64,000 nucleotides of DNA from Olleya sp. YS (GTDB lineage: Bacteria > Bacteroidota > Bacteroidia > Flavobacteriales > Flavobacteriaceae), in the NCBI RefSeq assembly GCF_029760915.1, contig NZ_CP121685.1, positions 1,586,001 to 1,650,000 on the forward strand, in the 5' to 3' direction. Position numbers and translations under genes: made by a program. Positions 1-64,000 of this stretch are shown piece after piece. Numbering within the stretch: the stretch's first letter is position 1; each line of letters starts with the position of its first letter. The notes beneath the pieces were generated by a model that saw only the letters and a list, made by a program, of their open reading frames with translations, did not search any database and was not told where the DNA came from.

Positions 1-229
1 ATTCTGTAATGTTTTTTTCATCAGTTCCGTTACGAGTACCGCTAGAAAAACCTCCACCATGCATCCAAATTATTACTGGTAAACGATCTGTAGATTTAAT
101 GTTTTTTGGTGTATAAACATCCATTTTAAGAGTGTCTAAACCTTTGGTAGCGTATGTGAACGTTTTCATATGTTGGGCTTGGGTAGAGAAACTAATTAAA
201 ATTAAGATTGTAATGTAAATAATTTTCAT
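1..229 (-). CDS. Secreted alpha/beta-hydrolase (carboxylesterase-like), 5' part only
   Basis: The reading frame starts with ATG at 229 and runs off the left edge, so only about 76 residues are visible. It opens with a signal peptide (MKIIYITILILISFSTQAQ) and then shows VIIWMHGGGFSSG. The HGGG oxyanion-hole motif is characteristic of type-B carboxylesterases and lipases of the alpha/beta-hydrolase fold. The catalytic Ser, Asp/Glu and His lie outside the window, so substrate and activity cannot be judged. It is transcribed away from xdhC and appears unrelated to it. Confidence 0.75.
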   Translation of the reverse strand, partial: MKIIYITILILISFSTQAQHMKTFTYATKGLDTLKMDVYTPKNIKSTDRLPVIIWMHGGGFSSGTRNGTDEKNITE

Positions 230-321
230 TGAAAGGGTTTAGTTTCAAATTTTAATCAAATAACTAATTTTTTACGTCAAATACATTATTTTTTAGAAAG
301 TGTTAAGATAAATATCTCTTT

Positions 322-349
322 TTGCGATGCCTAAAAAGTATTACTTTTA
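322..349 (+). promoter_or_regulatory. Candidate promoter for the xdhC operon
   Basis: A TTG at 322-324 is followed after 17 bases by TACTTTTA at 342-349, one mismatch from the Bacteroidota -7 element TAnnTTTG. It ends 18 bases before the xdhC start codon. This is a motif match only. Confidence 0.4.
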
Positions 350-367
350 AGTCCTTTTTTAATACAT

Positions 368-1141
368 ATGCAAAACTGGATTACTCTTTTAACAGAATTT
401 AAAAGCAAACAGATACCTGTTGCTTTAATAACTGTAACAAAATGTTTAGGTTCCACACCATGCGTGGTTGGATCTAGAATGATAGTAACAAAAGATAAAC
501 ATATTCATGGAACAATAGGAGGAGGTAAGCTTGAATATAAAGCAATTGATGAGGCAATTATTGCATTAAAAGAAAACAGAATTATTGAGTCCAACTACAC
601 ATTAGGTCCAGAATTTGAACAATGTTGTGGTGGAAAAGTAGAATTTATTATAGAACCTATGAATCAATCACCAGAATTATTCTTATTTGGAGCAGGACAT
701 ATTGGAGTTGAAATCTGTAAATTATTAGTTGACACTCCTTTTAAAATAAACTTAATTGATTCTCGTGAAAATTGGTTTAAAAATATAGAGTTCGATAAAA
801 GTATCACAACGCATCAAACAAGCGAAACCGATTTTAAAACCTTTAAAGAGGCTGTGAAATGGGGAAGTAATAGTTATATCCTAGTACTAACACATAACCA
901 TGCAATAGATTTTGATATCATAACTATGGCATTACAAAATGAAACTAAATTTCTAGGATTAATTGGAAGTAAAACCAAAAAAGTACGCTTCAATAATATG
1001 CTTATTAAAGAGATGAATATTCCTGAAGGTATGACTAATGTAGTTTGTCCAATAGGCATAGATATTGGAGGCGATACACCAAAAGAAATTGCTATTAGTG
1101 TCGTTGCACAATTACTACAAACACATTACAAAAATGAGTAA
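368..1141 (+). CDS. xdhC: XdhC-family molybdenum hydroxylase accessory protein
   Basis: XdhC proteins bind and sulfurate molybdenum cofactor and deliver it to xanthine dehydrogenase in the cytoplasm. This 257-residue protein has the expected two parts. The N-terminal XdhC/CoxI domain contains GSTPCVVGSRM (the usual Arg after GSxP is Cys here), IGGGKLE and QCCGGKVEFIIEP. The C-terminal Rossmann domain has LFGAGHIG near residue 107, LIGSKTKK, and the closing CPIGIDIGGDTPKEIAISV motif. The structural genes xdhA and xdhB lie 2.5-6 kb away on the opposite strand, which supports a role in their maturation. The stop overlaps the start of the next gene by 8 bases. Confidence 0.9.
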   Translation: MQNWITLLTEFKSKQIPVALITVTKCLGSTPCVVGSRMIVTKDKHIHGTIGGGKLEYKAIDEAIIALKENRIIESNYTLGPEFEQCCGGKVEFIIEPMNQSPELFLFGAGHIGVEICKLLVDTPFKINLIDSRENWFKNIEFDKSITTHQTSETDFKTFKEAVKWGSNSYILVLTHNHAIDFDIITMALQNETKFLGLIGSKTKKVRFNNMLIKEMNIPEGMTNVVCPIGIDIGGDTPKEIAISVVAQLLQTHYKNE

Positions 1142-2180
1142 TGTCATTAAAAGCACAGCTAAGAATCCTGTATTACAAAACAATAAGTCCATCATTGATA
1201 AACTTACTGCACTTTGGGCTTTAAATGAGTCTGGTTTAGGTGGTTTTTTACACGTGTTTAACTCACCATTTACAGGATTAATTGTTGGTGGAATAGCTAT
1301 TTTATTGATTAGCCTTATTGCATATTATGCTAAAAATAAATGGCAAGCCATTTTAAAAGCATTGGTCATTGTCTTGATTATTAAAATGGCAGTGAGTCCA
1401 TATTCGCCATTTACTGCTTATATTTCTGTAAGTTTTCAAGCGGTTTTCGGAGCTTTTTTATTTTCTAACTTTTCATGGAAAGGGTTGACTTTAATAGTTT
1501 TAGGTACGGTTACGTTTTTGCAATCTGCTCTTCAAAAATTAATAAAACTTACTATTATTTATGGCACAGAATTTTGGGAAGCTATTAATATTTATGGTGC
1601 ATGGATTCAACAAAAAATGAATTTTGTAACCGAAACAACAACAACATCCCTTATCATAACTGTTTACATTTTAATCTACGGAATTTGTGGTGTGTTAGCT
1701 GGATTATTTATAAAAAGTATAATTGGTATTATCTCCAATAAAACAGAAACTTCTTTTTATTTGACAGAAAAAAAGTCACTAAATAAAAAAGTTAAACCAA
1801 AAACAATAATTAAAACAAAAGTCATCTGGATATGGCTAGCCACAATAGCTATTGTCATATTGGCTTTTGCCATTTTTGGAGGTCCATTATTTGGTTGGCA
1901 AAAAGCGATATACATCATTTTACGAAGCTTTTTAATTTTAATGATTTGGTACTTGGTGTTGGGACCAATTGTTATAAAATTAATTAGTCATTTTTTACAA
2001 AAAAAAGAGTCAAAATATCAAGTGGATATTGCTAATGCAATGGATTTGTTTCCGTATTTCCGACAGATTATTTCTTTTACATGGAAAGAAACAAAACACT
2101 TAAAAGGTTATACACGTTTTAAATATTTTATAGCAAATAGTATTTTTAATTGTATTCATTTTAAAATTCCTGTAGGATGA
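1134..2180 (+). CDS. Multi-pass membrane protein of unknown function, coupled to xdhC
   Basis: I do not recognise this 348-residue protein. I chose the ATG at 1134 because it overlaps the xdhC stop by 8 bases; an upstream in-frame start at 1065 would lie deep inside xdhC. The sequence has about six or seven hydrophobic segments: IVGGIAILLISLIAYY, a pair around AILKALVIVLIIKMAV and AVFGAFLFSNF, then segments near residues 105-125, 165-200, 225-250 and 260-285. The conserved-looking loop VSPYSPFTAYISVSFQ between early helices may be functional. The stop overlaps the start of the P-loop NTPase gene (ATGA), so the two are probably translated together. A transporter or cofactor-related membrane partner for the NTPase is possible, but this is inference from gene order. 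Confidence 0.8.
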   Translation: MSNVIKSTAKNPVLQNNKSIIDKLTALWALNESGLGGFLHVFNSPFTGLIVGGIAILLISLIAYYAKNKWQAILKALVIVLIIKMAVSPYSPFTAYISVSFQAVFGAFLFSNFSWKGLTLIVLGTVTFLQSALQKLIKLTIIYGTEFWEAINIYGAWIQQKMNFVTETTTTSLIITVYILIYGICGVLAGLFIKSIIGIISNKTETSFYLTEKKSLNKKVKPKTIIKTKVIWIWLATIAIVILAFAIFGGPLFGWQKAIYIILRSFLILMIWYLVLGPIVIKLISHFLQKKESKYQVDIANAMDLFPYFRQIISFTWKETKHLKGYTRFKYFIANSIFNCIHFKIPVG

Positions 2181-2662
2181 TTTACATAGTTACAGGAGCT
2201 ATTAGATCAGGAAAAACAACTGCTTTGTTTAAGTGGTGTAACAACCGAAATGATGTAGATGGTTTATTATGTCCAGATGCTAAAGATGGAAAACGCTATT
2301 TTTTGAAAGTTAAACAAAAAGATAGGTTTACACTTGAAGCTAATAATAATGATGAAGACAGTATTGAAATAGGACACTTTAAATTTTTAAAATCTGCTTT
2401 TAATGAAGCAAATACGTTTCTAAATTCAATAGCTTCTAATAAAGAAAATAAGTATATAGTTATAGATGAAATAGGAAAATTAGAATTAAAAAATGAAGGT
2501 TTGCATCTCTCTGCGGATACATTAATTTCTAAGTTTAAGTTAGATGAAAATCAACACGTCATTTTGGTAGTTCGTGATTATTTGTTTGATGCTGTTATGA
2601 AACATTATACTATTTCAGACTACTATCTTTTGAATAAAGAGGATTTAGAGTCCTTTTTTTAA
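2177..2662 (+). CDS. Small P-loop NTPase, THEP1/nucleoside-triphosphatase-like
   Basis: This 161-residue protein has a clear Walker A motif at the N terminus (GAIRSGKTT, about residues 7-15) and a Walker B region YIVIDEIGKLEL. The DEIGxLEL signature resembles the THEP1 nucleoside-triphosphatase family. MobB-type P-loop proteins of molybdopterin metabolism are a more distant alternative. Its start overlaps the stop of the preceding membrane protein by four bases. Together with xdhC this forms a three-gene operon, so the NTPase may energise or regulate the membrane protein. The substrate is unknown. Confidence 0.75.
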   Translation: MIYIVTGAIRSGKTTALFKWCNNRNDVDGLLCPDAKDGKRYFLKVKQKDRFTLEANNNDEDSIEIGHFKFLKSAFNEANTFLNSIASNKENKYIVIDEIGKLELKNEGLHLSADTLISKFKLDENQHVILVVRDYLFDAVMKHYTISDYYLLNKEDLESFF

Positions 2663-2727
2663 AATGTTTTTCGAGTGAAGCAAGAACGACAAGAAATCTC
2701 ACAATTTCAAAACAATTGTAAAGTTTA

Positions 2728-3216
2728 TCAACCAAAAATCGTCTCGCTCAACGCATAATAAATTGCCATTAATGCAGAAAAAATAGCACTTCCTAAAAAG
2801 CGCCATTTCAATTTAAAACGATTTTGGATAATATAATTGGCAATAAAAGAAATTAAAATATTAGCTAAAAACGACCAAAAGGCAATAGCTATTAAGTTCC
2901 AGCTAATAGCATCAAATTGCCCTGAGAATAGTTTAATAAACAATAAGTGTCTGGCAATCCATAATGGATTAAAATATAAAATAGCTAACCCAGTTTTGGT
3001 TAGTGTCGCTTTTAAACCTTTTAGACGTTCTGTTTTTTTTACAATCCAATCAAAATAATTTGGAATTTCAAACGCGTAAACAGTAGCGCCAACAAGCATC
3101 ATCCCAAGTAGTCTATACCAAGAAAATTCATCCAACAAAAGTGCAGCAATAGTGTCTCCTGCACTGTAAATCAATGCACCTTTTAATATGTTTTGTTTTT
3201 TATAATGTAATGCCAT
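2728..3216 (-). CDS. Small four-helix membrane protein with faint Mpv17/PMP22 resemblance
   Basis: This 162-residue protein has about four hydrophobic segments and no signal peptide. The N-terminal part (ILKGALIYSAGDTIAALLLDEFSWYRLLGMMLVGATVYAFEIPN) resembles the opening of eukaryotic Mpv17/PMP22 proteins, where a GD-[LT]-IA stretch, an Arg-rich turn and a glycine helix occur in that order. The late segment WNLIAIAFWSFLANILISFIANY would match the family's W...P..NF region only loosely. It is the last gene of the guaD-xdhA-xdhB string, 18 bases after the preceding gene. The function is unknown and the family assignment tentative. Confidence 0.7.
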   Translation of the reverse strand: MALHYKKQNILKGALIYSAGDTIAALLLDEFSWYRLLGMMLVGATVYAFEIPNYFDWIVKKTERLKGLKATLTKTGLAILYFNPLWIARHLLFIKLFSGQFDAISWNLIAIAFWSFLANILISFIANYIIQNRFKLKWRFLGSAIFSALMAIYYALSETIFG

Positions 3217-3234
3217 TAAGGTTTTAGAATGACT

Positions 3235-3687
3235 TTAAAATCCGTAAGTTTTTTTTGCACTATTAATTTGTTCTGTTTCAGTGGTTTCTGGATACAAAAT
3301 ATATTTTGGTGCTATTATTGGTTTTGATGTAATGATTTTAATAGTGGTAATTGTTTCAAATGGGAATAGGCCTTTTGTCATTTTACTTAACACTTCAGCT
3401 CTTTCTAAAAATAAGGAATCCTCTTTTTCAATAATCATAGCTTTTCCATGAATTTGATAGCCTTTTTGTATTAAAATATCAATAAAACTAATACATACAT
3501 TAGTGTTTTTTTTAATGTTTCTAACAGTGTTTGGTGAAGCAATGTTTGCAATTATTATTTCGTCATTACCATAATAATTAAAAATCTCTTTTGGCGAAAC
3601 ATTAGGTATATTGTCTTCTGAAGCAGTTGCTAACCAACATAAAACGCTTCTGTCAATATAAGTTTTAATTTCCGAAGATAATTTCAT
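3235..3687 (-). CDS. Pyridoxamine 5'-phosphate oxidase-like flavin-binding protein
   Basis: This 150-residue protein has the split-barrel fold of the PNPOx-like/FMN-binding family. The N-terminal helix (LSSEIKTYIDRS) is followed by VLCWLATASEDNIPNVSPKEIF, then strands IIIANIASPNTVRNIKKNTNVCISFID and GYQIHGKAMII. These small proteins bind FMN, F420 or heme, and their substrates usually cannot be told from sequence. It starts 9 bases after xdhB and is likely co-transcribed, but it is not a known part of xanthine oxidation. Confidence 0.8.
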   Translation of the reverse strand: MKLSSEIKTYIDRSVLCWLATASEDNIPNVSPKEIFNYYGNDEIIIANIASPNTVRNIKKNTNVCISFIDILIQKGYQIHGKAMIIEKEDSLFLERAEVLSKMTKGLFPFETITTIKIITSKPIIAPKYILYPETTETEQINSAKKTYGF

Positions 3688-3696
3688 TTCAATGTT

Positions 3697-6018
3697 CTAT
3701 TTATACAAGCTCATTAAAACTTTCTCTGGTGTCATTGGTGCATGAAATTTTAAATTGTATTCAGGATTAAAAGCTTTTATAGCATTTTGAATTGCAAAAT
3801 AAGCGCCAATACCATACATTAAAGGTGGCTCACCAACCGCTTTGGATTTTAATATGGCTAGGTCATGACCTTCTGTTTCTACAGGAATGACTTCAACATC
3901 TTTTGGTACTGAAAATATATCCGGAATTTTATAAGTAGACAACGCATTAGACAATAGTTTTCCTTCATTATTATAAGCAATTTCTTCCATGGTCATCCAG
4001 CCAATGCCTTGTGCTAAAGCACCTTCTACTTGACCTAAATCAATCCCTTTACTCATACTTTTTCCGTAATCGTGCACAATTTTTACACTTTCAAACTCGT
4101 AAGTCCCACGAGTGCAATCGACAGTAACAGTCGTGATTGCGGTTCCGTAAACATGATACGCAAAAGGATGACCTTTTTCTTTAGTTTTATCAAAGTGAAT
4201 TTCTGGTGTAGCGTAATGTGCATTTTCGGTTAATGCTACACGTTTTAACATGGCTTTACCGATGAGTTGCGTCCAAGTTAATTCTGATTTCTTTCCTTTA
4301 ACATATACAAATTCATCTTTTAAAGTGATATCTTTTTCTGAAGTATTTAAATCTTCCGAAACCACGATTTTCAAACGTTCAACTAAAGCGTTACAAGCCA
4401 TTAAAGTAGCTTTTCCATTTAAGTCTGCAGTAGAACTTGCAGCAGAAGGAGAGGTGTTTGCAACTCTAGTTGTATTGGTGGTTTCTATCTTTATTTTTTC
4501 TATAGGAATGGAAAATACATCTGCAGCAATTTGCATGATTTTAGTATTGACACCTTGTCCCATTTCTACAGCAGCAGTACTGATTCCAACGCTTCCATCT
4601 AAATAAATATGTACCAACGCACGAGCATGATTCATAGGTGTGTTGGTAAATGAAATACCAAAAGTAATTGGCATAAAAGAGATTCCTTTTTTGAAGGCTG
4701 TATTTTTTTTATTAAAATCTTTAACGTCTTGTTCTAAAGCTTCAATATTAAATAATGATTTCGCAGAATACCAGGTGTTTTTGGCTTCTACTTTTTTAGC
4801 TATTTGACCATAGGAAAAGGTGTCGTTTTCATCTAACAAATTGGCTTCCTGAATTTGTCTTGGTAATACTCCAATTTCATGAGCAGCTTTTGCAATTGCG
4901 GACTCAATAACAAACATACCTTGTGGTCCACCAAACCCTCTAAACGCTGTGTTTGGTGGTAAGTTGGTTTTACAACTTAAAACAGTTGTAGTTACATTTG
5001 GTACATAATAACTGTTGGTGGCATGAAATAAGGTTCGTTCTGCAATTGCAGGAGATAGATCTGCTGCTGCACCAGCATTTTGTAAAAACTCCGCTTGATA
5101 AGCTAGGATTTTTAAGTCTTTGGATAAGCCAATTTTATATGCGCTTTCATATGGATGACGTTTGCCAGTCATACGTAAATCATCATGACGATTCAATATT
5201 AATTTCACAGATTGATTGAGATGATAGGTTGCCAAAGCAGCCATAACAGCCCAAGGAGTGGCTTGGTCTTCTTTACCACCAAATCCACCTCCAAGTCGCG
5301 TTACGTCCACCTCAATTTTATGCATCGCTACATTTAAAATACGAGCAGTAGTGGCTTGCACAGCAGTAGGTCCTTGAGTTGAAGAAGTAATTTTTATATT
5401 ACCATTTTCTAAAGGTTCTGCATAGGCACCTTGTGCTTCGATATATAGGTGCTCTTGACCATTAGAGAACGTTTCGCCTTCAAAAACATAATCACAATTT
5501 TTGAAAGCTTTTTCGGTGTTACCTAAACTAAAAGATCGTGGTGCATTGATAAAGCTTCCTTTTACTTTGGCTTCTTTTGCAGTTGTAATTACTGGTAAAT
5601 CTTCGATTTCAATGTCTATTAGTCGTCTTGCTTGTCGAGCTATAAATTCGGTTTCTGCTACAATTAGCGCAATTGGCATTCCCCAAAAATGGACTTCGCC
5701 TTCTGCAAATAATGGTTCGTCTGCAATGATGCCTCCAATTTCATTTTGTCCAGGAATATCTTTGTAGGTAAAAATGCGGATAACACCTTCTAATGCTTTC
5801 GCTTTTGAATAGTCAATATATTTTATTTTTCCGTGTGCTTTTGGCGAATCAAAAACCACTGCGTGAAACGTACCTTGTCTAATATTAACGTCATCCACAT
5901 ACAACGATTCTCCACGAACATGCGTATACGAATCCAAGTTTTTTATGCTTTGTTTTAACGATTGTGAAACAGCATCTAATTTAGAATCTAAACTGGTATT
6001 TGAATTGTTTTTATGCAT
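3697..6018 (-). CDS. xdhB: Xanthine dehydrogenase, molybdopterin-binding subunit
   Basis: This is the large catalytic subunit (773 residues) of a molybdenum hydroxylase that oxidises hypoxanthine and xanthine to urate. Molybdopterin-binding landmarks appear in the correct order: LGGGFGGKEDQATPWA, NTAFRGFGGPQGMF, VEMGQGVNTKIMQIAAD, SPSAASSTADLNGKA, and AVGEPPLMYGIGAYFA near the C terminus, whose Glu is the general base of this family. I chose the ATG at 6018 because the alternative at 6027 would be a TTG. The start overlaps the xdhA stop by 8 bases. Neighbouring guaD and xdhC favour xanthine over aldehyde as substrate, though sequence alone does not exclude aldehyde oxidase. Confidence 0.92.
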   Translation of the reverse strand: MHKNNSNTSLDSKLDAVSQSLKQSIKNLDSYTHVRGESLYVDDVNIRQGTFHAVVFDSPKAHGKIKYIDYSKAKALEGVIRIFTYKDIPGQNEIGGIIADEPLFAEGEVHFWGMPIALIVAETEFIARQARRLIDIEIEDLPVITTAKEAKVKGSFINAPRSFSLGNTEKAFKNCDYVFEGETFSNGQEHLYIEAQGAYAEPLENGNIKITSSTQGPTAVQATTARILNVAMHKIEVDVTRLGGGFGGKEDQATPWAVMAALATYHLNQSVKLILNRHDDLRMTGKRHPYESAYKIGLSKDLKILAYQAEFLQNAGAAADLSPAIAERTLFHATNSYYVPNVTTTVLSCKTNLPPNTAFRGFGGPQGMFVIESAIAKAAHEIGVLPRQIQEANLLDENDTFSYGQIAKKVEAKNTWYSAKSLFNIEALEQDVKDFNKKNTAFKKGISFMPITFGISFTNTPMNHARALVHIYLDGSVGISTAAVEMGQGVNTKIMQIAADVFSIPIEKIKIETTNTTRVANTSPSAASSTADLNGKATLMACNALVERLKIVVSEDLNTSEKDITLKDEFVYVKGKKSELTWTQLIGKAMLKRVALTENAHYATPEIHFDKTKEKGHPFAYHVYGTAITTVTVDCTRGTYEFESVKIVHDYGKSMSKGIDLGQVEGALAQGIGWMTMEEIAYNNEGKLLSNALSTYKIPDIFSVPKDVEVIPVETEGHDLAILKSKAVGEPPLMYGIGAYFAIQNAIKAFNPEYNLKFHAPMTPEKVLMSLYK

Positions 6019-7420
6019 GCTGAACAAAATCGTTTAAGGTGAATTGCTTCGGAAATAATTCGGTAAAATGAGCATAGAATAACTGTCTTCCTAACAAACG
6101 TTTATAATCGCTTGTACCACGAACATCACTAATTGGACTGATTTCTTTTTGTAATATTTTATTAGCTTCGTGTATTGTTTCTGAAGTTAAAGGTTTTCCA
6201 ATCAAAAACTTTGAGGTTTCATGCAAATATTTAGGTATTGCTGCAACTCCTCCAATAGACACGTGAGCATCAGAAATAGTTTTATTTTCAATTGAAATAT
6301 GCATTGCAGAATTCACACTAGCAATATCTAAATGTGTACGTTTACATACTTTTTCAAAATTGAAAAAAGAGTTTTTTGTTGGTAGCTTAAAACTAATGTC
6401 TTTTAGTAGTTCACCTTCGTTTAAATCGTAGGTTTTGTACCCTTGGTAAAAGTTTTTGAGTGCAATAGTTCTTTCTTTTTGATTGTCATCTATAATAGTG
6501 ATATTGCTATTTAAAGCTAAAAAGAAAATGGTCATATCTCCAATTGGAGAGGCATTTATTAGATTTCCGCCTAAGGATGCCATATTCCTAATTTGTTCCG
6601 AAGATACTAACTTTAAGTGTTTTTTTAGATTTGGAAAATAGGTGTTTAAGTCGCTATGATTCCATAAATCTGAAACGGTTGCATTGGTTCCAATAGTGCA
6701 AACTTTATTGTCTATAGTAATACCTTTTAAATAATCTTTTTCTGCAATAAGATGCACGTTATTATCTGCTAAATGATCGGGTTGTTGCACATATAAATCA
6801 GTTCCTCCAGCGACATATTTTCCTTTAGGCTGATTTAAATCTTTGATTTCAATGTCTTTTAGACGCTTTGGAATACTTTCAAAATACTCTGGAATAAATT
6901 CATTTTTAATAAGCCAATTAATAGAATTTTTATTTTGATGCTCTAATTTTTCGACCACTTGATGTGCTGCTTTTTCTATTGCTTTATAACCTGTACATCT
7001 GCAAATATTACCGCTTATGGCATCAAGCGCATTACTATAGTTATTTTCAGAATTTGATAACGCATAACCAGTTAAAGCAACTACAAAACCAGGTGTGCAA
7101 AATCCGCATTGTGTCGCGTAATTGGCTTTCATGGCTTCTTGAGCAGTGGTGAGTTTGTCTTTTAGGTTTGTGCCTTCAACCGTTACAATATGTTTACCAT
7201 GTGCATTTCCTAAAGGCGAAATACAAGAAGTGATACTTTGGTATTCAATAGTGTCATTTTTTAAGCTTCCAACTAAAACAGTGCATGCGCCACAATCACC
7301 TTCACGACATCCAATTTTAGTTCCTGTAAGACGTTGCTCATAACGAACAAAATCCAATAAGGTCATTCCAGAATGTTCTGGCGTTTTTATAGTTTTATTA
7401 TTTAGGATGAAGGTGATCAT
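6011..7420 (-). CDS. xdhA: Xanthine dehydrogenase, FAD and 2Fe-2S subunit
   Basis: This 469-residue subunit carries electrons from the molybdenum site through two 2Fe-2S clusters to FAD and then to NAD+. The N-terminal ferredoxin-like domain has GCREGDCGACTVLVG (Cys38, 43, 46). The second cluster domain has QCGFCTPGF and ICRCTGYKAI. The FAD domain begins near residue 200 (YVAGGTDLYVQQ) and contains EQIRNMASLGGNLINASPIGDM. Fusion of FeS and FAD parts in one chain matches the bacterial two-subunit XdhA/XdhB type. It starts 3 bases after guaD and overlaps xdhB. Confidence 0.93.
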   Translation of the reverse strand: MITFILNNKTIKTPEHSGMTLLDFVRYEQRLTGTKIGCREGDCGACTVLVGSLKNDTIEYQSITSCISPLGNAHGKHIVTVEGTNLKDKLTTAQEAMKANYATQCGFCTPGFVVALTGYALSNSENNYSNALDAISGNICRCTGYKAIEKAAHQVVEKLEHQNKNSINWLIKNEFIPEYFESIPKRLKDIEIKDLNQPKGKYVAGGTDLYVQQPDHLADNNVHLIAEKDYLKGITIDNKVCTIGTNATVSDLWNHSDLNTYFPNLKKHLKLVSSEQIRNMASLGGNLINASPIGDMTIFFLALNSNITIIDDNQKERTIALKNFYQGYKTYDLNEGELLKDISFKLPTKNSFFNFEKVCKRTHLDIASVNSAMHISIENKTISDAHVSIGGVAAIPKYLHETSKFLIGKPLTSETIHEANKILQKEISPISDVRGTSDYKRLLGRQLFYAHFTELFPKQFTLNDFVQHA

Positions 7421-7423
7421 GTG

Positions 7424-7897
7424 TTAATATTCAGTCTTATCTTCTTTTTTAGTCCATTCTTGAAAGGGTTCTAAAGCAATGTCTCGAGCTAATTGTTCAA
7501 AAGGGATACTTCGTTTTTCATATGGTAAAGGGATTTCTTTGTAAATAAACTCGTCATCAAAGCCAATATTAGCTGCATCAACCTGATTGCTTCCGTAATA
7601 AACTTTGTCTGGTCTTGCCCAATAAATGGCACCTAAACACATTGGGCAAGGTTCGCAAGAGGTGTAAATTTCGCAACCATCTAATTGAAAAGAATCTAGA
7701 TTTTTACAAGCATCTCTAATAGCTGTAACTTCTGCATGTGCTGTTGGGTCGTTTGTTGAGGTGACTTTGTTATTACCGCGACCTACAATTTTTCCGTCTT
7801 TTACAATAACGCAACCAAACGGTCCACCTTCATTGTTGTTCATTCCCTTTAACGCTGCATTTACAGCTTCTTTCATAAATTGTTTTTTATCTGTCAT
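7424..7897 (-). CDS. guaD: Guanine deaminase (cytidine-deaminase fold)
   Basis: This 157-residue protein closely resembles Bacillus GuaD, which hydrolyses guanine to xanthine and ammonia. The zinc site is explicit: HAEVTAIRDAC supplies the His ligand and catalytic Glu, and CEPCPMCLGAIYWA supplies the two Cys ligands. The distal part (NIGFDDEFIYKEIPLPYEKRSIPF) also follows GuaD rather than tRNA adenosine deaminase. It is the first gene of the minus-strand operon, directly before xdhA, so its product xanthine is the substrate of the next two gene products. Confidence 0.92.
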   Translation of the reverse strand: MTDKKQFMKEAVNAALKGMNNNEGGPFGCVIVKDGKIVGRGNNKVTSTNDPTAHAEVTAIRDACKNLDSFQLDGCEIYTSCEPCPMCLGAIYWARPDKVYYGSNQVDAANIGFDDEFIYKEIPLPYEKRSIPFEQLARDIALEPFQEWTKKEDKTEY

Positions 7898-7932
7898 TTG
7901 TTAGTATTGATAAATGTTGCAATAGCTAATAT

Positions 7933-7947
7933 ACTACTTTTTGTAGT
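7933..7947. promoter_or_regulatory. Short palindrome upstream of guaD, possible operator
   Basis: ACTAC-TTTTT-GTAGT is a perfect 5-base inverted repeat 36 bases upstream of the guaD start. It could be a regulator site or chance in AT-rich DNA. No regulator gene lies next to it. Confidence 0.2.
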
Positions 7948-7982
7948 GAATTAATATTGAATACGTTAGTGTTTAAAACCAA

Positions 7983-8010
7983 AAAACCCGATTCAGTTGA
8001 ATCGGGTTTT
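7983..8010 (-). terminator. Rho-independent terminator of tRNA-Phe
   Basis: Complementary arms at 7983-7995 and 7998-8010 (core AACCCGATTCA) form a strong hairpin just after the tRNA 3' end. Read on the minus strand, a T-run follows. It separates the tRNA transcript from the guaD operon downstream. Confidence 0.85.
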
Positions 8011-8013
8011 TAG

Positions 8014-8089
8014 TGGTGGTGCCTCCAGGAATCGAACCAGGGACACAAGGATTTTCAGTCCTTTGCTCTACCAACTGAGCTAAGGCACC
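8014..8089 (-). tRNA. tRNA-Phe (anticodon GAA)
   Basis: On the minus strand the gene folds as a complete 76-base cloverleaf with the CCA end encoded. The acceptor stem pairs GGTGCCT with AGGCACC. The D-arm is GCTCAGTTGGTAGAGC, the anticodon loop CTGAAAATC carries GAA, and the T-arm contains GGTTCGATTCC. It is flanked by a promoter-like element and a terminator, so it is probably a single-gene transcript. Confidence 0.97.
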
Positions 8090-8108
8090 AGTCGCATAAT
8101 TGCGGATG

Positions 8109-8140
8109 CAAATATATATTCATTTTTAGAACTAGCAAAA
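8109..8140 (-). promoter_or_regulatory. Promoter of tRNA-Phe
   Basis: On the minus strand TTTTG ends at 8136. Nineteen bases later TATATTTG (8116 to 8109) matches the Bacteroidota -7 element TAnnTTTG exactly. The tRNA 5' end lies 20 bases beyond. It is one of the two best promoter matches in the window. Confidence 0.7.
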
Positions 8141-8274
8141 CAAAAATTACAAAATTTAATGAGTATTTCTGGTATATTAGTTTTTAAGTGTTTAGATGGC
8201 TCTATTTCAATATTATAAAATTATTAAGACTTTTATTACATTGGTTTTGTAAATTTAGCGTTTTTAGACGTTAT

Positions 8275-9003
8275 ATGAATTTAGTTATAGATGTTGGAAA
8301 TACCAGAACTAAACTAGCTGTTTTTAAAGAAAACAGTATGGTTAAAAGGGAAATTGTTAATACATCAGATATTTTAAAAAGTCTAAAAACTTTCAAAAAA
8401 ACGGATTCTAATATTAATAACGCAATTGTATCTTCTGTTGGACATTTAGATGACAAAACGATGCAGTATTTAAATGATCAATTTAAATTATTGGAGTTAA
8501 ATCATGAAACACCTGTTCCGTTTTTAAATTTATATGCAACACCAAAAACTTTAGGGATAGATAGAATTGCTTTAGTTTGTGCATCTGTGCAACAATTTTC
8601 GGATAATAATGTTTTAATTATAGATGCTGGAACTTGTGTCACCTATGATTTTATAAATACTAAAAACGAATATTTAGGAGGTGCTATTTCCCCTGGAATT
8701 AGAATGCGTTATCAAGCGTTACATAACCAAACAGCTAATTTGCCATTGTTGGAAACCAAGATTTCGGAACATTTTATAGGTAATTCAACAACTTCGTCTA
8801 TACACAGTGGAGTTGTTAACGGAATTGTAAACGAAATGGAAGGAGTTATAAATCAATATAAGTCTGATTATTCAGATTTAACAATAATTTTAACAGGAGG
8901 AGATGCTAATTTTTTGTCTAAACAATTAAAAAGTAGCATATTTGCCAACTCAAATTTCCTACTAGAGGGTTTGAATTTTATATTACAATATAACATAGTC
9001 TAA
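8275..9003 (+). CDS. coaX: Type III pantothenate kinase
   Basis: CoaX phosphorylates pantothenate with ATP, the first step of coenzyme A synthesis, in the cytoplasm. With the ATG at 8275 the protein has 242 residues, normal for the family, and begins directly with MNLVIDVGNTRTK, the phosphate-binding Asp motif. Further landmarks are LGIDRIAL (residues 93-100), the catalytic DAGTCVTYD (117-125) and GGAISPG (135-141). A longer frame from 8188 would add 29 hydrophobic/basic residues not found in the family. The stop codon overlaps the start of the next gene by one base. Confidence 0.93.
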   Translation: MNLVIDVGNTRTKLAVFKENSMVKREIVNTSDILKSLKTFKKTDSNINNAIVSSVGHLDDKTMQYLNDQFKLLELNHETPVPFLNLYATPKTLGIDRIALVCASVQQFSDNNVLIIDAGTCVTYDFINTKNEYLGGAISPGIRMRYQALHNQTANLPLLETKISEHFIGNSTTSSIHSGVVNGIVNEMEGVINQYKSDYSDLTIILTGGDANFLSKQLKSSIFANSNFLLEGLNFILQYNIV

Positions 9004-10289
9004 TGATAAAAAAACTTGTATTAGTTTTTATTGCATTATTTGCAATTCAAAGTTACGGTCAGGATGGTACCGCTTCACCTTATTCGTTTTACGGAATAGG
9101 AAGTTTAAAATTTAAAGGATCTGTAGAAAACCGTAGTATGGGAGGTTTGGGTGTTTACAAAGATAGTATTCATATAAATTTTCAAAATCCTGCAACTTTC
9201 ACAGGAAATAACTTAACCTCATTTAATAACGAATCTAGACCAGTAAAATTTACTGTTGGAGGTAGTTTTACCAGTACAAGTTTAAAAACGGAAACTAGTA
9301 GCGACAAAGCCCAAAGTAGTACTTTTAATTATTTAGCATTATCTGTACCAGTTGGTAAGTTTGGATTTGGATTTGGATTATTACCATATACTTCTGTTGG
9401 GTATGAGTTAGAAACACTTGACAGTGAAGGCAGAGTAGATTTTAGATATTTTGGAGATGGAGGAGTTAATAAGGCATTTTTTAGTTTAGGATATCAAATT
9501 AATAATGCATTAAGCATTGGTGTTGAGATGGATTATGATTTTGGGAATATTAGAAACAATACTATAAATATTGTGTTTAACGATTCTGGAGAGCCTTTAG
9601 ATTATTTTACTGCTGAGAACAACAGATCAGATATAAGTGGACTTAACTTTAATTTAGGACTACATTATCAAAAAATGATTAATTCTAAGTTAGAATTTCA
9701 AGGATCTGTTACCTATGCGCCTGAAGCTGAATTAACTTCAAGAAACCAAAGAATTATTTTTACAGATAATGGAACAGAAGAAAGTAATATAGAAGTTGAT
9801 CTGGCAGCATCAAATTTAGAAGAAACTAAATTAACACTTCCTTCTAAATTTAGTTTTGGAGCAGGATTAGGTGAGCCAAGAAAATGGTTTGCAGGTGTTG
9901 AATATGTATCACAAAATACCAGCGAATTTTTCAATCCGTTTTATGGTAATGTTGGTGCTACATTTGAAGATGCGTCAAAATTATCTATTGGTGGATTTTA
10001 TATTCCAGAATACAATTCGTTCTCTAAGTATTGGAAAAGAGCAACTTACAGAGCTGGACTTAGATTTGAGAACACAGGATTAAATATTAATAATCAATCT
10101 ATAAAAGAGTTTGGCATGTCTTTTGGAGTAGGTTTACCAGTTGGAAATGTATTCTCTAATGCTAACATAGGTTTAGAGTTGGGACAAAGAGGAACAACAA
10201 ACGCTAATTTGGTAAAAGAGAATTTTATAAGTTTCCAATTAAGTCTATCTTTAAATGATAGATGGTTTCAAAAAAGAAAATATGACTAA
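9003..10289 (+). CDS. Outer-membrane beta-barrel protein, porin/FadL-like
   Basis: This 428-residue protein has a signal peptide (MIKKLVLVFIALFAIQSYGQ) and then alternating strands typical of an outer-membrane barrel. The early segment SPYSFYGIGSLKFKGSVENRSMGGLG...NFQNPATF resembles FadL-type proteins of Bacteroidota, in which an NPA motif follows a hatch-like N terminus. The substrate is unknown. It sits between coaX and a TPR protein in a tightly packed operon that ends in LPS-export and folding genes, so an envelope role is likely. Confidence 0.8.
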   Translation: MIKKLVLVFIALFAIQSYGQDGTASPYSFYGIGSLKFKGSVENRSMGGLGVYKDSIHINFQNPATFTGNNLTSFNNESRPVKFTVGGSFTSTSLKTETSSDKAQSSTFNYLALSVPVGKFGFGFGLLPYTSVGYELETLDSEGRVDFRYFGDGGVNKAFFSLGYQINNALSIGVEMDYDFGNIRNNTINIVFNDSGEPLDYFTAENNRSDISGLNFNLGLHYQKMINSKLEFQGSVTYAPEAELTSRNQRIIFTDNGTEESNIEVDLAASNLEETKLTLPSKFSFGAGLGEPRKWFAGVEYVSQNTSEFFNPFYGNVGATFEDASKLSIGGFYIPEYNSFSKYWKRATYRAGLRFENTGLNINNQSIKEFGMSFGVGLPVGNVFSNANIGLELGQRGTTNANLVKENFISFQLSLSLNDRWFQKRKYD

Positions 10290-10308
10290 CAGCATAAAAT
10301 TTAAGATT

Positions 10309-11640
10309 ATGAAAACTAAAATTACTTTATTAATTGCCTTAATGTTTGGATTAAATGTAGGGTTTGCACAAAGCAATGAAGAGTGTATGACTAAATTGTC
10401 TTTAATGACAGAGTCTGCAAAAGCAAAAAATTACGAGGCTGCATACCAGCCATTTATGGACTTAAGAAAAGATTGTCCTAAATACAACAAAGCAATATAT
10501 GTATATGGTGAAAAAATATTAAATCATTATATAGATAAATCTTCAGGAGCAGATAAAATTGCTTACATCAATGATTTAATTAAAATGTTTGATGAAAGAA
10601 TGGCAAATTTTGCTAGCGAATCTCCAACAGGAGAATACCTTGCAGAACAGTGTCAATTAAAGTATGATAATAAAGCTGCATTAGGATTGTCAGATCAAGA
10701 TTTATATGATTGTTTTGATGCTGCTTACAAAACAGATAAAGATAACTTTAAAAATGCTAAAAGTCTTTACGTATACTTTAAGTTAATGGTAAGTTTGTAT
10801 GATTCTGGTAGCAAAACAGCTCAAAACTTATTTGATAAGTATGATGACGTATCAGAAAAAATTGAAGATGAAACTGCATATAATTCTAAAAAATTAAACG
10901 AGTTAATTACAAAAGAAGATGCTGGAACTGCTTTAACTAAAAAAGAAGGTAAGTATAAAAAGTACTATGGTCAAATGATTGAAGCTTTTGAAAAAGTACA
11001 AGATGGTGTAGATTCTGATTTAGGAGACAGAGCAAATTGTCAAAACTTAATTCCTTTATACCAAAAGGATTACGAATCTAACAAGAATAATGCAGTATGG
11101 TTACAACGTGCCATGAACAAGTTATACTCTAAAGGATGTAAAGACGATCCAATGTTTGTTACTATTGTTAAGCAAAAAAATACGATACAGCCAGATGCTA
11201 GTACAGCTTACTACCTGTATATTATTACTGGAGAGCAAAAGTACTTAGATCAAACTATGGATTTAGAAACAGATCCGTTTAAAAAGGCTAAATTATATTA
11301 CAGAGCTGCATTAGACTTTAAAAGTAGTGGTAGTTATGGTAAAGCAAGACAATACTTCCAGGAGTCTTTAAAGTTAAATCCATCTAACAAAAAGCCTCAT
11401 GAGCATATTGCAAGAATGTATGCTTCTAGCGCAAACAATTGTGGAGACACAAACTTTAACAAGCGTGCAGTATTCTGGTTAGCTGCAATAGAAGCAGATA
11501 AATCTGGAAACAGTGGATTAGCTGCAAGTTATAGAGCTAAAGCACCTTCAAAGTCTGAAATATTTACAGAAGGTAATGCAGGACAAAGCATTAGAATTGG
11601 ATGTTGGATAGGTAGAAGTGTAACAGTACCAAATTTATAA
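10309..11640 (+). CDS. Secreted tetratricopeptide-repeat protein
   Basis: I chose ATG 10309 (443 residues) because it is followed directly by a signal peptide, MKTKITLLIALMFGLNVGFAQ; earlier in-frame starts at 10255 and 10282 lie inside the upstream gene. The mature part is helical. A recognisable TPR near residues 345-380 (KKAKLYYRAALDFKSSGSYGKARQYFQESLKLNPSNKKPHEHIA) is followed by a Cys-containing tail. TPR proteins are usually periplasmic scaffolds. The exact role is unknown. The stop overlaps the lptC start by one base. Confidence 0.8.
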   Translation: MKTKITLLIALMFGLNVGFAQSNEECMTKLSLMTESAKAKNYEAAYQPFMDLRKDCPKYNKAIYVYGEKILNHYIDKSSGADKIAYINDLIKMFDERMANFASESPTGEYLAEQCQLKYDNKAALGLSDQDLYDCFDAAYKTDKDNFKNAKSLYVYFKLMVSLYDSGSKTAQNLFDKYDDVSEKIEDETAYNSKKLNELITKEDAGTALTKKEGKYKKYYGQMIEAFEKVQDGVDSDLGDRANCQNLIPLYQKDYESNKNNAVWLQRAMNKLYSKGCKDDPMFVTIVKQKNTIQPDASTAYYLYIITGEQKYLDQTMDLETDPFKKAKLYYRAALDFKSSGSYGKARQYFQESLKLNPSNKKPHEHIARMYASSANNCGDTNFNKRAVFWLAAIEADKSGNSGLAASYRAKAPSKSEIFTEGNAGQSIRIGCWIGRSVTVPNL

Positions 11641-12194
11641 TGCCAAAACATAAATTACATAGTATTAAAAACTTAGTCATAGCAATTGCTATGACTTTGT
11701 TTTTTTCATGTAATAATCATTTAAAAGATGTTAATAAAATGAGCATATCTGCTAACGATCCAGTAGGTGTCTCAGATAGTATTAACGTTAAATACACAGA
11801 CTCTGGTCGTTTGTCAGCAAACCTAGTTAGTCCCAAAATGTACGATTTTAGTAACAGAAGTTTCTCTTATTCTGAGTTTCCTGAAGGAGTAATTTTACAT
11901 TTGTATGATATAAATAATGCACAAACTACAATTATTTCAGATTATGCAATTGTCTACAATAATACAGATTTAATAGATCTAAGAGGAAACGTCATTGCTG
12001 CAACACCAACGCAAGATACATTATATGCAGAGCAATTGTATTATGACCAGAAAAAGGAATGGTTATTTACCAATCAACCAGCCACGTATAGATCTAAAGG
12101 ATATGTTACTAGTGGACTAGGTTTTGACTCTGATAAAGACTTTAAAAAAGCTGAAGTTTTAGGCGTTACAGGTCAATTTGCTGTACAAGACTAA
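11640..12194 (+). CDS. lptC: LPS export protein LptC, lipoprotein form
   Basis: LptC links the inner-membrane LptBFG transporter to the periplasmic bridge that carries lipopolysaccharide to the outer membrane. This 184-residue version starts with a hydrophobic segment ending in LFFSC, a lipobox, rather than the uncleaved helix of enteric LptC. The rest has the repeated-strand pattern of the OstA-like fold (MYDFSNRSFSYSEFPEGVILHLYD, ADYAIVYNNTDLIDLRGNV-type strands, DTLYAEQLYYDQKKEWLFTN). Gene order after a TPR protein and before a CorC-type transporter supports the call. Confidence 0.82.
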   Translation: MPKHKLHSIKNLVIAIAMTLFFSCNNHLKDVNKMSISANDPVGVSDSINVKYTDSGRLSANLVSPKMYDFSNRSFSYSEFPEGVILHLYDINNAQTTIISDYAIVYNNTDLIDLRGNVIAATPTQDTLYAEQLYYDQKKEWLFTNQPATYRSKGYVTSGLGFDSDKDFKKAEVLGVTGQFAVQD

Positions 12195-12253
12195 TTTTTA
12201 AATATCTCTAACAGTACTTTTTTAGTATCTTTACTTAACAACACTATTATTTA

Positions 12254-12436
12254 ATGAAAATCTTTAAATTTTTTCAATACGCTTATTTAGTTTTTGCAGC
12301 ACTTTTTTTATACGATGCTATTTTTAGTTGGGAAGAACGAGGAATCATGTCTTTGCTATTAGGTTTGACCGCAATTTTTATGTTCTTTTTTAGAAAAAGA
12401 TTCAATAAAAAATTTGATAACCAAGACCGTCAATAA
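12254..12436 (+). CDS. Small two-helix membrane protein
   Basis: This 60-residue protein has two hydrophobic segments (YAYLVFAALFLYDAIFSW and MSLLLGLTAIFMFFF) and a basic tail. It stops immediately before the start of the CorC-like gene, so the two are probably translated as a pair. I do not recognise a named family. A TATCTTTA at 12226-12233, one mismatch from TAnnTTTG, may be its promoter. Confidence 0.7.
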   Translation: MKIFKFFQYAYLVFAALFLYDAIFSWEERGIMSLLLGLTAIFMFFFRKRFNKKFDNQDRQ

Positions 12437-13726
12437 ATGATGTCTTCAATAGTTATTATAGTTGCTTGTTTAATTTTATCTGCTTTCTTTTCTGGAATGG
12501 AGATAGCTTATGTGTCCTCCAATAAAATTCATATAGAAATTGAAAAAAAACAAGACGGATTTTTAGCAAATATTCTATCAAAAATTACAGCTAAACCATC
12601 CAAGTTTATAGCTACTATGCTAATAGGTAATAATATAGCATTGGTTATTTATGGATTTTTTATGGGTGATTTGTTAATGGATTGGTTTCAAGGTATGCTA
12701 CCAAGTAACAATACATTAATTACTTATTTACTTACAGATTTAAGCTTATTATCGCAAACCATTTTATCGACATTACTTATATTATTTACTGCAGAATTTT
12801 TACCTAAAGTCTTTTTTCAAATTTATTCTAACACTTTATTAAAAGTATTAGCTTTTCCAGCTTATATGTTTTATGTACTATTTAGTTGGGTGTCAGATTT
12901 TGTAATTTGGATAAGTGATGTCGTCCTAAAAAAGTTTTTTAAAACCGATGGAGACCAAGTACAACTGGCTTTTACTAAGGTAGAGCTTGGGCATTATATT
13001 AGCGAGCAAATGGAAAGTATTGAGGAGCATGAAGATATAGATTCCGAAATTCAGATTTTTCAAAACGCATTAGAGTTTTCAGAAGTCAAAGCTAGAGAGG
13101 TTATGGTGCCTCGTACAGAAATTATAGCTATAGAATTGCAAGACAGCATTCAAAACCTAAGTGCTTTGTTCACAGAAACAGGTTGCTCAAAAATTTTAGT
13201 GTACAAAGAAACTATAGATGACATTTTAGGGTATGTACACTCGTTTGAGTTATTTAAAAAACCAAAAAATATAGGTGCTATGATTATGCCTATAGAGTTA
13301 GTTCCAGAAACCATGCTAATTAAAGATATTTTAAACGTACTTATAAAAAAACGAAAAAGTATTGCAGTAGTAGTCGATGAGTATGGAGGGACTTCTGGTA
13401 TTATGACTGTAGAAGATATTGTTGAAGAACTTTTTGGAGAAATTGAAGATGAACACGATACCATAGATTTAATTGAAGAACAAATTAATGAAACCACGTA
13501 TGTGTTTTCTGCTAGAGCAGAAGTAGATTATTTAAACGAAACCTATAAACTAAATTTACCTGAAGGTGAAAACTATGAAACTTTAGGTGGATTAATTGTA
13601 GACCATACAGAAGAAATTCCGCAACAAAATGAAGTGGTTTCTACAGAAAATTTTGACTTTAAAATCATTGAAGTTTCCAATACTAAAATAGACTTGGTAG
13701 AGCTTAAAATAAAAGAGGAAGATTAG
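12437..13726 (+). CDS. CNNM/CBS-domain transporter (CorC/hemolysin C family)
   Basis: This 429-residue membrane protein has the family order. An N-terminal CNNM transmembrane domain begins with SSIVIIVACLILSAFFSGMEIAYVSSNKI. Next comes a CBS pair starting near VMVPRTEIIAIEL and ending in IAVVVDEYGGTSGIMTVEDIVEELFGEIEDEHD. The C-terminal CorC_HlyC domain (YVFSARAEVDYLNETYKLNLPEGENYETLGGLI) closes the protein. Relatives move Mg2+/Co2+ or serve in gliding (GldE). No gliding genes flank it, so metal export is the safer reading. Confidence 0.85.
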   Translation: MMSSIVIIVACLILSAFFSGMEIAYVSSNKIHIEIEKKQDGFLANILSKITAKPSKFIATMLIGNNIALVIYGFFMGDLLMDWFQGMLPSNNTLITYLLTDLSLLSQTILSTLLILFTAEFLPKVFFQIYSNTLLKVLAFPAYMFYVLFSWVSDFVIWISDVVLKKFFKTDGDQVQLAFTKVELGHYISEQMESIEEHEDIDSEIQIFQNALEFSEVKAREVMVPRTEIIAIELQDSIQNLSALFTETGCSKILVYKETIDDILGYVHSFELFKKPKNIGAMIMPIELVPETMLIKDILNVLIKKRKSIAVVVDEYGGTSGIMTVEDIVEELFGEIEDEHDTIDLIEEQINETTYVFSARAEVDYLNETYKLNLPEGENYETLGGLIVDHTEEIPQQNEVVSTENFDFKIIEVSNTKIDLVELKIKEED

Positions 13727-13755
13727 GCTTTAGCTTTAAATCAAGCCCCTTTTTT
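13726..13755 (+). terminator. Weak terminator after the CorC-like gene
   Basis: GGCTT at 13726-13730 can pair with AAGCC at 13743-13747, followed by a run of six T. The stem is only five pairs with a 12-base loop, so this is a weak candidate. Confidence 0.3.
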
Positions 13756-13859
13756 ATACTATAATTTTCTTTTCATCTATTTATTGTAAAAAGTGCTTTT
13801 ATTATTGAATAGAAAATGGTATTTTCGCCCACTATATTTCACAAAATTCATAATATAAA

Positions 13860-15998
13860 ATGGCAATTTTAAATAAAATTAGACAAAAAACATTCGTATT
13901 AATCTTAGTTATTGCATTAGCATTATTTGCTTTTATTTTATCAAGTTTATTTGATAATAAAGACGCATTATTTTCTAAGTCTCCAGACGTTGTAGCCACA
14001 ATAAACGGAGAGGACATCTCTAGAGAAGAGTTTTCTAACATGGTCGAGTTTCAACAACAACAAAGACCAGGTTCTTCAATTAGTCAAGTTATGAATGGTG
14101 TTTTTGAAGCTAAGGTTAGAGAAATTATAATGGATGGTCAGATAGATAAATTAGGTATGACTGTAGAGGCTGACCAAATGAGAGACCTAATTAAAACCAC
14201 CTATGCAAACGACCCTACGTTTTTAAACGAAGCGGGTCTTTTTGACGAGTCTAAATTAAAATTGTTTATCGATAATTTAAAAAGCTCATCTGAAGAAGCT
14301 TACCAAAATTGGGTAGCAAGAGAACAATCTTTAGCTGCTAACGCTTTACAAGCTAACTATTTTAATATGGTTAAAGCTGGGACTACTGCAACATTAGCAG
14401 AAGGACAATTAGAGCATAAATTAGAGAGCGAAAAAGTAGATATCAAATACGTACAAGTACCTTACACGTCTATTGCAGATAGCACCATTAAAGTGTCAAC
14501 TTCAGAGATTAAAGACTATATCAATAAAAATGCTAATGCGTATCAAGCTGATGCTAGCAGAACATTTCAGTATGTATTTTTTAAAGAAGAAGCGTCTTTA
14601 GAAGATGAAACAAATATCCAAAACGATTTAAAAGAATTATTTAAAGATCAGGAAGTTTACAACGAAACAACTAAAGAGACAGATACTAGAGTAGGTTTTT
14701 TAAATACAAAAGACCCAGAGACATTTGTTAATGGTAACTCTGACGACTTAAAATTTGTAGACAAGTACCAATATAAATCAAGTTTCCCTGAAGCAATAGG
14801 AGACAGTATTTTTAGTCTAGAAGCAGGTCAAGTTTATGGACCTTACAAAGATGCTGGTTACTATAAAGTAACAAAGGTTTTAGATTATAAAAAACTTGCC
14901 GATTCAATCGAGTCTAGTCACATTATCATTCCTTTTGTTGGAACAACTAGAGCTGCAGCAGATGTCACTAGAACTAAAGAGGAAGCTAAAGCAATGGTTG
15001 ATAGTATTTTTCCATTAGTAAAAAATAATAAAGCAAAATTTGCTGAAGTTGCTAACGAAATCAATTCTGACGGAACTAAAGGGAAAGACGGAAGTATAGG
15101 TTGGACAAGATTAACAACTTATAATCCTGCTAGTTTTGATCCAGATTTTGCAAACTTTTTATTTTTTAATGATAAAGGAAGCATTGATGTGGTGTTAACT
15201 AAATTTGGTTACCATATTATTAGAGTTGACGATAAGAAAAATGTAGATACTGCAGTAAAAGTAGCAACTGTAGCTAGAAAAATTGAACCATCTACTGCTA
15301 CAGAAGATAAAGTTTTTGAAAATGCGTCTAACTTTGAGCTAGCAATTGCTAACGGAAGCTTTGCAGAAGTAGCTAAAAAAGAAAATTACGAAGTGCGTCC
15401 AATGACTGCTAAAGAGTTGGATGAAAATATTCCTGGTTTAGGAAATCAACGTCAAATTGTACGTTGGGCTTTTGAAGACGAATCAGAAATAGGAGACTAC
15501 AAGCGTTTTGATAATGTACCAGGTGGTATTGTAATTGCACAATTAACAGCTAAACAAGAAGAAGGATTAATGAGTGTTGAAGATGCATCTGTAACTGCAT
15601 TACCAGCTGTAAGAAAAGAAAAGAAAGCAAAATTAATCATGGATCGTGTAAGTGCAACAACACTTGAAGATTTTGCAGCAGCAGAAAACCAAACGGTAAA
15701 ATCATCATCTGCAATTAATATGAAAAACCCAACCATCGCTGGAGCTGGACAAGAGCCTTTAGTGGTAGGAACAGCATTTGGGTTAAAAGAAGGAGCAACT
15801 TCTAAATTAATAAAAGGTAATTCTGGGGTATTTATGGTGCAAGTGACTAAAAAGACATCAGCAGTAGAGTTAGATAACTACTTACCATTTGCTAATCAAG
15901 TTAGCTCTCAAAAATTAAGTGCAGTACAAGCAAGATTGTACAATGCGCTTAAAGATGCAGCAGAGATTGAAGATTACAGAGCAAAAACAGTACAGTAA
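13860..15998 (+). CDS. Periplasmic peptidyl-prolyl isomerase, PpiD/SurA-like
   Basis: This 712-residue protein is anchored by one N-terminal helix (VLILVIALALFAFILSSLF) with the rest in the periplasm. It has the PpiD layout: a SurA_N-like chaperone region (VVATINGEDISREEFSNMVEFQQQ), a parvulin domain at about residues 350-460 (ESSHIIIPFVG ... GSIGWTRLTTYNPASFDPDFANFLFF ... FGYHIIRVDDKK), then a long helical tail. It assists folding of outer-membrane proteins. It follows LPS-export and envelope genes and ends at a strong bidirectional terminator. Confidence 0.88.
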   Translation: MAILNKIRQKTFVLILVIALALFAFILSSLFDNKDALFSKSPDVVATINGEDISREEFSNMVEFQQQQRPGSSISQVMNGVFEAKVREIIMDGQIDKLGMTVEADQMRDLIKTTYANDPTFLNEAGLFDESKLKLFIDNLKSSSEEAYQNWVAREQSLAANALQANYFNMVKAGTTATLAEGQLEHKLESEKVDIKYVQVPYTSIADSTIKVSTSEIKDYINKNANAYQADASRTFQYVFFKEEASLEDETNIQNDLKELFKDQEVYNETTKETDTRVGFLNTKDPETFVNGNSDDLKFVDKYQYKSSFPEAIGDSIFSLEAGQVYGPYKDAGYYKVTKVLDYKKLADSIESSHIIIPFVGTTRAAADVTRTKEEAKAMVDSIFPLVKNNKAKFAEVANEINSDGTKGKDGSIGWTRLTTYNPASFDPDFANFLFFNDKGSIDVVLTKFGYHIIRVDDKKNVDTAVKVATVARKIEPSTATEDKVFENASNFELAIANGSFAEVAKKENYEVRPMTAKELDENIPGLGNQRQIVRWAFEDESEIGDYKRFDNVPGGIVIAQLTAKQEEGLMSVEDASVTALPAVRKEKKAKLIMDRVSATTLEDFAAAENQTVKSSSAINMKNPTIAGAGQEPLVVGTAFGLKEGATSKLIKGNSGVFMVQVTKKTSAVELDNYLPFANQVSSQKLSAVQARLYNALKDAAEIEDYRAKTVQ

Positions 15999-16017
15999 AA
16001 CTCGATTTTAAATATAA

Positions 16018-16050
16018 AAAAAGCCTCTTGAGATAATCAAGAGGCTTTTT
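16018..16050. terminator. Bidirectional terminator between ppiD-like and mevalonate genes
   Basis: Fourteen-base perfect arms (16018-16031 and 16037-16050, core GCCTCTTGA) surround a 5-base loop, with A-run before and T-run after. It can end transcripts from both converging sides. Confidence 0.9.
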
Positions 16051-16065
16051 CTTTTTAATAATAAT

Positions 16066-16977
16066 TTATTTGTTTAAAACCATTGTGTCATACTTTAGTA
16101 TGGTATCAAATCCTTTGGATTTAAAATAATCTGTAGGATTGGTTTTAGAAGCAACTAAAACAAAATCGCCTCCCCAAGCACCTAAACTTTTAATACTACC
16201 TTTAAACTCTTTAAAAAGCTCCTCTTTTACAAGTTTTTGATTGGTGATTTTACCAATTATAGATTCGTGTTGGTCTATCAATTCTTGAAATTGGTTTAAA
16301 TCATCACAGGTTACAAATGCATCAGTCAAAGCGTTAATATCTCTTATAGTTTCAGTTAAATGACTTCTATTAGCTTTGTAATGTGCAATCCCTTCTCGAC
16401 TATTTTGCTTTTTATTTAAATGAACAAAATAGAGGTGTTCAGAAAATGAAGGATTAAAAGATATAGTTTCAACTTGAGGTTGCTTGTTTTGTAGCTGATA
16501 TATTAAAGCTGTTTGATGTTGCGCACAAGCAATATCATAACCACTTCCACCAAAAGTCAATTCCAATAATGTATAGGTATCTACGTCTGCCCAAGTTGCA
16601 ATGTTATTAATTAAAGTAGATGAGGTACCCAATCCCCAGTTTTTTGGAAACTCCAATAACGTACTAATTTTATAACCACTACTACCATTCAGGAAATTTG
16701 GATTTAACTGTTGTGCAGCATTTAAAATCTGTATAAGTCTATTAAAAACCTCATTGTTAATCGTGTACGACGAAGCAATTTGCATATAGGTAAGTTCATC
16801 CTCGAACCAAACCGTATTATCTTTAGTAAAACTAGTCCAAATCACTTTGGGTTGGTCAATAGGTTCCACCTTTAAATGTTGCCCAAAAACAGTCGGAACA
16901 GCTAATGCTTTTGCACCATCAAGCACTACATATTCTGCGGTTAATAATAATTTTCCTGAACTGTAAAAGGTTTGCAT
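16066..16977 (-). CDS. GYDIA-family GHMP kinase, probable mevalonate-pathway kinase
   Basis: This 303-residue protein has GHMP-kinase landmarks: an N-terminal KLLLTAEYVVLDGAKALAVP motif, the ATP-binding loop NWGLGTSSTLINN, and GGSGYDIACAQHQTALIYQL, the signature that names the GYDIA family. It directly follows HMG-CoA reductase and their ends abut (16977). Diphosphomevalonate decarboxylase and mevalonate kinase occur elsewhere in the window, so the missing step, phosphomevalonate phosphorylation, is a reasonable guess. That assignment is inference; the family as such is well supported. Confidence 0.85.
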   Translation of the reverse strand: MQTFYSSGKLLLTAEYVVLDGAKALAVPTVFGQHLKVEPIDQPKVIWTSFTKDNTVWFEDELTYMQIASSYTINNEVFNRLIQILNAAQQLNPNFLNGSSGYKISTLLEFPKNWGLGTSSTLINNIATWADVDTYTLLELTFGGSGYDIACAQHQTALIYQLQNKQPQVETISFNPSFSEHLYFVHLNKKQNSREGIAHYKANRSHLTETIRDINALTDAFVTCDDLNQFQELIDQHESIIGKITNQKLVKEELFKEFKGSIKSLGAWGGDFVLVASKTNPTDYFKSKGFDTILKYDTMVLNK

Positions 16978-18275
16978 TATTGTCTCAATTTTTCAATAGC
17001 TTCCACAACAGCACTATGGGTTACCACATGAGTTTTAAAATGGTTGACAATGTGTTCTTTTTCATCGTTTGTCGCCTCAAACTGATTTAGAATATTCATC
17101 AAATGCATTTTCATGTGTCCTTCTTGTATTCCTGTAGTGGTCAAACTGCGTAAAGCTGCAAAATTTTGAGCCAATCCAGCAACAGCAACAATCTGCATTA
17201 AGTCTTTTGCACTAGGTTTTTCTAATATATCTAATGCTAATTTTACTAAAGGATGTAAGCTGGTCAATCCGCCAACAGTACCTAAAGCTAATGGTATTTC
17301 CACCCAAAATGTAAAAATCCCGTTTTCTATGTTAGCGTGTGACAAACTACTGTATTGTCCATCTTTTGAGGCGTACGCATGGATGCCAGCTTCTACAGCT
17401 CTAAAATCGTTTCCTGTTGCAAGTACAACAGCGTCAATACCATTCATGATACCTTTGTTATGGGTTACAGCTCTGTAAGGCTCGACCTCTGCAATCTTAA
17501 CAGCTTGTACAAATTTTTCAGCAAATTGTTGTGGATTAATATCTTTTTCGGCTAAATCTTCAATTGGACAACTCACTTCTGCTCTAACTAGACATTCAGG
17601 CACGTAGTTGGATAAAATACTCATTACTATATCTACTGGTTGTGCTAAATGTTTTTCAGCTTCAGCTTTAAATGTTTTTGCAAACTGCTCTAAACAAGAA
17701 TTAATAAAATTTGCTCCCATTGCATCTAGCGTTTCAAAAGTGGCGTGCAACTGGTAATAATGGTCTAAAGCGGTAGTTTTATCTATTAATTGGATGTCTA
17801 GAATACCTCCACCACGCTTTTCCATGTTGGTGGTAATGGGTTTAGCATCATCAATTAATTGTGGTTTAACTGTGGTGAAAAATTCTTGTAAATTTTGCAA
17901 TTGACCTTTATAAGTAAAATGGACCTGACCAATTTTAGTAGTAGATATTACTTTGGTTTTAAATCCACCACGTGTTTGCCAGAATTTAGCAGCTTTGCTA
18001 GCAGCAGCAACCACAGAGCTTTCTTCAATGGTCATTGGTATGGTGTAAATTTTGTCATTAATCACAAAATTAGGTGCCACACCAAAAGGTAGATAATAAT
18101 TGGTAATTGTGTTTTCTATAAACTCGTCATGCAATTGTTGTAGCTTATCATCACTATTCCAGTATTGTTTTAGGATGTGCTCTGCATCTTTATGTGTAGA
18201 TAAATGGTTTTTTATCAGCCAATCAATCTTTTCGGTTTTAGATAATTTAGAAAATCCGGAAACTAACGCACTCAT
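16977..18275 (-). CDS. Hydroxymethylglutaryl-CoA reductase, class II type
   Basis: This enzyme interconverts HMG-CoA and mevalonate, the committed step of the mevalonate pathway. With ATG at 18275 it has 432 residues; the longer frame from 18296 would use TTG. Landmarks of class II enzymes are LVRAEVSCPIEDL (catalytic Glu), AVTHNKGIMNGIDAVVLATGNDFRAVEAG (catalytic Lys and Asp), and the C-terminal EGHMKMHL (catalytic His). Class II enzymes are often called degradative, but in flavobacteria lacking another reductase they serve biosynthesis. It is the first gene of a two-gene operon with the GHMP kinase. Confidence 0.92.
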   Translation of the reverse strand: MSALVSGFSKLSKTEKIDWLIKNHLSTHKDAEHILKQYWNSDDKLQQLHDEFIENTITNYYLPFGVAPNFVINDKIYTIPMTIEESSVVAAASKAAKFWQTRGGFKTKVISTTKIGQVHFTYKGQLQNLQEFFTTVKPQLIDDAKPITTNMEKRGGGILDIQLIDKTTALDHYYQLHATFETLDAMGANFINSCLEQFAKTFKAEAEKHLAQPVDIVMSILSNYVPECLVRAEVSCPIEDLAEKDINPQQFAEKFVQAVKIAEVEPYRAVTHNKGIMNGIDAVVLATGNDFRAVEAGIHAYASKDGQYSSLSHANIENGIFTFWVEIPLALGTVGGLTSLHPLVKLALDILEKPSAKDLMQIVAVAGLAQNFAALRSLTTTGIQEGHMKMHLMNILNQFEATNDEKEHIVNHFKTHVVTHSAVVEAIEKLRQ

Positions 18276-18293
18276 ACAATTTATTTTGAATTG

Positions 18294-18301
18294 CAAAGAT
18301 A
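18294..18301 (-). promoter_or_regulatory. -7 promoter element of the HMG-CoA reductase operon
   Basis: The minus strand reads TATCTTTG, an exact TAnnTTTG match, ending 18 bases before the ATG at 18275. No TTG stands at the ideal upstream spacing. Confidence 0.5.
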
Positions 18302-18422
18302 CTATTTACCCATTCAATTTTTACTTACCATTAGATTATTGCTGATTTATCTGTTAATATTTAGGGTTTTTTGGGTATTTTTTAGTAAACTTGACATCCT
18401 ATTATTAAATTATTATAATTAA

Positions 18423-20609
18423 ATGAAGATTTTAAGAATTCTATCCCTTTTTTGTGTCTTAACAACAACATTTTTAACTGCTCAAAATAAGCAAATTACA
18501 CTAGAAGAGATTTGGAGTGGTACGTTTAGAACTGAAGGTTTAGATGCTTTACACTCGATGAAAAACGGACAACAATATTCCGTGTTAAATTTTGATCGTG
18601 CCAATGGTGCAACTACAATTGATATTTATGATTACAAGACATTAGAAAAAGTAAATACCTTAGTGAGTTCTTCTTCCTTAAATGATATTAAATACTTTAC
18701 GGATTATACCTTTAGTGATGACGAAAGCCAAATACTTTTAGCTACTGAAGAAGAATCTATTTTTAGACGCTCATCATTAGGAAAATACTACGTATACAAT
18801 ACCAAAACAAAGCAAACTACCTTGGTTGCTGAAGAGAAAATTCAAGAACCTACCTTTTCTCCTGACGGAAATAAAATAGCTTACGGTTTAAATAATAATC
18901 TTTATGTCAAAGACCTAAAAACTGGTACAACTAAGCAATTTACTTTTGATGGCGAAAAAAACAAAATTATAAATGGAATTACAGACTGGGTTTATGAAGA
19001 AGAATTTGCTTTTGTACGTGCTTTTGATTGGAATGCTGATAGTAATAAAATAGCCTTTATTAGATTTGATGAAACTGATGTTCCGGAGTTTTCTATGGAT
19101 GTGTACGGAAAAGATTTGTACCAAACCCAAACTGTTTTTAAGTACCCTAAAGCAGGAGAAAAAAATGCAGAAGTTTCACTTCATATATACGATATTAACA
19201 AAGACAAGCTTCGAGAGGTTAAAGTTGAAAAAACGTATTCAGACTTTTATATTCCAAGAATAAAATGGTCAAAAGGAGGAAACATGCTTAGTGCTATTTA
19301 CATGAATCGTCACCAAAACGAATTAGATTTATGGATGATTGATGCAGAAGAAAATAAATCGTATTTAGTTATCGAAGAAAAAGACAATGCTTATATTGAT
19401 ATTACAGATAACTTAACCTTTTTAAAAGACAAAACTTTTATTTGGACTAGTGAAAAAGATGGCTATAATCATGTGTATCATTACGATAAAAAAGGAAAGC
19501 TTATTAACCAAGTGACTAAAGGTAATTGGGAAGTAACAGATTATTATGGGTATGATAATAAGTCAGAACGTATTTTTTACCAGTCGGTAGAAAATGGAAG
19601 TATAAACAGAGACGTATATTCTATTAAATTAAACGGAACCGATAAACGTAGATTATCTCAAAAAGAAGGAACTAATAATGCGGATTTTAGTGCAGATTTT
19701 TCTTTGTATATCAATACATTTTCTAATGCAACTACACCATATTTATACACTTTAAATGATGCTACAACTGGACAGGTTTTAAAAGAAATAAAAGATAATA
19801 GCGATTTAAAGGAAACTTTAAAAGATTATCAATTATCTAAAAAGGAGTTTTCGACCATCAAGGTTAATGGAAATGACTTAAATATGTGGATGATAAAACC
19901 AGCCAATTTTGATGCCACTAAACAATACCCATTGTTTATGTATCAATATTCGGGTCCAGGTTCTCAACAAGTAGCAAACAGATGGAATAGTGCAAACGAT
20001 TATTGGTACCAAATGTTAGCACAGCAAGGGTATATTGTAGCATGTGTTGATGGTCGTGGTACAGGATTAAAAGGTGCTGACTTTAAAAAAGTAACGCAAA
20101 ACGAGTTAGGTAAGTATGAAGTTGAAGATCAAATCGACGCTGCAAAATTATTAGGTGCAAAACCATACATTGATTCTAGCCGAATTGGAATTTGGGGATG
20201 GTCCTATGGTGGTTTTATGTCTAGTAACGCATTATTTAAAGGTAATGATGTGTTTAAAATGGCTATAGCAGTTGCACCTGTTACAAGTTGGAGATTTTAT
20301 GACACCATTTACACAGAACGTTACATGACAACACCTCAAGAAAACCCAAGTGGTTATGATGAAAATTCGCCAATAAACCACGTAAATAAATTAAAAGGTG
20401 ACTTTTTATTAATCCATGGATCAGGAGATGATAACGTGCATGTACAAAACACAATGCGTATGGTAGAAGCTTTAGTACAAGCTAATAAACAATTTGAATG
20501 GATGATTTATCCAGACAAAAACCATGGTATTTATGGTGGTAATACACGATTACATTTATATACAAAAATGACAAACTTTATACATCGTACTTTAGGCGAT
20601 AAACTTTAA
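18423..20609 (+). CDS. Dipeptidyl-peptidase IV-like S9 serine peptidase, secreted
   Basis: This 728-residue protein has a signal peptide (MKILRILSLFCVLTTTFLTAQ), a beta-propeller N-terminal domain (DPPIV_N) and a C-terminal alpha/beta-hydrolase domain. The catalytic triad is visible: Ser594 in GWSYGGF, Asp in SGDDNVH (about 669-670) and His701 in KNHGIYGG. The EEFAFVRAFDW stretch corresponds to the Glu-Glu motif that binds the substrate N terminus in true DPP-IV enzymes. It releases dipeptides from the N terminus of peptides. The next gene is a peptide transporter, consistent with uptake of the products. Confidence 0.92.
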   Translation: MKILRILSLFCVLTTTFLTAQNKQITLEEIWSGTFRTEGLDALHSMKNGQQYSVLNFDRANGATTIDIYDYKTLEKVNTLVSSSSLNDIKYFTDYTFSDDESQILLATEEESIFRRSSLGKYYVYNTKTKQTTLVAEEKIQEPTFSPDGNKIAYGLNNNLYVKDLKTGTTKQFTFDGEKNKIINGITDWVYEEEFAFVRAFDWNADSNKIAFIRFDETDVPEFSMDVYGKDLYQTQTVFKYPKAGEKNAEVSLHIYDINKDKLREVKVEKTYSDFYIPRIKWSKGGNMLSAIYMNRHQNELDLWMIDAEENKSYLVIEEKDNAYIDITDNLTFLKDKTFIWTSEKDGYNHVYHYDKKGKLINQVTKGNWEVTDYYGYDNKSERIFYQSVENGSINRDVYSIKLNGTDKRRLSQKEGTNNADFSADFSLYINTFSNATTPYLYTLNDATTGQVLKEIKDNSDLKETLKDYQLSKKEFSTIKVNGNDLNMWMIKPANFDATKQYPLFMYQYSGPGSQQVANRWNSANDYWYQMLAQQGYIVACVDGRGTGLKGADFKKVTQNELGKYEVEDQIDAAKLLGAKPYIDSSRIGIWGWSYGGFMSSNALFKGNDVFKMAIAVAPVTSWRFYDTIYTERYMTTPQENPSGYDENSPINHVNKLKGDFLLIHGSGDDNVHVQNTMRMVEALVQANKQFEWMIYPDKNHGIYGGNTRLHLYTKMTNFIHRTLGDKL

Positions 20610-20635
20610 AATAAACTAACTAATATTTTACAATT

Positions 20636-22231
20636 ATGGAATTTAAATTTGGAGGTTCAGAAACCAATCAAAAAACCGTATTAGGTCATCCGTCAGGATT
20701 ATTTGTACTCTTTTTTACTGAAATGTGGGAACGTTTTTCTTATTATGGGATGCGTGCACTTTTAGTGTTGTTTTTAATTGCTCCTTTGACAGGAGAGAAT
20801 ACTGGTTGGAACTGGGAACGTGCTGATGCCTCTATTTTATATGGATGGTACATTGGACTCGTTTATTTAACACCAATTATTGGAGGTTATATAGCAGATA
20901 AGTTTACGGGATACCGAAAAGCTGTGATAATTGGAGCTTTTGTTATGACTTTAGGTCATGCAGCTATGGCTTTAGAGATAGTTGGCGACTGGTTCTTTTA
21001 TGTGGGCTTAGTATTACTTATTTTAGGGAATGGTATGTTTAAGCCGAATATTTCTTCTATAGTTGGACAATTATATAAGTCTCAAGGCAAAGAAAAAGAT
21101 GCAGGTTATACCATTTTCTATATGGGAATTAACGCTGGAGCTTTTTTAGGCATACTCCTTTGTGGATATATTGGAAAGAATGTTGGATGGCATTATGGAT
21201 TTGGATTAGCTGGAATATTCATGTTTTTTGGTATGTTACAATTTTATTTTGCTCAAGGTATTTTTGGTAACATTGGAAACACGCCAAAAGAACAATTAGA
21301 AATTGATGATGCTATAGAAAATTCTCTTGAAGAGATAGAAGATGATATTGAAGATGTGGTTGATGAAGCTAAAAAATCTAAAGTTACTAGAGACCGATTA
21401 ACTGTAATTGGGATTTTTGCATTGTTTACCGTTTTCTTTTGGTGGGCTTTTGAACAGGCTGGTTCTTCTATGACTATTTTCGCTAACGATTATACTGATA
21501 GAGTTTTAATAGGAAGTTCTGCTACTACATTTAATATCATCAATGCTGTTATAACAATTGTACCTCTATTTGTGTTAACATGGGTCTTATTTAAACTTTT
21601 TAAACAAACTTTTGGTAAATATGCTTTGTCAAATATTTTTTTAGGAACAAGTTTTGCAATTATTTGGGGACTAGTTATTTGGATGTTATTTAGAGATTTC
21701 AATGCTGGTAAAAATGAAGTTCCGGCAACATGGTTCTCTGTTCTAAATTCATTATTTATCATACTATTTGCACCTCTCTTTTCTAAATTGTGGGAAAGTA
21801 AATACAATCCTTCAGGACCAATCAAATTTGCTATGGGTCTTATGTTAGTAGGAATTGGTTTTGCTGCTTTAGCTTATGGTTCTCTAGATATACCATTAGG
21901 AGCAAAAACCGCTAAGGTAAGTATGTTATGGTTGATTTTGGCATTTTTATTACACACTCTTGGTGAACTTTGCTTATCACCAGTTGGATTATCTTACGTC
22001 AGTAAATTAGCTCCTGCGAAACTTGTAGGAATGATGTTTGGGATTTGGTTTATCTCGAATTTCTTAGCTGGTGTCATTGGTGGATGGACAGCTAGTTTTA
22101 TGGATCCAATATTAGAAAAATCAGGACTTACATATTTCTTTTTAATATTTACTATTATACCAATTGTTGCTGGTCTAGTTATGCTACTTCTGAATGGTAA
22201 AATAAAGAAAATGATGCACGGAATTAAATAA
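20636..22231 (+). CDS. Proton-dependent di/tripeptide transporter (POT/PTR family)
   Basis: This 531-residue inner-membrane protein has about 12-14 helices. The family signature at the N terminus is FTEMWERFSYYGMRALL, with the ExxER motif that couples proton and peptide. GYIADKFTGYRKAVIIGA and FYMGINAGAFLGILLCGYIG follow, as in PTR2 proteins. An acidic insertion (ENSLEEIEDDIEDVVDEAKKSK) lies in the central loop. It starts 26 bases after the DPP-IV-like peptidase and is followed by a terminator, giving a two-gene peptide-use operon. Confidence 0.92.
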   Translation: MEFKFGGSETNQKTVLGHPSGLFVLFFTEMWERFSYYGMRALLVLFLIAPLTGENTGWNWERADASILYGWYIGLVYLTPIIGGYIADKFTGYRKAVIIGAFVMTLGHAAMALEIVGDWFFYVGLVLLILGNGMFKPNISSIVGQLYKSQGKEKDAGYTIFYMGINAGAFLGILLCGYIGKNVGWHYGFGLAGIFMFFGMLQFYFAQGIFGNIGNTPKEQLEIDDAIENSLEEIEDDIEDVVDEAKKSKVTRDRLTVIGIFALFTVFFWWAFEQAGSSMTIFANDYTDRVLIGSSATTFNIINAVITIVPLFVLTWVLFKLFKQTFGKYALSNIFLGTSFAIIWGLVIWMLFRDFNAGKNEVPATWFSVLNSLFIILFAPLFSKLWESKYNPSGPIKFAMGLMLVGIGFAALAYGSLDIPLGAKTAKVSMLWLILAFLLHTLGELCLSPVGLSYVSKLAPAKLVGMMFGIWFISNFLAGVIGGWTASFMDPILEKSGLTYFFLIFTIIPIVAGLVMLLLNGKIKKMMHGIK

Positions 22232-22249
22232 CAAACAGTTAAAATACTT

Positions 22250-22278
22250 AAAAACGCCTCATATATTGAGGCGTTTTT
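22250..22278 (+). terminator. Terminator after the POT transporter
   Basis: Twelve-base arms (22250-22261 and 22267-22278, core ACGCCTCA) with a 5-base loop, followed by T-rich sequence. Confidence 0.88.
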
Positions 22279-22333
22279 ATTTTTTTGTAAATTTGGAATG
22301 CTATTTGCGACTACAAAACAAAACATTTAAATA

Positions 22334-22885
22334 ATGAAACATATACTTTTAGTTTTTACTATGCTATTTACTTTTAATGGTATAGCACAAGACCAAATTA
22401 ATTGGATAACATTAGAAGAAGCAGTCGAGCTTCAAAAAACAGAACCTAGAAAAATAATAATGGATGCGTATACCACTTGGTGTGGACCCTGTAAATTATT
22501 AGATGCACGTACATTTACAAACAAAGATTTAATAGCCTACATTAATAAAAATTACTATGCAGTAAAGTTTAATGCTCAAGGTAATGATACAGTGACTTTT
22601 AAAGGTAAAACCTATACTAATCCAAAGTATAATCCTGCAAAAGCTAAAACTAGAAACTCGTCACACGAGCTAGCAATAGCTTTAGGGATTAGATCCTATC
22701 CTACGTTATTATTTTTTGACGAAGACGCCAATTTAATTACTCCAGTTATAGGTTATAAGACACCGCAACAACTAGAACTGTATTTAAAAATGTTTACGTC
22801 TAACAAGCATAAAGACATGAAAACACAAGCAGACTTTGATAAGTATTATAAAGCGTTTAAAGCCACGTTTAAGGACAACGCTTAG
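22334..22885 (+). CDS. Secreted thioredoxin-like protein
   Basis: This 183-residue protein has a signal peptide (MKHILLVFTMLFTFNGIAQ) and a thioredoxin fold with the redox motif TWCGPCK near residue 48 and the cis-proline region GIRSYPTLLFFDEDANLI. Between them is an insertion (DTVTFKGKTYTNPKYNPAKAKTRNSSHELA) seen in periplasmic thioredoxin-like proteins of Bacteroidota. It probably reduces or isomerises disulfides in the periplasm. It is transcribed alone and faces comEC. Confidence 0.85.
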   Translation: MKHILLVFTMLFTFNGIAQDQINWITLEEAVELQKTEPRKIIMDAYTTWCGPCKLLDARTFTNKDLIAYINKNYYAVKFNAQGNDTVTFKGKTYTNPKYNPAKAKTRNSSHELAIALGIRSYPTLLFFDEDANLITPVIGYKTPQQLELYLKMFTSNKHKDMKTQADFDKYYKAFKATFKDNA

Positions 22886-22890
22886 TCTAC

Positions 22891-24921
22891 TTAATAATGT
22901 ATAACAAAAGCTCCTGTTTTACCAGTTTGGTAAAATGGGAGTTTTTGTTTTTGGCAAGTGCTGCTCCAACGATTGATATAAGATTTGTAATTATTACCAT
23001 CTGCAATAATGGCTTTAGGTTGTAAACTATCGATCAATCTGTTTAGATTTAATTTTGGTGATTGAGTCAATAAAACATAGTCAATTTTAACATCTTTTAC
23101 ATTAAAAACTCCTAAACTATCCACTACCAAGAGATGCTTATCCTTTAATTTATAGATTGGATGTAATGGTGTTGATTTAAATGTTTTTAACGAATTTTTG
23201 ACGCCATAACTTCTTATAATTGTATTGCTTTCAGCATTTTCTAAATTAGAATAAACCGCCAATTGGTCATTGTGTTTTTGACCCAATAAAGTAGTTCTGT
23301 TTTTATGAAATACTATAAAAGAATCTCCTTTAGTATTATAATAATTTAAAATAAAAGTAGCTTGAAAAGCTATTAAAGCAATTAAAGAAAATTGTATCCA
23401 TTTATAATTTTTCTGATAGTAAAGTTTATAGACAGAAAATATCAAAACATAAGACACAACAACTTGTAAAATAGTAAATGGAATATCTAAAATTAAAAAG
23501 TCCTCTTGATTAGATATCCATCCAAAAAACTGATTCATCCAATTAATGACTAGACCAAATGCATCAGACAAAATGGTTTGTGGAGTACCAAATAACGACA
23601 AGGTTATTACTAATAATCCCAAACCTAAAATCACTCCTAAAAACGGAATAACAACCAAATTAGACAACCAAAATAAACTAGGAAATTGATGAAAGTAATA
23701 TAAACTTATAGGAATAATACCAAACTGCGCAGAAACGGTTACCGTAAGTGTTTTCCATAATAGGTTAATTAATTTGTATTTTGGTGACCATAGTCGTTCT
23801 AAAATAGGTTGAAAACTAACAATAGCGATTACTGCAGCATAACTTAACTGAAAACCAACATCAAACAAAAAATTAGGTTTAATTAATAGTAATATAAAAA
23901 CCGAAATAGCTAACGTATTATAAATATTAGTTGAACGTTTCAAATTCATACCTATAGCTACGATACTAAACATAGTAGTTGCTCTGATTATTGAAGCAGA
24001 GCCTCCAGCAATCAAAGCATAAGTCCAAAGTAGTACCAGAAGTATAACGGTTTTAATAATGCTGCCATTTTTTAAACGCTCTACAGGTTTAAAAACAAAA
24101 TTTAGTATTAGTAATATAATTCCAACATGTAATCCTGACACTGCCAAAATATGGATAGCTCCTGCGTTGGTGTAATTGTCATAAACCTCTTTAGTAATGT
24201 TCTGTCTTTGACCTAAAATAAGTGCGTTAATGATAGATAATTGGTCATTAGTATAATTGTAACCGCTCAATCTTTCGTTTATATAATTTCTAAATTTAGC
24301 TGCATACCCAAATAAAGTTTGTGAGTCGTTTTTTAATTGGAAAATATTTTTTGAATTAACATATAATTGGTGGTGCACTTGCTGTTTTTCTAAATAATTT
24401 TTATAGCTAAATTGGTCTGGATTTAAAGGAGCTTTAATGTCAACTAAATTAGAATTAGTTATGTAAATAGCATCAATTGGAAGATTGGTTTGTAAGCTAT
24501 CTTTTTCAACATTAATCAAAGCTTTACCTTTAACTGAATTTGAATTCACTTTTAAAACATCTACATAATATCGTTCACTAAAAGCGTTAGGCTTTAGTAA
24601 TTCTCTAACTTTAAATATAATTGTGTTTTCAGACGAGTTTTCAGTCAAATGATGTGAGAAATGATTTAAATTCTCCATATCTTCATTACAATTGGTAATA
24701 AAAACACCAAATGCTATAAAAGTTAAATAAGTAGATATGCCAAAGAGATAAATATGGCTTTTATTCTTTTTTAAAATGAAATAAAACCCAACAGAAATTA
24801 AAGTAAAGCCAGTAGAAAAAAGGAAACTATTTAGTAAACTAATACTAAATAGTTTGGATAGCATGATACCAATAATCAAGCATATTGTAAATTTTATTAT
24901 TGAAAATTTAAGAAGCTTCAC
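22891..24921 (-). CDS. ComEC/Rec2-family DNA-uptake membrane protein with degenerate C-terminal domain
   Basis: This 676-residue membrane protein matches ComEC, the channel that takes single-stranded DNA across the inner membrane. It has an N-terminal DUF4131-like region with hydrophobic pairs and an OB-like soluble part (residues 90-200). The competence domain contains NALILGQRQNI, GAIHILAVSGLHVGII and GGSASIIRATTM. The C-terminal region resembles the metallo-beta-lactamase domain but lacks an HxHxDH motif; the equivalent strand reads VDYVLLTQSPKLNLNRLI. Nuclease activity is therefore unlikely. It is the last gene of the minus-strand group with lpxB and surE. Confidence 0.88.
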   Translation of the reverse strand: MKLLKFSIIKFTICLIIGIMLSKLFSISLLNSFLFSTGFTLISVGFYFILKKNKSHIYLFGISTYLTFIAFGVFITNCNEDMENLNHFSHHLTENSSENTIIFKVRELLKPNAFSERYYVDVLKVNSNSVKGKALINVEKDSLQTNLPIDAIYITNSNLVDIKAPLNPDQFSYKNYLEKQQVHHQLYVNSKNIFQLKNDSQTLFGYAAKFRNYINERLSGYNYTNDQLSIINALILGQRQNITKEVYDNYTNAGAIHILAVSGLHVGIILLILNFVFKPVERLKNGSIIKTVILLVLLWTYALIAGGSASIIRATTMFSIVAIGMNLKRSTNIYNTLAISVFILLLIKPNFLFDVGFQLSYAAVIAIVSFQPILERLWSPKYKLINLLWKTLTVTVSAQFGIIPISLYYFHQFPSLFWLSNLVVIPFLGVILGLGLLVITLSLFGTPQTILSDAFGLVINWMNQFFGWISNQEDFLILDIPFTILQVVVSYVLIFSVYKLYYQKNYKWIQFSLIALIAFQATFILNYYNTKGDSFIVFHKNRTTLLGQKHNDQLAVYSNLENAESNTIIRSYGVKNSLKTFKSTPLHPIYKLKDKHLLVVDSLGVFNVKDVKIDYVLLTQSPKLNLNRLIDSLQPKAIIADGNNYKSYINRWSSTCQKQKLPFYQTGKTGAFVIHY

Positions 24922-24942
24922 TTCTCTAATATATAAAATTTC

Positions 24943-25470
24943 TTACAAAACCCGACGTGCTTGTACAAATGCAAAGTACCAATAGCGCTCAGACAATAAA
25001 GACGTCATCACGCCTTTACTGGTACTAGAGTGTACAAACTCGATACGTTCTGGTCTTACCGAAGTGACCAAGCCAACATGGTTAACATTTCTGCTATTTT
25101 TTCGGGTGGCAAAAAATAGTAGATCGCCTTTTTGGACCTCTTTTAAATCTACCCAATCCCCATGTTTAGAAAGCGCACTAGTGGTTCTGGGCATTTTAAT
25201 ATTTTCTTGGATAAATGCAGTGTGTATTAAACCAGAACAGTCCATCCCTTTAGAGGTGGTTCCGCCATATTTATACTTTACACCTTCGTAGGCTAACGCA
25301 TTTTTAACCACATTATCTGTGGTGCTGTTAGAGGTAGTACTAGTACTTGCATTTGGTTTGGTAGATACTTTTGAAGTTTTAGTTTTTTTTGTGGTAACCA
25401 CACGTTTGCTTTTTGAAGCACCACAAGAAAATACCGTTATTAGAAGTAGGAATAGGGCAATTTTTTTCAT
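24943..25470 (-). CDS. NlpC/P60 peptidoglycan endopeptidase, lipoprotein
   Basis: This 175-residue protein has a lipoprotein signal (MKKIALFLLLITVFSCGAS), a Thr/Ser/Lys-rich linker (KKTKTSKVSTKPNASTST...) and a C-terminal C40 peptidase domain. The catalytic Cys is in MDCSGLIHTAF and the His in VNHVGLVTS, with a further His in EFVHSSTSKGV. Such enzymes cut stem peptides of peptidoglycan from the periplasmic face of a membrane. It starts 3 bases after lpxB. Confidence 0.9.
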   Translation of the reverse strand: MKKIALFLLLITVFSCGASKSKRVVTTKKTKTSKVSTKPNASTSTTSNSTTDNVVKNALAYEGVKYKYGGTTSKGMDCSGLIHTAFIQENIKMPRTTSALSKHGDWVDLKEVQKGDLLFFATRKNSRNVNHVGLVTSVRPERIEFVHSSTSKGVMTSLLSERYWYFAFVQARRVL

Positions 25471-25473
25471 GTA

Positions 25474-26595
25474 TTAGTCTTTATCTTTTATAGCATCAAA
25501 AATCAACTGAGCAGTGTTTTGGCTGGCACCTTTTCCGCCTAGTTTTTTTTCTAATTCGTAGTAATTTATAAAAAATTTAGTACGCTCGTAGTCGTCTAAT
25601 ATAAGGTCTAACTCTTTTTTAAGACGTTTTGTATTAAAGTCGTTTTGAATCAATTCGGTCACTGCTTCTTTATCTAAAATCAAGTTAACTAAGCTAATGT
25701 AGTCTAGGTTTACTACACGTTTTCCAATTTGGTAAGATACCCAACTCCCTTTATAACAAACGACTTGTGGTACTTTAAATAAAGCGGTTTCAAGCGTTGC
25801 AGTACCAGAAGTGACTAAAGCAGCAGTCGATAAGCTTAATAAGTCGTAGGTTTTATTACTTATAAAATGCACGTTGGATTGCTTAATAAACGTCTGGTAA
25901 AAACTATAGTCTTGGCTTGGCGCACCAGCAATCACGAATTGGTAGTCTGGATAATCGTTAACCACACTTAACATAACCGATAGCATTTTGGTAATTTCTT
26001 GTTTTCTGCTTCCAGGTAATAAGGCTATTATTGGTTTTTCGCTTAAACCATGTGTGGCTCTAAATTCAAACTCATCTACTTGCGTACGACTAGAAATTGC
26101 ATCAATTAAAGGATGTCCAACAAAGTGTACAGGGTAGTTATGCTTATCTTCGTAAAAGGCTTTTTCAAAGGGTAGTATCACATACATGGCATCAATATCT
26201 CGTTTTATGGCTTTGATTCGTCCTTCTTTCCATGCCCAAATTTGAGGCGAAATGTAATAATGTGTTTTAAATTGTTTGTGTTTTGCCCATTTAGCAATGC
26301 GTAAATTAAATCCTGGATAATCAATAAAAATAATCACATCTGGGTTGTAACTGGCAATATCAGACTTACAAAAAGATAGATTTTTGGCAATGGTTCTTAA
26401 ATTCATAATAACTTCAGAAAAACCCATAAATGCGAGTGCTTTGTAGTGCTTTACTAAAGTGCCTCCAACACTTTGCATCAAATCTCCACCCCAAAATCTA
26501 AACTCTGCGTCAACATCCTGTTTTTGCAGTGCCTTCATGAGGTTAGAGCCATGTAAGTCTCCAGAAGCTTCACCAGAAATAATGTAATATTTCAA
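25474..26595 (-). CDS. lpxB: Lipid-A-disaccharide synthase
   Basis: LpxB joins UDP-2,3-diacylglucosamine with lipid X to make the lipid A disaccharide at the inner membrane. The 373-residue protein has the family motifs IISGEASGDLHG at the N terminus, HYYISPQIWAWKEGRIKAI, IALLPGSRKQEI and LVTSGTATLETALF. Length is normal for the family. It lies in a tight minus-strand group with surE upstream and peptidoglycan hydrolase and comEC downstream. With lptC in the same window this shows a standard LPS-bearing envelope. Confidence 0.94.
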   Translation of the reverse strand: MKYYIISGEASGDLHGSNLMKALQKQDVDAEFRFWGGDLMQSVGGTLVKHYKALAFMGFSEVIMNLRTIAKNLSFCKSDIASYNPDVIIFIDYPGFNLRIAKWAKHKQFKTHYYISPQIWAWKEGRIKAIKRDIDAMYVILPFEKAFYEDKHNYPVHFVGHPLIDAISSRTQVDEFEFRATHGLSEKPIIALLPGSRKQEITKMLSVMLSVVNDYPDYQFVIAGAPSQDYSFYQTFIKQSNVHFISNKTYDLLSLSTAALVTSGTATLETALFKVPQVVCYKGSWVSYQIGKRVVNLDYISLVNLILDKEAVTELIQNDFNTKRLKKELDLILDDYERTKFFINYYELEKKLGGKGASQNTAQLIFDAIKDKD

Positions 26596-26596
26596 T

Positions 26597-26878
26597 TTAA
26601 AATCTATTTATTATAAAAATTAATCCAATAATTAGTGTAGCAATTAATACACCTTTTGCTTTGTTATCTTGTTTTTTATTTAAAAATAAAAAGAATAAGC
26701 CTAAATTTAATAAGGCACCTAAACTTACCAATTTGCCAACAAACTTAAACTGTAAGGCTTGTTTAATGGTTTCTTCAATACCAAATTTAGAAAACAAAAC
26801 AATGTATAAAATCACACCAATACAAGTAGAAATTATACCAAGAATAAAGCCTATAATTACGTTCTTTTTATTGTTCAA
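26597..26878 (-). CDS. Small three-helix membrane protein
   Basis: This 93-residue protein has three hydrophobic segments (VIIGFILGIISTCIGVILYIVLF, LVSLGALLNLGLFFLFLN, GVLIATLIIGLIFII). Its start overlaps surE by 11 bases and its stop lies 1 base before lpxB. I recognise no named family. Conserved packing between surE and lpxB suggests co-expression. Confidence 0.7.
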   Translation of the reverse strand: MNNKKNVIIGFILGIISTCIGVILYIVLFSKFGIEETIKQALQFKFVGKLVSLGALLNLGLFFLFLNKKQDNKAKGVLIATLIIGLIFIINRF

Positions 26879-27644
26879 AATGCCAAGTATTTAAGTGTTG
26901 CATATAATGGTGCGCAGTTAAATCAAATTGTACAGGTACTACAGATAAATATCCTTCTGCTAAGGCGTGTTCATCGGTATCTGTTCCTTTATCATAATTT
27001 ACAAATTCGCCAGTTAACCAATAGTAGTCTTTGCCTTGTGGTGTTTTTCGCTTGTCAAATTTTTCTTTCCAATTAGCACGTGCTTGTCTGCAAATTTTAA
27101 TGCCTTTTATGTCTTCTTCTTTTAAATTAGGGATATTAACATTTAATACAACACCTTCTGCAATACCATGTTTTAAAGCATTTTCTGCAATTTGCTTCAC
27201 ATACTTTTTTGACGCTTTAAAATTAGCATCCCAACTGTAATCTAGTAACGAAAATCCAATAGCTGGAATGCCTTCAATTCCAGCTTCCACAGCAGCACTC
27301 ATCGTTCCAGAATAAATTACATTTATTGAGCTGTTAGATCCATGATTAATACCAGACACACATAAATCTGGACGTCTGTCTAGTACCTCGTTAATAGCAA
27401 TTTTTACACAATCTGCTGGTGTACCAGAGCAACTATATTGTTGTGTTTTATCTCCTTTTTTAGAGACTTTATCCAAATGTAATACGCTATTTATGGTTAT
27501 GGCATGACCCATTCCACTTTGTGGACTATCTGGAGCCACAACAACAACATCACCCAAGGTTTCCATAACTTCTATTAAAGTTAGAATTCCTGGTGCAGTT
27601 ATACCATCATCATTAGTCACCAAAATAAGTGGTTTTTTACTCAT
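26868..27644 (-). CDS. surE: 5'/3'-nucleotidase SurE
   Basis: SurE is a metal-dependent phosphatase acting on nucleoside monophosphates during stationary-phase survival. The 258-residue protein has the metal-binding ILVTNDDGITAPG at the N terminus, VVAPDSPQSGMGHAITI, CSGTPADCVKIA, CVSGINHGSN and YSGTMSAAVEAGIEGIPAIGFSL. Length and motif order are normal. It is the first gene of the minus-strand group leading to lpxB and comEC, and is divergent from the tail-specific protease. Confidence 0.94.
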   Translation of the reverse strand: MSKKPLILVTNDDGITAPGILTLIEVMETLGDVVVVAPDSPQSGMGHAITINSVLHLDKVSKKGDKTQQYSCSGTPADCVKIAINEVLDRRPDLCVSGINHGSNSSINVIYSGTMSAAVEAGIEGIPAIGFSLLDYSWDANFKASKKYVKQIAENALKHGIAEGVVLNVNIPNLKEEDIKGIKICRQARANWKEKFDKRKTPQGKDYYWLTGEFVNYDKGTDTDEHALAEGYLSVVPVQFDLTAHHYMQHLNTWHFEQ

Positions 27645-27797
27645 AAAATAAGATTAATTAACTTAGCTAAAATACATAAAATCTTACGTAACTACTCAAT
27701 TTAATCAGTTTAACAAAAAATTAGCGAGTTTAGATTTTATTGGCATGGTTTTTTCTTTACTTTAGTAGAAATTTCCCAAAAATATAAATAGAGACAG

Positions 27798-29966
27798 ATG
27801 AAAAGGAATTATAATATTATTTTGCTAGTGCTAGTTTTAGCATTTGGTTCTTGTAGTTTTACTGCTAAAGTTGAAGACAATCCAGATAAAGATAAGTTGT
27901 TAATTCAAATTATAACCTTGGCTTTAGATCAGTTACATTTTGAACCAAAACAATTAAATGATGCGTTTTCAGCTGAAATATACTCCGATTACTTAGAATT
28001 AGTTGATCCTTTAAAACGATATTTTTTACAATCAGATATTAATGATTTTAAGAAGTTTGAAACAGAAATTGATGACCAGTTAAGAGCGTATGATATTTCG
28101 TTTTTTAATGTAGTACATGAGCGATTAGTACAACGTCAACAAGAAGTAAAACAATTTTATAAGGACATTTTAGCTAAACCTTTTAACTTTAATGAGAATG
28201 AAGAGTATAATGCAGATTACGAATCGTTACCTTATGTAAAAAGTAAAAAAGAATTAAAAGAGCGTTGGAGACAGCAGTTAAAATTTAATACTTTATCTAG
28301 TTATGCAGATGCTATCGATCAGCAAAATAATAATAGTTTTGGAGACCAAAAGGCTTTAAATGATGGTGAAGAGACTACAAGCGAGCCAGAAGAATTTAAG
28401 TCTTTAAAACAATTGGAAGAAGAAGCTAGAAACGAAACGCTAAAAACTCTAGATAATTACTTTACAGATTATATTGAAGATATGGATCGTGAAGATTGGT
28501 TCTCTATGTATGTTAATACTATTGTAGAAGAGTTTGATCCTCACACGTCATACATGGCTCCAACAGATAAAGATAGATTTGACCAACAAATGTCAGGGAA
28601 ATTAGAAGGGATTGGTGCACGTTTACAAAAGAAAATGGACTACATTAAGATAGTCGAATTAATATCTGGTGGACCAGCTTGGAGAGATGGACAAATAGAA
28701 GTTGGAGACGTTATTATGAAAGTGCGTCAGAATAAAGAAAAAGAAGCAGTTAGCGTTGTAGGTATGCGTATTGACGATGCTATAAAATTAATAAAAGGAC
28801 CTAAAGGCACTAAAGTGGTTTTAACCATGAAAAAGGTTGATGGAACCATTGAAGATTATACCATTACTAGAGATATTGTAGAGCTTGAAGAGACTTATGC
28901 AAAATCTTCAATCGTTAAAAAAGAAGATAAAAACTACGGAATTATCAACTTACCTAAGTTTTATGTTGATTTTGAAGACTATAAAAATCGTAATGCTGCA
29001 ACAGATATTAAACTAGAAATTGAGCGTCTTAAAGAGCAAGGTATAGAAGGATTAGTTTTAGACTTACGTAATAATGGAGGTGGTTCTTTACGAACTGTTG
29101 TAGATATAGCTGGTTTATTTATTAAAGATGGTCCAATTGTACAAGTACGCTCTACAGACGAACCAAAAGAAATACTTAGAGATACAGATAAGTCAATTGT
29201 TTGGGATGGACCTTTAGTAATAATGGTTAACGAGTTGTCTGCTTCAGCTTCAGAGATACTAGCAGCAGCTATGCAAGATTACAAACGTGCAATTATTATT
29301 GGAAGTAACCAAACCTATGGTAAAGGAACAGTACAAAATGTGTTAGACTTAAATCGAATGGTGCGTAATAGTTCTCACGGAGATTTAGGTGCTTTAAAAT
29401 TAACACGTCAGAAGTTTTACCGTATCAATGGAGGATCCACTCAATTAGAAGGTGTTAAAAGTGATGTAGTTGTACCAGACCGTTATAGTTTTATTGAAAT
29501 TGGAGAACGTGATCAGGAAAATCCATTAGCTTGGGACAAAATAACACCTGTAGATTATGAATTATGGGATAGATATTATGATTATGATCGTACCATATCT
29601 AGAAGTAAAGAGCGTATGGCTAATAACGAACAGTTAAAGTTAATCGAGGACAATGCACGTTGGGCAAAAACCAAAATGGATGAAAACACTTATTCGCTTA
29701 ACTACGAGAAGTATAAGTCTAAATTAAAGCTAAATGAAGAAGAGGCTAAGCAATTTGATGCTATTTCAGATTATAAAACAGACTTAACGTTTCAGTCTTT
29801 ACCTTACGAACAGCAATTATTTGAACAAGACACGATATTACGTGATAAGCGTACAAGATGGCATGAAAACTTAAGTAAAGATGTTTATGTTGAAGAAGCA
29901 TTAAACGTGTTAAACGACTTAAAAATGACTTACGAAATTAAGAAAGTAGCTACTTTAAAAGATTAA
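27798..29966 (+). CDS. Carboxy-terminal processing (tail-specific) protease, S41 family
   Basis: This 722-residue lipoprotein (signal ending LVLAFGSC) is a Prc/Tsp-type serine protease of the periplasm. A long N-terminal helical domain precedes a PDZ domain around residues 250-350 (GIGARLQKKMDYIKIVELISGGPAWRDGQIEVGDVIMKV). The catalytic core has GLVLDLRNNGGGSL, then the Ser of NELSASASEILAAAMQDY and the Lys of QTYGKGTVQ, forming the Ser-Lys dyad. A C-terminal DUF3340-like helical region follows. It trims C termini of envelope proteins. The ABC permease gene begins 8 bases later. Confidence 0.92.
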   Translation: MKRNYNIILLVLVLAFGSCSFTAKVEDNPDKDKLLIQIITLALDQLHFEPKQLNDAFSAEIYSDYLELVDPLKRYFLQSDINDFKKFETEIDDQLRAYDISFFNVVHERLVQRQQEVKQFYKDILAKPFNFNENEEYNADYESLPYVKSKKELKERWRQQLKFNTLSSYADAIDQQNNNSFGDQKALNDGEETTSEPEEFKSLKQLEEEARNETLKTLDNYFTDYIEDMDREDWFSMYVNTIVEEFDPHTSYMAPTDKDRFDQQMSGKLEGIGARLQKKMDYIKIVELISGGPAWRDGQIEVGDVIMKVRQNKEKEAVSVVGMRIDDAIKLIKGPKGTKVVLTMKKVDGTIEDYTITRDIVELEETYAKSSIVKKEDKNYGIINLPKFYVDFEDYKNRNAATDIKLEIERLKEQGIEGLVLDLRNNGGGSLRTVVDIAGLFIKDGPIVQVRSTDEPKEILRDTDKSIVWDGPLVIMVNELSASASEILAAAMQDYKRAIIIGSNQTYGKGTVQNVLDLNRMVRNSSHGDLGALKLTRQKFYRINGGSTQLEGVKSDVVVPDRYSFIEIGERDQENPLAWDKITPVDYELWDRYYDYDRTISRSKERMANNEQLKLIEDNARWAKTKMDENTYSLNYEKYKSKLKLNEEEAKQFDAISDYKTDLTFQSLPYEQQLFEQDTILRDKRTRWHENLSKDVYVEEALNVLNDLKMTYEIKKVATLKD

Positions 29967-29974
29967 AAAATTAA

Positions 29975-31069
29975 ATGAGTCAACAAACACACTCATTATC
30001 TCAATTAGCGCTTCAAAAGTTTAAAAAAAACTTTTGGGGCGTTTTTAGTTTAGTCTTCATTGGTGTGGTAGGATTAATTTCTGTGTTTGCTTATGTCTTT
30101 GCGCCTGATGCATCACAATACGCTAATCAAATGCATGTGTCCATACACTCTAAATCGCCAGGATTTAGTGTGGATATGTTGACTATTCCATCTCAAATAA
30201 AAAACGACCAATCCTTCTTAGATAAAGTGTTTTTTGGCAATAAAAATACGGATACCGAAATCCCAATTTCTAATTATAGTATTATTGGAAATCAATTAAC
30301 CTATACAGAGTATGCTTCAGATGGATTAGAAGGCGTTACAAAAACAATCAATGCAGATTTTATTAATAAAAATTCAGCAAAACAATACATAAAAGAAGTA
30401 ACATTTCATTTAGGAACTGATAAATATGGACGTGACTTATTAAGCAGATTATTAGTAGGTGCTCGCATCTCTTTTTTTATTGGTTTTGTAGCAGTATTCA
30501 TATCATTAGTTATAGGCATTTTTATGGGTAGTCTTGCAGGATATTATGGTGGAAAAGTAGATACATTAATTATGTGGATTATTAATGTTACTTGGTCTAT
30601 TCCAACATTATTATTAGTTATCGCAATCACATTAGCACTAGGTAAAGGGTTTTGGCAAGTATTTATTGCAGTAGGACTAACCATGTGGGTAGAAGTGGCT
30701 AGAGTCGTAAGAGGACAAATTATAAGTGCAAAACAGATGCAGTATGTAACAGCTGCTCGTGCATTAGGATTTAACGATTTCAGAATTATTACAAAACATA
30801 TTTTACCAAATATTTTAGCACCAGTAATAGTTATAAGTGCTGCAAATTTTGCTGCAGCTATATTAATAGAATCTGGATTAAGTTTTTTAGGTATTGGCGC
30901 ACAACCACCTATGGCTAGTTGGGGAGCTATGATAAAAGATCACTATAACTATATTATTTTAGGTAAACCCTATCTGGCAATCATACCAGGCTTATGTATT
31001 ATGTTATTAGTTATGGCATTTATGTTAATTGGAAATGCCTTACGCGATGCATTAGATGTAAAGCACTAA
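29975..31069 (+). CDS. ABC transporter permease, OppC/DppC type
   Basis: This 364-residue inner-membrane protein resembles the second permease of oligopeptide/dipeptide importers. The N terminus has one helix, then a roughly 90-residue periplasmic insertion. It continues with HLGTDKYGRDLLSRLLVGARISFFIGF, the typical entry to BPD_transp_1, and the EAA loop YVTAARALGFNDFRIITKHILPNILAP. No partner permease, ATPase or binding protein is adjacent, so the rest of the transporter must be elsewhere. Coupling with the upstream protease suggests handling of peptides. Confidence 0.87.
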   Translation: MSQQTHSLSQLALQKFKKNFWGVFSLVFIGVVGLISVFAYVFAPDASQYANQMHVSIHSKSPGFSVDMLTIPSQIKNDQSFLDKVFFGNKNTDTEIPISNYSIIGNQLTYTEYASDGLEGVTKTINADFINKNSAKQYIKEVTFHLGTDKYGRDLLSRLLVGARISFFIGFVAVFISLVIGIFMGSLAGYYGGKVDTLIMWIINVTWSIPTLLLVIAITLALGKGFWQVFIAVGLTMWVEVARVVRGQIISAKQMQYVTAARALGFNDFRIITKHILPNILAPVIVISAANFAAAILIESGLSFLGIGAQPPMASWGAMIKDHYNYIILGKPYLAIIPGLCIMLLVMAFMLIGNALRDALDVKH

Positions 31070-31175
31070 TTAATCTTTAATATTTTATTTCACACATTAG
31101 TTGATAATCTTGTCAACTTGTTAAAATATATACGACTAACCCATATAATCCGTATTTTTGAGTAACAGCGTAACT

Positions 31176-33560
31176 ATGATTAAAGATTTAAACGACAATA
31201 TAAACCTTCCGTTCTCGCTACAAATTAGCTTTAATAAGCTAATTGAGCGATATGAAGATTTGGCAAAAAGTAACGACCAATTTCTTGCTGCCAGAGCTCG
31301 TCACGTTCTTAAAGCGCAAGAGTCTCATCCTATATTAAGAGAAGGGTTTAGTGAAGTTTCAGTCTTGGAAAAGCACAAAAAGGAAATTCAAATACTACTT
31401 CAGGATGCCTTTAGTGAAGTATTAAGTTTAAACGAAATTAAAACAGCAAGTGTACCGTATCATAATTTTATTTTCAATGCTTCAAAACGGTTTGAAAATA
31501 TTTTAAAAACTGCAGGACCAGATTTTGAATTAGTTATTAAAAACATGCCTGAAAACGATTGGTATATTTTAGGTTGTACCATAATTATGAATTTCTGTTA
31601 TGGTTACAATGCTAATTTTAAACGTCCATTGTATTACGAAATTCCTGATATAAATGGTATAATTAGAATATACAAAATCTTGTATAATGCAGATTTTATG
31701 GAGATTATACCAACTGCTAAAGCTCCTAAATTAACACGCGAAGATTTTCATGAGTTGTTAGATAATTTTGATAATATAGATTTATGGAAAGCTAAATTTC
31801 CGCCTAACAGCTATATCTCTAAAGGGTTTGTAATTTCTAATATTTTTGATGTCACAGACGATCAAGCTATTTCTGATATTAAAACGACATTAATTGGAAG
31901 TGACAAACGGAAGGATAAGAGATTTATGGGTGATTTTCAAAACGTATTTCGTTCTTTATTAAATGTCAATGACTTACAAGTAGGTTTTTCTATTTATAAT
32001 GAAGAAGAAAACGCTTTAATGCAAGTCCATGATTCTGGAATAAGTAGTTTTTTATTACAAGCTAAAGAAGAGTTTAATTGTAAAAATTTATTTTGCCATT
32101 TTAGTTATGACAAAATTTTAAAAGACAAAGCTAATTTCGCTATTTCAGATGTAGATAAAAGTTTTGAACAGTCAAAGGGACAAGCGCCTCAAGTTAAAGT
32201 ATTACAAGAGCAAGGTTTTAAAAGCGCCATTTTTGCACCAATTGCAGAGCATGGAAAATTATTAGCTGTATTAGAGTTAGTATCTAAAACTCCAAGAGCA
32301 TTAAATAGTATAAACTCTAAGAAATTGGAAGATGTTATGCCTTTTATACTCTCTGCTGTAAAACGCTCAAAAAGAGAAGAAGAAAATTTAATACAAGCAA
32401 TAATACAAAGAGAGTGTACCTCTATCCACCCAAGTGTAAAATGGAAGTTTGAAAAGGCAGCAAGACGATTTATAACAGAAGAACACCAAGGAAATAAAAA
32501 TCCAACTTTTAGTAAAATAAGTTTTGACAATGTATTTCCTTTATTTGGACAAATTGATGTCAAAGGATCTTCTGATGCCAGAAATAATGCGACTCAAAAA
32601 GATTTATCGCTTCAACTTAAAATGGTAGAGCGTATTGTTAAAACTGCTTTTGAAACTGAAAAACTTCCAATTTTTGAGCAGCTTTTATTTCAAATTAAGT
32701 CTTATAAAAAAACACTAAAAACAGATTTTAAAGTCGATAGTGAACAGAAAATAACTCAATTTTTTCTAAATGAAATTGAGCCACTTTTTAAATACCAATT
32801 AAAATCTAAATCACATTTAACAGAAGTTATAGAAGATTATTACAATAAAGTTGACGATACGTTAAACGTTATTTACTTCTATCGTAAAAATTATGATGAC
32901 ACAATTAGTTTGATAAACAAAAATATGTCTTCATTGCTTGATAGAAAACAGATTGAGGCTCAAAAAATGTACCCTCATTTTTTTGAACGTTATAAAACAG
33001 ATGGTGTAGAACATAACTTGTATATAGGAGAATCTATAACTAAAGAGGAATCGTTTAATAAAATTTATTTATACAATCTTCGCTTATGGCAATTACAGGT
33101 AATGTGTGATATGGAAAATGCCTATTACAATCACCAAAATGAATATCCTCTAGCATTAGATGTCGCCTCTATGATTTTAGTGTTTAACCAACCGTTATCT
33201 ATAAGATTTAGAACAGATGAAAAACACTTTGATGTTGATGGAACTTATAACGCAAGATATGAAGTGGTTAAAAAGCGTGTTGATAAAGCAAATATTAAAG
33301 GCACAGAAGAGCGTGTTACAGATCAAGGTAAATTGACCATTGTATATTCTCAAAAGGAGGACGAAATAGAATATTTAAAGTATGTCAATTTCTTACAAGC
33401 TAAACATAAATTGGGTGATGAGGTTGAAATATTAGAATTAGAAGACTTGCAAGGTGTAACAGGTTTGAAAGCAATACGAGTTAATATTCTGTATCACAAA
33501 GAATCTAACGATAAAGAGTTTTATACCTACGATGATCTAATGAGTGAGATTAAATCTTAA
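31176..33560 (+). CDS. GAF-domain protein of unknown role
   Basis: I chose ATG 31176 (794 residues) over a TTG six codons earlier. The protein is soluble. A GAF domain lies at roughly residues 255-400 (NVNDLQVGFSIYNEEENALMQVHDSGISSFLL ... GFKSAIFAPIAEHGKLLAVLELVSKTPRAL). It is flanked by long helical regions, with no recognisable histidine kinase, cyclase, GGDEF or DNA-binding domain. GAF domains bind small ligands such as cyclic nucleotides. Its last 11 bases overlap the end of the convergent HD-PycTM gene. A link between the two is suggestive but unproved. Confidence 0.78.
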   Translation: MIKDLNDNINLPFSLQISFNKLIERYEDLAKSNDQFLAARARHVLKAQESHPILREGFSEVSVLEKHKKEIQILLQDAFSEVLSLNEIKTASVPYHNFIFNASKRFENILKTAGPDFELVIKNMPENDWYILGCTIIMNFCYGYNANFKRPLYYEIPDINGIIRIYKILYNADFMEIIPTAKAPKLTREDFHELLDNFDNIDLWKAKFPPNSYISKGFVISNIFDVTDDQAISDIKTTLIGSDKRKDKRFMGDFQNVFRSLLNVNDLQVGFSIYNEEENALMQVHDSGISSFLLQAKEEFNCKNLFCHFSYDKILKDKANFAISDVDKSFEQSKGQAPQVKVLQEQGFKSAIFAPIAEHGKLLAVLELVSKTPRALNSINSKKLEDVMPFILSAVKRSKREEENLIQAIIQRECTSIHPSVKWKFEKAARRFITEEHQGNKNPTFSKISFDNVFPLFGQIDVKGSSDARNNATQKDLSLQLKMVERIVKTAFETEKLPIFEQLLFQIKSYKKTLKTDFKVDSEQKITQFFLNEIEPLFKYQLKSKSHLTEVIEDYYNKVDDTLNVIYFYRKNYDDTISLINKNMSSLLDRKQIEAQKMYPHFFERYKTDGVEHNLYIGESITKEESFNKIYLYNLRLWQLQVMCDMENAYYNHQNEYPLALDVASMILVFNQPLSIRFRTDEKHFDVDGTYNARYEVVKKRVDKANIKGTEERVTDQGKLTIVYSQKEDEIEYLKYVNFLQAKHKLGDEVEILELEDLQGVTGLKAIRVNILYHKESNDKEFYTYDDLMSEIKS

Positions 33561-34824
33561 TAACATAAAAGTCTTTTAAATCTTGCATTTTAGGAGTTAT
33601 AATCTCTACTTCTGTAGTTTCTAATACATCTTGTAAATTTGCGCCTGGGTTATTTTTTACAGCAACACCAAAAGCAATCAAGGACGTAATAATTCCAATC
33701 ATAAATATTGTATAGGTTACTCGTAATAGTCTATATTTTCTTTCTAAAACCTTACCCAAGAAGTATAAATCTTTAGTTAATGAGTTGTACACATAATTTT
33801 TATCCTTCAGCATCTCGTTTATAGCCCATTCAAATTCATTAAGTTCCATTTTATGAAAATTACCAAAAAACGTTAAGTTTACCTTTTTGTTTTCTACATC
33901 TTCTTTAGTAAACTGTCCACTAGTAACATTTGGTCGTGTGGCTATTATAGACATAACCATAGAAATAACACTAAATAATGTAAAAATTACTGTTGGCCAT
34001 GTTAAATAAGGGTTAGTATCCAATTTAGAAATTAAATTAGCCAATACTACAGATATAATAATAGCATTTACAGACAGTAATATGTTAGCTTTAGTATCCG
34101 CAATATCGCTAAGCTTTATATGATTTCTTAAGGCAGTTCTATAAAAAGACTGGATAGCACGTTCTGGACTATCGTTTTTAAACTGTGCTTTGTACTTAGC
34201 TTTAAGCTTTTCTGTTTTAAGTTTTGTTTTCTGTTTCTTTTTTGTTTTAATTAATTTTGCTAGGTTTTTTTCTTTTCTTTTTTGCCAATTCTGAAGCGCG
34301 TAATCTGTATGATAAGAATGTTTTTTTGATAAAACTTTAATATTTTCATCTAACCATTCTCTAGGCGAATAGTTAGCTACTCCAGCTAGTTCTAATTCTT
34401 TTCTTAAAAACTCACTAGCTTCAGGAAAATATTTTTTACCAAAGTGAGATGAGTCTGCATCACGTAATATTTTTTCAAGTTCATTTTGCGGTTCAACATC
34501 AAATTTAGTAGCTAGAATACAATCTTCAATTTTTTGTATTGTTTTATCCGAAACCCCTTCGTCTGATAAAAATTTTCGTGCTATTTCAGCACTAACTTTT
34601 TCGTGTCCAATACGTGTCTTTACATAGCCAACATCGTGCAGTAAAGCTGCTAATTGTAAAACTTCTGCATCCTTAACACCAATTTTAGAATTATCTATAA
34701 TTTCTTTCGTACTTTTAAATACTCGTAAGGTATGTGTGTGGTTGTGGTAAACTATGGTGTTAGGCAGCTCATTTTTAAGGAGTTCGAAAACAAATGCTTC
34801 AGTTTTTTCTATGATTTTAGACAT
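33550..34824 (-). CDS. HD phosphohydrolase fused to a Pycsar-effector-like (PycTM) membrane domain
   Basis: With ATG 34824 the protein has 424 residues. The N-terminal HD domain retains its metal ligands: His29/His31 in YHNHTHT, His63-Asp64 in LLHDVGY, His74, and Asp in RDADSSHF (residues 122-124). A very basic helical linker (about 181-212) follows. The C-terminal part (about 220-390) has three hydrophobic segments and the sequence SFYRTALRNHIKLSDIADTKANILLSVNAIIISVVL. That matches the DUF5706/PycTM domain of Pycsar antiphage effectors, which are triggered by cCMP or cUMP. No pyrimidine cyclase is visible nearby, so it may be a stand-alone nucleotide-signalling protein rather than a full Pycsar system. 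Confidence 0.82.
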   Translation of the reverse strand: MSKIIEKTEAFVFELLKNELPNTIVYHNHTHTLRVFKSTKEIIDNSKIGVKDAEVLQLAALLHDVGYVKTRIGHEKVSAEIARKFLSDEGVSDKTIQKIEDCILATKFDVEPQNELEKILRDADSSHFGKKYFPEASEFLRKELELAGVANYSPREWLDENIKVLSKKHSYHTDYALQNWQKRKEKNLAKLIKTKKKQKTKLKTEKLKAKYKAQFKNDSPERAIQSFYRTALRNHIKLSDIADTKANILLSVNAIIISVVLANLISKLDTNPYLTWPTVIFTLFSVISMVMSIIATRPNVTSGQFTKEDVENKKVNLTFFGNFHKMELNEFEWAINEMLKDKNYVYNSLTKDLYFLGKVLERKYRLLRVTYTIFMIGIITSLIAFGVAVKNNPGANLQDVLETTEVEIITPKMQDLKDFYVIKI

Positions 34825-34880
34825 ATATACGTATTTAGACCAATCCAAATTACTAAAAAAATAAAACTAAAATTCTATAA

Positions 34881-37800
34881 ATGACTAAAAATAACATAAT
34901 CCTAACGTTTATTTTTGCTGTCTTATTAACCAATTGTGCATCGTTTGAAGCGCAATACAAAGACGAAAACCCAGTAGTAAATCCACTTCCTAATAAGCCA
35001 ATCCACAAAACATTTTATTTAATTGGTGATGCAGGAAAATCACCTAAAGACGGATACTCTAAAGGGTTAATTGCATTTAGAGATTACATTAAAAATACAG
35101 ATACAAAAAAAGACTATGCTGTTTTTTTAGGAGACAATATCTATCCCTCTGGATTACCCGATAAAGACCACGAATCTTATGAAGATGCTAAAAATTATCT
35201 GCAAGCACAAGTCGATGCGGTAAAGGATTTTAATGGTGAAATAGTATTCATTCCTGGTAATCATGATTGGTACTCTGATGGGTTAAAAGGTTTAAAAAAT
35301 GAAGAAAAATATATCGAGGACGCTTTAGGTAAAAATACATATCAACCAGAAGATGGTTGTCCATTAGAAGTTATTGAGGTTAGCGATAAAGTAGAACTAA
35401 TTGTTATTGATACCCAATGGTATTTAGAGAATTGGAACAAGCATCCAACCATAAATGATGAGTGTGAAATCAAAACCAGAGAACGTTTTTTACTAGAACT
35501 AGAAGGCGAATTTAAAAAGGCACAAAATAAAACGGTAATAGTAACTATGCATCATCCCATGTATACCAATGGTACTCATGGTGGTTTTTTTACTGCAGAC
35601 AAACACTTATATCCTACACAAAATAAAATACCCTTACCAATATTAGCGTCTTTTTTAGCACAAGTTAGAACACAAGGTGGTGTATCTATTCAAGATCGTT
35701 ATAACGAGCGCTACAATAAAATGATGAATCGTATTGAAACTCTAGCATTAGAATATGACAATATCATCTTTGCTTCAGGACATGAACATTCGTTACAGTA
35801 CATAGAAAATGATGGAATCAAACAAATTGTTTCAGGTTCTGGTGCTAAAAAATCTGGTGCAGCATTAAGTAATAATGGATTGTTTGCTTATGGTAACCAA
35901 GGGTTTGCAACTTTTACTGTGTTTAAAGATGGTAGTAGTTATGTGAGTTTTTATAGCGAAGAAAATAATAAGGCTAAATTAATGTATACTAAGCAAGTTT
36001 TTGAAGAAGATGAGCCAGAATATGACATTTCTCAACTACCTGACACTTTTCCTTCTACCACGGAAGCATCTATTTACACTAAAGACGAAACAGATAAATC
36101 AGATGTATATGAAGCATTATTTGGAGATAAATATAGAGAACTATACAGTAAAAAAGTAGAGGTACAAGTAGCTACACTAGATACATTATATGGTGGTTTA
36201 GAAATAGTTAGAGAAGGCGGTGGGCACCAAACCAGATCTTTGCGATTGCAAACTAAAGATGGACGTCAATTAAACATGAGAGCCTTACGTAAAAGTGCCA
36301 CACAGTATCTACAAACAGTTATCTTTAAAGAAACATATTTAGAAGACGATTTTGATAAAACTAAAGTTGAAGATTTAATTTTAGATTTTTATACAGCAGC
36401 ACATCCTTATGCTTTTATAGTAGTACCAGATTTATCACATGCTGCAGAAATATATCATACTAATCCAAAACTGTTTTATATTCCTAAGCATAAACATTTA
36501 AAGGATTACAATCGTGATTTTGGAGGCGAATTATACTTAATTGAAGAACGTCCAGAAGATAACTATACAGACGAAAGAAATTTTGGGTATGCAGATGATA
36601 TAGAAAGTACGCATGATATCATAAAAAAAATCAGAACTGATGAGAAGTATAAAATAGACGAAAATGCTTTTGTCAGAGCAAGATTGTTTGATATGCTTTT
36701 GGGCGATTGGGATAGACATCAGGATCAATGGAGATGGGCACAATTTAATCAAGAAAATGGTGATAAATTATACAAACCTATACCTAGAGATCGCGATCAA
36801 GTATTCTCAAATTTTGATGGTGCTTTACTAGATATTATGCGTGTAATTTCTGGATCTACCAAGCAGTTACAAGTATATGATGGTGAGCTTAAAGATATAG
36901 AGTGGATGAATAGTGCTGGAATAAAATTAGACAAAGTGCTAATTCAACAATCTGGTAAAGATGTATGGCTAAAACAAGCACAATTTTTACTAGATAATGT
37001 TACAGACAAAGTTATAGATGAAGCTTTTAATAAAGTTCCAGACGAGGTTAAAGACGAGACCCTTGAACAAATAAAAGTATTCTTAAAACAAAGACGAGGT
37101 AACTTGAAAGATATTGCAGAGCGGTATTATGACTATTTAAACGAATTGGTTGTACTTACAGGAACTGATAAGGATGATTATATTGAAGTTAAGCGAATTG
37201 GTGATAACGAAACACAAGTTATTATTTCTAGAATTAAAGATGGTAAAAAAGCAGATGTTATTGTAGACAGAACGTTTAACAAAGATGTGACAAAAGAACT
37301 TTGGATTTATGCTTTAGACGATGACGATGTTATAGAAGTAACAGGAAAAGCAAATAATTTAATATTTACCAGAATTGTAGGAGGACAAAACAATGATGAA
37401 TATATTATAAAAAATGGAAGACGCGTTCGTATTTACGACCATAAATCTAAACCTAATACAATTACAGAAAACAAAGGAGCAAAAATTAATCTAACAGATA
37501 TTTATAATAACAACTTGTTCGATTTTCAAAAAAATATTGTTAAAACAGGTGTTATTACTCCTAGTTTAGGATTTAATCCAGACGATGGATTAAAAGTTGG
37601 AATTGGACTAACCAAAACCACTAAAGGGTTTTCTCGTAATCCTTTTTCTCAGCAACATCGTTTTAATGGAGGTTACTTTTTTGCAACAGATGGATTTAGT
37701 TTAAATTATGATGGAGAGTTTGCAAACCTATTTGGAGATTGGAATTTACATATAGCAGGACAACTAACTAGCGAGAATTTTACCAATAACTTTTTTGGAT

Positions 37801-38591
37801 ATGGAAATGAAACTGTTAATAATGATGATGAGCTTGATTTAGATTACAACAGAATAAAAACTAGTATTTACGCTGCAAGCGTAGGTATTTTGAAAAAAGG
37901 TAATTTTGGTTCTGATTTTGGCGTTAAGTTAATGTTAGACGCTATTAAAATAGGAGAAACTCCAGATAGATTTATTGAAACTATAGAGCCTTCTACAACA
38001 AATACTGATTTTTATAGCAGACGTTTGTTTACAGGAGTTGAAGGAAACTTTAATTACAAAAGTTTTGACAATTTTGCAATACCAACAAGAGGGATGACTT
38101 TTGGTTTAGATATTGGTGCCAAAACCGAGCCTGAAAACACTAAATACACTTATGGTTATATCAATTCTGAATTAGGTTTTTACAACGCGCTTATTACCAA
38201 CAGAAAGCTAGTACTAAAAACAGATGTGCGCACTCAATTGCGTTTTGGTAACGATTTAATTTTCTACCAAGCAGCTAATATAGGTGGAAATAATGGGTTA
38301 AGAGGATACAGATTACAGCGTTTTACAGGTCAAAATAGTTTAACCGGAAGTGCAGATATACGCTATAGTTTTAATAAGTTTAAAACTAAAACATTACCAT
38401 TACAATTAGGTATTTTTATTGGTACAGATGTTGGTCGTGTATGGTCACGAAATGAAGATTCAAAAATTTGGCACAATGATTATGGTGGAGGTTTTTGGGT
38501 GACTGCAGCAAATAGCTTGTCAGGTACATTTAACTTTTTTAATAGTGAAGAAGGATTACGATTTTCTTTTGGATTTGGTCTAAACTTTTAA
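34881..38591 (+). CDS. Calcineurin-like phosphoesterase fused to an outer-membrane beta-barrel
   Basis: This 1236-residue protein begins with a lipoprotein-like signal (FIFAVLLTNCAS). A metallophosphoesterase domain follows with its ligands present: Asp50 in IGDAGK, FLGDNIYP (Asp85, Asn86), PGNHDWYSDG (Asn127, His128), VTMHHPMYTNG and ASGHEHSLQYI. A middle region of about 500 residues is unassigned; it contains DMLLGDWDRHQDQWRW, which looks like a kinase-like or catalytic motif. The last 350 or so residues are strand-rich with GNNGLRGYRLQRFTGQNSL and end in FSFGFGLNF, like Omp85/surface-antigen barrels. The phosphoesterase therefore probably sits at the outer membrane. Substrate unknown. Confidence 0.85.
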   Translation: MTKNNIILTFIFAVLLTNCASFEAQYKDENPVVNPLPNKPIHKTFYLIGDAGKSPKDGYSKGLIAFRDYIKNTDTKKDYAVFLGDNIYPSGLPDKDHESYEDAKNYLQAQVDAVKDFNGEIVFIPGNHDWYSDGLKGLKNEEKYIEDALGKNTYQPEDGCPLEVIEVSDKVELIVIDTQWYLENWNKHPTINDECEIKTRERFLLELEGEFKKAQNKTVIVTMHHPMYTNGTHGGFFTADKHLYPTQNKIPLPILASFLAQVRTQGGVSIQDRYNERYNKMMNRIETLALEYDNIIFASGHEHSLQYIENDGIKQIVSGSGAKKSGAALSNNGLFAYGNQGFATFTVFKDGSSYVSFYSEENNKAKLMYTKQVFEEDEPEYDISQLPDTFPSTTEASIYTKDETDKSDVYEALFGDKYRELYSKKVEVQVATLDTLYGGLEIVREGGGHQTRSLRLQTKDGRQLNMRALRKSATQYLQTVIFKETYLEDDFDKTKVEDLILDFYTAAHPYAFIVVPDLSHAAEIYHTNPKLFYIPKHKHLKDYNRDFGGELYLIEERPEDNYTDERNFGYADDIESTHDIIKKIRTDEKYKIDENAFVRARLFDMLLGDWDRHQDQWRWAQFNQENGDKLYKPIPRDRDQVFSNFDGALLDIMRVISGSTKQLQVYDGELKDIEWMNSAGIKLDKVLIQQSGKDVWLKQAQFLLDNVTDKVIDEAFNKVPDEVKDETLEQIKVFLKQRRGNLKDIAERYYDYLNELVVLTGTDKDDYIEVKRIGDNETQVIISRIKDGKKADVIVDRTFNKDVTKELWIYALDDDDVIEVTGKANNLIFTRIVGGQNNDEYIIKNGRRVRIYDHKSKPNTITENKGAKINLTDIYNNNLFDFQKNIVKTGVITPSLGFNPDDGLKVGIGLTKTTKGFSRNPFSQQHRFNGGYFFATDGFSLNYDGEFANLFGDWNLHIAGQLTSENFTNNFFGYGNETVNNDDELDLDYNRIKTSIYAASVGILKKGNFGSDFGVKLMLDAIKIGETPDRFIETIEPSTTNTDFYSRRLFTGVEGNFNYKSFDNFAIPTRGMTFGLDIGAKTEPENTKYTYGYINSELGFYNALITNRKLVLKTDVRTQLRFGNDLIFYQAANIGGNNGLRGYRLQRFTGQNSLTGSADIRYSFNKFKTKTLPLQLGIFIGTDVGRVWSRNEDSKIWHNDYGGGFWVTAANSLSGTFNFFNSEEGLRFSFGFGLNF

Positions 38592-38603
38592 TAATTATTA
38601 AAG

Positions 38604-39893
38604 ATGCAAAAATACATACTTTGGCTAATAGATTATATTAGAAAATTAGAAAGTAAGATTGCATTCTATCCTACTGTTTTCAGCTTTACAGGTATTATTT
38701 TTGCCTTAATTATGTACTATGCAGAAAACAATGGAATATCTGGTTATATTATAAAATATTTTCCTGCATTAGTTATTAATCATACTGATACAGCATTAAA
38801 TATCTTAACCACTTTTATCGCTGGATTAATATCCATAATGGTTTTTAGTTTTTCGATGGTAATGATTTTACTTAGCCAAGCTTCAAGTAACTTCTCTCCA
38901 AGACTGCTACCTGGATTAATATCTAATAGACGTCATCAAAAAATATTAGGAATTTACATTGCTAGTTTATTATACTGCATATTTACTTTAATTAGCATTG
39001 AACCAACTGGTGACAGCTATCAATTACCAGGTTTCTCGGTTTTATTTGCAATAATTTTTATGGTAACATGCTTGGGTGCCTTTATTTATTTTATTCATTC
39101 TATATCTCAAGAAATTCAAGTCCACAATATCATGGAAAGAATTTATGCAGATGCTAAACATAGATTAGAAAAATTATTAGATTCTGAAAAAGAAAGCATT
39201 GAAGAAATGTCTTTTCCAGACACAGACAATTGGGAGGTTATTACTGCTAAAAGATCTGGATTTTTACAAACCATTAATTTGGATATTATTAGTAAAATAG
39301 CTCAAGAGTGTGATAATAAATTTGAAGTTTTCGCCATTAAAGGTAATTTTATTCATTTAAATCAATTGTTGTATAAAGTAGAAAAATCGTTGGATGAAGA
39401 GCAACAAGAACTTATTGAAGATGCCTTTTTGTTTTCTAGAGATGAGATTATATCAGACAATTACATTTTAGCTTTTAAACAACTTACAGAGGTCGCTGTA
39501 AAAGCAATGTCACCTGGTATAAACGATCCTGGAACTGCCATTATTACCCTAGATTATTTAACCGAACTTTTTACTTTAAGATCTTCTAAAAGTGATGAAA
39601 GCTTTGTAACTGTAGATGATGAAGCTCTAATAAAAATTAATACTGTATCTTTTGAAAACCTAATGTTTTATTGTAATTCTGCTTTGCGTACATATGTAAA
39701 ACATGATTTGGTAATGGTATTAAAAATGTTAGATATGTACAACCACTTGTATAAAAATACTACCAACAAAACATATCAAAAAGTGATTGTCAGTCAAGTT
39801 AAAATTTTATTGAAAGATGCTAAAGCTAGTATTAATAACGAGGATGATATAGAAGTCATTGAAGCCAGAGCAAAAGCAACATTAGATAACTAA
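38604..39893 (+). CDS. DUF2254 membrane protein
   Basis: This 429-residue protein has four hydrophobic segments in its first 180 residues: FTGIIFALIMYYAE, LNILTTFIAGLISIMVFSFSMVMILLSQ, ILGIYIASLLYCIFTLI and SVLFAIIFMVTCLGAFIYFIHSI. A cytoplasmic C-terminal region includes KAMSPGINDPGTAIITLDYL. The ASSNFSPRLLPGLISNRRHQ loop and the SPGINDP motif are typical of the DUF2254 family, whose function is unknown. It starts 12 bases after the phosphoesterase-barrel gene and is probably co-transcribed with it. Confidence 0.85.
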   Translation: MQKYILWLIDYIRKLESKIAFYPTVFSFTGIIFALIMYYAENNGISGYIIKYFPALVINHTDTALNILTTFIAGLISIMVFSFSMVMILLSQASSNFSPRLLPGLISNRRHQKILGIYIASLLYCIFTLISIEPTGDSYQLPGFSVLFAIIFMVTCLGAFIYFIHSISQEIQVHNIMERIYADAKHRLEKLLDSEKESIEEMSFPDTDNWEVITAKRSGFLQTINLDIISKIAQECDNKFEVFAIKGNFIHLNQLLYKVEKSLDEEQQELIEDAFLFSRDEIISDNYILAFKQLTEVAVKAMSPGINDPGTAIITLDYLTELFTLRSSKSDESFVTVDDEALIKINTVSFENLMFYCNSALRTYVKHDLVMVLKMLDMYNHLYKNTTNKTYQKVIVSQVKILLKDAKASINNEDDIEVIEARAKATLDN

Positions 39894-40699
39894 TCTAATT
39901 TAAACGTATAGATATTATTGTCTTCTTTACCAGAATCCTCATCTGTAATAAATATGGTAGTATTATTTTTAAAACAAACACCTTCTTTTTGAGAGTCATG
40001 CTCTAAATTAATAGATTTGACCTCTCCTTCAAAAAAATTATCTGATTTAAAATTCGTTAAAGTCCAAATTTTATCATGATTTAACAAGACTACTGTCTTT
40101 CCATCAGGACTTATATCTGCTGAGGTAACACGCGTATCCTTACCTTTTAATTCATACTCTGTCAAAAAAGTAGCTGTATGTGTACCAATTTGGTTTGGGA
40201 CTTTAATAACCTTTGTTTTATCCTCTTCTTTACTAAAAATGTAGAAGTTATTCTTCCACAAAAAGAAGGCTTCAAAATCTTCAGATTTTACATCTTTTGG
40301 TAGAATAAAGGTGATGGTTTTTGCATTAGTTTTGTTATGTAATTCAGCAATTTCTTCAATTTTATAGATATAAAATATCTTACGTTTTTTGGAGTTATTA
40401 CCAAAATCTCCAATGTATAAGTTGCCTTTTTTGTCACTGGTTAAGTCTTCCCAGTCTTCATTTTTAACATTGTCTATATCAATATCTTTTATAATGTTTC
40501 CCTTTGTATCCATTCCGTAAACATTATTTTTGTTTCCAGCATCTTCAATTGTCCACAGTAAGTCAGAATTTACCACTATTTGTGCAGCAGACGCTTCGTC
40601 TAAATCGCTATCTATAGATCCTACAACGTTTAATTTTCCTGTGTTACAGGATAAAAAAAGTATAGCAGAAACAAGTATAGGTTTTAAAGGAAATGTCAT
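39890..40699 (-). CDS. Lipoprotein with probable beta-propeller fold
   Basis: This 269-residue protein has a lipobox-like signal (ILVSAILFLSCNTG) and then short repeated strand motifs (LLWTIEDAGNKNNVYGMDTKGNI, GNLYIGDFGNNSKKRKIFYIYKI, RVTSADISPDGKTVVLLNHDKIWTL, TTIFITDEDSGKEDNNIYTF). Phrases of the ISPDGKTVVL type are characteristic of beta-propellers. It is probably surface- or periplasm-exposed and has no assigned function. Its end overlaps the DUF2254 gene by 4 bases on the other strand. Confidence 0.75.
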   Translation of the reverse strand: MTFPLKPILVSAILFLSCNTGKLNVVGSIDSDLDEASAAQIVVNSDLLWTIEDAGNKNNVYGMDTKGNIIKDIDIDNVKNEDWEDLTSDKKGNLYIGDFGNNSKKRKIFYIYKIEEIAELHNKTNAKTITFILPKDVKSEDFEAFFLWKNNFYIFSKEEDKTKVIKVPNQIGTHTATFLTEYELKGKDTRVTSADISPDGKTVVLLNHDKIWTLTNFKSDNFFEGEVKSINLEHDSQKEGVCFKNNTTIFITDEDSGKEDNNIYTFKLD

Positions 40700-40791
40700 A
40701 AATTGTGTTTTTTAGTTTTAAAGAATATAGTCATAACTTAAGCCAAACTAAAATATAGACTCTTAAAATATTTATAAAATTAGTAATTAAT

Positions 40792-41469
40792 ATGCTTAAA
40801 ATAGGGCACAGAGGAGCAAAAGGTCACGTTGCCGAAAATACTTTAGAATCTATACATCAAGCCATACAATTTGGTGTAGATGGAATAGAGATTGATGTGC
40901 ATGTATGTAAAAGTGGACAATTGGTAGTGTTTCATGACTATACTTTAGATCGAATGACCAATGGAACAGGCGAAATAGGAGCATATACTTTAGAGCAATT
41001 GAAACAACTTATGGTTGACCAAAAGTATCAAATACCAACATTAGAAGAGGTGTTAGACCTAATCAATAACTCTATGTTGATTAATATCGAATTAAAAGGA
41101 GAGGCTACAGCGTTACCAGCTTGTCAAGTTATAGATAATTATGTAGCAAATAATAACTGGTCTTTAGATAATATAATTGTAAGTAGTTTTCAAGAACAAG
41201 AATTATTAGAGGTCTATAATCATAATCCTAACATACCTTTAGCAGTACTCACTAAAGCTAGTGTGAGGAAAGCTATTAATTTTGCTAATACAATTAATGC
41301 TAAAGCAATACATCCAAATTTTTCGTTGCTAAGTAAAGACAATGTTAAAGAAGCACAAGATTTAGGGTTTAATGTTAATACTTGGACAGTCAATACCCAA
41401 CAAGCCATAAAAAGAATGAAAAGTTATCGAGTAGATGCTATAATAAGTGATTTTCCTGACCGATTATGA
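40792..41469 (+). CDS. Glycerophosphodiester phosphodiesterase
   Basis: This 225-residue cytoplasmic enzyme hydrolyses glycerophosphodiesters to glycerol-3-phosphate and an alcohol. The catalytic motif IGHRGAKGHVAENTL is at the N terminus, followed by GVDGIEIDVHVCKSGQLVVFHDYTLDRMTNGTG with the metal ligands Glu, Asp and His. IPTLEEVLDLI and NINIELKG-type strands follow, and VNTWTVN closes the barrel. There is no signal peptide, so it acts inside the cell like UgpQ. The stop overlaps the next start (ATGA). Confidence 0.92.
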   Translation: MLKIGHRGAKGHVAENTLESIHQAIQFGVDGIEIDVHVCKSGQLVVFHDYTLDRMTNGTGEIGAYTLEQLKQLMVDQKYQIPTLEEVLDLINNSMLINIELKGEATALPACQVIDNYVANNNWSLDNIIVSSFQEQELLEVYNHNPNIPLAVLTKASVRKAINFANTINAKAIHPNFSLLSKDNVKEAQDLGFNVNTWTVNTQQAIKRMKSYRVDAIISDFPDRL

Positions 41470-42677
41470 AGCACTATAATGTATTAATAATAGGTGGTGG
41501 AGCTGCAGGTTTTTTTGCTGCAATAAATATTGCAGAACAACATAAGCACTTAAAGGTAGCCATCTTGGAACGCGGGAAAGAAGTCTTAACTAAAGTTAAA
41601 GTGTCTGGAGGAGGACGATGTAATGTGACCCATGCCGAGTTTATTCCCCAAGAATTAACCCAATATTATCCAAGAGGAGAAAAAGAGTTATTAGGACCTT
41701 TTCATACCTTTATGACAGGAGATACTATGGAGTGGTTTGAAAGTAGAGGTGTTGCATTAAAAATTGAGGAGGATGGTCGTATATTTCCAATAACTAATAA
41801 CTCCCAAACCATAATCGATTGTTTTATAGATGAAGCCAAAAAGTATAACGTCGAGGTATTAACAAATCAATCAGTAACTAGGTTTCAAAACGTAAAACAG
41901 ACATGGAAAATCATTACAAAAACAGATCAATTTTCCGCAGAAAAATTAATTGTTGCTACAGGAAGTAACCCTAAGATTTGGTCGTTTTTAGAAGGTTTAG
42001 GACATACTATTGTTAATCCTGTTCCGTCTTTATTTACATTTAATATAAAGGACGATAGAATAAAAGATATTCCTGGTGTGGTTGCTCAGGATGTTACTGT
42101 CAAAGTGATTGATTCTAATTTAGAATCCTCAGGACCACTACTAATCACACATTGGGGAATGAGTGCACCTTCCATATTAAAACTCTCAGCTTTTGGTGCT
42201 TTAGAGCTTGCAAGTAAAAATTATAAATTTGATATTGAAATTAATTTTGTTAATCAAGATTATGATATGGCGCTTTCACAATTGAAAGATTATAAACAAC
42301 AATTTTCTAAAAAAACAGTGGTAAACTATGCGCAATTCAATTTGCCTAAACGATTGTGGAAAGCATTAGTTTTAGCATCTTCAATTTCTGAAGATACAAA
42401 ATGGGCAGATGTCAATAAATTACAATTAGAAACTTTAACCAGCCAATTAACACAAGCTGTTTTTAATGTTGACGGAAAAAGCACGTTTAAAGAAGAGTTT
42501 GTAACTGCTGGAGGAATAGATTTAAAAGAAATAAACTTTAAAGACTACCAAAGTAAATTGCATAATAACTTATATTTAGTTGGAGAAATTATTAATGTAG
42601 ACGCAGTTACTGGAGGTTTTAATTTTCAAAATGCTTGGACAGGTGCCTTTATAGTCGCCAAAAATTTATATAAATAA
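41466..42677 (+). CDS. FAD-dependent oxidoreductase of the BaiN/HI0933 family
   Basis: This 403-residue flavoprotein has an N-terminal dinucleotide-binding motif (VLIIGGGAAGFFAAI), ERGKEVLTKVKVSGGGRCNVTH, and LIVATGSNPKIWSFLEGLGHTIVNPVPSLFTF. The C-terminal ENF motif region is GEIINVDAVTGGFNFQNAWTGAFIVAKNL. These define the HI0933-like/BaiN family. BaiN reduces bile acids in gut clostridia, but most members have no known substrate. It overlaps the preceding phosphodiesterase gene, and DUF1697 follows after 2 bases. Confidence 0.9.
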   Translation: MKHYNVLIIGGGAAGFFAAINIAEQHKHLKVAILERGKEVLTKVKVSGGGRCNVTHAEFIPQELTQYYPRGEKELLGPFHTFMTGDTMEWFESRGVALKIEEDGRIFPITNNSQTIIDCFIDEAKKYNVEVLTNQSVTRFQNVKQTWKIITKTDQFSAEKLIVATGSNPKIWSFLEGLGHTIVNPVPSLFTFNIKDDRIKDIPGVVAQDVTVKVIDSNLESSGPLLITHWGMSAPSILKLSAFGALELASKNYKFDIEINFVNQDYDMALSQLKDYKQQFSKKTVVNYAQFNLPKRLWKALVLASSISEDTKWADVNKLQLETLTSQLTQAVFNVDGKSTFKEEFVTAGGIDLKEINFKDYQSKLHNNLYLVGEIINVDAVTGGFNFQNAWTGAFIVAKNLYK

Positions 42678-42679
42678 TA

Positions 42680-43219
42680 ATGCAAACGTATCTAGCTTTT
42701 TTAAGAGGAATTAATGTAGGTGGTCACAATAAAATTCCAATGCAAGATCTACGTCAATTATTAGATGATTTGTCATTTAAAGCTGTAAAAACCTATATCC
42801 AAACAGGAAACATTGTATTTAAATCGTCCGAAATAGATAAACAAGTATTAGAGTCTAAAATTAAAACAGCAATTTTAAATCAATTTAACTTTCAAATTCC
42901 TGTTTTGATAAAAACACCAGAAGAGATTCATTCCATATTAGAGCGTTGTCCTTTTAATACAGATGAAAAACAAAACAGTTACTTTGCATTATTATTTGCT
43001 AAAGTTACAAAGCAGCAAAAGGAAGCTATAAGTTCCTATAGCTTTCCTAATGAAAAATTTCAGCTTATCAATAATTGTATTTATTTGTACTCTAGTACAG
43101 GTTATGGTAGAGCTAAAGCCAATAATAATTTTTTTGAAAAAAAATTAAATATTACTGCAACTACTAGAAACTATAAAACCTTAATAAAACTTATAGAATT
43201 AAGTAATACTGTAGTTTAG
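42680..43219 (+). CDS. DUF1697 protein
   Basis: This 179-residue protein begins YLAFLRGINVGGHNKIPMQDLRQLLDDLSFKAVKTYIQTGNIVF, the hallmark of DUF1697. It continues through a predicted alpha/beta region to RAKANNNFFEKKLNITATTRNYKTLIKL. Function is unknown. It is the last gene of a three-gene set with the phosphodiesterase and flavoprotein, and its stop overlaps the convergent TetR gene by 4 bases. Confidence 0.88.
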   Translation: MQTYLAFLRGINVGGHNKIPMQDLRQLLDDLSFKAVKTYIQTGNIVFKSSEIDKQVLESKIKTAILNQFNFQIPVLIKTPEEIHSILERCPFNTDEKQNSYFALLFAKVTKQQKEAISSYSFPNEKFQLINNCIYLYSSTGYGRAKANNNFFEKKLNITATTRNYKTLIKLIELSNTVV

Positions 43220-43773
43220 TTTTTCTTAATACAATCCCAAGACATCTGTATGGCTTGTTTGATATGCTTATCATTCATCTCTAATTCGCCTTTAAATTTT
43301 AACCTTACAGCAGACACAACGTTACCAAAGCACATTTGTAATATTAATCGTAAAGGAACATCTTTGACATGTCCATCTTTAATACCTTGTAAAAAGAAAT
43401 TTCTAACATTTTCAAAATGGCTAGAAGATTGATGCATTAATTCTTTGCTAATAATAGGAGGCACACCTACAAATTCTACAAATTGAAAGGCTAAAGGATT
43501 ACCTACAAAATAGTTATAAAGATTTAACCAAACAGTTTCATACTGTTTTTTATAATGGCTATCAGGCAAATTAGCCATTAAAACGACACCGTAATCTTGG
43601 TTAATCATTATGTAAATCTCTTCAATAATTTGATTTTTGTTATCAAAATAGTGGTAGATTGTACCAACAGCTACATTAGCTTCTTTTGCCACTTGGGACA
43701 TAGGCGTAGCATGCACACCTTGTTTTACCACTAGCTCTAGCATAGTGATAATTATACGTTTTTTTTTGTCCAT
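43216..43773 (-). CDS. TetR/AcrR-family transcriptional regulator
   Basis: This 185-residue protein has a TetR-type N-terminal helix-turn-helix (KRIIITMLELVVKQGVHATPMSQVAKEANVAVGTIYHYFDNKNQIIEEIY) and a helical ligand-binding C-terminal domain (YNYFVGNPLAFQFVEFVGVPPIISKELMHQ). It is divergent from the mevalonate genes, with 196 bases between. The palindrome GAATG-TT-CATTC in that gap is a candidate binding site. Targets and ligand cannot be told from sequence. Confidence 0.88.
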   Translation of the reverse strand: MDKKKRIIITMLELVVKQGVHATPMSQVAKEANVAVGTIYHYFDNKNQIIEEIYIMINQDYGVVLMANLPDSHYKKQYETVWLNLYNYFVGNPLAFQFVEFVGVPPIISKELMHQSSSHFENVRNFFLQGIKDGHVKDVPLRLILQMCFGNVVSAVRLKFKGELEMNDKHIKQAIQMSWDCIKKN

Positions 43774-43894
43774 TTAAATAGACTTTTGAGGGTAAGAACG
43801 GTAAAGCGAAGTTTAAGGGAACTTTATTTTACCAATCAGTTAATTTGTTTGTTTGAATGTTGTCAATTTGGAAAGGTCTAAAAATCAACAAATT

Positions 43895-43906
43895 GAATGT
43901 TCATTC
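43895..43906. promoter_or_regulatory. Candidate TetR operator
   Basis: GAATGTTCATTC is a 5-base inverted repeat around TT in the gap between the tetR-family gene and mvaD, 38 bases before the mvaD -7 element. TetR-family proteins often bind short palindromes near their own gene. This is a position-and-symmetry argument only. Confidence 0.4.
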
Positions 43907-43944
43907 GGCAGGCAAAATTAAACAAATAGTTTAAATATTAAAAC

Positions 43945-43952
43945 TATCTTTG
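43945..43952 (+). promoter_or_regulatory. -7 promoter element of mvaD
   Basis: TATCTTTG is an exact TAnnTTTG match ending 17 bases before the mvaD start codon. The untranslated leader would be about ten bases. No clear TTG is found upstream. Confidence 0.5.
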
Positions 43953-43969
43953 CACAAATTTAATTTTAA

Positions 43970-45052
43970 ATGGATGTAACTCGTTTTTTATTTAATAATT
44001 ATAAAAACACATTAGCTGAAGGTAGTGTAACTTGGTCATCTCCAAGTAATATAGCTTTAGTTAAATATTGGGGAAAAAAAGAAGATCAAATTCCAGAAAA
44101 CCCTTCAGTAAGTTTCACTTTAGACGCTTGTAAAACAATAACAGAATTAACTTTTCAAACAAAAAACAGTAAGGAAACGTTTTCGTTTGAAGTATTTTTA
44201 GATGATGTTGCTAAGCCAGATTTTCATCCTAAAATCGAAACCTTTTTTAAACGTATTGAAGCCTATTTACCTTTTTTAAAAGACTTTCATTTTACAATAA
44301 AAACCAGGAACACGTTTCCACATAGCTCAGGAATAGCTTCTTCCGCTTCTGGTATGAGTGCTTTAGCATTGTGTTTAATGAGTATTGAAAAGTCATTAAG
44401 CCAAGCTGAAGTGACTGAAGCGTACTTTATCCAAAAAGCATCATTTTTAGCTCGATTGGGATCTGGAAGTGCTTGTAGAAGTTTAGAAGGTGACTTGGTA
44501 GTTTGGGGTAATCATCCAAAAATTGAAGGTACTAGCGATTTGTTTGGTGTAAAATATCCTTATCAAGTTCATAAGGTGTTTAAAAACTATCATGACACTA
44601 TTTTATTAGTAGATAAAGGCGAAAAACAAGTAAGTAGTACAGTTGGTCATAATTTAATGCATGGACATCCTTTTGCAAAGCAGCGTTTTAAACAAGCGGT
44701 TGATAATATTACATCTATAAAAGAAATCTTAAAAACAGGAGATTTAGACGCCTTTATAGCATTAGTAGAAAGTGAGGCATTGACCCTACATGCGATGATG
44801 ATGACAAGCATGCCTTATTTTATTTTAATGAAACCAAATACATTGGAAATAATTAATAAAATTTGGGCTTTTAGAAAAGAAACCGGATTACCAATTTGCT
44901 TTACTTTAGACGCTGGAGCCAATGTACATATACTATATCCACAGAAAGATGCCGAAAAAATTTATGAATTCATTAAGACACAGTTAGTTGGATATTGTCA
45001 AAACGGTCATTATATTTGTGATAGAATTGGTTTTGGTGCAAAACAATTGTAA
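43970..45052 (+). CDS. mvaD: Diphosphomevalonate decarboxylase family
   Basis: This 360-residue GHMP-fold enzyme converts mevalonate diphosphate to isopentenyl diphosphate with ATP. The N-terminal substrate motif SPSNIALVKYWGKKEDQIPENPSVSFTLD is diagnostic of the family, followed by the ATP-binding loop PHSSGIASSASGMSAL and the catalytic-Asp region CFTLDAGANVHILYP. Relatives that act on mevalonate 3,5-bisphosphate share these motifs, so the exact substrate is inferred. Mevalonate kinase follows after 28 bases. Confidence 0.9.
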   Translation: MDVTRFLFNNYKNTLAEGSVTWSSPSNIALVKYWGKKEDQIPENPSVSFTLDACKTITELTFQTKNSKETFSFEVFLDDVAKPDFHPKIETFFKRIEAYLPFLKDFHFTIKTRNTFPHSSGIASSASGMSALALCLMSIEKSLSQAEVTEAYFIQKASFLARLGSGSACRSLEGDLVVWGNHPKIEGTSDLFGVKYPYQVHKVFKNYHDTILLVDKGEKQVSSTVGHNLMHGHPFAKQRFKQAVDNITSIKEILKTGDLDAFIALVESEALTLHAMMMTSMPYFILMKPNTLEIINKIWAFRKETGLPICFTLDAGANVHILYPQKDAEKIYEFIKTQLVGYCQNGHYICDRIGFGAKQL

Positions 45053-45080
45053 CTTTATAAAGCCAATGGATTAATAGCAT

Positions 45081-46010
45081 ATGAAAGGTCCTTTATTTTA
45101 TTCTAAAATTTTGTTGTTTGGTGAATATGGAATCATCAAAGACTCTAAGGGTTTATCAATTCCTTATAATTTTTACAATGGTGCATTAAAAATGGATAAA
45201 AATCCATCTGAAGAGGCACAACAATCCAACAAAAGTTTACAACGTTTCGCAGAGTATTTATCAAAAATAGATGAGCAACTTGTAGTATTTGATATTGATG
45301 CTTTACAAAATGATGTAGCAGCAGGTATGTATTTTGATTCCTCAATTCCTCAAGGTTATGGTGTTGGTAGTAGTGGTGCTTTAGTGGCTGCTATTTATGA
45401 TAAATATGCTCAAGATAAAATTACAGTATTAGAAAATCTTACAAGAGAAAAACTACTAACTCTTAAAACCGTTTTTGCCGAAATGGAGTCGTTTTTCCAT
45501 GGTAAATCCTCTGGTTTAGATCCTTTAAACAGTTACTTAAGCTTACCTATTTTAATAAACTCTCAAGAGAATATCGAAGCAACAGGCATCCCTACCCAAA
45601 GTAGTAATGGGCAAGGTGCAGTGTTTTTATTAGACTCTGGTATTATTGGTGAAACAGCACCAATGGTGAGTATTTTTATGGAAAACATGAAGCAAGAAGG
45701 ATTTAGAAAAATGCTTAAAAACCAGTTTATTAAACATACAGATGCTTGTGTTGACGATTTTTTAAAAGGCGATATCAAATCGTTATTTAAAAACACAAAA
45801 CAGTTGTCAAAAGTGGTACTAAACCACTTCAAACCTATGATTCCTGCTCAATTTCATGAGCTTTGGAAAAAAGGAATTGAAACTAACGACTATTACTTAA
45901 AACTTTGCGGTTCTGGTGGTGGTGGATATATCTTAGGCTTTACACCAGATATTAAAAAAGCAGAAAAAGCTTTAAAAGATTACAAACTAGAGGTCGTATA
46001 CAACTTTTAA
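45081..46010 (+). CDS. Mevalonate kinase (GHMP family)
   Basis: This 309-residue protein has SKILLFGEYGIIKDSKGLSIP at the N terminus, the ATP-binding loop GYGVGSSGALVAA, and SFFHGKSSGLDPLNSYL carrying the catalytic Asp. The C-terminal motif KLCGSGGGGYILGF completes the GHMP set. It phosphorylates mevalonate. Its neighbour mvaD and the distant HMG-CoA reductase/GYDIA kinase pair place it in the isoprenoid pathway. The next gene is a prenyltransferase that uses the pathway's products. Confidence 0.88.
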   Translation: MKGPLFYSKILLFGEYGIIKDSKGLSIPYNFYNGALKMDKNPSEEAQQSNKSLQRFAEYLSKIDEQLVVFDIDALQNDVAAGMYFDSSIPQGYGVGSSGALVAAIYDKYAQDKITVLENLTREKLLTLKTVFAEMESFFHGKSSGLDPLNSYLSLPILINSQENIEATGIPTQSSNGQGAVFLLDSGIIGETAPMVSIFMENMKQEGFRKMLKNQFIKHTDACVDDFLKGDIKSLFKNTKQLSKVVLNHFKPMIPAQFHELWKKGIETNDYYLKLCGSGGGGYILGFTPDIKKAEKALKDYKLEVVYNF

Positions 46011-46023
46011 TAATCTATTTATC

Positions 46024-46149
46024 ATGATGTTAAGCTTAGATGGTTCTTCAATAGGAATATTATTATGGCAATTGTTTGTTATAGCTATAGCAATTATAAT
46101 TTTATACATTTTATTTGTAATTTTTAAGCGAATTTTCTTCAAAAAATAA
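46024..46149 (+). CDS. 41-residue single-helix membrane peptide
   Basis: ATG 46024 (or the next codon, ATG 46027) opens a frame ending at TAA 46147-46149, between mevalonate kinase (13 bases upstream) and the UbiA gene (4 bases downstream). The peptide has one hydrophobic helix (LLWQLFVIAIAIIILYILFVIF) and a basic C-terminal tail (KRIFFKK), so an in-membrane orientation with the tail in the cytoplasm is expected. The position in a packed operon argues for a real gene. No family is recognised. Confidence 0.5.
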   Translation: MMLSLDGSSIGILLWQLFVIAIAIIILYILFVIFKRIFFKK

Positions 46150-46153
46150 GTTC

Positions 46154-47059
46154 ATGTTCTCAAGAAAACAGAAACATATCTTACTTAAATTTTTTAGTAT
46201 GTTTTCTGTAGTAAGAGGCTACAATATTTTAGTTATTGTCATCGCGCAATACTTAACATCAATCTACATATTTGCACCAGACAAACCTTTAAAAAAGGTA
46301 CTGTTTGACGTTAATTTATTAATGTTAGTTTTAGCATCTGCAGCTGTTATTGCAGGAGGATACATAATTAATAATTTTTACGACTCCGAAAAAGATTTAA
46401 TCAACAGACCTAACAAAACTATGTTAGATAAATTGGTTAGTCAAAACACCAAACTATCATTTTATTTCGTGCTTAATTTTTCAGCTGTTGTTATGGCAAG
46501 TTACGTGTCATTTAAGCCTGTTTTATTTTTCTCGTTTTACATCTTTGCTATTTGGTTCTATTCGCATAAATTAAAAAAGCTTCCCATTATTGGTAATGTA
46601 GTTTCAGCAATATTGACATTGACACCATTTTTTGTCATTTTTGTGTATTACTCTAATTTTAAAGCAGTCATCTTTGTACATGCTATATTTCTATTTTTAA
46701 TAGTCGCTATCAGAGAATTAACCAAAGACTTAGAAAATATTAAGGGTGATTTAACTTTAAACTACAGAACAATTCCAGTTGTTTATGGAGAATCTTTTTC
46801 AAAAAAAATAATCACTTTTTTAGTCATTTCAACCTTATTTCCAGTCTATTTTTTAGTAACTAGATTTGATATTGGATACATGTACTTGTACTTTTACATG
46901 TGTGAGGCACTACTAATTATTTATCTCATTTTACTTTGGAAATCTAATACTAAAACACACTATTTGTGGCTACATAACATCCTTAAATTTATAATATTAG
47001 CTGGTGTTTTTAGTATTTTATTGATTGATGTAGACTTAGTTTTAAACCGAATATTATAA
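46154..47059 (+). CDS. UbiA-family prenyltransferase
   Basis: This 301-residue protein has about nine membrane helices. The first UbiA aspartate motif appears as NNFYDSEKDLINRPNK (residues 74-89) and the second region as ELTKDLENIKGDLTLNYRTIPVVYG. In Bacteroidota such genes are often named geranylgeranylglycerol-phosphate geranylgeranyltransferase, but the acceptor cannot be told from sequence. It lies after two mevalonate-pathway genes, consistent with use of polyprenyl diphosphates. Confidence 0.85.
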   Translation: MFSRKQKHILLKFFSMFSVVRGYNILVIVIAQYLTSIYIFAPDKPLKKVLFDVNLLMLVLASAAVIAGGYIINNFYDSEKDLINRPNKTMLDKLVSQNTKLSFYFVLNFSAVVMASYVSFKPVLFFSFYIFAIWFYSHKLKKLPIIGNVVSAILTLTPFFVIFVYYSNFKAVIFVHAIFLFLIVAIRELTKDLENIKGDLTLNYRTIPVVYGESFSKKIITFLVISTLFPVYFLVTRFDIGYMYLYFYMCEALLIIYLILLWKSNTKTHYLWLHNILKFIILAGVFSILLIDVDLVLNRIL

Positions 47060-47061
47060 CC

Positions 47062-48012
47062 ATGGAACACACATTAAAAGTTGCGATAGCACAAATAACT
47101 CCAGTACTTTTAAATAAAATTGAAACCTTAAAAAAAGTAGAAGCATCCATTTTGGAAGCTGTACAACAAGAGGTGGAATTAGTGGTTTTTGGAGAAGCAC
47201 TTGTACCTGGTTATCCGTTTTGGGTCGCATTAACAGGTGGAGCAGACTGGAATACAAAAGTTAATAAAGAATTACACGCTGCTTACATTCGTAATTCTGT
47301 TCAAATTGAATCTGGAGACTTAGACGCTATTTGTAACTTAGCTAGACAACACAAAATAGCAGTATATTTAGGTGTCATGGAACGTGCCAAAAACAGAGGT
47401 GGTCATAGTATTTATGCGTCTTTAGTCTATATTAATAATCAAGGAGATATAAAATCGGTACATCGTAAGTTGCAACCAACCTATGACGAGCGTCTCACTT
47501 GGGCTCCAGGAGATGGTCATGGATTACAAGTACACGATTTAAAACAATTTACATTAGGTGGATTAAACTGTTGGGAAAACTGGATGCCATTACCTAGAAC
47601 TGCCTTATACGGTCTGGGAGAAAATTTGCACATTGCAGTATGGCCAGGAAGTGATCATAACACAAAAGATATTACACGATTTATAGCTAGAGAGTCACGT
47701 AGCTACGTGATTTCTGCGTCAAGTTTAATGACTAAATCAGACTTCCCGAAAGACACACCACACTTAGATAAAATATTAAGTACCTCTCCAGACGTACTAG
47801 CTAATGGTGGAAGTTGTATTGCAGGTCCTGATGGCGAGTGGATTATAGAACCAGTGATACATGAAGAAGGATTAATTACTACAACATTAGATTTTAATCG
47901 TGTGCTGGAAGAACGTCAAAATTTTGATCCAGTAGGTCACTATTCGCGTCCAGATGTCACTAAATTAACCGTAAATAGAGAACGTCAATCTACAGTGACG
48001 TTTAATGATTAA
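47062..48012 (+). CDS. Nitrilase/carbon-nitrogen hydrolase family enzyme
   Basis: This 316-residue enzyme has the Glu-Lys-Cys triad of the family: Glu in VVFGEALVPGYPFW, Lys in VHRKLQPTYDERLTW, and Cys170 in GGLNCWENWMPL. The motif around the Cys (CWEN) is typical of true nitrilases, which convert nitriles to carboxylates, rather than amidases. The natural substrate is unknown. It begins 2 bases after the UbiA gene, a link that looks positional rather than metabolic. Confidence 0.88.
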   Translation: MEHTLKVAIAQITPVLLNKIETLKKVEASILEAVQQEVELVVFGEALVPGYPFWVALTGGADWNTKVNKELHAAYIRNSVQIESGDLDAICNLARQHKIAVYLGVMERAKNRGGHSIYASLVYINNQGDIKSVHRKLQPTYDERLTWAPGDGHGLQVHDLKQFTLGGLNCWENWMPLPRTALYGLGENLHIAVWPGSDHNTKDITRFIARESRSYVISASSLMTKSDFPKDTPHLDKILSTSPDVLANGGSCIAGPDGEWIIEPVIHEEGLITTTLDFNRVLEERQNFDPVGHYSRPDVTKLTVNRERQSTVTFND

Positions 48013-48045
48013 TAGTCATTTCAATTTATAATGAAAAATTCGTTG

Positions 48046-48053
48046 TAGATTTG
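48046..48053 (+). promoter_or_regulatory. -7 promoter element of the pseudouridine synthase gene
   Basis: TAGATTTG is an exact TAnnTTTG match 14 bases before the start codon at 48068. No TTG is found at the expected upstream spacing. Confidence 0.45.
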
Positions 48054-48067
48054 CAAAAAATTATATT

Positions 48068-48904
48068 ATGAGCAGACATCAAGGTGCCAATGGTAAAGGA
48101 AAATCCTCTGGAAGAGGACGTGATAACTCTAAAAGCAAAACGTATGCTAGAGGTAACGCACCTATTAAGAAAAAAGCAGCATCAAAACCTAATAGCAATC
48201 CAGATTTAATCCGTTTAAATAAATATGTTGCTAATTCTGGCATGTGCTCTCGTAGAGAAGCAGACCAACACATTGCAATGGGACTGGTTACTGTAAATGG
48301 TAAAGTTGTAACAGAGATGGGTTACAAAGTCAAATTAGAAGATGAAGTCCGTTACGATGGAGCCAGAATTAACCCAGAAAAAAAGGCTTACGTCTTATTA
48401 AACAAACCTAAAGGTTTTGCTACAACTACCAGTGAGCAAAAAGGAAGAACCGTTATGGATTTGGTCGCTAATGCAACAAGTGCTAGAATTAAGCCAATAG
48501 GACGTTTAGGTCGAAACTCTACTGGATTATTGTTATTTACTAATGATGAAAAAGTGGTAGCGCGTTTTACAAATTCTAACAAAGGTGTAGAGCGTTTGTT
48601 TCATTTAGAGTTAGATAAAAATTTAAAATTTGAAGATTTAAAAAAAATTAGAGAAGGTTTTAAAGTCGAAGGGAAGCAGGTTAATGTTGAAGAAATAGAC
48701 TATGTAAACAACACTAAAAATGAAGTAGGTGTAAAAATTAAAAATACAGGAAACACCATTTTACATACCATTTTTGAGCATTTAAAATACGAATTGGTTA
48801 GGATTGACTGTGTACAAATAGCACACTTGACCAAAAAAGATATCCCTAGAGGAAACTGGAAAATTTTAACCGAACAAGAAGTGAATACATTAAAAATGAT
48901 GTAA
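48068..48904 (+). CDS. RsuA/RluB-type pseudouridine synthase with catalytic Asp replaced by Gly
   Basis: This 278-residue protein has a basic N-terminal extension (residues 1-45), an S4 RNA-binding domain (IRLNKYVANSGMCSRREADQHIAMGLVTVNGKVV) and an RsuA-type synthase domain (YVLLNKPKGFATTTSEQKGRTVMDLV). The family's catalytic motif is normally GRLDxxxxGL. Here residues 145-152 read GRLGRNST, with codon GGT at 48509-48511 where GAT would be expected. The rest of the motif is intact (GLLLFTND). Either the enzyme is inactive and acts as an RNA-binding factor, or this is a sequence error. Relatives modify 16S or 23S rRNA. Confidence 0.85.
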   Translation: MSRHQGANGKGKSSGRGRDNSKSKTYARGNAPIKKKAASKPNSNPDLIRLNKYVANSGMCSRREADQHIAMGLVTVNGKVVTEMGYKVKLEDEVRYDGARINPEKKAYVLLNKPKGFATTTSEQKGRTVMDLVANATSARIKPIGRLGRNSTGLLLFTNDEKVVARFTNSNKGVERLFHLELDKNLKFEDLKKIREGFKVEGKQVNVEEIDYVNNTKNEVGVKIKNTGNTILHTIFEHLKYELVRIDCVQIAHLTKKDIPRGNWKILTEQEVNTLKMM

Positions 48905-48925
48905 TGACATCATTTTACTAACATT

Positions 48926-48954
48926 AAAAAAATCGCTTTTGTAGCGATTTTTTT
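48926..48954 (+). terminator. Terminator after the pseudouridine synthase gene
   Basis: AATCGCT (48931-48937) pairs with AGCGATT (48943-48949) across a 5-base loop, flanked by an A-run and a T-run that extend the stem. Confidence 0.85.
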
Positions 48955-49005
48955 GTTTTTTACAACATTTATTTACCCTTGAATTTGTCAAAAAAATCAA
49001 CTAAC

Positions 49006-49621
49006 TTCGTTTAACGATTGATAAAAAATATTGAAACGATTTTTTATCAGAGACATTGTGTATAATTATGAAAAAACTGAAGAATACATATTTGATAATA
49101 TTTTGCAGTCTTATGACTTGCGGAATTAATGCGCAATCGGAAAAAGATTCAACCGAATTGAAAAAACCGATTTTTACTCATACGGTAAAAGTTGAGTTTA
49201 AATCTGATTTTAATATTGAAGGTGCTAAAAAAGCTATTAAGGAAGAAAATATTCGGATTTTATTTCCAGGTGGCTTTGGTGGAATGCCTGATTTCGACAA
49301 TGAAATAGATATTGCTTTTCAAAAGAAATATTCGGTCGAATTCTTTAGTCAAGGTTGTATTAGAATGGGAGAAGATGAAAACGAAGAGGAATATAACCAA
49401 ACCATTTTTACTTATTTGGATAAAAAGTACGGTAAAAAATGGCGTAATGAAATCAGAGATGGAGCAATCGGAATGAACTAACTATACACAACACCGTGTA
49501 TAATTAATTGCTTGGTCACTGCCGACTTACGAACATTCCTTCGGAATATTCTATCTGTGATTTATTTGCTAAATTAGTTGCTTAACCACGCAACTAACCA
49601 TACACAAACACGTTAAACGAA
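49006..49621. repeat. Cassette-like unit bounded by 11-base inverted repeats
   Basis: TTCGTTTAACG at 49006-49016 and CGTTAAACGAA at 49611-49621 are perfect reverse complements and enclose one small gene (49068-49481). Inside, GTGTATAATTA occurs directly repeated at 49058-49068 and 49496-49506. AACTAACTATACACAA after the gene reappears as AACTAACCATACACAA near 49592. A short hairpin ATTCC-TTC-GGAAT lies in the 3' part. No transposase or integrase is present. The layout suggests insertion of a small gene with its flanks, but this is inferred from repeats only. Confidence 0.45.
49068..49481 (+). CDS. Small secreted protein of unknown function
   Basis: I chose ATG 49068 (137 residues) because it is followed by a signal peptide (MKKLKNTYLIIFCSLMTCGINAQ); the longer frame would start with TTG at 49056. 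The mature part has FNIEGAKKAIKEENIRILFPGGFGGMPDFDNEIDIAFQKKYSVEFFSQGC and ends in a charged helical region. I do not recognise the family. The gene sits alone inside a repeat-bounded unit and looks like an accessory insertion between housekeeping genes. Confidence 0.7.
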   Translation: MKKLKNTYLIIFCSLMTCGINAQSEKDSTELKKPIFTHTVKVEFKSDFNIEGAKKAIKEENIRILFPGGFGGMPDFDNEIDIAFQKKYSVEFFSQGCIRMGEDENEEEYNQTIFTYLDKKYGKKWRNEIRDGAIGMN

Positions 49622-49625
49622 ACAT

Positions 49626-52127
49626 TTAAAAATAAAACCCAAAACTACCAGTCACACCAAATTTTCTAGCATCAGGATTGGTAATAGGGTTAAGGTAATT
49701 ACCTCTAAAATTAAAGTCTATTCTAAAGACTTTAAAAATATTACCTACACCAACACTATACTCGTAGTATGCTTCTTTACTTGGTGCTCTATATATTAAA
49801 CCAGAAGCGTTAAGGTCTCTGTTATCTTGAGAGATATCGCCTATAACTCCTCTGGCACCAACAATAGCTCTTAAATTATATTTTTTAAGAAAAGGTATTC
49901 TAGAAAACAGTCTTCCATTAAAATTATGCTCTATGTGTAAGGTGGCATACTCGTCGGTCACAAACTCATAAAAATCTAAATTTGAAAAGGTATTGTAAAT
50001 AGAAAAATAACTTTGGTTACCTGGCACTACACTTAATAAACCTAATGGGACTTCTCCAAAGGTTTTGCCAGCTTCAATTGTGGTATATAAACGTCCAAAA
50101 CCACCTACAGACCAAGGTTGGGTGTACGAGAATTGTAATTTTGTATAATCAAAATCGCTATTTAAAATACTTTTATCACCTACGGTTACTTGTGCAAATA
50201 ATCTTGCAAAGTCATCATTTTTTGTACGACGTTCCACACCAAATCCAGTCATCTCACGATTTGGAAAATAAGACATAGAGACCGCAGTTTCGTATTGCTT
50301 CACTTCAGACTTAGTGGTAGTTTGTGTGGCATCTGTATAATAGTCTAAACTAAAGGTGTTTGAAGCAGATTCTAAAGTTCTGTAACTTCCGCTTAAGCGA
50401 GTTATAAAATTACGGAAAGGCTCAGCTTCAATAGATAAAATACTTAAATTAATGTTAGTTAATTTATCATTTATTCCTGTACCAACAACTGCACTACTGG
50501 CTAAACTTCGACCTAATACATCTGTACTGGTTGTCAAACTAGCTCCAATTTGCTCGACATCTCTTCGGTTTCCTCCAGAGATAATTAATCGACTTCGTTT
50601 ATCTAACAACCATTTTCCTGACAATCCGTATTTAAACTTATTATCTCTAAAACCATAAGCTGTAAACCCTTCTAATCGCCATAAATCGTTTTGTCCAAAG
50701 TAGGTTCGTCCTCCTGCTCTTAATCTTAAGCCTTCTACCGCATTAAAACCAAAGGTGGAGAAAATGGGTCCATAATCAAAATTAATGCTAGGAAACTCCA
50801 CATAACCTGATGCTAAAATGGTCCCAAGATTATACAAACGTTGGAACTTTGGTGTGTTTTTTAAAGAATCCAACATGACGTAAACGCCTTTTTCGTCTTT
50901 ACTAAGTTGCTCCATACGGTTTTGCTCCCAAAAACTATCGTCTTGGTTGTACAGATCTTGGTCAAAACTGTAGACTTTTTCTTTATAAAACTTTGGGTCT
51001 TTTTCAATATCAAATTTGTAGTTGTCGTATAACGTGGTACGTTTTCCGTATATACCTTTAGATTGTTCCTTTTTATTAAATGCAAAATCACTCATAAAGT
51101 AATCGCGCTTTATTAAAAATACAGAATCGTTAAGAACCTCAAATTCCTGCTCGATATAAATTTCTTTTACCCAGTTAATATTAGCGCTTTTAGAGGCTTG
51201 CATATTAATTTCTTTAATAGCAAATGTGGTATCTGCTACCCAAAAATCACCTTTAAAAGTCAATTCGTTTTTACGTCGCGGATAATAGATAATGTTGTAA
51301 CACCATTTGTTATCAATAAAGCTACTATCTGCTAATACATAGTTGTATGTTTGTATTCCTGTTCTAGAGATAGGACTTGTAAAACTTTTATCAAAAAACT
51401 TCAGGTAATTGTCATACACATCATAATCTGAGTATAAATCATCTACAAAGTCAATAATTATTTGGTTATTACTAAATCCTGAGTTTTTGTTTCCTTTTAA
51501 AATATCACGCTTAGCGTTAATAACATTGTCTCCATATACTTCGCTAGAAGATTCGTTAATAAACATAGGTAAATATGTTTTACCAGTAACGTTAGATGTA
51601 TCTATTTGCTCAAAAACAAACTCCATACCTCTAAACAATTTACTTTCCATTAAAGAGCTGTCAATTGTATTGAGGTCAAACTCTACTTTTTCGTATTTAT
51701 CGTATTGGTACTGCTTATATTTTTTTAATCCATTACTACGTTTATTAGCCCATATTTTTCTAAGGATATCAATCGCTGGATTATTTTTTTTAGGCTGTTT
51801 TCCTGATACTATTACTACTTCGTCAAGAGTAGACACTTCTTCTTTTAAAATAATTTTAAGGTCATAGTTTACTTTTTTTTCAAGCTGAATTTCTTCGGTT
51901 TGGTAGCTTATAAATGAAACTAGTAATGTATCCCAAGTGTCGTCATCTTCCATGTAAAAACGACCTTCTTCATTAGTAATTACACCAATGGAAGACCCTT
52001 TAAATACAATGTTTGCAAAAGATATAGGTTGATCAAACTCGTCAAACACGACACCACTAACTTTGGTTTGTGCTATACCATAAAGACTTCCTAAGAAAAA
52101 CAGTAGAATAAAAAGTTTACTATTCAT
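49626..52127 (-). CDS. DUF5686/carboxypeptidase-regulatory-like outer-membrane protein
   Basis: This 833-residue protein has a signal peptide (MNSKLFILLFFLGSLYGIAQ). A carboxypeptidase-regulatory-like beta-sandwich follows (TKVSGVVFDEFDQPISFANIVFKGSSIGVITNEEGRFYM). The long remainder includes AIDILRKIWANKRSNGLKKYKQYQYDKYEKVEFDLN, the mark of DUF5686. The last third is rich in aromatic strands and ends in FGVTGSFGFYF, fitting an outer-membrane barrel. It probably works in the outer membrane, but substrate and partners are unknown. No SusC/SusD or TonB-box genes adjoin it. Confidence 0.82.
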   Translation of the reverse strand: MNSKLFILLFFLGSLYGIAQTKVSGVVFDEFDQPISFANIVFKGSSIGVITNEEGRFYMEDDDTWDTLLVSFISYQTEEIQLEKKVNYDLKIILKEEVSTLDEVVIVSGKQPKKNNPAIDILRKIWANKRSNGLKKYKQYQYDKYEKVEFDLNTIDSSLMESKLFRGMEFVFEQIDTSNVTGKTYLPMFINESSSEVYGDNVINAKRDILKGNKNSGFSNNQIIIDFVDDLYSDYDVYDNYLKFFDKSFTSPISRTGIQTYNYVLADSSFIDNKWCYNIIYYPRRKNELTFKGDFWVADTTFAIKEINMQASKSANINWVKEIYIEQEFEVLNDSVFLIKRDYFMSDFAFNKKEQSKGIYGKRTTLYDNYKFDIEKDPKFYKEKVYSFDQDLYNQDDSFWEQNRMEQLSKDEKGVYVMLDSLKNTPKFQRLYNLGTILASGYVEFPSINFDYGPIFSTFGFNAVEGLRLRAGGRTYFGQNDLWRLEGFTAYGFRDNKFKYGLSGKWLLDKRSRLIISGGNRRDVEQIGASLTTSTDVLGRSLASSAVVGTGINDKLTNINLSILSIEAEPFRNFITRLSGSYRTLESASNTFSLDYYTDATQTTTKSEVKQYETAVSMSYFPNREMTGFGVERRTKNDDFARLFAQVTVGDKSILNSDFDYTKLQFSYTQPWSVGGFGRLYTTIEAGKTFGEVPLGLLSVVPGNQSYFSIYNTFSNLDFYEFVTDEYATLHIEHNFNGRLFSRIPFLKKYNLRAIVGARGVIGDISQDNRDLNASGLIYRAPSKEAYYEYSVGVGNIFKVFRIDFNFRGNYLNPITNPDARKFGVTGSFGFYF

Positions 52128-52145
52128 ATTTGGGTATTATAAACA

Positions 52146-52181
52146 AAAAGCTTCATCAACAATCATGCTAATGAAGCTTTT
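52146..52181 (-). terminator. Terminator after pdhB
   Basis: AAAAGCTTCAT (52146-52156) pairs with ATGAAGCTTTT (52171-52181) across a 14-base loop. On the minus strand a T-rich run follows the stem. Confidence 0.6.
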
Positions 52182-52204
52182 GATATTTCGAAAATACTAT
52201 TTTT

Positions 52205-53182
52205 TTATTTATACATTACTTTTTTAACAGCCTTAATAACATCTTTATGGTCTGGTAACCACTCTGCTAATAATACTGGAGAGTAAGGTGCAGGTGTGTC
52301 TGCAGTGTTTATTTTAACGATAGGTGCATCCAAATAATCAAATGCTTCGCTTTGTACTAAATAAGTAATTTCTGTAGCAACATTTCCAAAAGGCCATGCT
52401 TCTTCTAAAACCACTAATCTATTTGTTTTTTTAACAGATTCTAAAATTGCTTTTCTGTCCATTGGTCTAACAGTACGTAAGTCAATAATCTCACAAGAGA
52501 TACCTTCCTCTGCCAGTTGATCTGCTGCGATGTACGCTTCTTTGATTATTTTACCAAAAGAGACAATGGTTACATCTGTACCTTCTCTTTTTAATTCGGC
52601 AACACCTAACGGAATGGTGTATTCACCTTCAGGTACTTCACCTTTATCACCATACATTTGCTCACTTTCCATGAAGATAACTGGATCATCATCACGTATT
52701 GCAGATTTTAATAAACCTTTGGCATCATACGGATTAGATGGTACAACAACTTTTAATCCTGGCGTATTTGCAAACCAATTTTCAAAAGCTTGACTATGTG
52801 TAGCTGCTAATTGTCCAGCACTAGCTGTAGGACCTCTAAATACTATAGGACATTTAAACTGTCCACCAGACATTTGTCTAATTTTTGCAGCGTTGTTTAT
52901 GATTTGATCAATACCAACAAGAGAGAAGTTAAAGGTCATATACTCTACAATTGGTCTATTACCAGTCATAGTAGATCCTATAGCTACACCAGCAAAACCA
53001 AGCTCAGCAATTGGTGTGTCTATAACACGTTTAGCACCAAACTCGTCTAACATACCTTTTGAGGCTTTGTACGCACCATTATATTCTGCTACTTCTTCAC
53101 CCATTAAGTACACGCTCTCGTCTCTGCGCATTTCTTCACTCATGGCTTCGCATATAGCTTCTCTAAATTGAATTGTCTTCAT
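52205..53182 (-). CDS. pdhB: Pyruvate dehydrogenase E1 component, beta subunit
   Basis: This 325-residue subunit forms an alpha2beta2 E1 that decarboxylates pyruvate with thiamine diphosphate. Family motifs are QFREAICEAMSEEMRRDESVYLMGEEVAEYNGAYKASKGMLDEFG, RVIDTPIAELGFAGVAIGS, FRGPTASAGQLAATHSQAFENWFANTPGLKVVVPSNPYDAKGLL and CEIIDLRTVRPMDRKAI. Length is normal. No E1-alpha, E2 or E3 gene adjoins it, so the complex is encoded at split loci. The branched-chain or acetoin E1-beta is the main alternative. Confidence 0.88.
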   Translation of the reverse strand: MKTIQFREAICEAMSEEMRRDESVYLMGEEVAEYNGAYKASKGMLDEFGAKRVIDTPIAELGFAGVAIGSTMTGNRPIVEYMTFNFSLVGIDQIINNAAKIRQMSGGQFKCPIVFRGPTASAGQLAATHSQAFENWFANTPGLKVVVPSNPYDAKGLLKSAIRDDDPVIFMESEQMYGDKGEVPEGEYTIPLGVAELKREGTDVTIVSFGKIIKEAYIAADQLAEEGISCEIIDLRTVRPMDRKAILESVKKTNRLVVLEEAWPFGNVATEITYLVQSEAFDYLDAPIVKINTADTPAPYSPVLLAEWLPDHKDVIKAVKKVMYK

Positions 53183-53204
53183 CTAAAAAATAATTTGAAA
53201 AGCA

Positions 53205-53212
53205 AAAATAAC
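53205..53212 (-). promoter_or_regulatory. -7 promoter element of pdhB
   Basis: On the minus strand TATTTTTG matches TAnnTTTG exactly, 22 bases before the pdhB start. The intergenic gap to etfB (53183-53423) is 241 bases and otherwise holds only a weak TATCTTCG at 53291-53298, on the etfB side. Confidence 0.45.
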
Positions 53213-53423
53213 AATAAATGAAAAACTTTTAACTAAAGAATTATTTAAAATTTATTATGCACGCATAGTATATTTTCGAAATAAAATAATTATCTTCGTA
53301 ACCGCAATATTTAAGCGCATTTTTGTGGCTTAAATTTAATTGAAAATTAAATAAAAGTTAGCTTAACTATAACGATATAGTTGACTTTGGCTAACATTTT
53401 TGAACAAAAAAAATATATAGAAT

Positions 53424-54170
53424 ATGAAAATTTTAGTGTGTATTAGTCATGTACCAGATACGACATCAAAAATTAATTTTACGGATGGCGATACTAAATT
53501 TGACACTAACGGAGTACAATTTGTAATTAATCCTAATGACGAGTTTGGTTTAACACGTGCGATGTGGTTTAAAGAAAAACAAGGTGCTTCTGTAACTGTT
53601 GTTAACGTAGGTGGAGCAGAAACTGAGCCAACCTTAAGAAAAGCTTTAGCGATTGGAGCAGATAATGCAGTAAGAGTTAACACAGAAGCAAAAGATGGTT
53701 TTCAAGTCGCTAAAGAATTAGCCAATGTAGTTAAAGAAGGTGGTTACGATTTAGTAATAGCTGGTCGTGAATCTATTGATTATAATGGAGGTATGGTTCC
53801 AGGAATGTTAGCTGAAATGGTTGGTGCTAATTTTGTAACTAATTGTATTAGCCTAGAAGTCGATGGTAATAACGCCAAAGCTGTAAGAGAAATTGATGGC
53901 GGAAAAGAAACTGTTTCAACATCTTTACCATTAGTGATTGGAGGACAAAAAGGCTTAGTTGAAGAAAGTGATTTACGTATCCCAAATATGAGAGGAATTA
54001 TGATGGCACGTCAAAAACCATTAAATGTTGTGGAGCCTACAGGTGCATCTGTTGAAACCGCTTCGGTCAAATTTGAAAAGCCAGCACCTAAAGGAGCAGT
54101 AACATTAGTGTCTCCAGATAATTTAGACGAATTAGTTAACTTACTTCACAACGAAGCTAAAGTGATTTAA
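53424..54170 (+). CDS. etfB: Electron transfer flavoprotein, beta subunit
   Basis: EtfB binds AMP and pairs with EtfA to carry electrons from acyl-CoA dehydrogenases to the respiratory chain. The 248-residue protein has MKILVCISHVPDTTSKINFTDG, FVINPNDEFGLTRAM, DLVIAGRESIDYNGGMVPGMLAEMVGANFVTNCISLEV and RIPNMRGIMMARQKPL, the conserved ETF-beta segments. EtfA follows after an unusual gap carrying two palindromic repeats. Confidence 0.94.
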   Translation: MKILVCISHVPDTTSKINFTDGDTKFDTNGVQFVINPNDEFGLTRAMWFKEKQGASVTVVNVGGAETEPTLRKALAIGADNAVRVNTEAKDGFQVAKELANVVKEGGYDLVIAGRESIDYNGGMVPGMLAEMVGANFVTNCISLEVDGNNAKAVREIDGGKETVSTSLPLVIGGQKGLVEESDLRIPNMRGIMMARQKPLNVVEPTGASVETASVKFEKPAPKGAVTLVSPDNLDELVNLLHNEAKVI

Positions 54171-54175
54171 TTCCT

Positions 54176-54262
54176 CCCTTAGTCCCTCCAAAGGAGGGAA
54201 ACTCGGGATTTAAACAAAAATATTAACGCTTCTTAGTCCTTTTCTTTGGAAAGGGTTGGGAT
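54176..54262 (+). repeat. Two palindromic repeat copies between etfB and etfA
   Basis: TCCCTCC-AAA-GGAGGGA (54183-54199) is a perfect 7-base inverted repeat. A second, looser copy (around 54236-54258) reads CCTTTTC-TTT-GGAAAGG. Both begin with TTAGTCC. GC-rich dispersed repeats of this kind occur between genes in flavobacteria. They could form hairpins that tune the amount of etfA message relative to etfB. Confidence 0.55.
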
Positions 54263-54278
54263 AGGAAAAATAAAAAAT

Positions 54279-55241
54279 ATGTCAGTTTTAGTATATACAG
54301 AATCAGAAAACGGGAGCTTCAAAAAAACAGCTTTCGAAGTGGCATCATATGCCAAAGCGGTTGCAGACCAAATGGGAACAACGGTTACTGCAGTTGCAAT
54401 AAATGCAAACGACACTTCCGAATTAGGAACATATGGAGTCGATAAAGTATTAAATGTATCTAACGATGCATTAAAAAACTTTAATGCAAAATCTTATGCA
54501 TCTGTTGTAGCTCAAGCAGCAAAACAAGAAGATGCTAAAGTTATCGTGGTTAGTCAAACTGCAGATAGTAAATATTTAGCACCAATTCTTGCAGTAAGTT
54601 TAGAAGCAGGATATGCTTCCAATGTTGTGGAAGTACCAACCTCTACATCTCCTTTCACAGTAAAACGTACAGCTTTTACTAATAAAGCTTTTAATATGAC
54701 TACAATTGATACAGACGTAAAAGTTGTAGGAGTATCTAACAACTCTTTTGGATTGGTTGAAAATAGCGGTAGTGCTACTGCTGAAGATTTTTCGCCTAGC
54801 TTACCAGAATCAGGAGTGTCAGTAGAGTCTGTTGACAAAGCAACAGACAAGGTAACTATTGCAGATGCAGAAATAGTTGTGTCAGCAGGACGCGGAATGA
54901 AAGGTCCAGAAAACTGGGGAATGATAGAAGAGTTAGCAGACGTTTTAGGTGCTGCTACAGCATGTTCTAAACCAGTGTCAGACTTAGGTTGGAGACCTCA
55001 TAGTGAGCATGTTGGGCAAACTGGAAAACCAGTAGCCTCTAATTTATATATTGCTATCGGAATTTCTGGAGCTATTCAACATTTAGCAGGTATTAATGCT
55101 TCTAAAGTTAAAGTTGTTGTTAATACAGATCCAGAAGCACCTTTCTTTAAAGCAGCAGATTATGGTGTTGTTGGTGATGCTTTTGAAGTAGTACCACAAT
55201 TAATCGAAAAATTAAAAGCGTTTAAAGCAGCAAACGCATAA
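54279..55241 (+). CDS. etfA: Electron transfer flavoprotein, alpha subunit
   Basis: I chose ATG 54279 (320 residues); a frame from 54246 would add eleven residues encoded by the repeat. The N-terminal part begins MSVLVYTESENGSFKKTAFEVASYAKAVADQMG. The C-terminal FAD domain has VSAGRGMKGPENWGMIEELADVLGAA, KPVSDLGWRPHSEHVGQTGKPVASNLYIAIGISGAIQHLAG and NTDPEAPFFKAADYGVVGDAFEVVPQL, all standard for ETF-alpha. It forms the ETF heterodimer with EtfB. Confidence 0.94.
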   Translation: MSVLVYTESENGSFKKTAFEVASYAKAVADQMGTTVTAVAINANDTSELGTYGVDKVLNVSNDALKNFNAKSYASVVAQAAKQEDAKVIVVSQTADSKYLAPILAVSLEAGYASNVVEVPTSTSPFTVKRTAFTNKAFNMTTIDTDVKVVGVSNNSFGLVENSGSATAEDFSPSLPESGVSVESVDKATDKVTIADAEIVVSAGRGMKGPENWGMIEELADVLGAATACSKPVSDLGWRPHSEHVGQTGKPVASNLYIAIGISGAIQHLAGINASKVKVVVNTDPEAPFFKAADYGVVGDAFEVVPQLIEKLKAFKAANA

Positions 55242-55265
55242 TTTTTTATAAATTTAAGTTCTATT

Positions 55266-55343
55266 AACAAAGGACTGTTTAAATTATGTACAAAAACTAC
55301 AGATTGTAGTTTGGTAAAGTCCTAATTTAAGCAGTTCTTTGTT
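55266..55343. repeat. Large nested hairpin between etfA and the DUF151 gene
   Basis: Arms at 55266-55286 and 55323-55343 are 21 bases each and complementary except at two positions. Inside them AAACTACA-GAT-TGTAGTTT (55294-55312) forms a second perfect 8-pair stem. A T-run follows at 55342-55347. It may terminate etfA transcription or act as a structured leader for the DUF151 gene, whose start is 12 bases downstream. A remnant of a small mobile element is also possible. Confidence 0.6.
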
Positions 55344-55354
55344 TTTTAAATACT

Positions 55355-55963
55355 ATGAGTTTAGTTCGATTAAATATTAAGGGTATTTCTTACAGCCAAA
55401 CACAAAATGGTGCCTATGCACTTATTTTAAACGAAGTGGAAGGTGACCGTAAACTACCTATTGTTATTGGTGCTTTTGAAGCCCAATCTATAGCTATTGC
55501 ATTAGAAAAAGAAATTAGACCACCAAGACCTTTAACCCACGATTTATTTAAAAATTTTGCAGACCGTTTTGATATTGTTGTTAAGCAAGTCATCATTCAT
55601 AAATTGGTAGATGGTGTATTTTATTCATCTTTAATTTGCGAACGTGATAAAATAGAAGAAATTATTGATGCTAGAACAAGCGATGCTATCGCATTAGCCC
55701 TACGATTTCAAGCACCAATTTTCACTTACAAAAATATATTAGATAAAGCTGGAATATATCTTAAAGTAGATCCTACCAAAGAGAATGATCCTGATAATAT
55801 TTTGGTAGAAGATATTGTAAATGAAGAATTAGAAATAGAACCATTAAGAGAAGATTATAAATCTAAAACAATAGAAGAATTGCATAGTCTATTGGACGAC
55901 GCTGTTAATAATGAAGACTACGAAACAGCAGCTGAAATTAGAGACGAAATTTCTAAACGATAA
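55355..55963 (+). CDS. DUF151 bifunctional-nuclease-family protein with UVR motif
   Basis: This 202-residue protein has an N-terminal DUF151 domain (VRLNIKGISYSQTQNGAYALILNEVEGDRKLPIVIGAFEAQSIAIALE ... RPLTHDLF ... IDARTSDAIALALRFQAPIFTY). Its C terminus carries a UvrB/UvrC motif (IEELHSLLDDAVNNEDYETAAEIRDEI). Plant relatives cut DNA and RNA; the bacterial role is not settled. The nucleoside transporter gene starts 13 bases later and may be co-transcribed. Confidence 0.88.
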   Translation: MSLVRLNIKGISYSQTQNGAYALILNEVEGDRKLPIVIGAFEAQSIAIALEKEIRPPRPLTHDLFKNFADRFDIVVKQVIIHKLVDGVFYSSLICERDKIEEIIDARTSDAIALALRFQAPIFTYKNILDKAGIYLKVDPTKENDPDNILVEDIVNEELEIEPLREDYKSKTIEELHSLLDDAVNNEDYETAAEIRDEISKR

Positions 55964-55976
55964 TTCCCCTTAAAAC

Positions 55977-57665
55977 ATGAAAAAATATACTCTTGCTATA
56001 GTAGCTATTTTTATGAGTTTAACTTTAGGTTTTGCTCAAGATATTGAAAAAGAATGGCAACTAGATGCAAGTCAAACTACTTTAGATTCAACTAGTTTAG
56101 ACATTTCTAAAAATGATGTACTAAGGTTAAAAGAAGGTGCTTTTTCTCATAATAATTACTCTGGAGATTATCTTTTCCAGAATAATGTTTTGATGTTTTA
56201 TTATGATAATCCATCAGATATTACCAAAAGATTTAAAGTACAGACATTAACAGATTCTACACTTGTTTTCAAAGAAAGAGAATCTGTTTTTTCTTTCAAA
56301 ATCAAAGAACAAACTGCAGAACAATTAGCAGTTTCTGAAGCTAATAAGATAATACCAAGTGGAGGATTTACTATTGGTAGTCTCTGGAGAGGTATTTTAG
56401 GGATGTTGGCTTTAATCTTTATTTCTTTTTTATTTAGTAGTAACCGTAAGGCAATCGATTGGAAAATTGTTGGAATTGGATTAGCTTTTCAACTACTTAT
56501 TGCAATAGGAGTTTTAAAAGTTGAATTTATAAAAACTGCTTTTGAATTTGTTGGAAGCTTATTTATAAGTGTATTGGATTTTACAAGAGCGGGAAGCAAG
56601 TTTTTATTTGAAGGTTTGGTAGTCGATATGGATACTTTTGGATTCATTTTTGCTTTTCAAGTGTTACCAACTATCATTTTCTTTTCAGCTTTAACGTCTT
56701 TATTATTTTACTTAGGTATTATACAAAAAGTAGTAAAAGGAATGGCTTGGCTATTGTCTAGAGCACTTAAAATTTCTGGAGCAGAAAGTTTGAGTGTTGC
56801 TGGAAATATCTTTTTAGGACAAACCGAAGCACCATTACTAATCAAGGCGTATTTAGAAAAAATGAATAAGTCAGAAATGCTTCTTGTCATGATAGGTGGT
56901 ATGGCAACCGTAGCTGGTGCAGTACTCGCAGCCTACATAGGCTTTTTGGGTGGAGAAGATGAAGCCTTACGTTTATTCTATGCCAAACACTTATTAGCAG
57001 CTTCGGTTATGGCAGCTCCTGGTGCTATAGTCATCTCAAAAATATTATACCCTCAGACGGAAGACGTTAATACAGACGTTTCAGTGTCTCAAGATAAAAT
57101 AGGGTCTAATATATTAGATGCTATTGCAAATGGTACGACCGAAGGATTAAAACTAGCAGTTAATGTTGGAGCCATGCTTTTAGTATTTGTGGCTTTTATT
57201 GCGATGCTTAACGGAATTTTAGGTTGGGTTGGTGATGTTACTAATTTAAACCAGTGGATTGCAGCAAATACTAGTTATGCCTCGTTATCATTAGAATTAA
57301 TTTTGGGTTACATCTTTGCGCCTTTAATGTGGTTAATAGGTGTGGCTAGTCAAGATATGGCATTGATGGGACAATTGTTAGGGATTAAATTAGCAGCAAG
57401 CGAGTTTGTAGGCTACATACAATTAGCAGACCTTAAAAACGTAGCTAACGCAACACACTTAACTTATGAAAAATCAATTATTATGGCAACCTATATGTTA
57501 TGTGGATTTGCCAACTTTGCGTCAATTGGTATCCAAATTGGAGGTATTGGATCGTTAGCACCTGGACAACGTAAAACCTTATCTAAGTTTGGTATGAAAG
57601 CCTTAATTGGTGGAACAATTGCGTCCTTAATTTCTGCAACAATAGCTGGTATGATTATTGGATAA
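55977..57665 (+). CDS. CNT-family nucleoside transporter with extra N-terminal periplasmic domain
   Basis: This 562-residue protein is longer than standard NupC-type transporters (about 400 residues). The first 20 residues are a signal peptide (MKKYTLAIVAIFMSLTLGFAQ). About 100 residues follow with a lipocalin-like strand pattern (EKEWQLDASQTTLDSTSLDISKNDVLRLKEGAFSHNNYSGDYLFQNNVLMFYYD). The transporter part starts near residue 135 (GSLWRGILGMLALIFISFLFSSNRKAIDWKIV). It includes FIFAFQVLPTIIFFSALTSLLFYLGI, GQTEAPLLIKAYLEKMNKSEML and the closing CGFANFASIGIQIGGIGSLAPGQR. It should import nucleosides by ion symport. Confidence 0.88.
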   Translation: MKKYTLAIVAIFMSLTLGFAQDIEKEWQLDASQTTLDSTSLDISKNDVLRLKEGAFSHNNYSGDYLFQNNVLMFYYDNPSDITKRFKVQTLTDSTLVFKERESVFSFKIKEQTAEQLAVSEANKIIPSGGFTIGSLWRGILGMLALIFISFLFSSNRKAIDWKIVGIGLAFQLLIAIGVLKVEFIKTAFEFVGSLFISVLDFTRAGSKFLFEGLVVDMDTFGFIFAFQVLPTIIFFSALTSLLFYLGIIQKVVKGMAWLLSRALKISGAESLSVAGNIFLGQTEAPLLIKAYLEKMNKSEMLLVMIGGMATVAGAVLAAYIGFLGGEDEALRLFYAKHLLAASVMAAPGAIVISKILYPQTEDVNTDVSVSQDKIGSNILDAIANGTTEGLKLAVNVGAMLLVFVAFIAMLNGILGWVGDVTNLNQWIAANTSYASLSLELILGYIFAPLMWLIGVASQDMALMGQLLGIKLAASEFVGYIQLADLKNVANATHLTYEKSIIMATYMLCGFANFASIGIQIGGIGSLAPGQRKTLSKFGMKALIGGTIASLISATIAGMIIG

Positions 57666-57696
57666 AAGCAGTTAATAACTTTTAATAGATAACTTT

Positions 57697-57728
57697 GGGT
57701 TGACAATTAAATGTTAACCCTTTTTTAT
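57697..57728 (+). terminator. Terminator after the nucleoside transporter
   Basis: GGGTTGACA (57697-57705) pairs with TGTTAACCC (57712-57720), nine pairs with one G-T wobble and a 6-base loop, then a T-run from 57721. Confidence 0.75.
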
Positions 57729-57760
57729 ATTTTTAAATCCTTGAAATAGAATATATAATA

Positions 57761-58585
57761 ATGAAACAATACCACGATTTAGTTAAGCACGTTTTAAAAC
57801 AAGGTAACACCAAACAAGACCGTACAGGAACTGGAACTAAAAGCGTTTTTGGTTACCAAATGCGTTTTGATTTAAGTGAAGGTTTCCCAATGGTTACCAC
57901 TAAAAAACTACACTTAAAATCTATAATTTATGAGCTACTTTGGTTTTTAAAAGGGGATACCAATACCAATTATTTAACCGAAAATGGTGTGCGTATTTGG
58001 AATGAGTGGGCAGATGAAAACGGAGACCTTGGACCTGTTTATGGACACCAATGGAGAAACTGGAATAGCGACGAGATAGACCAGATTAAAGATGTTATAA
58101 ATAGTTTAAAAAATAATCCAGATAGTAGACGTATGTTGGTTTCTGCTTGGAATCCTTCTGTTTTACCAGATACTTCAAAAAGCTTTGCAGAAAACGTTGC
58201 TAATGGTAAAGCTGCGTTACCACCATGTCATGCGTTTTTTCAGTTTTACGTAGCAGATGGTAAACTATCTTGCCAATTATATCAACGTAGTGCAGATATC
58301 TTTTTGGGTGTGCCATTTAATATTGCCTCTTATGCGTTATTTACTATGATGATGGCTCAAGTGTGTGGATATCAAGCAGGAGATTTTATTCACACCTTTG
58401 GAGATGCACACATCTACAGTAATCATTTTGAGCAATTAGAATTGCAATTGTCAAGAGATATTAGACCATTGCCAACCATGAAGATTAATCCTGAAGTAAA
58501 AGATATTTTCGATTTTAAATTTGAAGATTTTACCTTAGAAAACTATCATCCGCATCCACATATTAAAGGTGTGGTAGCTGTATAA
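57761..58585 (+). CDS. thyA: Thymidylate synthase
   Basis: ThyA methylates dUMP to dTMP using methylenetetrahydrofolate, yielding dihydrofolate. The 274-residue protein has [44 protein letters not shown], the catalytic Cys156 in [12 protein letters not shown], and [18 protein letters not shown]. All expected residues are present. DHFR, which recycles its product, is encoded about 2 kb downstream as a membrane fusion. Confidence 0.96.
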
Positions 58586-58595
58586 AATTATTTAA

Positions 58596-59477
58596 ATGAA
58601 AAATTTTATTGTTATCATACTTAGTTTATTTGCTATTCTATCCTATTCGCAAAGTAAGCTTAAGTACAATAGAGCGCATGTTATTTTTCCAGGTTGTCAG
58701 GATGCTGAGGACGTGTCTGATTGTTATGACACTAAAGTACTTCAGTTTATTGATACGTCTTTAACTGATGAGGTTAATAGTAAGTTAATTCAATATTCAA
58801 AAAAAGATACGTTGAAGATTTATACACGTATTTATTTTGATGAAACCGGAACGGTGTTACAAAAACTTTCAAATATTTCTGCATCTGTAGATAGTCTTAA
58901 AAACGAGTTGAATTATTTAATCGCTAAATTTCCTAAAGTAGCACCAGTTTTAGACGAAACTAATAAGGGTGTTGCAGAATATAAATCTTCAGTATTTGGG
59001 TTTACAATTGATAGAGCACTTAATACTTTAAGTCCTATAGAAAATTATCAACCTGAAGAAGTTCCGTTTAGTATTATTGAAAAAGTGCCTATTTACTTAG
59101 GTTGTGAAAAAGACTTATTAGGTGATGAAGCAAGAAAATGTATGAACGATAAACTGAGAATACATATCGGTAAGCATTTTAGAAGTGAATTAGCCAATTC
59201 GTTAGATTTGGATGCTGGCATCCATAGAATATTCGTATTCTTTAAAATTAATAAAGAAGGAGAAATAACATCCATCAAAGCCAGAGCGCCACATCCAGCT
59301 TTAGAAAGAGAGGCTATTAGGATAATGTCTTTAGTGCCAAAGCTTAGTGCTCCTGGAATACAACGTGGTAAGCCTGTAATTGTCCCATTTTATATTCCAA
59401 TTTCTTTTATGATTGAGGATGCACATAAACTATCTAAAAAAGAGGTTAGACGATTAAAACGTAAAAAAAGAAATTAA
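58596..59477 (+). CDS. Secreted TonB-C-terminal-domain protein, longer paralogue
   Basis: This 293-residue protein has a signal peptide (FIVIILSLFAILSYSQ). A first region with paired Cys (FPGCQDAEDVSDCYDTKVLQFIDTSLTDEV) may be a degenerate TonB-C-like copy. A second, clear TonB C-terminal domain has VPIYLGCEKDLLGDEARKCMNDKLRIHIGKHF, then INKEGEITSIKARAPHPALEREAIRIMSLVPKLSAPGIQRGKPVIVPFYIPISF. It lacks the membrane anchor of a true TonB. The neighbouring gene encodes a paralogue. Confidence 0.8.
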   Translation: MKNFIVIILSLFAILSYSQSKLKYNRAHVIFPGCQDAEDVSDCYDTKVLQFIDTSLTDEVNSKLIQYSKKDTLKIYTRIYFDETGTVLQKLSNISASVDSLKNELNYLIAKFPKVAPVLDETNKGVAEYKSSVFGFTIDRALNTLSPIENYQPEEVPFSIIEKVPIYLGCEKDLLGDEARKCMNDKLRIHIGKHFRSELANSLDLDAGIHRIFVFFKINKEGEITSIKARAPHPALEREAIRIMSLVPKLSAPGIQRGKPVIVPFYIPISFMIEDAHKLSKKEVRRLKRKKRN

Positions 59478-59478
59478 T

Positions 59479-60081
59479 ATGAAAAAAATCTTATTGCTAA
59501 TCCTATTGCTATTTGCTCAACTATCTTTTGCACAAGAAATAGAGGAGGTAGAAGTTGAAGAAGAAGTAGAAAACCAAGAAGTACCATTTTCAATCATAGA
59601 AAATGTACCAGTTTATGAAGGTTGTCAAGATTTAGCAAATAACGACGAAAAAAAGAAATGTTTTGACGAGTCTATTAGCAAACATGTAAGCAAAAAATTT
59701 AATAGAGATTTAGTTGATAATTTAGATTTAAATCCTGGGTTAGTAAGGATGTTTGCTATTTTTAAAGTCGATGAAAAAGGTTACGTTGTGGATGTTAGAG
59801 CAAGAGCGCCACACCCTGAATTACAAGAGGAAACATTAAGGGTTATGAGACTAATCCCAAAAATGCATGCTCCTGGTACACAAAGAGGTAAACCAGTAGT
59901 TGTGACTTATGCTTTGCCTATTACTTTTACTGTTGTTGGTAATTTAGCTCCAGAAGAAGAACAATCCTATCCGCTTACACCAGATGAAATAAAAGCCTTA
60001 AAAAAGAAAAAAAAGCAAAGAGAAAAAGAATTAAAAAAAGCACTTAAAGAGAAAGAAAAGGAAGAAAAAAACAAAGATTAA
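59479..60081 (+). CDS. Secreted TonB-C-terminal-domain protein, shorter paralogue
   Basis: This 200-residue protein has a signal peptide (MKKILLLILLLFAQLSFAQ), a short acidic linker (EIEEVEVEEEVENQE) and one TonB C-terminal domain. VPFSIIENVPVYEGCQDLANNDEKKKCFDESISKHV and RARAPHPELQEETLRVMRLIPKMHAPGTQRGKPVVVTYALPITF closely match the C-terminal half of the preceding gene product. The Lys/Glu-rich tail is low-complexity. The pair probably arose by duplication and is separated by one base. True TonB function is unlikely without an N-terminal helix. Confidence 0.8.
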   Translation: MKKILLLILLLFAQLSFAQEIEEVEVEEEVENQEVPFSIIENVPVYEGCQDLANNDEKKKCFDESISKHVSKKFNRDLVDNLDLNPGLVRMFAIFKVDEKGYVVDVRARAPHPELQEETLRVMRLIPKMHAPGTQRGKPVVVTYALPITFTVVGNLAPEEEQSYPLTPDEIKALKKKKKQREKELKKALKEKEKEEKNKD

Positions 60082-60103
60082 AGCAACAATAAAATTTTTT
60101 AAT

Positions 60104-60138
60104 AAAAAAGGAGCACAACTAACAGTTATGCTCCTTTT
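60104..60138. terminator. Bidirectional terminator
   Basis: AAAAGGAGCA (60106-60115) pairs with TGCTCCTTTT (60129-60138), and AACT/AGTT add pairs inside. A-run before and T-run after allow use by both converging genes. Confidence 0.78.
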
Positions 60139-60158
60139 GACTTTTAAATTAGGATGTA

Positions 60159-60455
60159 TTACAAATTAATTACGCTATTGTCTGTTGCAGCATAGTCGTT
60201 CCAAGCATAAGCATCTGCTTGTGCTTCGTTTTGCCATTCGCCATCAACTACATATTTAAACTCGTAAGCTTTACCAGCCTCAAGATCTACAGTACCTTTA
60301 AAAGTACCATTTTTTAATTTTTTTAAAGGTTCTGCTTTTGTATTCCAGTTATTCCAATTTCCAGCTACAGTTACTTTTTTTGCATCTTCTGCAGGTACAG
60401 TAAAGGTTACTTTGCAAACTGGTTTACTTTTTAAAAATTGTTTCTTAATTGCCAT
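60159..60455 (-). CDS. Small CBM48/AMPK-beta-like glycogen-binding-fold protein
   Basis: This 98-residue protein is almost only an isoamylase early-set/AMPK-glycogen-binding domain: VCKVTFTVPAEDAKKVTVAGNWNNWNTKAEPLKKLKNGTFKGTVDLEAGKAYEFKYVVDGEWQNEAQADAYAWNDYAATDNSVI. The aromatic NWNNWN and KYVVDGEW stretches are the usual carbohydrate contacts. There is no signal peptide or catalytic domain, so it may bind alpha-glucan or act as an adaptor. It stands alone, facing the TonB-domain genes. Confidence 0.85.
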   Translation of the reverse strand: MAIKKQFLKSKPVCKVTFTVPAEDAKKVTVAGNWNNWNTKAEPLKKLKNGTFKGTVDLEAGKAYEFKYVVDGEWQNEAQADAYAWNDYAATDNSVINL

Positions 60456-60719
60456 AATATTAGTATTTTAATACTTCAAAATTAGATAAGATTTTTTCAC
60501 TCTTCAAAATAAAAAATAATTAATTTTAAACTTTTACGAGATTCATAAAATCAATGGTCAAAAACAAAGTTTTTATTAATTTAATTGGATAAAATCATAA
60601 GAATTAATAATGTTAAAATTTAGTATAACTATCTGAAAATCAAACTAAATCGTTTTCGTTTAAAATAATTAAAATCAAATTCTTATAAAAACACTAACTT
60701 TACATTATAAAGACAACTT

Positions 60720-61631
60720 ATGTTTGGAATAAAGAAAAAAGACAGTCCTCAAATAGATAAAGAGCAATTAGAATTAATTAAAAATGCACAACGCAGAATT
60801 AAGCAAAAAAAGCGTTTGTATGCACATTTTGTTATCTTTTTAATTGGTGCAGTATTTATAATAATAGCTAATACCGTTTTAGGAATTGGTAAAGACACTA
60901 CATTTTTTGGGATTAATTGGTTTGTCTTTGCCATTTTGGGTTGGTTATTTTTCTTTTTATATCATGCGTTTACTGTATTTGTTACCACTAAGTTTATGGG
61001 TAAAGATTGGGAAGAAAAAGAATTAGCTAAGTTAGTTAATAAGCAACAAGTGCGTATAGAGAAACTTAAAAACCAATTAGAAAAGGAAGATTTACATATT
61101 GCAGAAAGTGAAGTTTTTCAAAAAAAGACAAGTAAAATAGTAAACAATCTAACCATCATTGTAGCAGCAGGTGAAAACAATGAGATTGGTAAAAACAACA
61201 ATTTAATTTGGCATTTAAGTGACGATTTAAAACGTTTTAAAGCTTTAACTTCAGGTCATCACATTATTATGGGTCGTAAAACTTTTGAAAGTTTTCCTAA
61301 ACCATTACCTAATCGTACACATATTGTTATCTCTAGACAAGCCAATTATAAAGCACCAGAAGGTGTTATTGTGGTAAATAGTTTAGAAGACGCCATTTCT
61401 ATTGCTAAAAAAGACTCGCAACCGTTTATTATTGGTGGAGGAGAAATCTATAAGTTATCGATGCCTTATGCATCAAAAATAGAATTAACACGTGTACATG
61501 CTAACTTTGATGCAGATACCTTCTTTCCTGAAATAGACAGAACTATTTGGAAAGAAACTTCTAATGTGTTTCATAAAAAAGATGACAATCATGAGTATGA
61601 GTTTTCATTTTTAACGTTTGAGAGAAAATAA
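60720..61631 (+). CDS. folA: Dihydrofolate reductase fused to an N-terminal 2TM membrane domain
   Basis: DHFR reduces dihydrofolate to tetrahydrofolate with NADPH. Residues 1-135 form a 2TM domain: two membrane helices at about 36-56 and 65-87, then a charged coiled stretch (EEKELAKLVNKQQVRIEKLKNQLEKE). The DHFR domain begins near 143 (LTIIVAAGENNEIGKNNNLIWHLSDDLKRFK, with the substrate-binding Asp169). It continues through HIIMGRKTFESFPKPLPNRTHIVISR to IGGGEIYKLSMPYASKIELTRVHANFDADTFFPEID. DHFR is normally a free 160-residue enzyme. The frame is open throughout, so this is a true fusion that should hold DHFR at the inner membrane. Confidence 0.92.
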   Translation: MFGIKKKDSPQIDKEQLELIKNAQRRIKQKKRLYAHFVIFLIGAVFIIIANTVLGIGKDTTFFGINWFVFAILGWLFFFLYHAFTVFVTTKFMGKDWEEKELAKLVNKQQVRIEKLKNQLEKEDLHIAESEVFQKKTSKIVNNLTIIVAAGENNEIGKNNNLIWHLSDDLKRFKALTSGHHIIMGRKTFESFPKPLPNRTHIVISRQANYKAPEGVIVVNSLEDAISIAKKDSQPFIIGGGEIYKLSMPYASKIELTRVHANFDADTFFPEIDRTIWKETSNVFHKKDDNHEYEFSFLTFERK

Positions 61632-61695
61632 TTTGATTTAGAAAGTATCATTTTATTTAAATCAATTTTCATAAAAAACTTCTATCTATTTTCTT

Positions 61696-61726
61696 TTGCC
61701 TAAACCTAAATAATCTCGTACTTTTG
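61696..61726 (+). promoter_or_regulatory. Promoter of the soluble pyrophosphatase gene
   Basis: TTG at 61696-61698 is followed after 20 bases by TACTTTTG at 61719-61726, an exact match to the Bacteroidota -33/-7 pattern. The start codon is 63 bases downstream, leaving a long leader. Confidence 0.65.
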
Positions 61727-61789
61727 CAGCCCGAAAAATAACATTTATATCTAGTTTCCGCTTGACGGAAATAACTAATTAACAACAGT

Positions 61790-62317
61790 ATGAGTCCAGC
61801 AGGAAAAATAACATTTGACGTATTAATAGAAATACCAAAAGGCAGTAGAAATAAGTACGAATATGATTTTGAATTAAATAAAATCCGTTTTGACCGTATG
61901 TTGTTTTCGTCCATGATGTATCCAGGAGACTATGGGTTTATTCCAGAAACTTTAGCGTTAGATGGCGACCCATTAGATGTATTAGTTATGGGAACAGAAC
62001 CAACCTTCCCAATGTGTGTTATGGAAGTAAAGCCTATTGGAGTGTTTCATATGGCTGACGAGAAAGGTCCAGACGAAAAATTAATTTGCGTACCTGTGAC
62101 AGACCCTATTTGGAATACGTATAACGATATTCAAGACTTAAATCCGCACAGAATTAAAGAGATTACTCACTTTTTTCAAGTCTATAAAGATTTAGAAAAA
62201 AAGAAAGTTGATGTTGGAGGATGGGGAAATGCAGAAGAAGCTTATGATATTTTAAATAAATGTATTGACCGTTATGAAAATAGCAAACATAAACAAGCTG
62301 GAGACTTCAAAATTTAG
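61790..62317 (+). CDS. ppa: Inorganic pyrophosphatase, family I
   Basis: This 175-residue cytoplasmic enzyme hydrolyses pyrophosphate. Family motifs are IEIPKGSRNKYEYDFELNKIRFDR, MYPGDYGFIPETLALDGDPLDVLVMG (with the metal-binding Asp cluster), KPIGVFHMADEKGPDEKLICVPVTDP and HFFQVYKDLEKKKVDVGGW. Length is normal. A terminator follows, and the ion-pumping pyrophosphatase gene begins just beyond, so both pyrophosphate-removing systems lie side by side but on separate transcripts. Confidence 0.95.
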   Translation: MSPAGKITFDVLIEIPKGSRNKYEYDFELNKIRFDRMLFSSMMYPGDYGFIPETLALDGDPLDVLVMGTEPTFPMCVMEVKPIGVFHMADEKGPDEKLICVPVTDPIWNTYNDIQDLNPHRIKEITHFFQVYKDLEKKKVDVGGWGNAEEAYDILNKCIDRYENSKHKQAGDFKI

Positions 62318-62337
62318 TAATTCGTAATAAAACAATT

Positions 62338-62372
62338 AAAAAACCCTTATATATAAATTATAAGGGTTTTTT
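62338..62372 (+). terminator. Terminator after ppa
   Basis: CCCTTAT (62344-62350) pairs with ATAAGGG (62360-62366). The arms are extended by an A-run before and a T-run after, with a 9-base AT-rich loop. Confidence 0.85.
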
Positions 62373-62389
62373 ATTAAGGTCTATTTTGT

Positions 62390-62397
62390 TACTTTTG
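62390..62397 (+). promoter_or_regulatory. -7 promoter element of the membrane pyrophosphatase gene
   Basis: TACTTTTG is identical to the ppa element and ends 32 bases before the start codon. No TTG is seen at the ideal spacing because the ppa terminator occupies that region. Confidence 0.5.
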
Positions 62398-62429
62398 CAG
62401 ACGTTAAAAAACTAATCAAAAACACTTAT

Positions 62430-64000
62430 ATGGAATCAATGATGATTTATATGCCAATTGCTATGGCAGTTTTAGGCTTAATTTACATGGTTATTAAACA
62501 ATCTTGGGTAATGAAGCAAGATGCAGGAGATGGAAAGATGAAAGAAATTTCAGATCACATCTACGAGGGTGCATTAGCTTTTTTGAATGCCGAATATAGA
62601 TTGCTATCAATTTTTGTGGTGATTGTAAGTTTATTACTTGCTGTGGTTGCTTACTTTGTGCCTACAACAAGTTACTTAATTGTTATTGCTTTTATATGTG
62701 GTGCAATTTTTTCTGCTTTTGCAGGAAATATTGGAATGAAAATAGCAACAAAAACAAATGTAAGAACAACACAAGCTGCTCGTACTAGCTTACCTAAAGC
62801 GCTTAAGATATCTTTTGGTGGAGGTACAGTAATGGGGCTTGGTGTTGCTGGTTTAGCTGTGTTAGGTTTAACCGCTTTCTTTATTATATTTTACAAATTT
62901 GTATTTATGCCAGATGGATGGACTAACACAGATGATATGACCTTAGTTTTAGAGACACTTGCAGGTTTCTCTTTAGGAGCAGAGTCTATTGCATTATTTG
63001 CACGTGTTGGTGGAGGAATCTACACTAAAGCTGCAGATGTTGGAGCCGATTTAGTAGGTAAAGTAGAAGCTGGAATACCAGAAGACGATCCACGTAATCC
63101 AGCAACAATAGCAGATAACGTAGGAGATAATGTTGGTGATGTAGCAGGTATGGGAGCCGATTTATTTGGATCTTACGTGGCAACAGTATTAGCTGCAATG
63201 GTTCTTGGTAACTACGTTATTAAAGATATGGGTGGAAATATTGCTGATGCTTTTGGTGGTATTGGACCAATTTTATTACCTATGGCTATTGCTGGTGCAG
63301 GAATTATAATTTCTGTTATTGGTACCATGTTAGTTAAAATTAAAAATAATGATGCTAAAGAAGCTCAAGTAATGGGAGCTTTAAATATTGGTAACTGGAC
63401 ATCTATCGCTTTAGTTGCTGCTGCCTGTTTTGGATTAGTAACATGGATGTTACCAGAAACTATGCAAATGAAGTTTTTCGGTGAAGGAACAGTTGAAATT
63501 TCTTCAATGCGAGTATTCTATGCCACTTTAGTTGGATTATTTGTAGGTGCTGTTATTTCTTCAGTTACTGAGTATTATACAGGTTTAGGTAAAAAGCCAA
63601 TTTTAAATATTGTACAACAATCAAGTACAGGTGCAGGAACCAATATTATTGCAGGTTTAGCAACAGGAATGATATCTACGTTCCCTTCAGTATTATTATT
63701 TGCTGGAGCCATTTGGGGATCTTATGCTTTAGCAGGATTTTATGGTGTGGCATTAGCAGCTTCAGCAATGATGGCAACTACAGCTATGCAATTAGCAATT
63801 GATGCATTTGGACCTATCTCTGATAATGCAGGTGGAATTGCAGAAATGAGTGAGCAAGAACCAATTGTAAGAGAGCGTACAGATATATTAGACTCTGTTG
63901 GTAATACAACTGCAGCAACTGGTAAAGGATTCGCAATCGCGTCTGCTGCATTAACATCATTAGCGCTTTTTGCTGCTTATGTAACCTTTACAGGAATTGA
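62430..64000 (+). CDS. hppA: Membrane-bound ion-pumping pyrophosphatase, 5' part
   Basis: The frame opens at ATG 62430 and runs off the right edge after about 523 residues. It couples pyrophosphate hydrolysis to ion pumping across the inner membrane. The substrate site is unmistakable: [58 protein letters not shown]. The sequence [10 protein letters not shown] (residues 491-500) has Ala where K+-independent enzymes carry Lys, indicating a K+-dependent type. An intramembrane Glu185 (LGAESIALF) is present, and no Glu follows DLFGSY. From memory this is the arrangement of the Flavobacterium johnsoniae H+-pumping type. Confidence 0.93.

Follow-up and report, generated by a model that had tools for sequence, protein, structure and literature searches.

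RluB and RluF are the pseudouridine synthases of U2605 and U2604 in 23S rRNA, respectively, and the stretch of RluB with H131 and P132 contacts the A2602 bulge. The part of PMC3919597 available to us describes the catalytic Asp as a residue that every known pseudouridine synthase sequence conserves, and reports that its mutation abolishes activity in TruA, TruB, RluA and RsuA. The same part of that paper records that RluB Arg108 pushes the target base out of the stem, that about 3% of activity is left in the RluB mutant Y140F and about 0.6% in R108A, and that U2605 is modified slightly by RluF in vivo. It is an open question whether bacterial rRNA modification enzymes matter for modification or for rRNA binding and folding. 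In an E. coli strain with ten modification enzymes deleted, re-expression of RluB gave no significant benefit to growth or assembly and inactive RluC(D144A) was of no help, while inactive RlmB(E198A) helped (PMC11194073, excerpted text). RlmB(E198A) resembles the protein described here as a modification enzyme with a function in 50S assembly that is independent of catalysis, according to the same excerpts, but it is an engineered methyltransferase mutant, whereas our case is a natural, fixed replacement. The closest precedent is human RPUSD3, in which the catalytic Asp is also replaced by Gly; the accessible passages of PMC12716993 describe it as a close homologue of the active RPUSD4 that has no noticeable activity on rRNA or tRNA. 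RPUSD3 belongs to the RluA family and is found in vertebrates, whereas our protein is bacterial, belongs to the RsuA/RluB family and is accompanied by further independent losses. Our searches of an open-licence library turned up no description of an RluB-type protein without the Asp in Flavobacteriia, and a term search of the available text of two papers on bacterial pseudouridine mapping (PMC13062092, PMC13236023) returned neither a Bacteroid- term nor position 2605.

The window, by which we mean the whole 64,000-nucleotide stretch analysed (NZ_CP121685.1, positions 1,586,001 to 1,650,000), is from the genome of the marine bacterium Olleya sp. YS, which is 3.0 Mb in a single contig. The nearest named relative at the locus is Olleya aquimaris DSM 24464, with 98% identity. 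The gene and the positions of interest within it are as follows.

48068..48904, + strand: RsuA/RluB-type pseudouridine synthase homologue of 278 aa, predicted to be catalytically dead (ORF, Pfam, structure matches)
48068..48205, + strand: basic N-terminal extension spanning roughly residues 1-46; Asp-bearing orthologues have it too
48212..48349, + strand: S4 RNA-binding domain, residues 49-94 (Pfam, 49 bits)
48503..48505, + strand: Arg146 codon, retained counterpart of the base-flipping RluB Arg108 (RluB alignment; role from the part of PMC3919597 available)
48509..48511, + strand: GGT codon for Gly148, replacing the catalytic Asp, RluB Asp110 (alignment with E. coli RluB, clade, named loci)
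48599..48601, + strand: Phe178, replacing RluB Tyr140 (RluB alignment; Phe in 75/75 clade rows)
48755..48757, + strand: Thr230, replacing RluB Arg194 of motif III (RluB alignment; Arg in 0/75 clade rows)
48809..48811, + strand: Cys248, where Arg is near-universal in orthologues (Cys in 75/75 clade rows, Arg in 120/124 others)

The protein has the S4 and PseudoU_synth_2 domains (the latter at residues 108-227, 55.7 bits; both exceed the curated Pfam cut-offs) and the predicted fold of the RsuA/RluB/RluF family, and it lacks the catalytic Asp of the GRLD motif. The sequence-only reading had noted that GGT at this codon turns Asp into Gly, within the motif PIGRLGRNSTGLLLFTND of the translation of 48068-48904, and that the S4 domain is intact; both observations held, Gly148 aligning with RluB Asp110. 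Going beyond that reading, we found that Tyr140 and Arg194 are replaced as well and that the equivalent of the base-flipping Arg108 is kept. Set against the data on RluB mutants, G148, F178 and T230 indicate that the protein is without the residue central to catalysis and without two that support it. E. coli RluB shares with it the domain architecture, the fold, the GRL motif with the base-flipping Arg and a PRGxW motif near the C-terminus, but differs at Asp110 (Gly), Tyr140 (Phe), Arg194 (Thr) and a conserved Arg (Cys). The positions of RluB H131 and P132 are also altered, so that the target may differ from that of RluB, and H233 aligns with E. coli RluB Arg197. The basic extension is N-terminal in the window protein and C-terminal in E. 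coli RluB. RluF is of the same family and supplies the top structure match, but it keeps GRLD and NRQIRR and forms a separate group. With the NCBIfam equivalog model for RluB the score is 69.7 bits, where the cut-off is 290; the RluF and RsuA models likewise score under theirs. In the tree the window protein stands apart from the RluF group and E. coli RluB is on a long, weakly placed branch, so which E. coli protein is orthologous to this lineage is only weakly resolved. By descent the protein is a member of the RsuA family that lacks the Asp by which pseudouridine synthases are defined, and we regard it as a putative conserved bacterial pseudoenzyme of the RsuA/RluB family.

The tree was built from 199 rows, with the motif columns removed beforehand; the phylum sample comprised 148 genomes, part of which supplied rows. 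Left out of it were the window's own copy (L001), the RluF paralogues (L002 and L059-L071), 80 named loci, the repeats L199 and L201 and the near copies L004, L005, L006, L008 and L010. The biggest all-Gly clade containing the window lineage has 75 rows, five of them from the window's own genus, with an SH-aLRT support of 92. A comparison of orthologues had been set beforehand as a check, and it gave Gly in all 75 of these rows rather than a uniform Asp. Gly148, Phe178, Cys248 and Arg146 are each invariant both in this tree-defined clade (75/75) and in the named loci (80/80). A set of 161 rows (143 distinct proteins) was picked by Gly148 and Cys248, so that these two residues are invariant in it by construction and the tree-defined clade serves as the repeat; its Gly codons are GGA in 73 rows, GGT in 54, GGG in 18 and GGC in 16. 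The difference from Asp had been described as one of a single base, which is right for the window codon and does not extend to the clade, where most rows use another Gly codon. The median dN/dS (NG86) is 0.053 over 259 pairs with 85-99.5% identity and dS below 1.5, at a median dS of 1.27, which is close to saturation. Identity to the window copy is 0.78, compared with 0.79 for RluF (34 Gly-clade rows from 32 genomes; Wilcoxon p 0.28), in a comparison that is tilted towards RluF, most of whose rows are its best-matching loci, and in which G023 and G026 enter twice. No internal stops were found among the orthologues of the 199-row tree set, and Asp-bearing orthologues have the same LLNKPK and FTND motifs and S4 domain. 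The low dN/dS, the fixed residues and the RluF-like similarity argue that the gene is not decaying, and judging from these alignments the replacement of Asp is an old, fixed character of the window clade. The basic N-terminal extension, which the sequence-only reading suggested might help in a non-catalytic role, is not peculiar to Asp-less proteins: it is present both in Asp-bearing rows of the family (median 49.5 aa, net charge +10.5, 46 rows) and in the Gly clade (median 54 aa, net +10, 75 rows).

Outside the window clade, Asp is present in 98 of 124 rows and the other 26 have G, E, N, S, Q, H or K. If only losses are counted, the whole tree requires 15 events; under minimum-change parsimony there are 14 changes on the quick IQ-TREE tree, including some regains of Asp, and 15 on the FastTree. 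The window clade (support 92) lies among Asp-less and Asp-bearing rows, with fork supports of 82, 90 and 17, and it is possible that its loss of Asp is shared with neighbouring Asp-less rows. In the 98 Asp-bearing rows the flipping-Arg position is R in 86, K in 11 and S in one. Among the 26 Asp-less rows beyond the clade the flipping Arg is kept in four and lost in 22, compared with 75/75 in the clade, which sets these lineages apart from it. It looks as if the active site drifts as a whole in the other Asp-less lineages and has been re-fixed in the window clade. In a sample of the family Flavobacteriaceae with one genome per genus (140 genomes), orthologues were found in 131, and Asp is absent from 93 of these, 70 in the window clade and 23 elsewhere. 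Beyond the family Asp is kept in 52 of 55 tree rows, including all 15 from outside the class. Nine family genomes are without an orthologue; seven of them have RluF (G211, G217, G224, G231, G264, G298 and G308), and in the other two, G243 and G288, no orthologue was counted and no RluF matched, G288 having a C-terminal fragment of the orthologue. Six orthologues from one genus, g48 (L193, L194, L196, L197, L198 and L200), have the catalytic Asp (GRMDK) and have lost the usual NRIVRR motif III, which reads ANVKVVRNIF or similar; perhaps they represent an intermediate stage. Eight family rows from genomes of 1.3-2.2 Mb (L051, L308-L313 and L058) have heavily altered motifs, such as GDMGR, FSLGR and DFLKE, and RluF was matched in seven of these eight small genomes. 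Ten orthologues from other families of the class (L202, L203 and L205-L212) are 399-675 aa in length, with long N-terminal extensions.

The window genome encodes five PF00849 proteins, and the other four retain Asp. The sequence-only reading had proposed looking for a second full RsuA/RluB gene: no second RluB-type gene was found in the window genome, and an intact RluF is present. This RluF is a separate gene that groups with E. coli RluF with a support of 100, the window protein falling outside the group, and GRLD and NRQIRR are intact in all 64 RluF rows examined. When RluF is scored as absent at a best E-value above 1e-45, the 131 genomes divide into 26 with Asp and RluF, 12 with Asp and no RluF, 91 with RluF and no Asp, and two with neither. 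Asp is therefore kept in 12 of the 14 genomes in which RluF was not detected, compared with 26 of the 117 that have RluF (Fisher p 4.9e-6 without correction for phylogeny), and the two exceptions that lack both are incomplete genomes, G013 (93% complete) and G242 (80%). An independent-pairs test of Asp loss against RluF was uninformative (median p 1). In a branch-length test nine of 11 RluF losses fall on Asp-bearing branches, which make up 37% of the length (binomial p 0.003), a result that is suggestive only, as the branch lengths are taken from the tree of this same protein and a gene absent from a draft genome is scored as lost. That RluF is needed for the loss of RluB catalysis may be taken as a lead from these distributions.

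An AlphaFold2 model was made from a 69-row alignment (68 of 72 loci plus the window, the very long L202, L206, L207 and L209 being dropped). It has a pLDDT of 80.3 and a pTM of 0.64, with residues 1-22 below a pLDDT of 50. The best match to a solved structure is RluF with RNA (3dh3; Z 23.5, rmsd 8.2 over 228 residues, 31% identity), and it is followed by RluB with RNA (4lgt; Z 22.4, rmsd 8.3 over 230 residues, 26% identity), 1vio (Z 22.1, rmsd 8.1 over 224) and RsuA (1ksk; Z 22.0, rmsd 6.2 over 225), some of the top matches being tied. The catalytic domain alone superposes on RluF 2gml with an rmsd of 2.5 over 169 residues, and the large full-length rmsd would reflect the orientation of the domains in the model. 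PDB entry 9cl9, to judge by its title alone ('WT 12C IM fraction, B-b3 with RluB bound'), would be an assembly intermediate. For the rRNA itself, a 401-base DNA query was run against 30 genomes and matched in 16 and in none of the other 14; U2604 and U2605 are U in all 30 23S fragments fetched from these 16 genomes, six of which belong to the Gly clade. The matched genomes therefore give no support to the idea that Asp was lost because the rRNA target had gone.

The absence of Asp throughout the clade, together with the kept fold, S4 domain and base-flipping Arg and purifying selection, suggests that RNA binding has been retained and chemistry lost. We therefore favour, with a probability of roughly 0.6, the interpretation that this RluB-type protein is catalytically dead and has been conserved for its binding of RNA, probably in the assembly of the 50S subunit, and that RluF is the enzyme that remains. 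The non-catalytic RNA-binding protein that had been proposed from the window is in this respect well supported by the comparison of orthologues. Catalytic deadness is strongly indicated by the residues; the role as an assembly factor is plausible and less firm, and the RNA target and any compensation by RluF are putative. Several points count against this interpretation: re-expressed RluB and inactive RluC(D144A) brought no benefit in the E. coli strain with ten enzymes deleted (although inactive RlmB(E198A) did), the positions of H131 and P132 are altered, orthology to one E. coli enzyme is only weakly resolved, and the link to RluF is not significant in the independent-pairs test. The protein would dock on the 23S stem-loop around nucleotides 2587-2607 of a pre-50S particle by means of its S4 domain and of the groove in its catalytic fold, and the conserved Arg146 may still be inserted there and flip out a base. 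It would then be released with the uridine unmodified, having served as a factor in assembly or folding, and the intact RluF of the same genome would be the remaining active enzyme for the stem-loop. A more specific version can be put forward only tentatively. On this view RluB would have become, in 70 of the 131 sampled Flavobacteriaceae genera with an orthologue (about half), a fixed chaperone that flips RNA without catalysis, acts on the stem-loop of the peptidyl transferase centre and has a conserved pocket of Gly, Phe and Cys of its own; RluF, by keeping up the modification, would have made this state possible. If this is true, it would be a bacterial parallel in the RsuA family to human RPUSD3. 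A large clade appears to keep the protein and drop the chemistry, so that nature would have separated the two functions. With some 15 independent losses of Asp, and with the intact paralogue and the unaltered target bases to serve as controls, the question of which function matters becomes directly testable.

Other explanations account for parts of these data. The protein could be a conserved pseudoenzyme that binds another RNA (an mRNA, tRNA or regulatory RNA) or a protein rather than a 50S precursor, as the changes at the positions of Arg194, H131 and P132 and the kept S4-type RNA binding might allow; Arg146, LLNKPK, FTND and the S4 domain match those of Asp-bearing orthologues, however, which suggests the same RNA surface, and we consider this unlikely. 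It is more doubtful still that the protein is an enzyme with a new set of residues, for example the invariant Cys248, carrying out pseudouridylation or other uridine chemistry. G148, F178 and C248, each in 75/75 rows, do point to a pocket under new constraint and not to decay, but Asp is universal in known synthases and essential where it has been mutated (PMC3919597, the part available), and Arg194 is gone too. That a dispensable enzyme is decaying neutrally and heading for loss would agree with the 15 loss-only events, with the varied Asp site and the loss of the flipping Arg in 22 of 26 Asp-less rows beyond the clade, and with the seven of 140 family genomes that have RluF and no detected RluB-type orthologue. 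Decay may fit those other Asp-less lineages; for the window clade, where the site is invariant, dN/dS is about 0.05 and none of the 199 rows has an internal stop, we hold it to be improbable. A base miscall or assembly error at the one codon, which the sequence-only reading had allowed for, can be dismissed, as GRLG is found in 80/80 named loci of other assemblies with all four Gly codons in use, and nothing was found in its favour.

Synteny also supports the orthology of the Gly and Asp loci. Flanks of about 3 kb were searched for the named loci and of 1.5 kb for the others: of the 104 Gly loci, 99 have a UbiA homologue there, as do 13 of the 16 Asp loci within the same family, compared with none of the 14 Asp loci outside it. 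Upstream in the window (45081-48012) are homologues of a GHMP-type kinase and a UbiA-type protein that are often conserved beside the gene, and a nitrilase-like gene that lies between in the window was found at only 30 of the 104 Gly loci; these three names were read from the sequences by eye. A PADLOC search gave no match, and at Rfam gathering scores the window contains a single match, a tRNA gene at 8017-8089 on the - strand.
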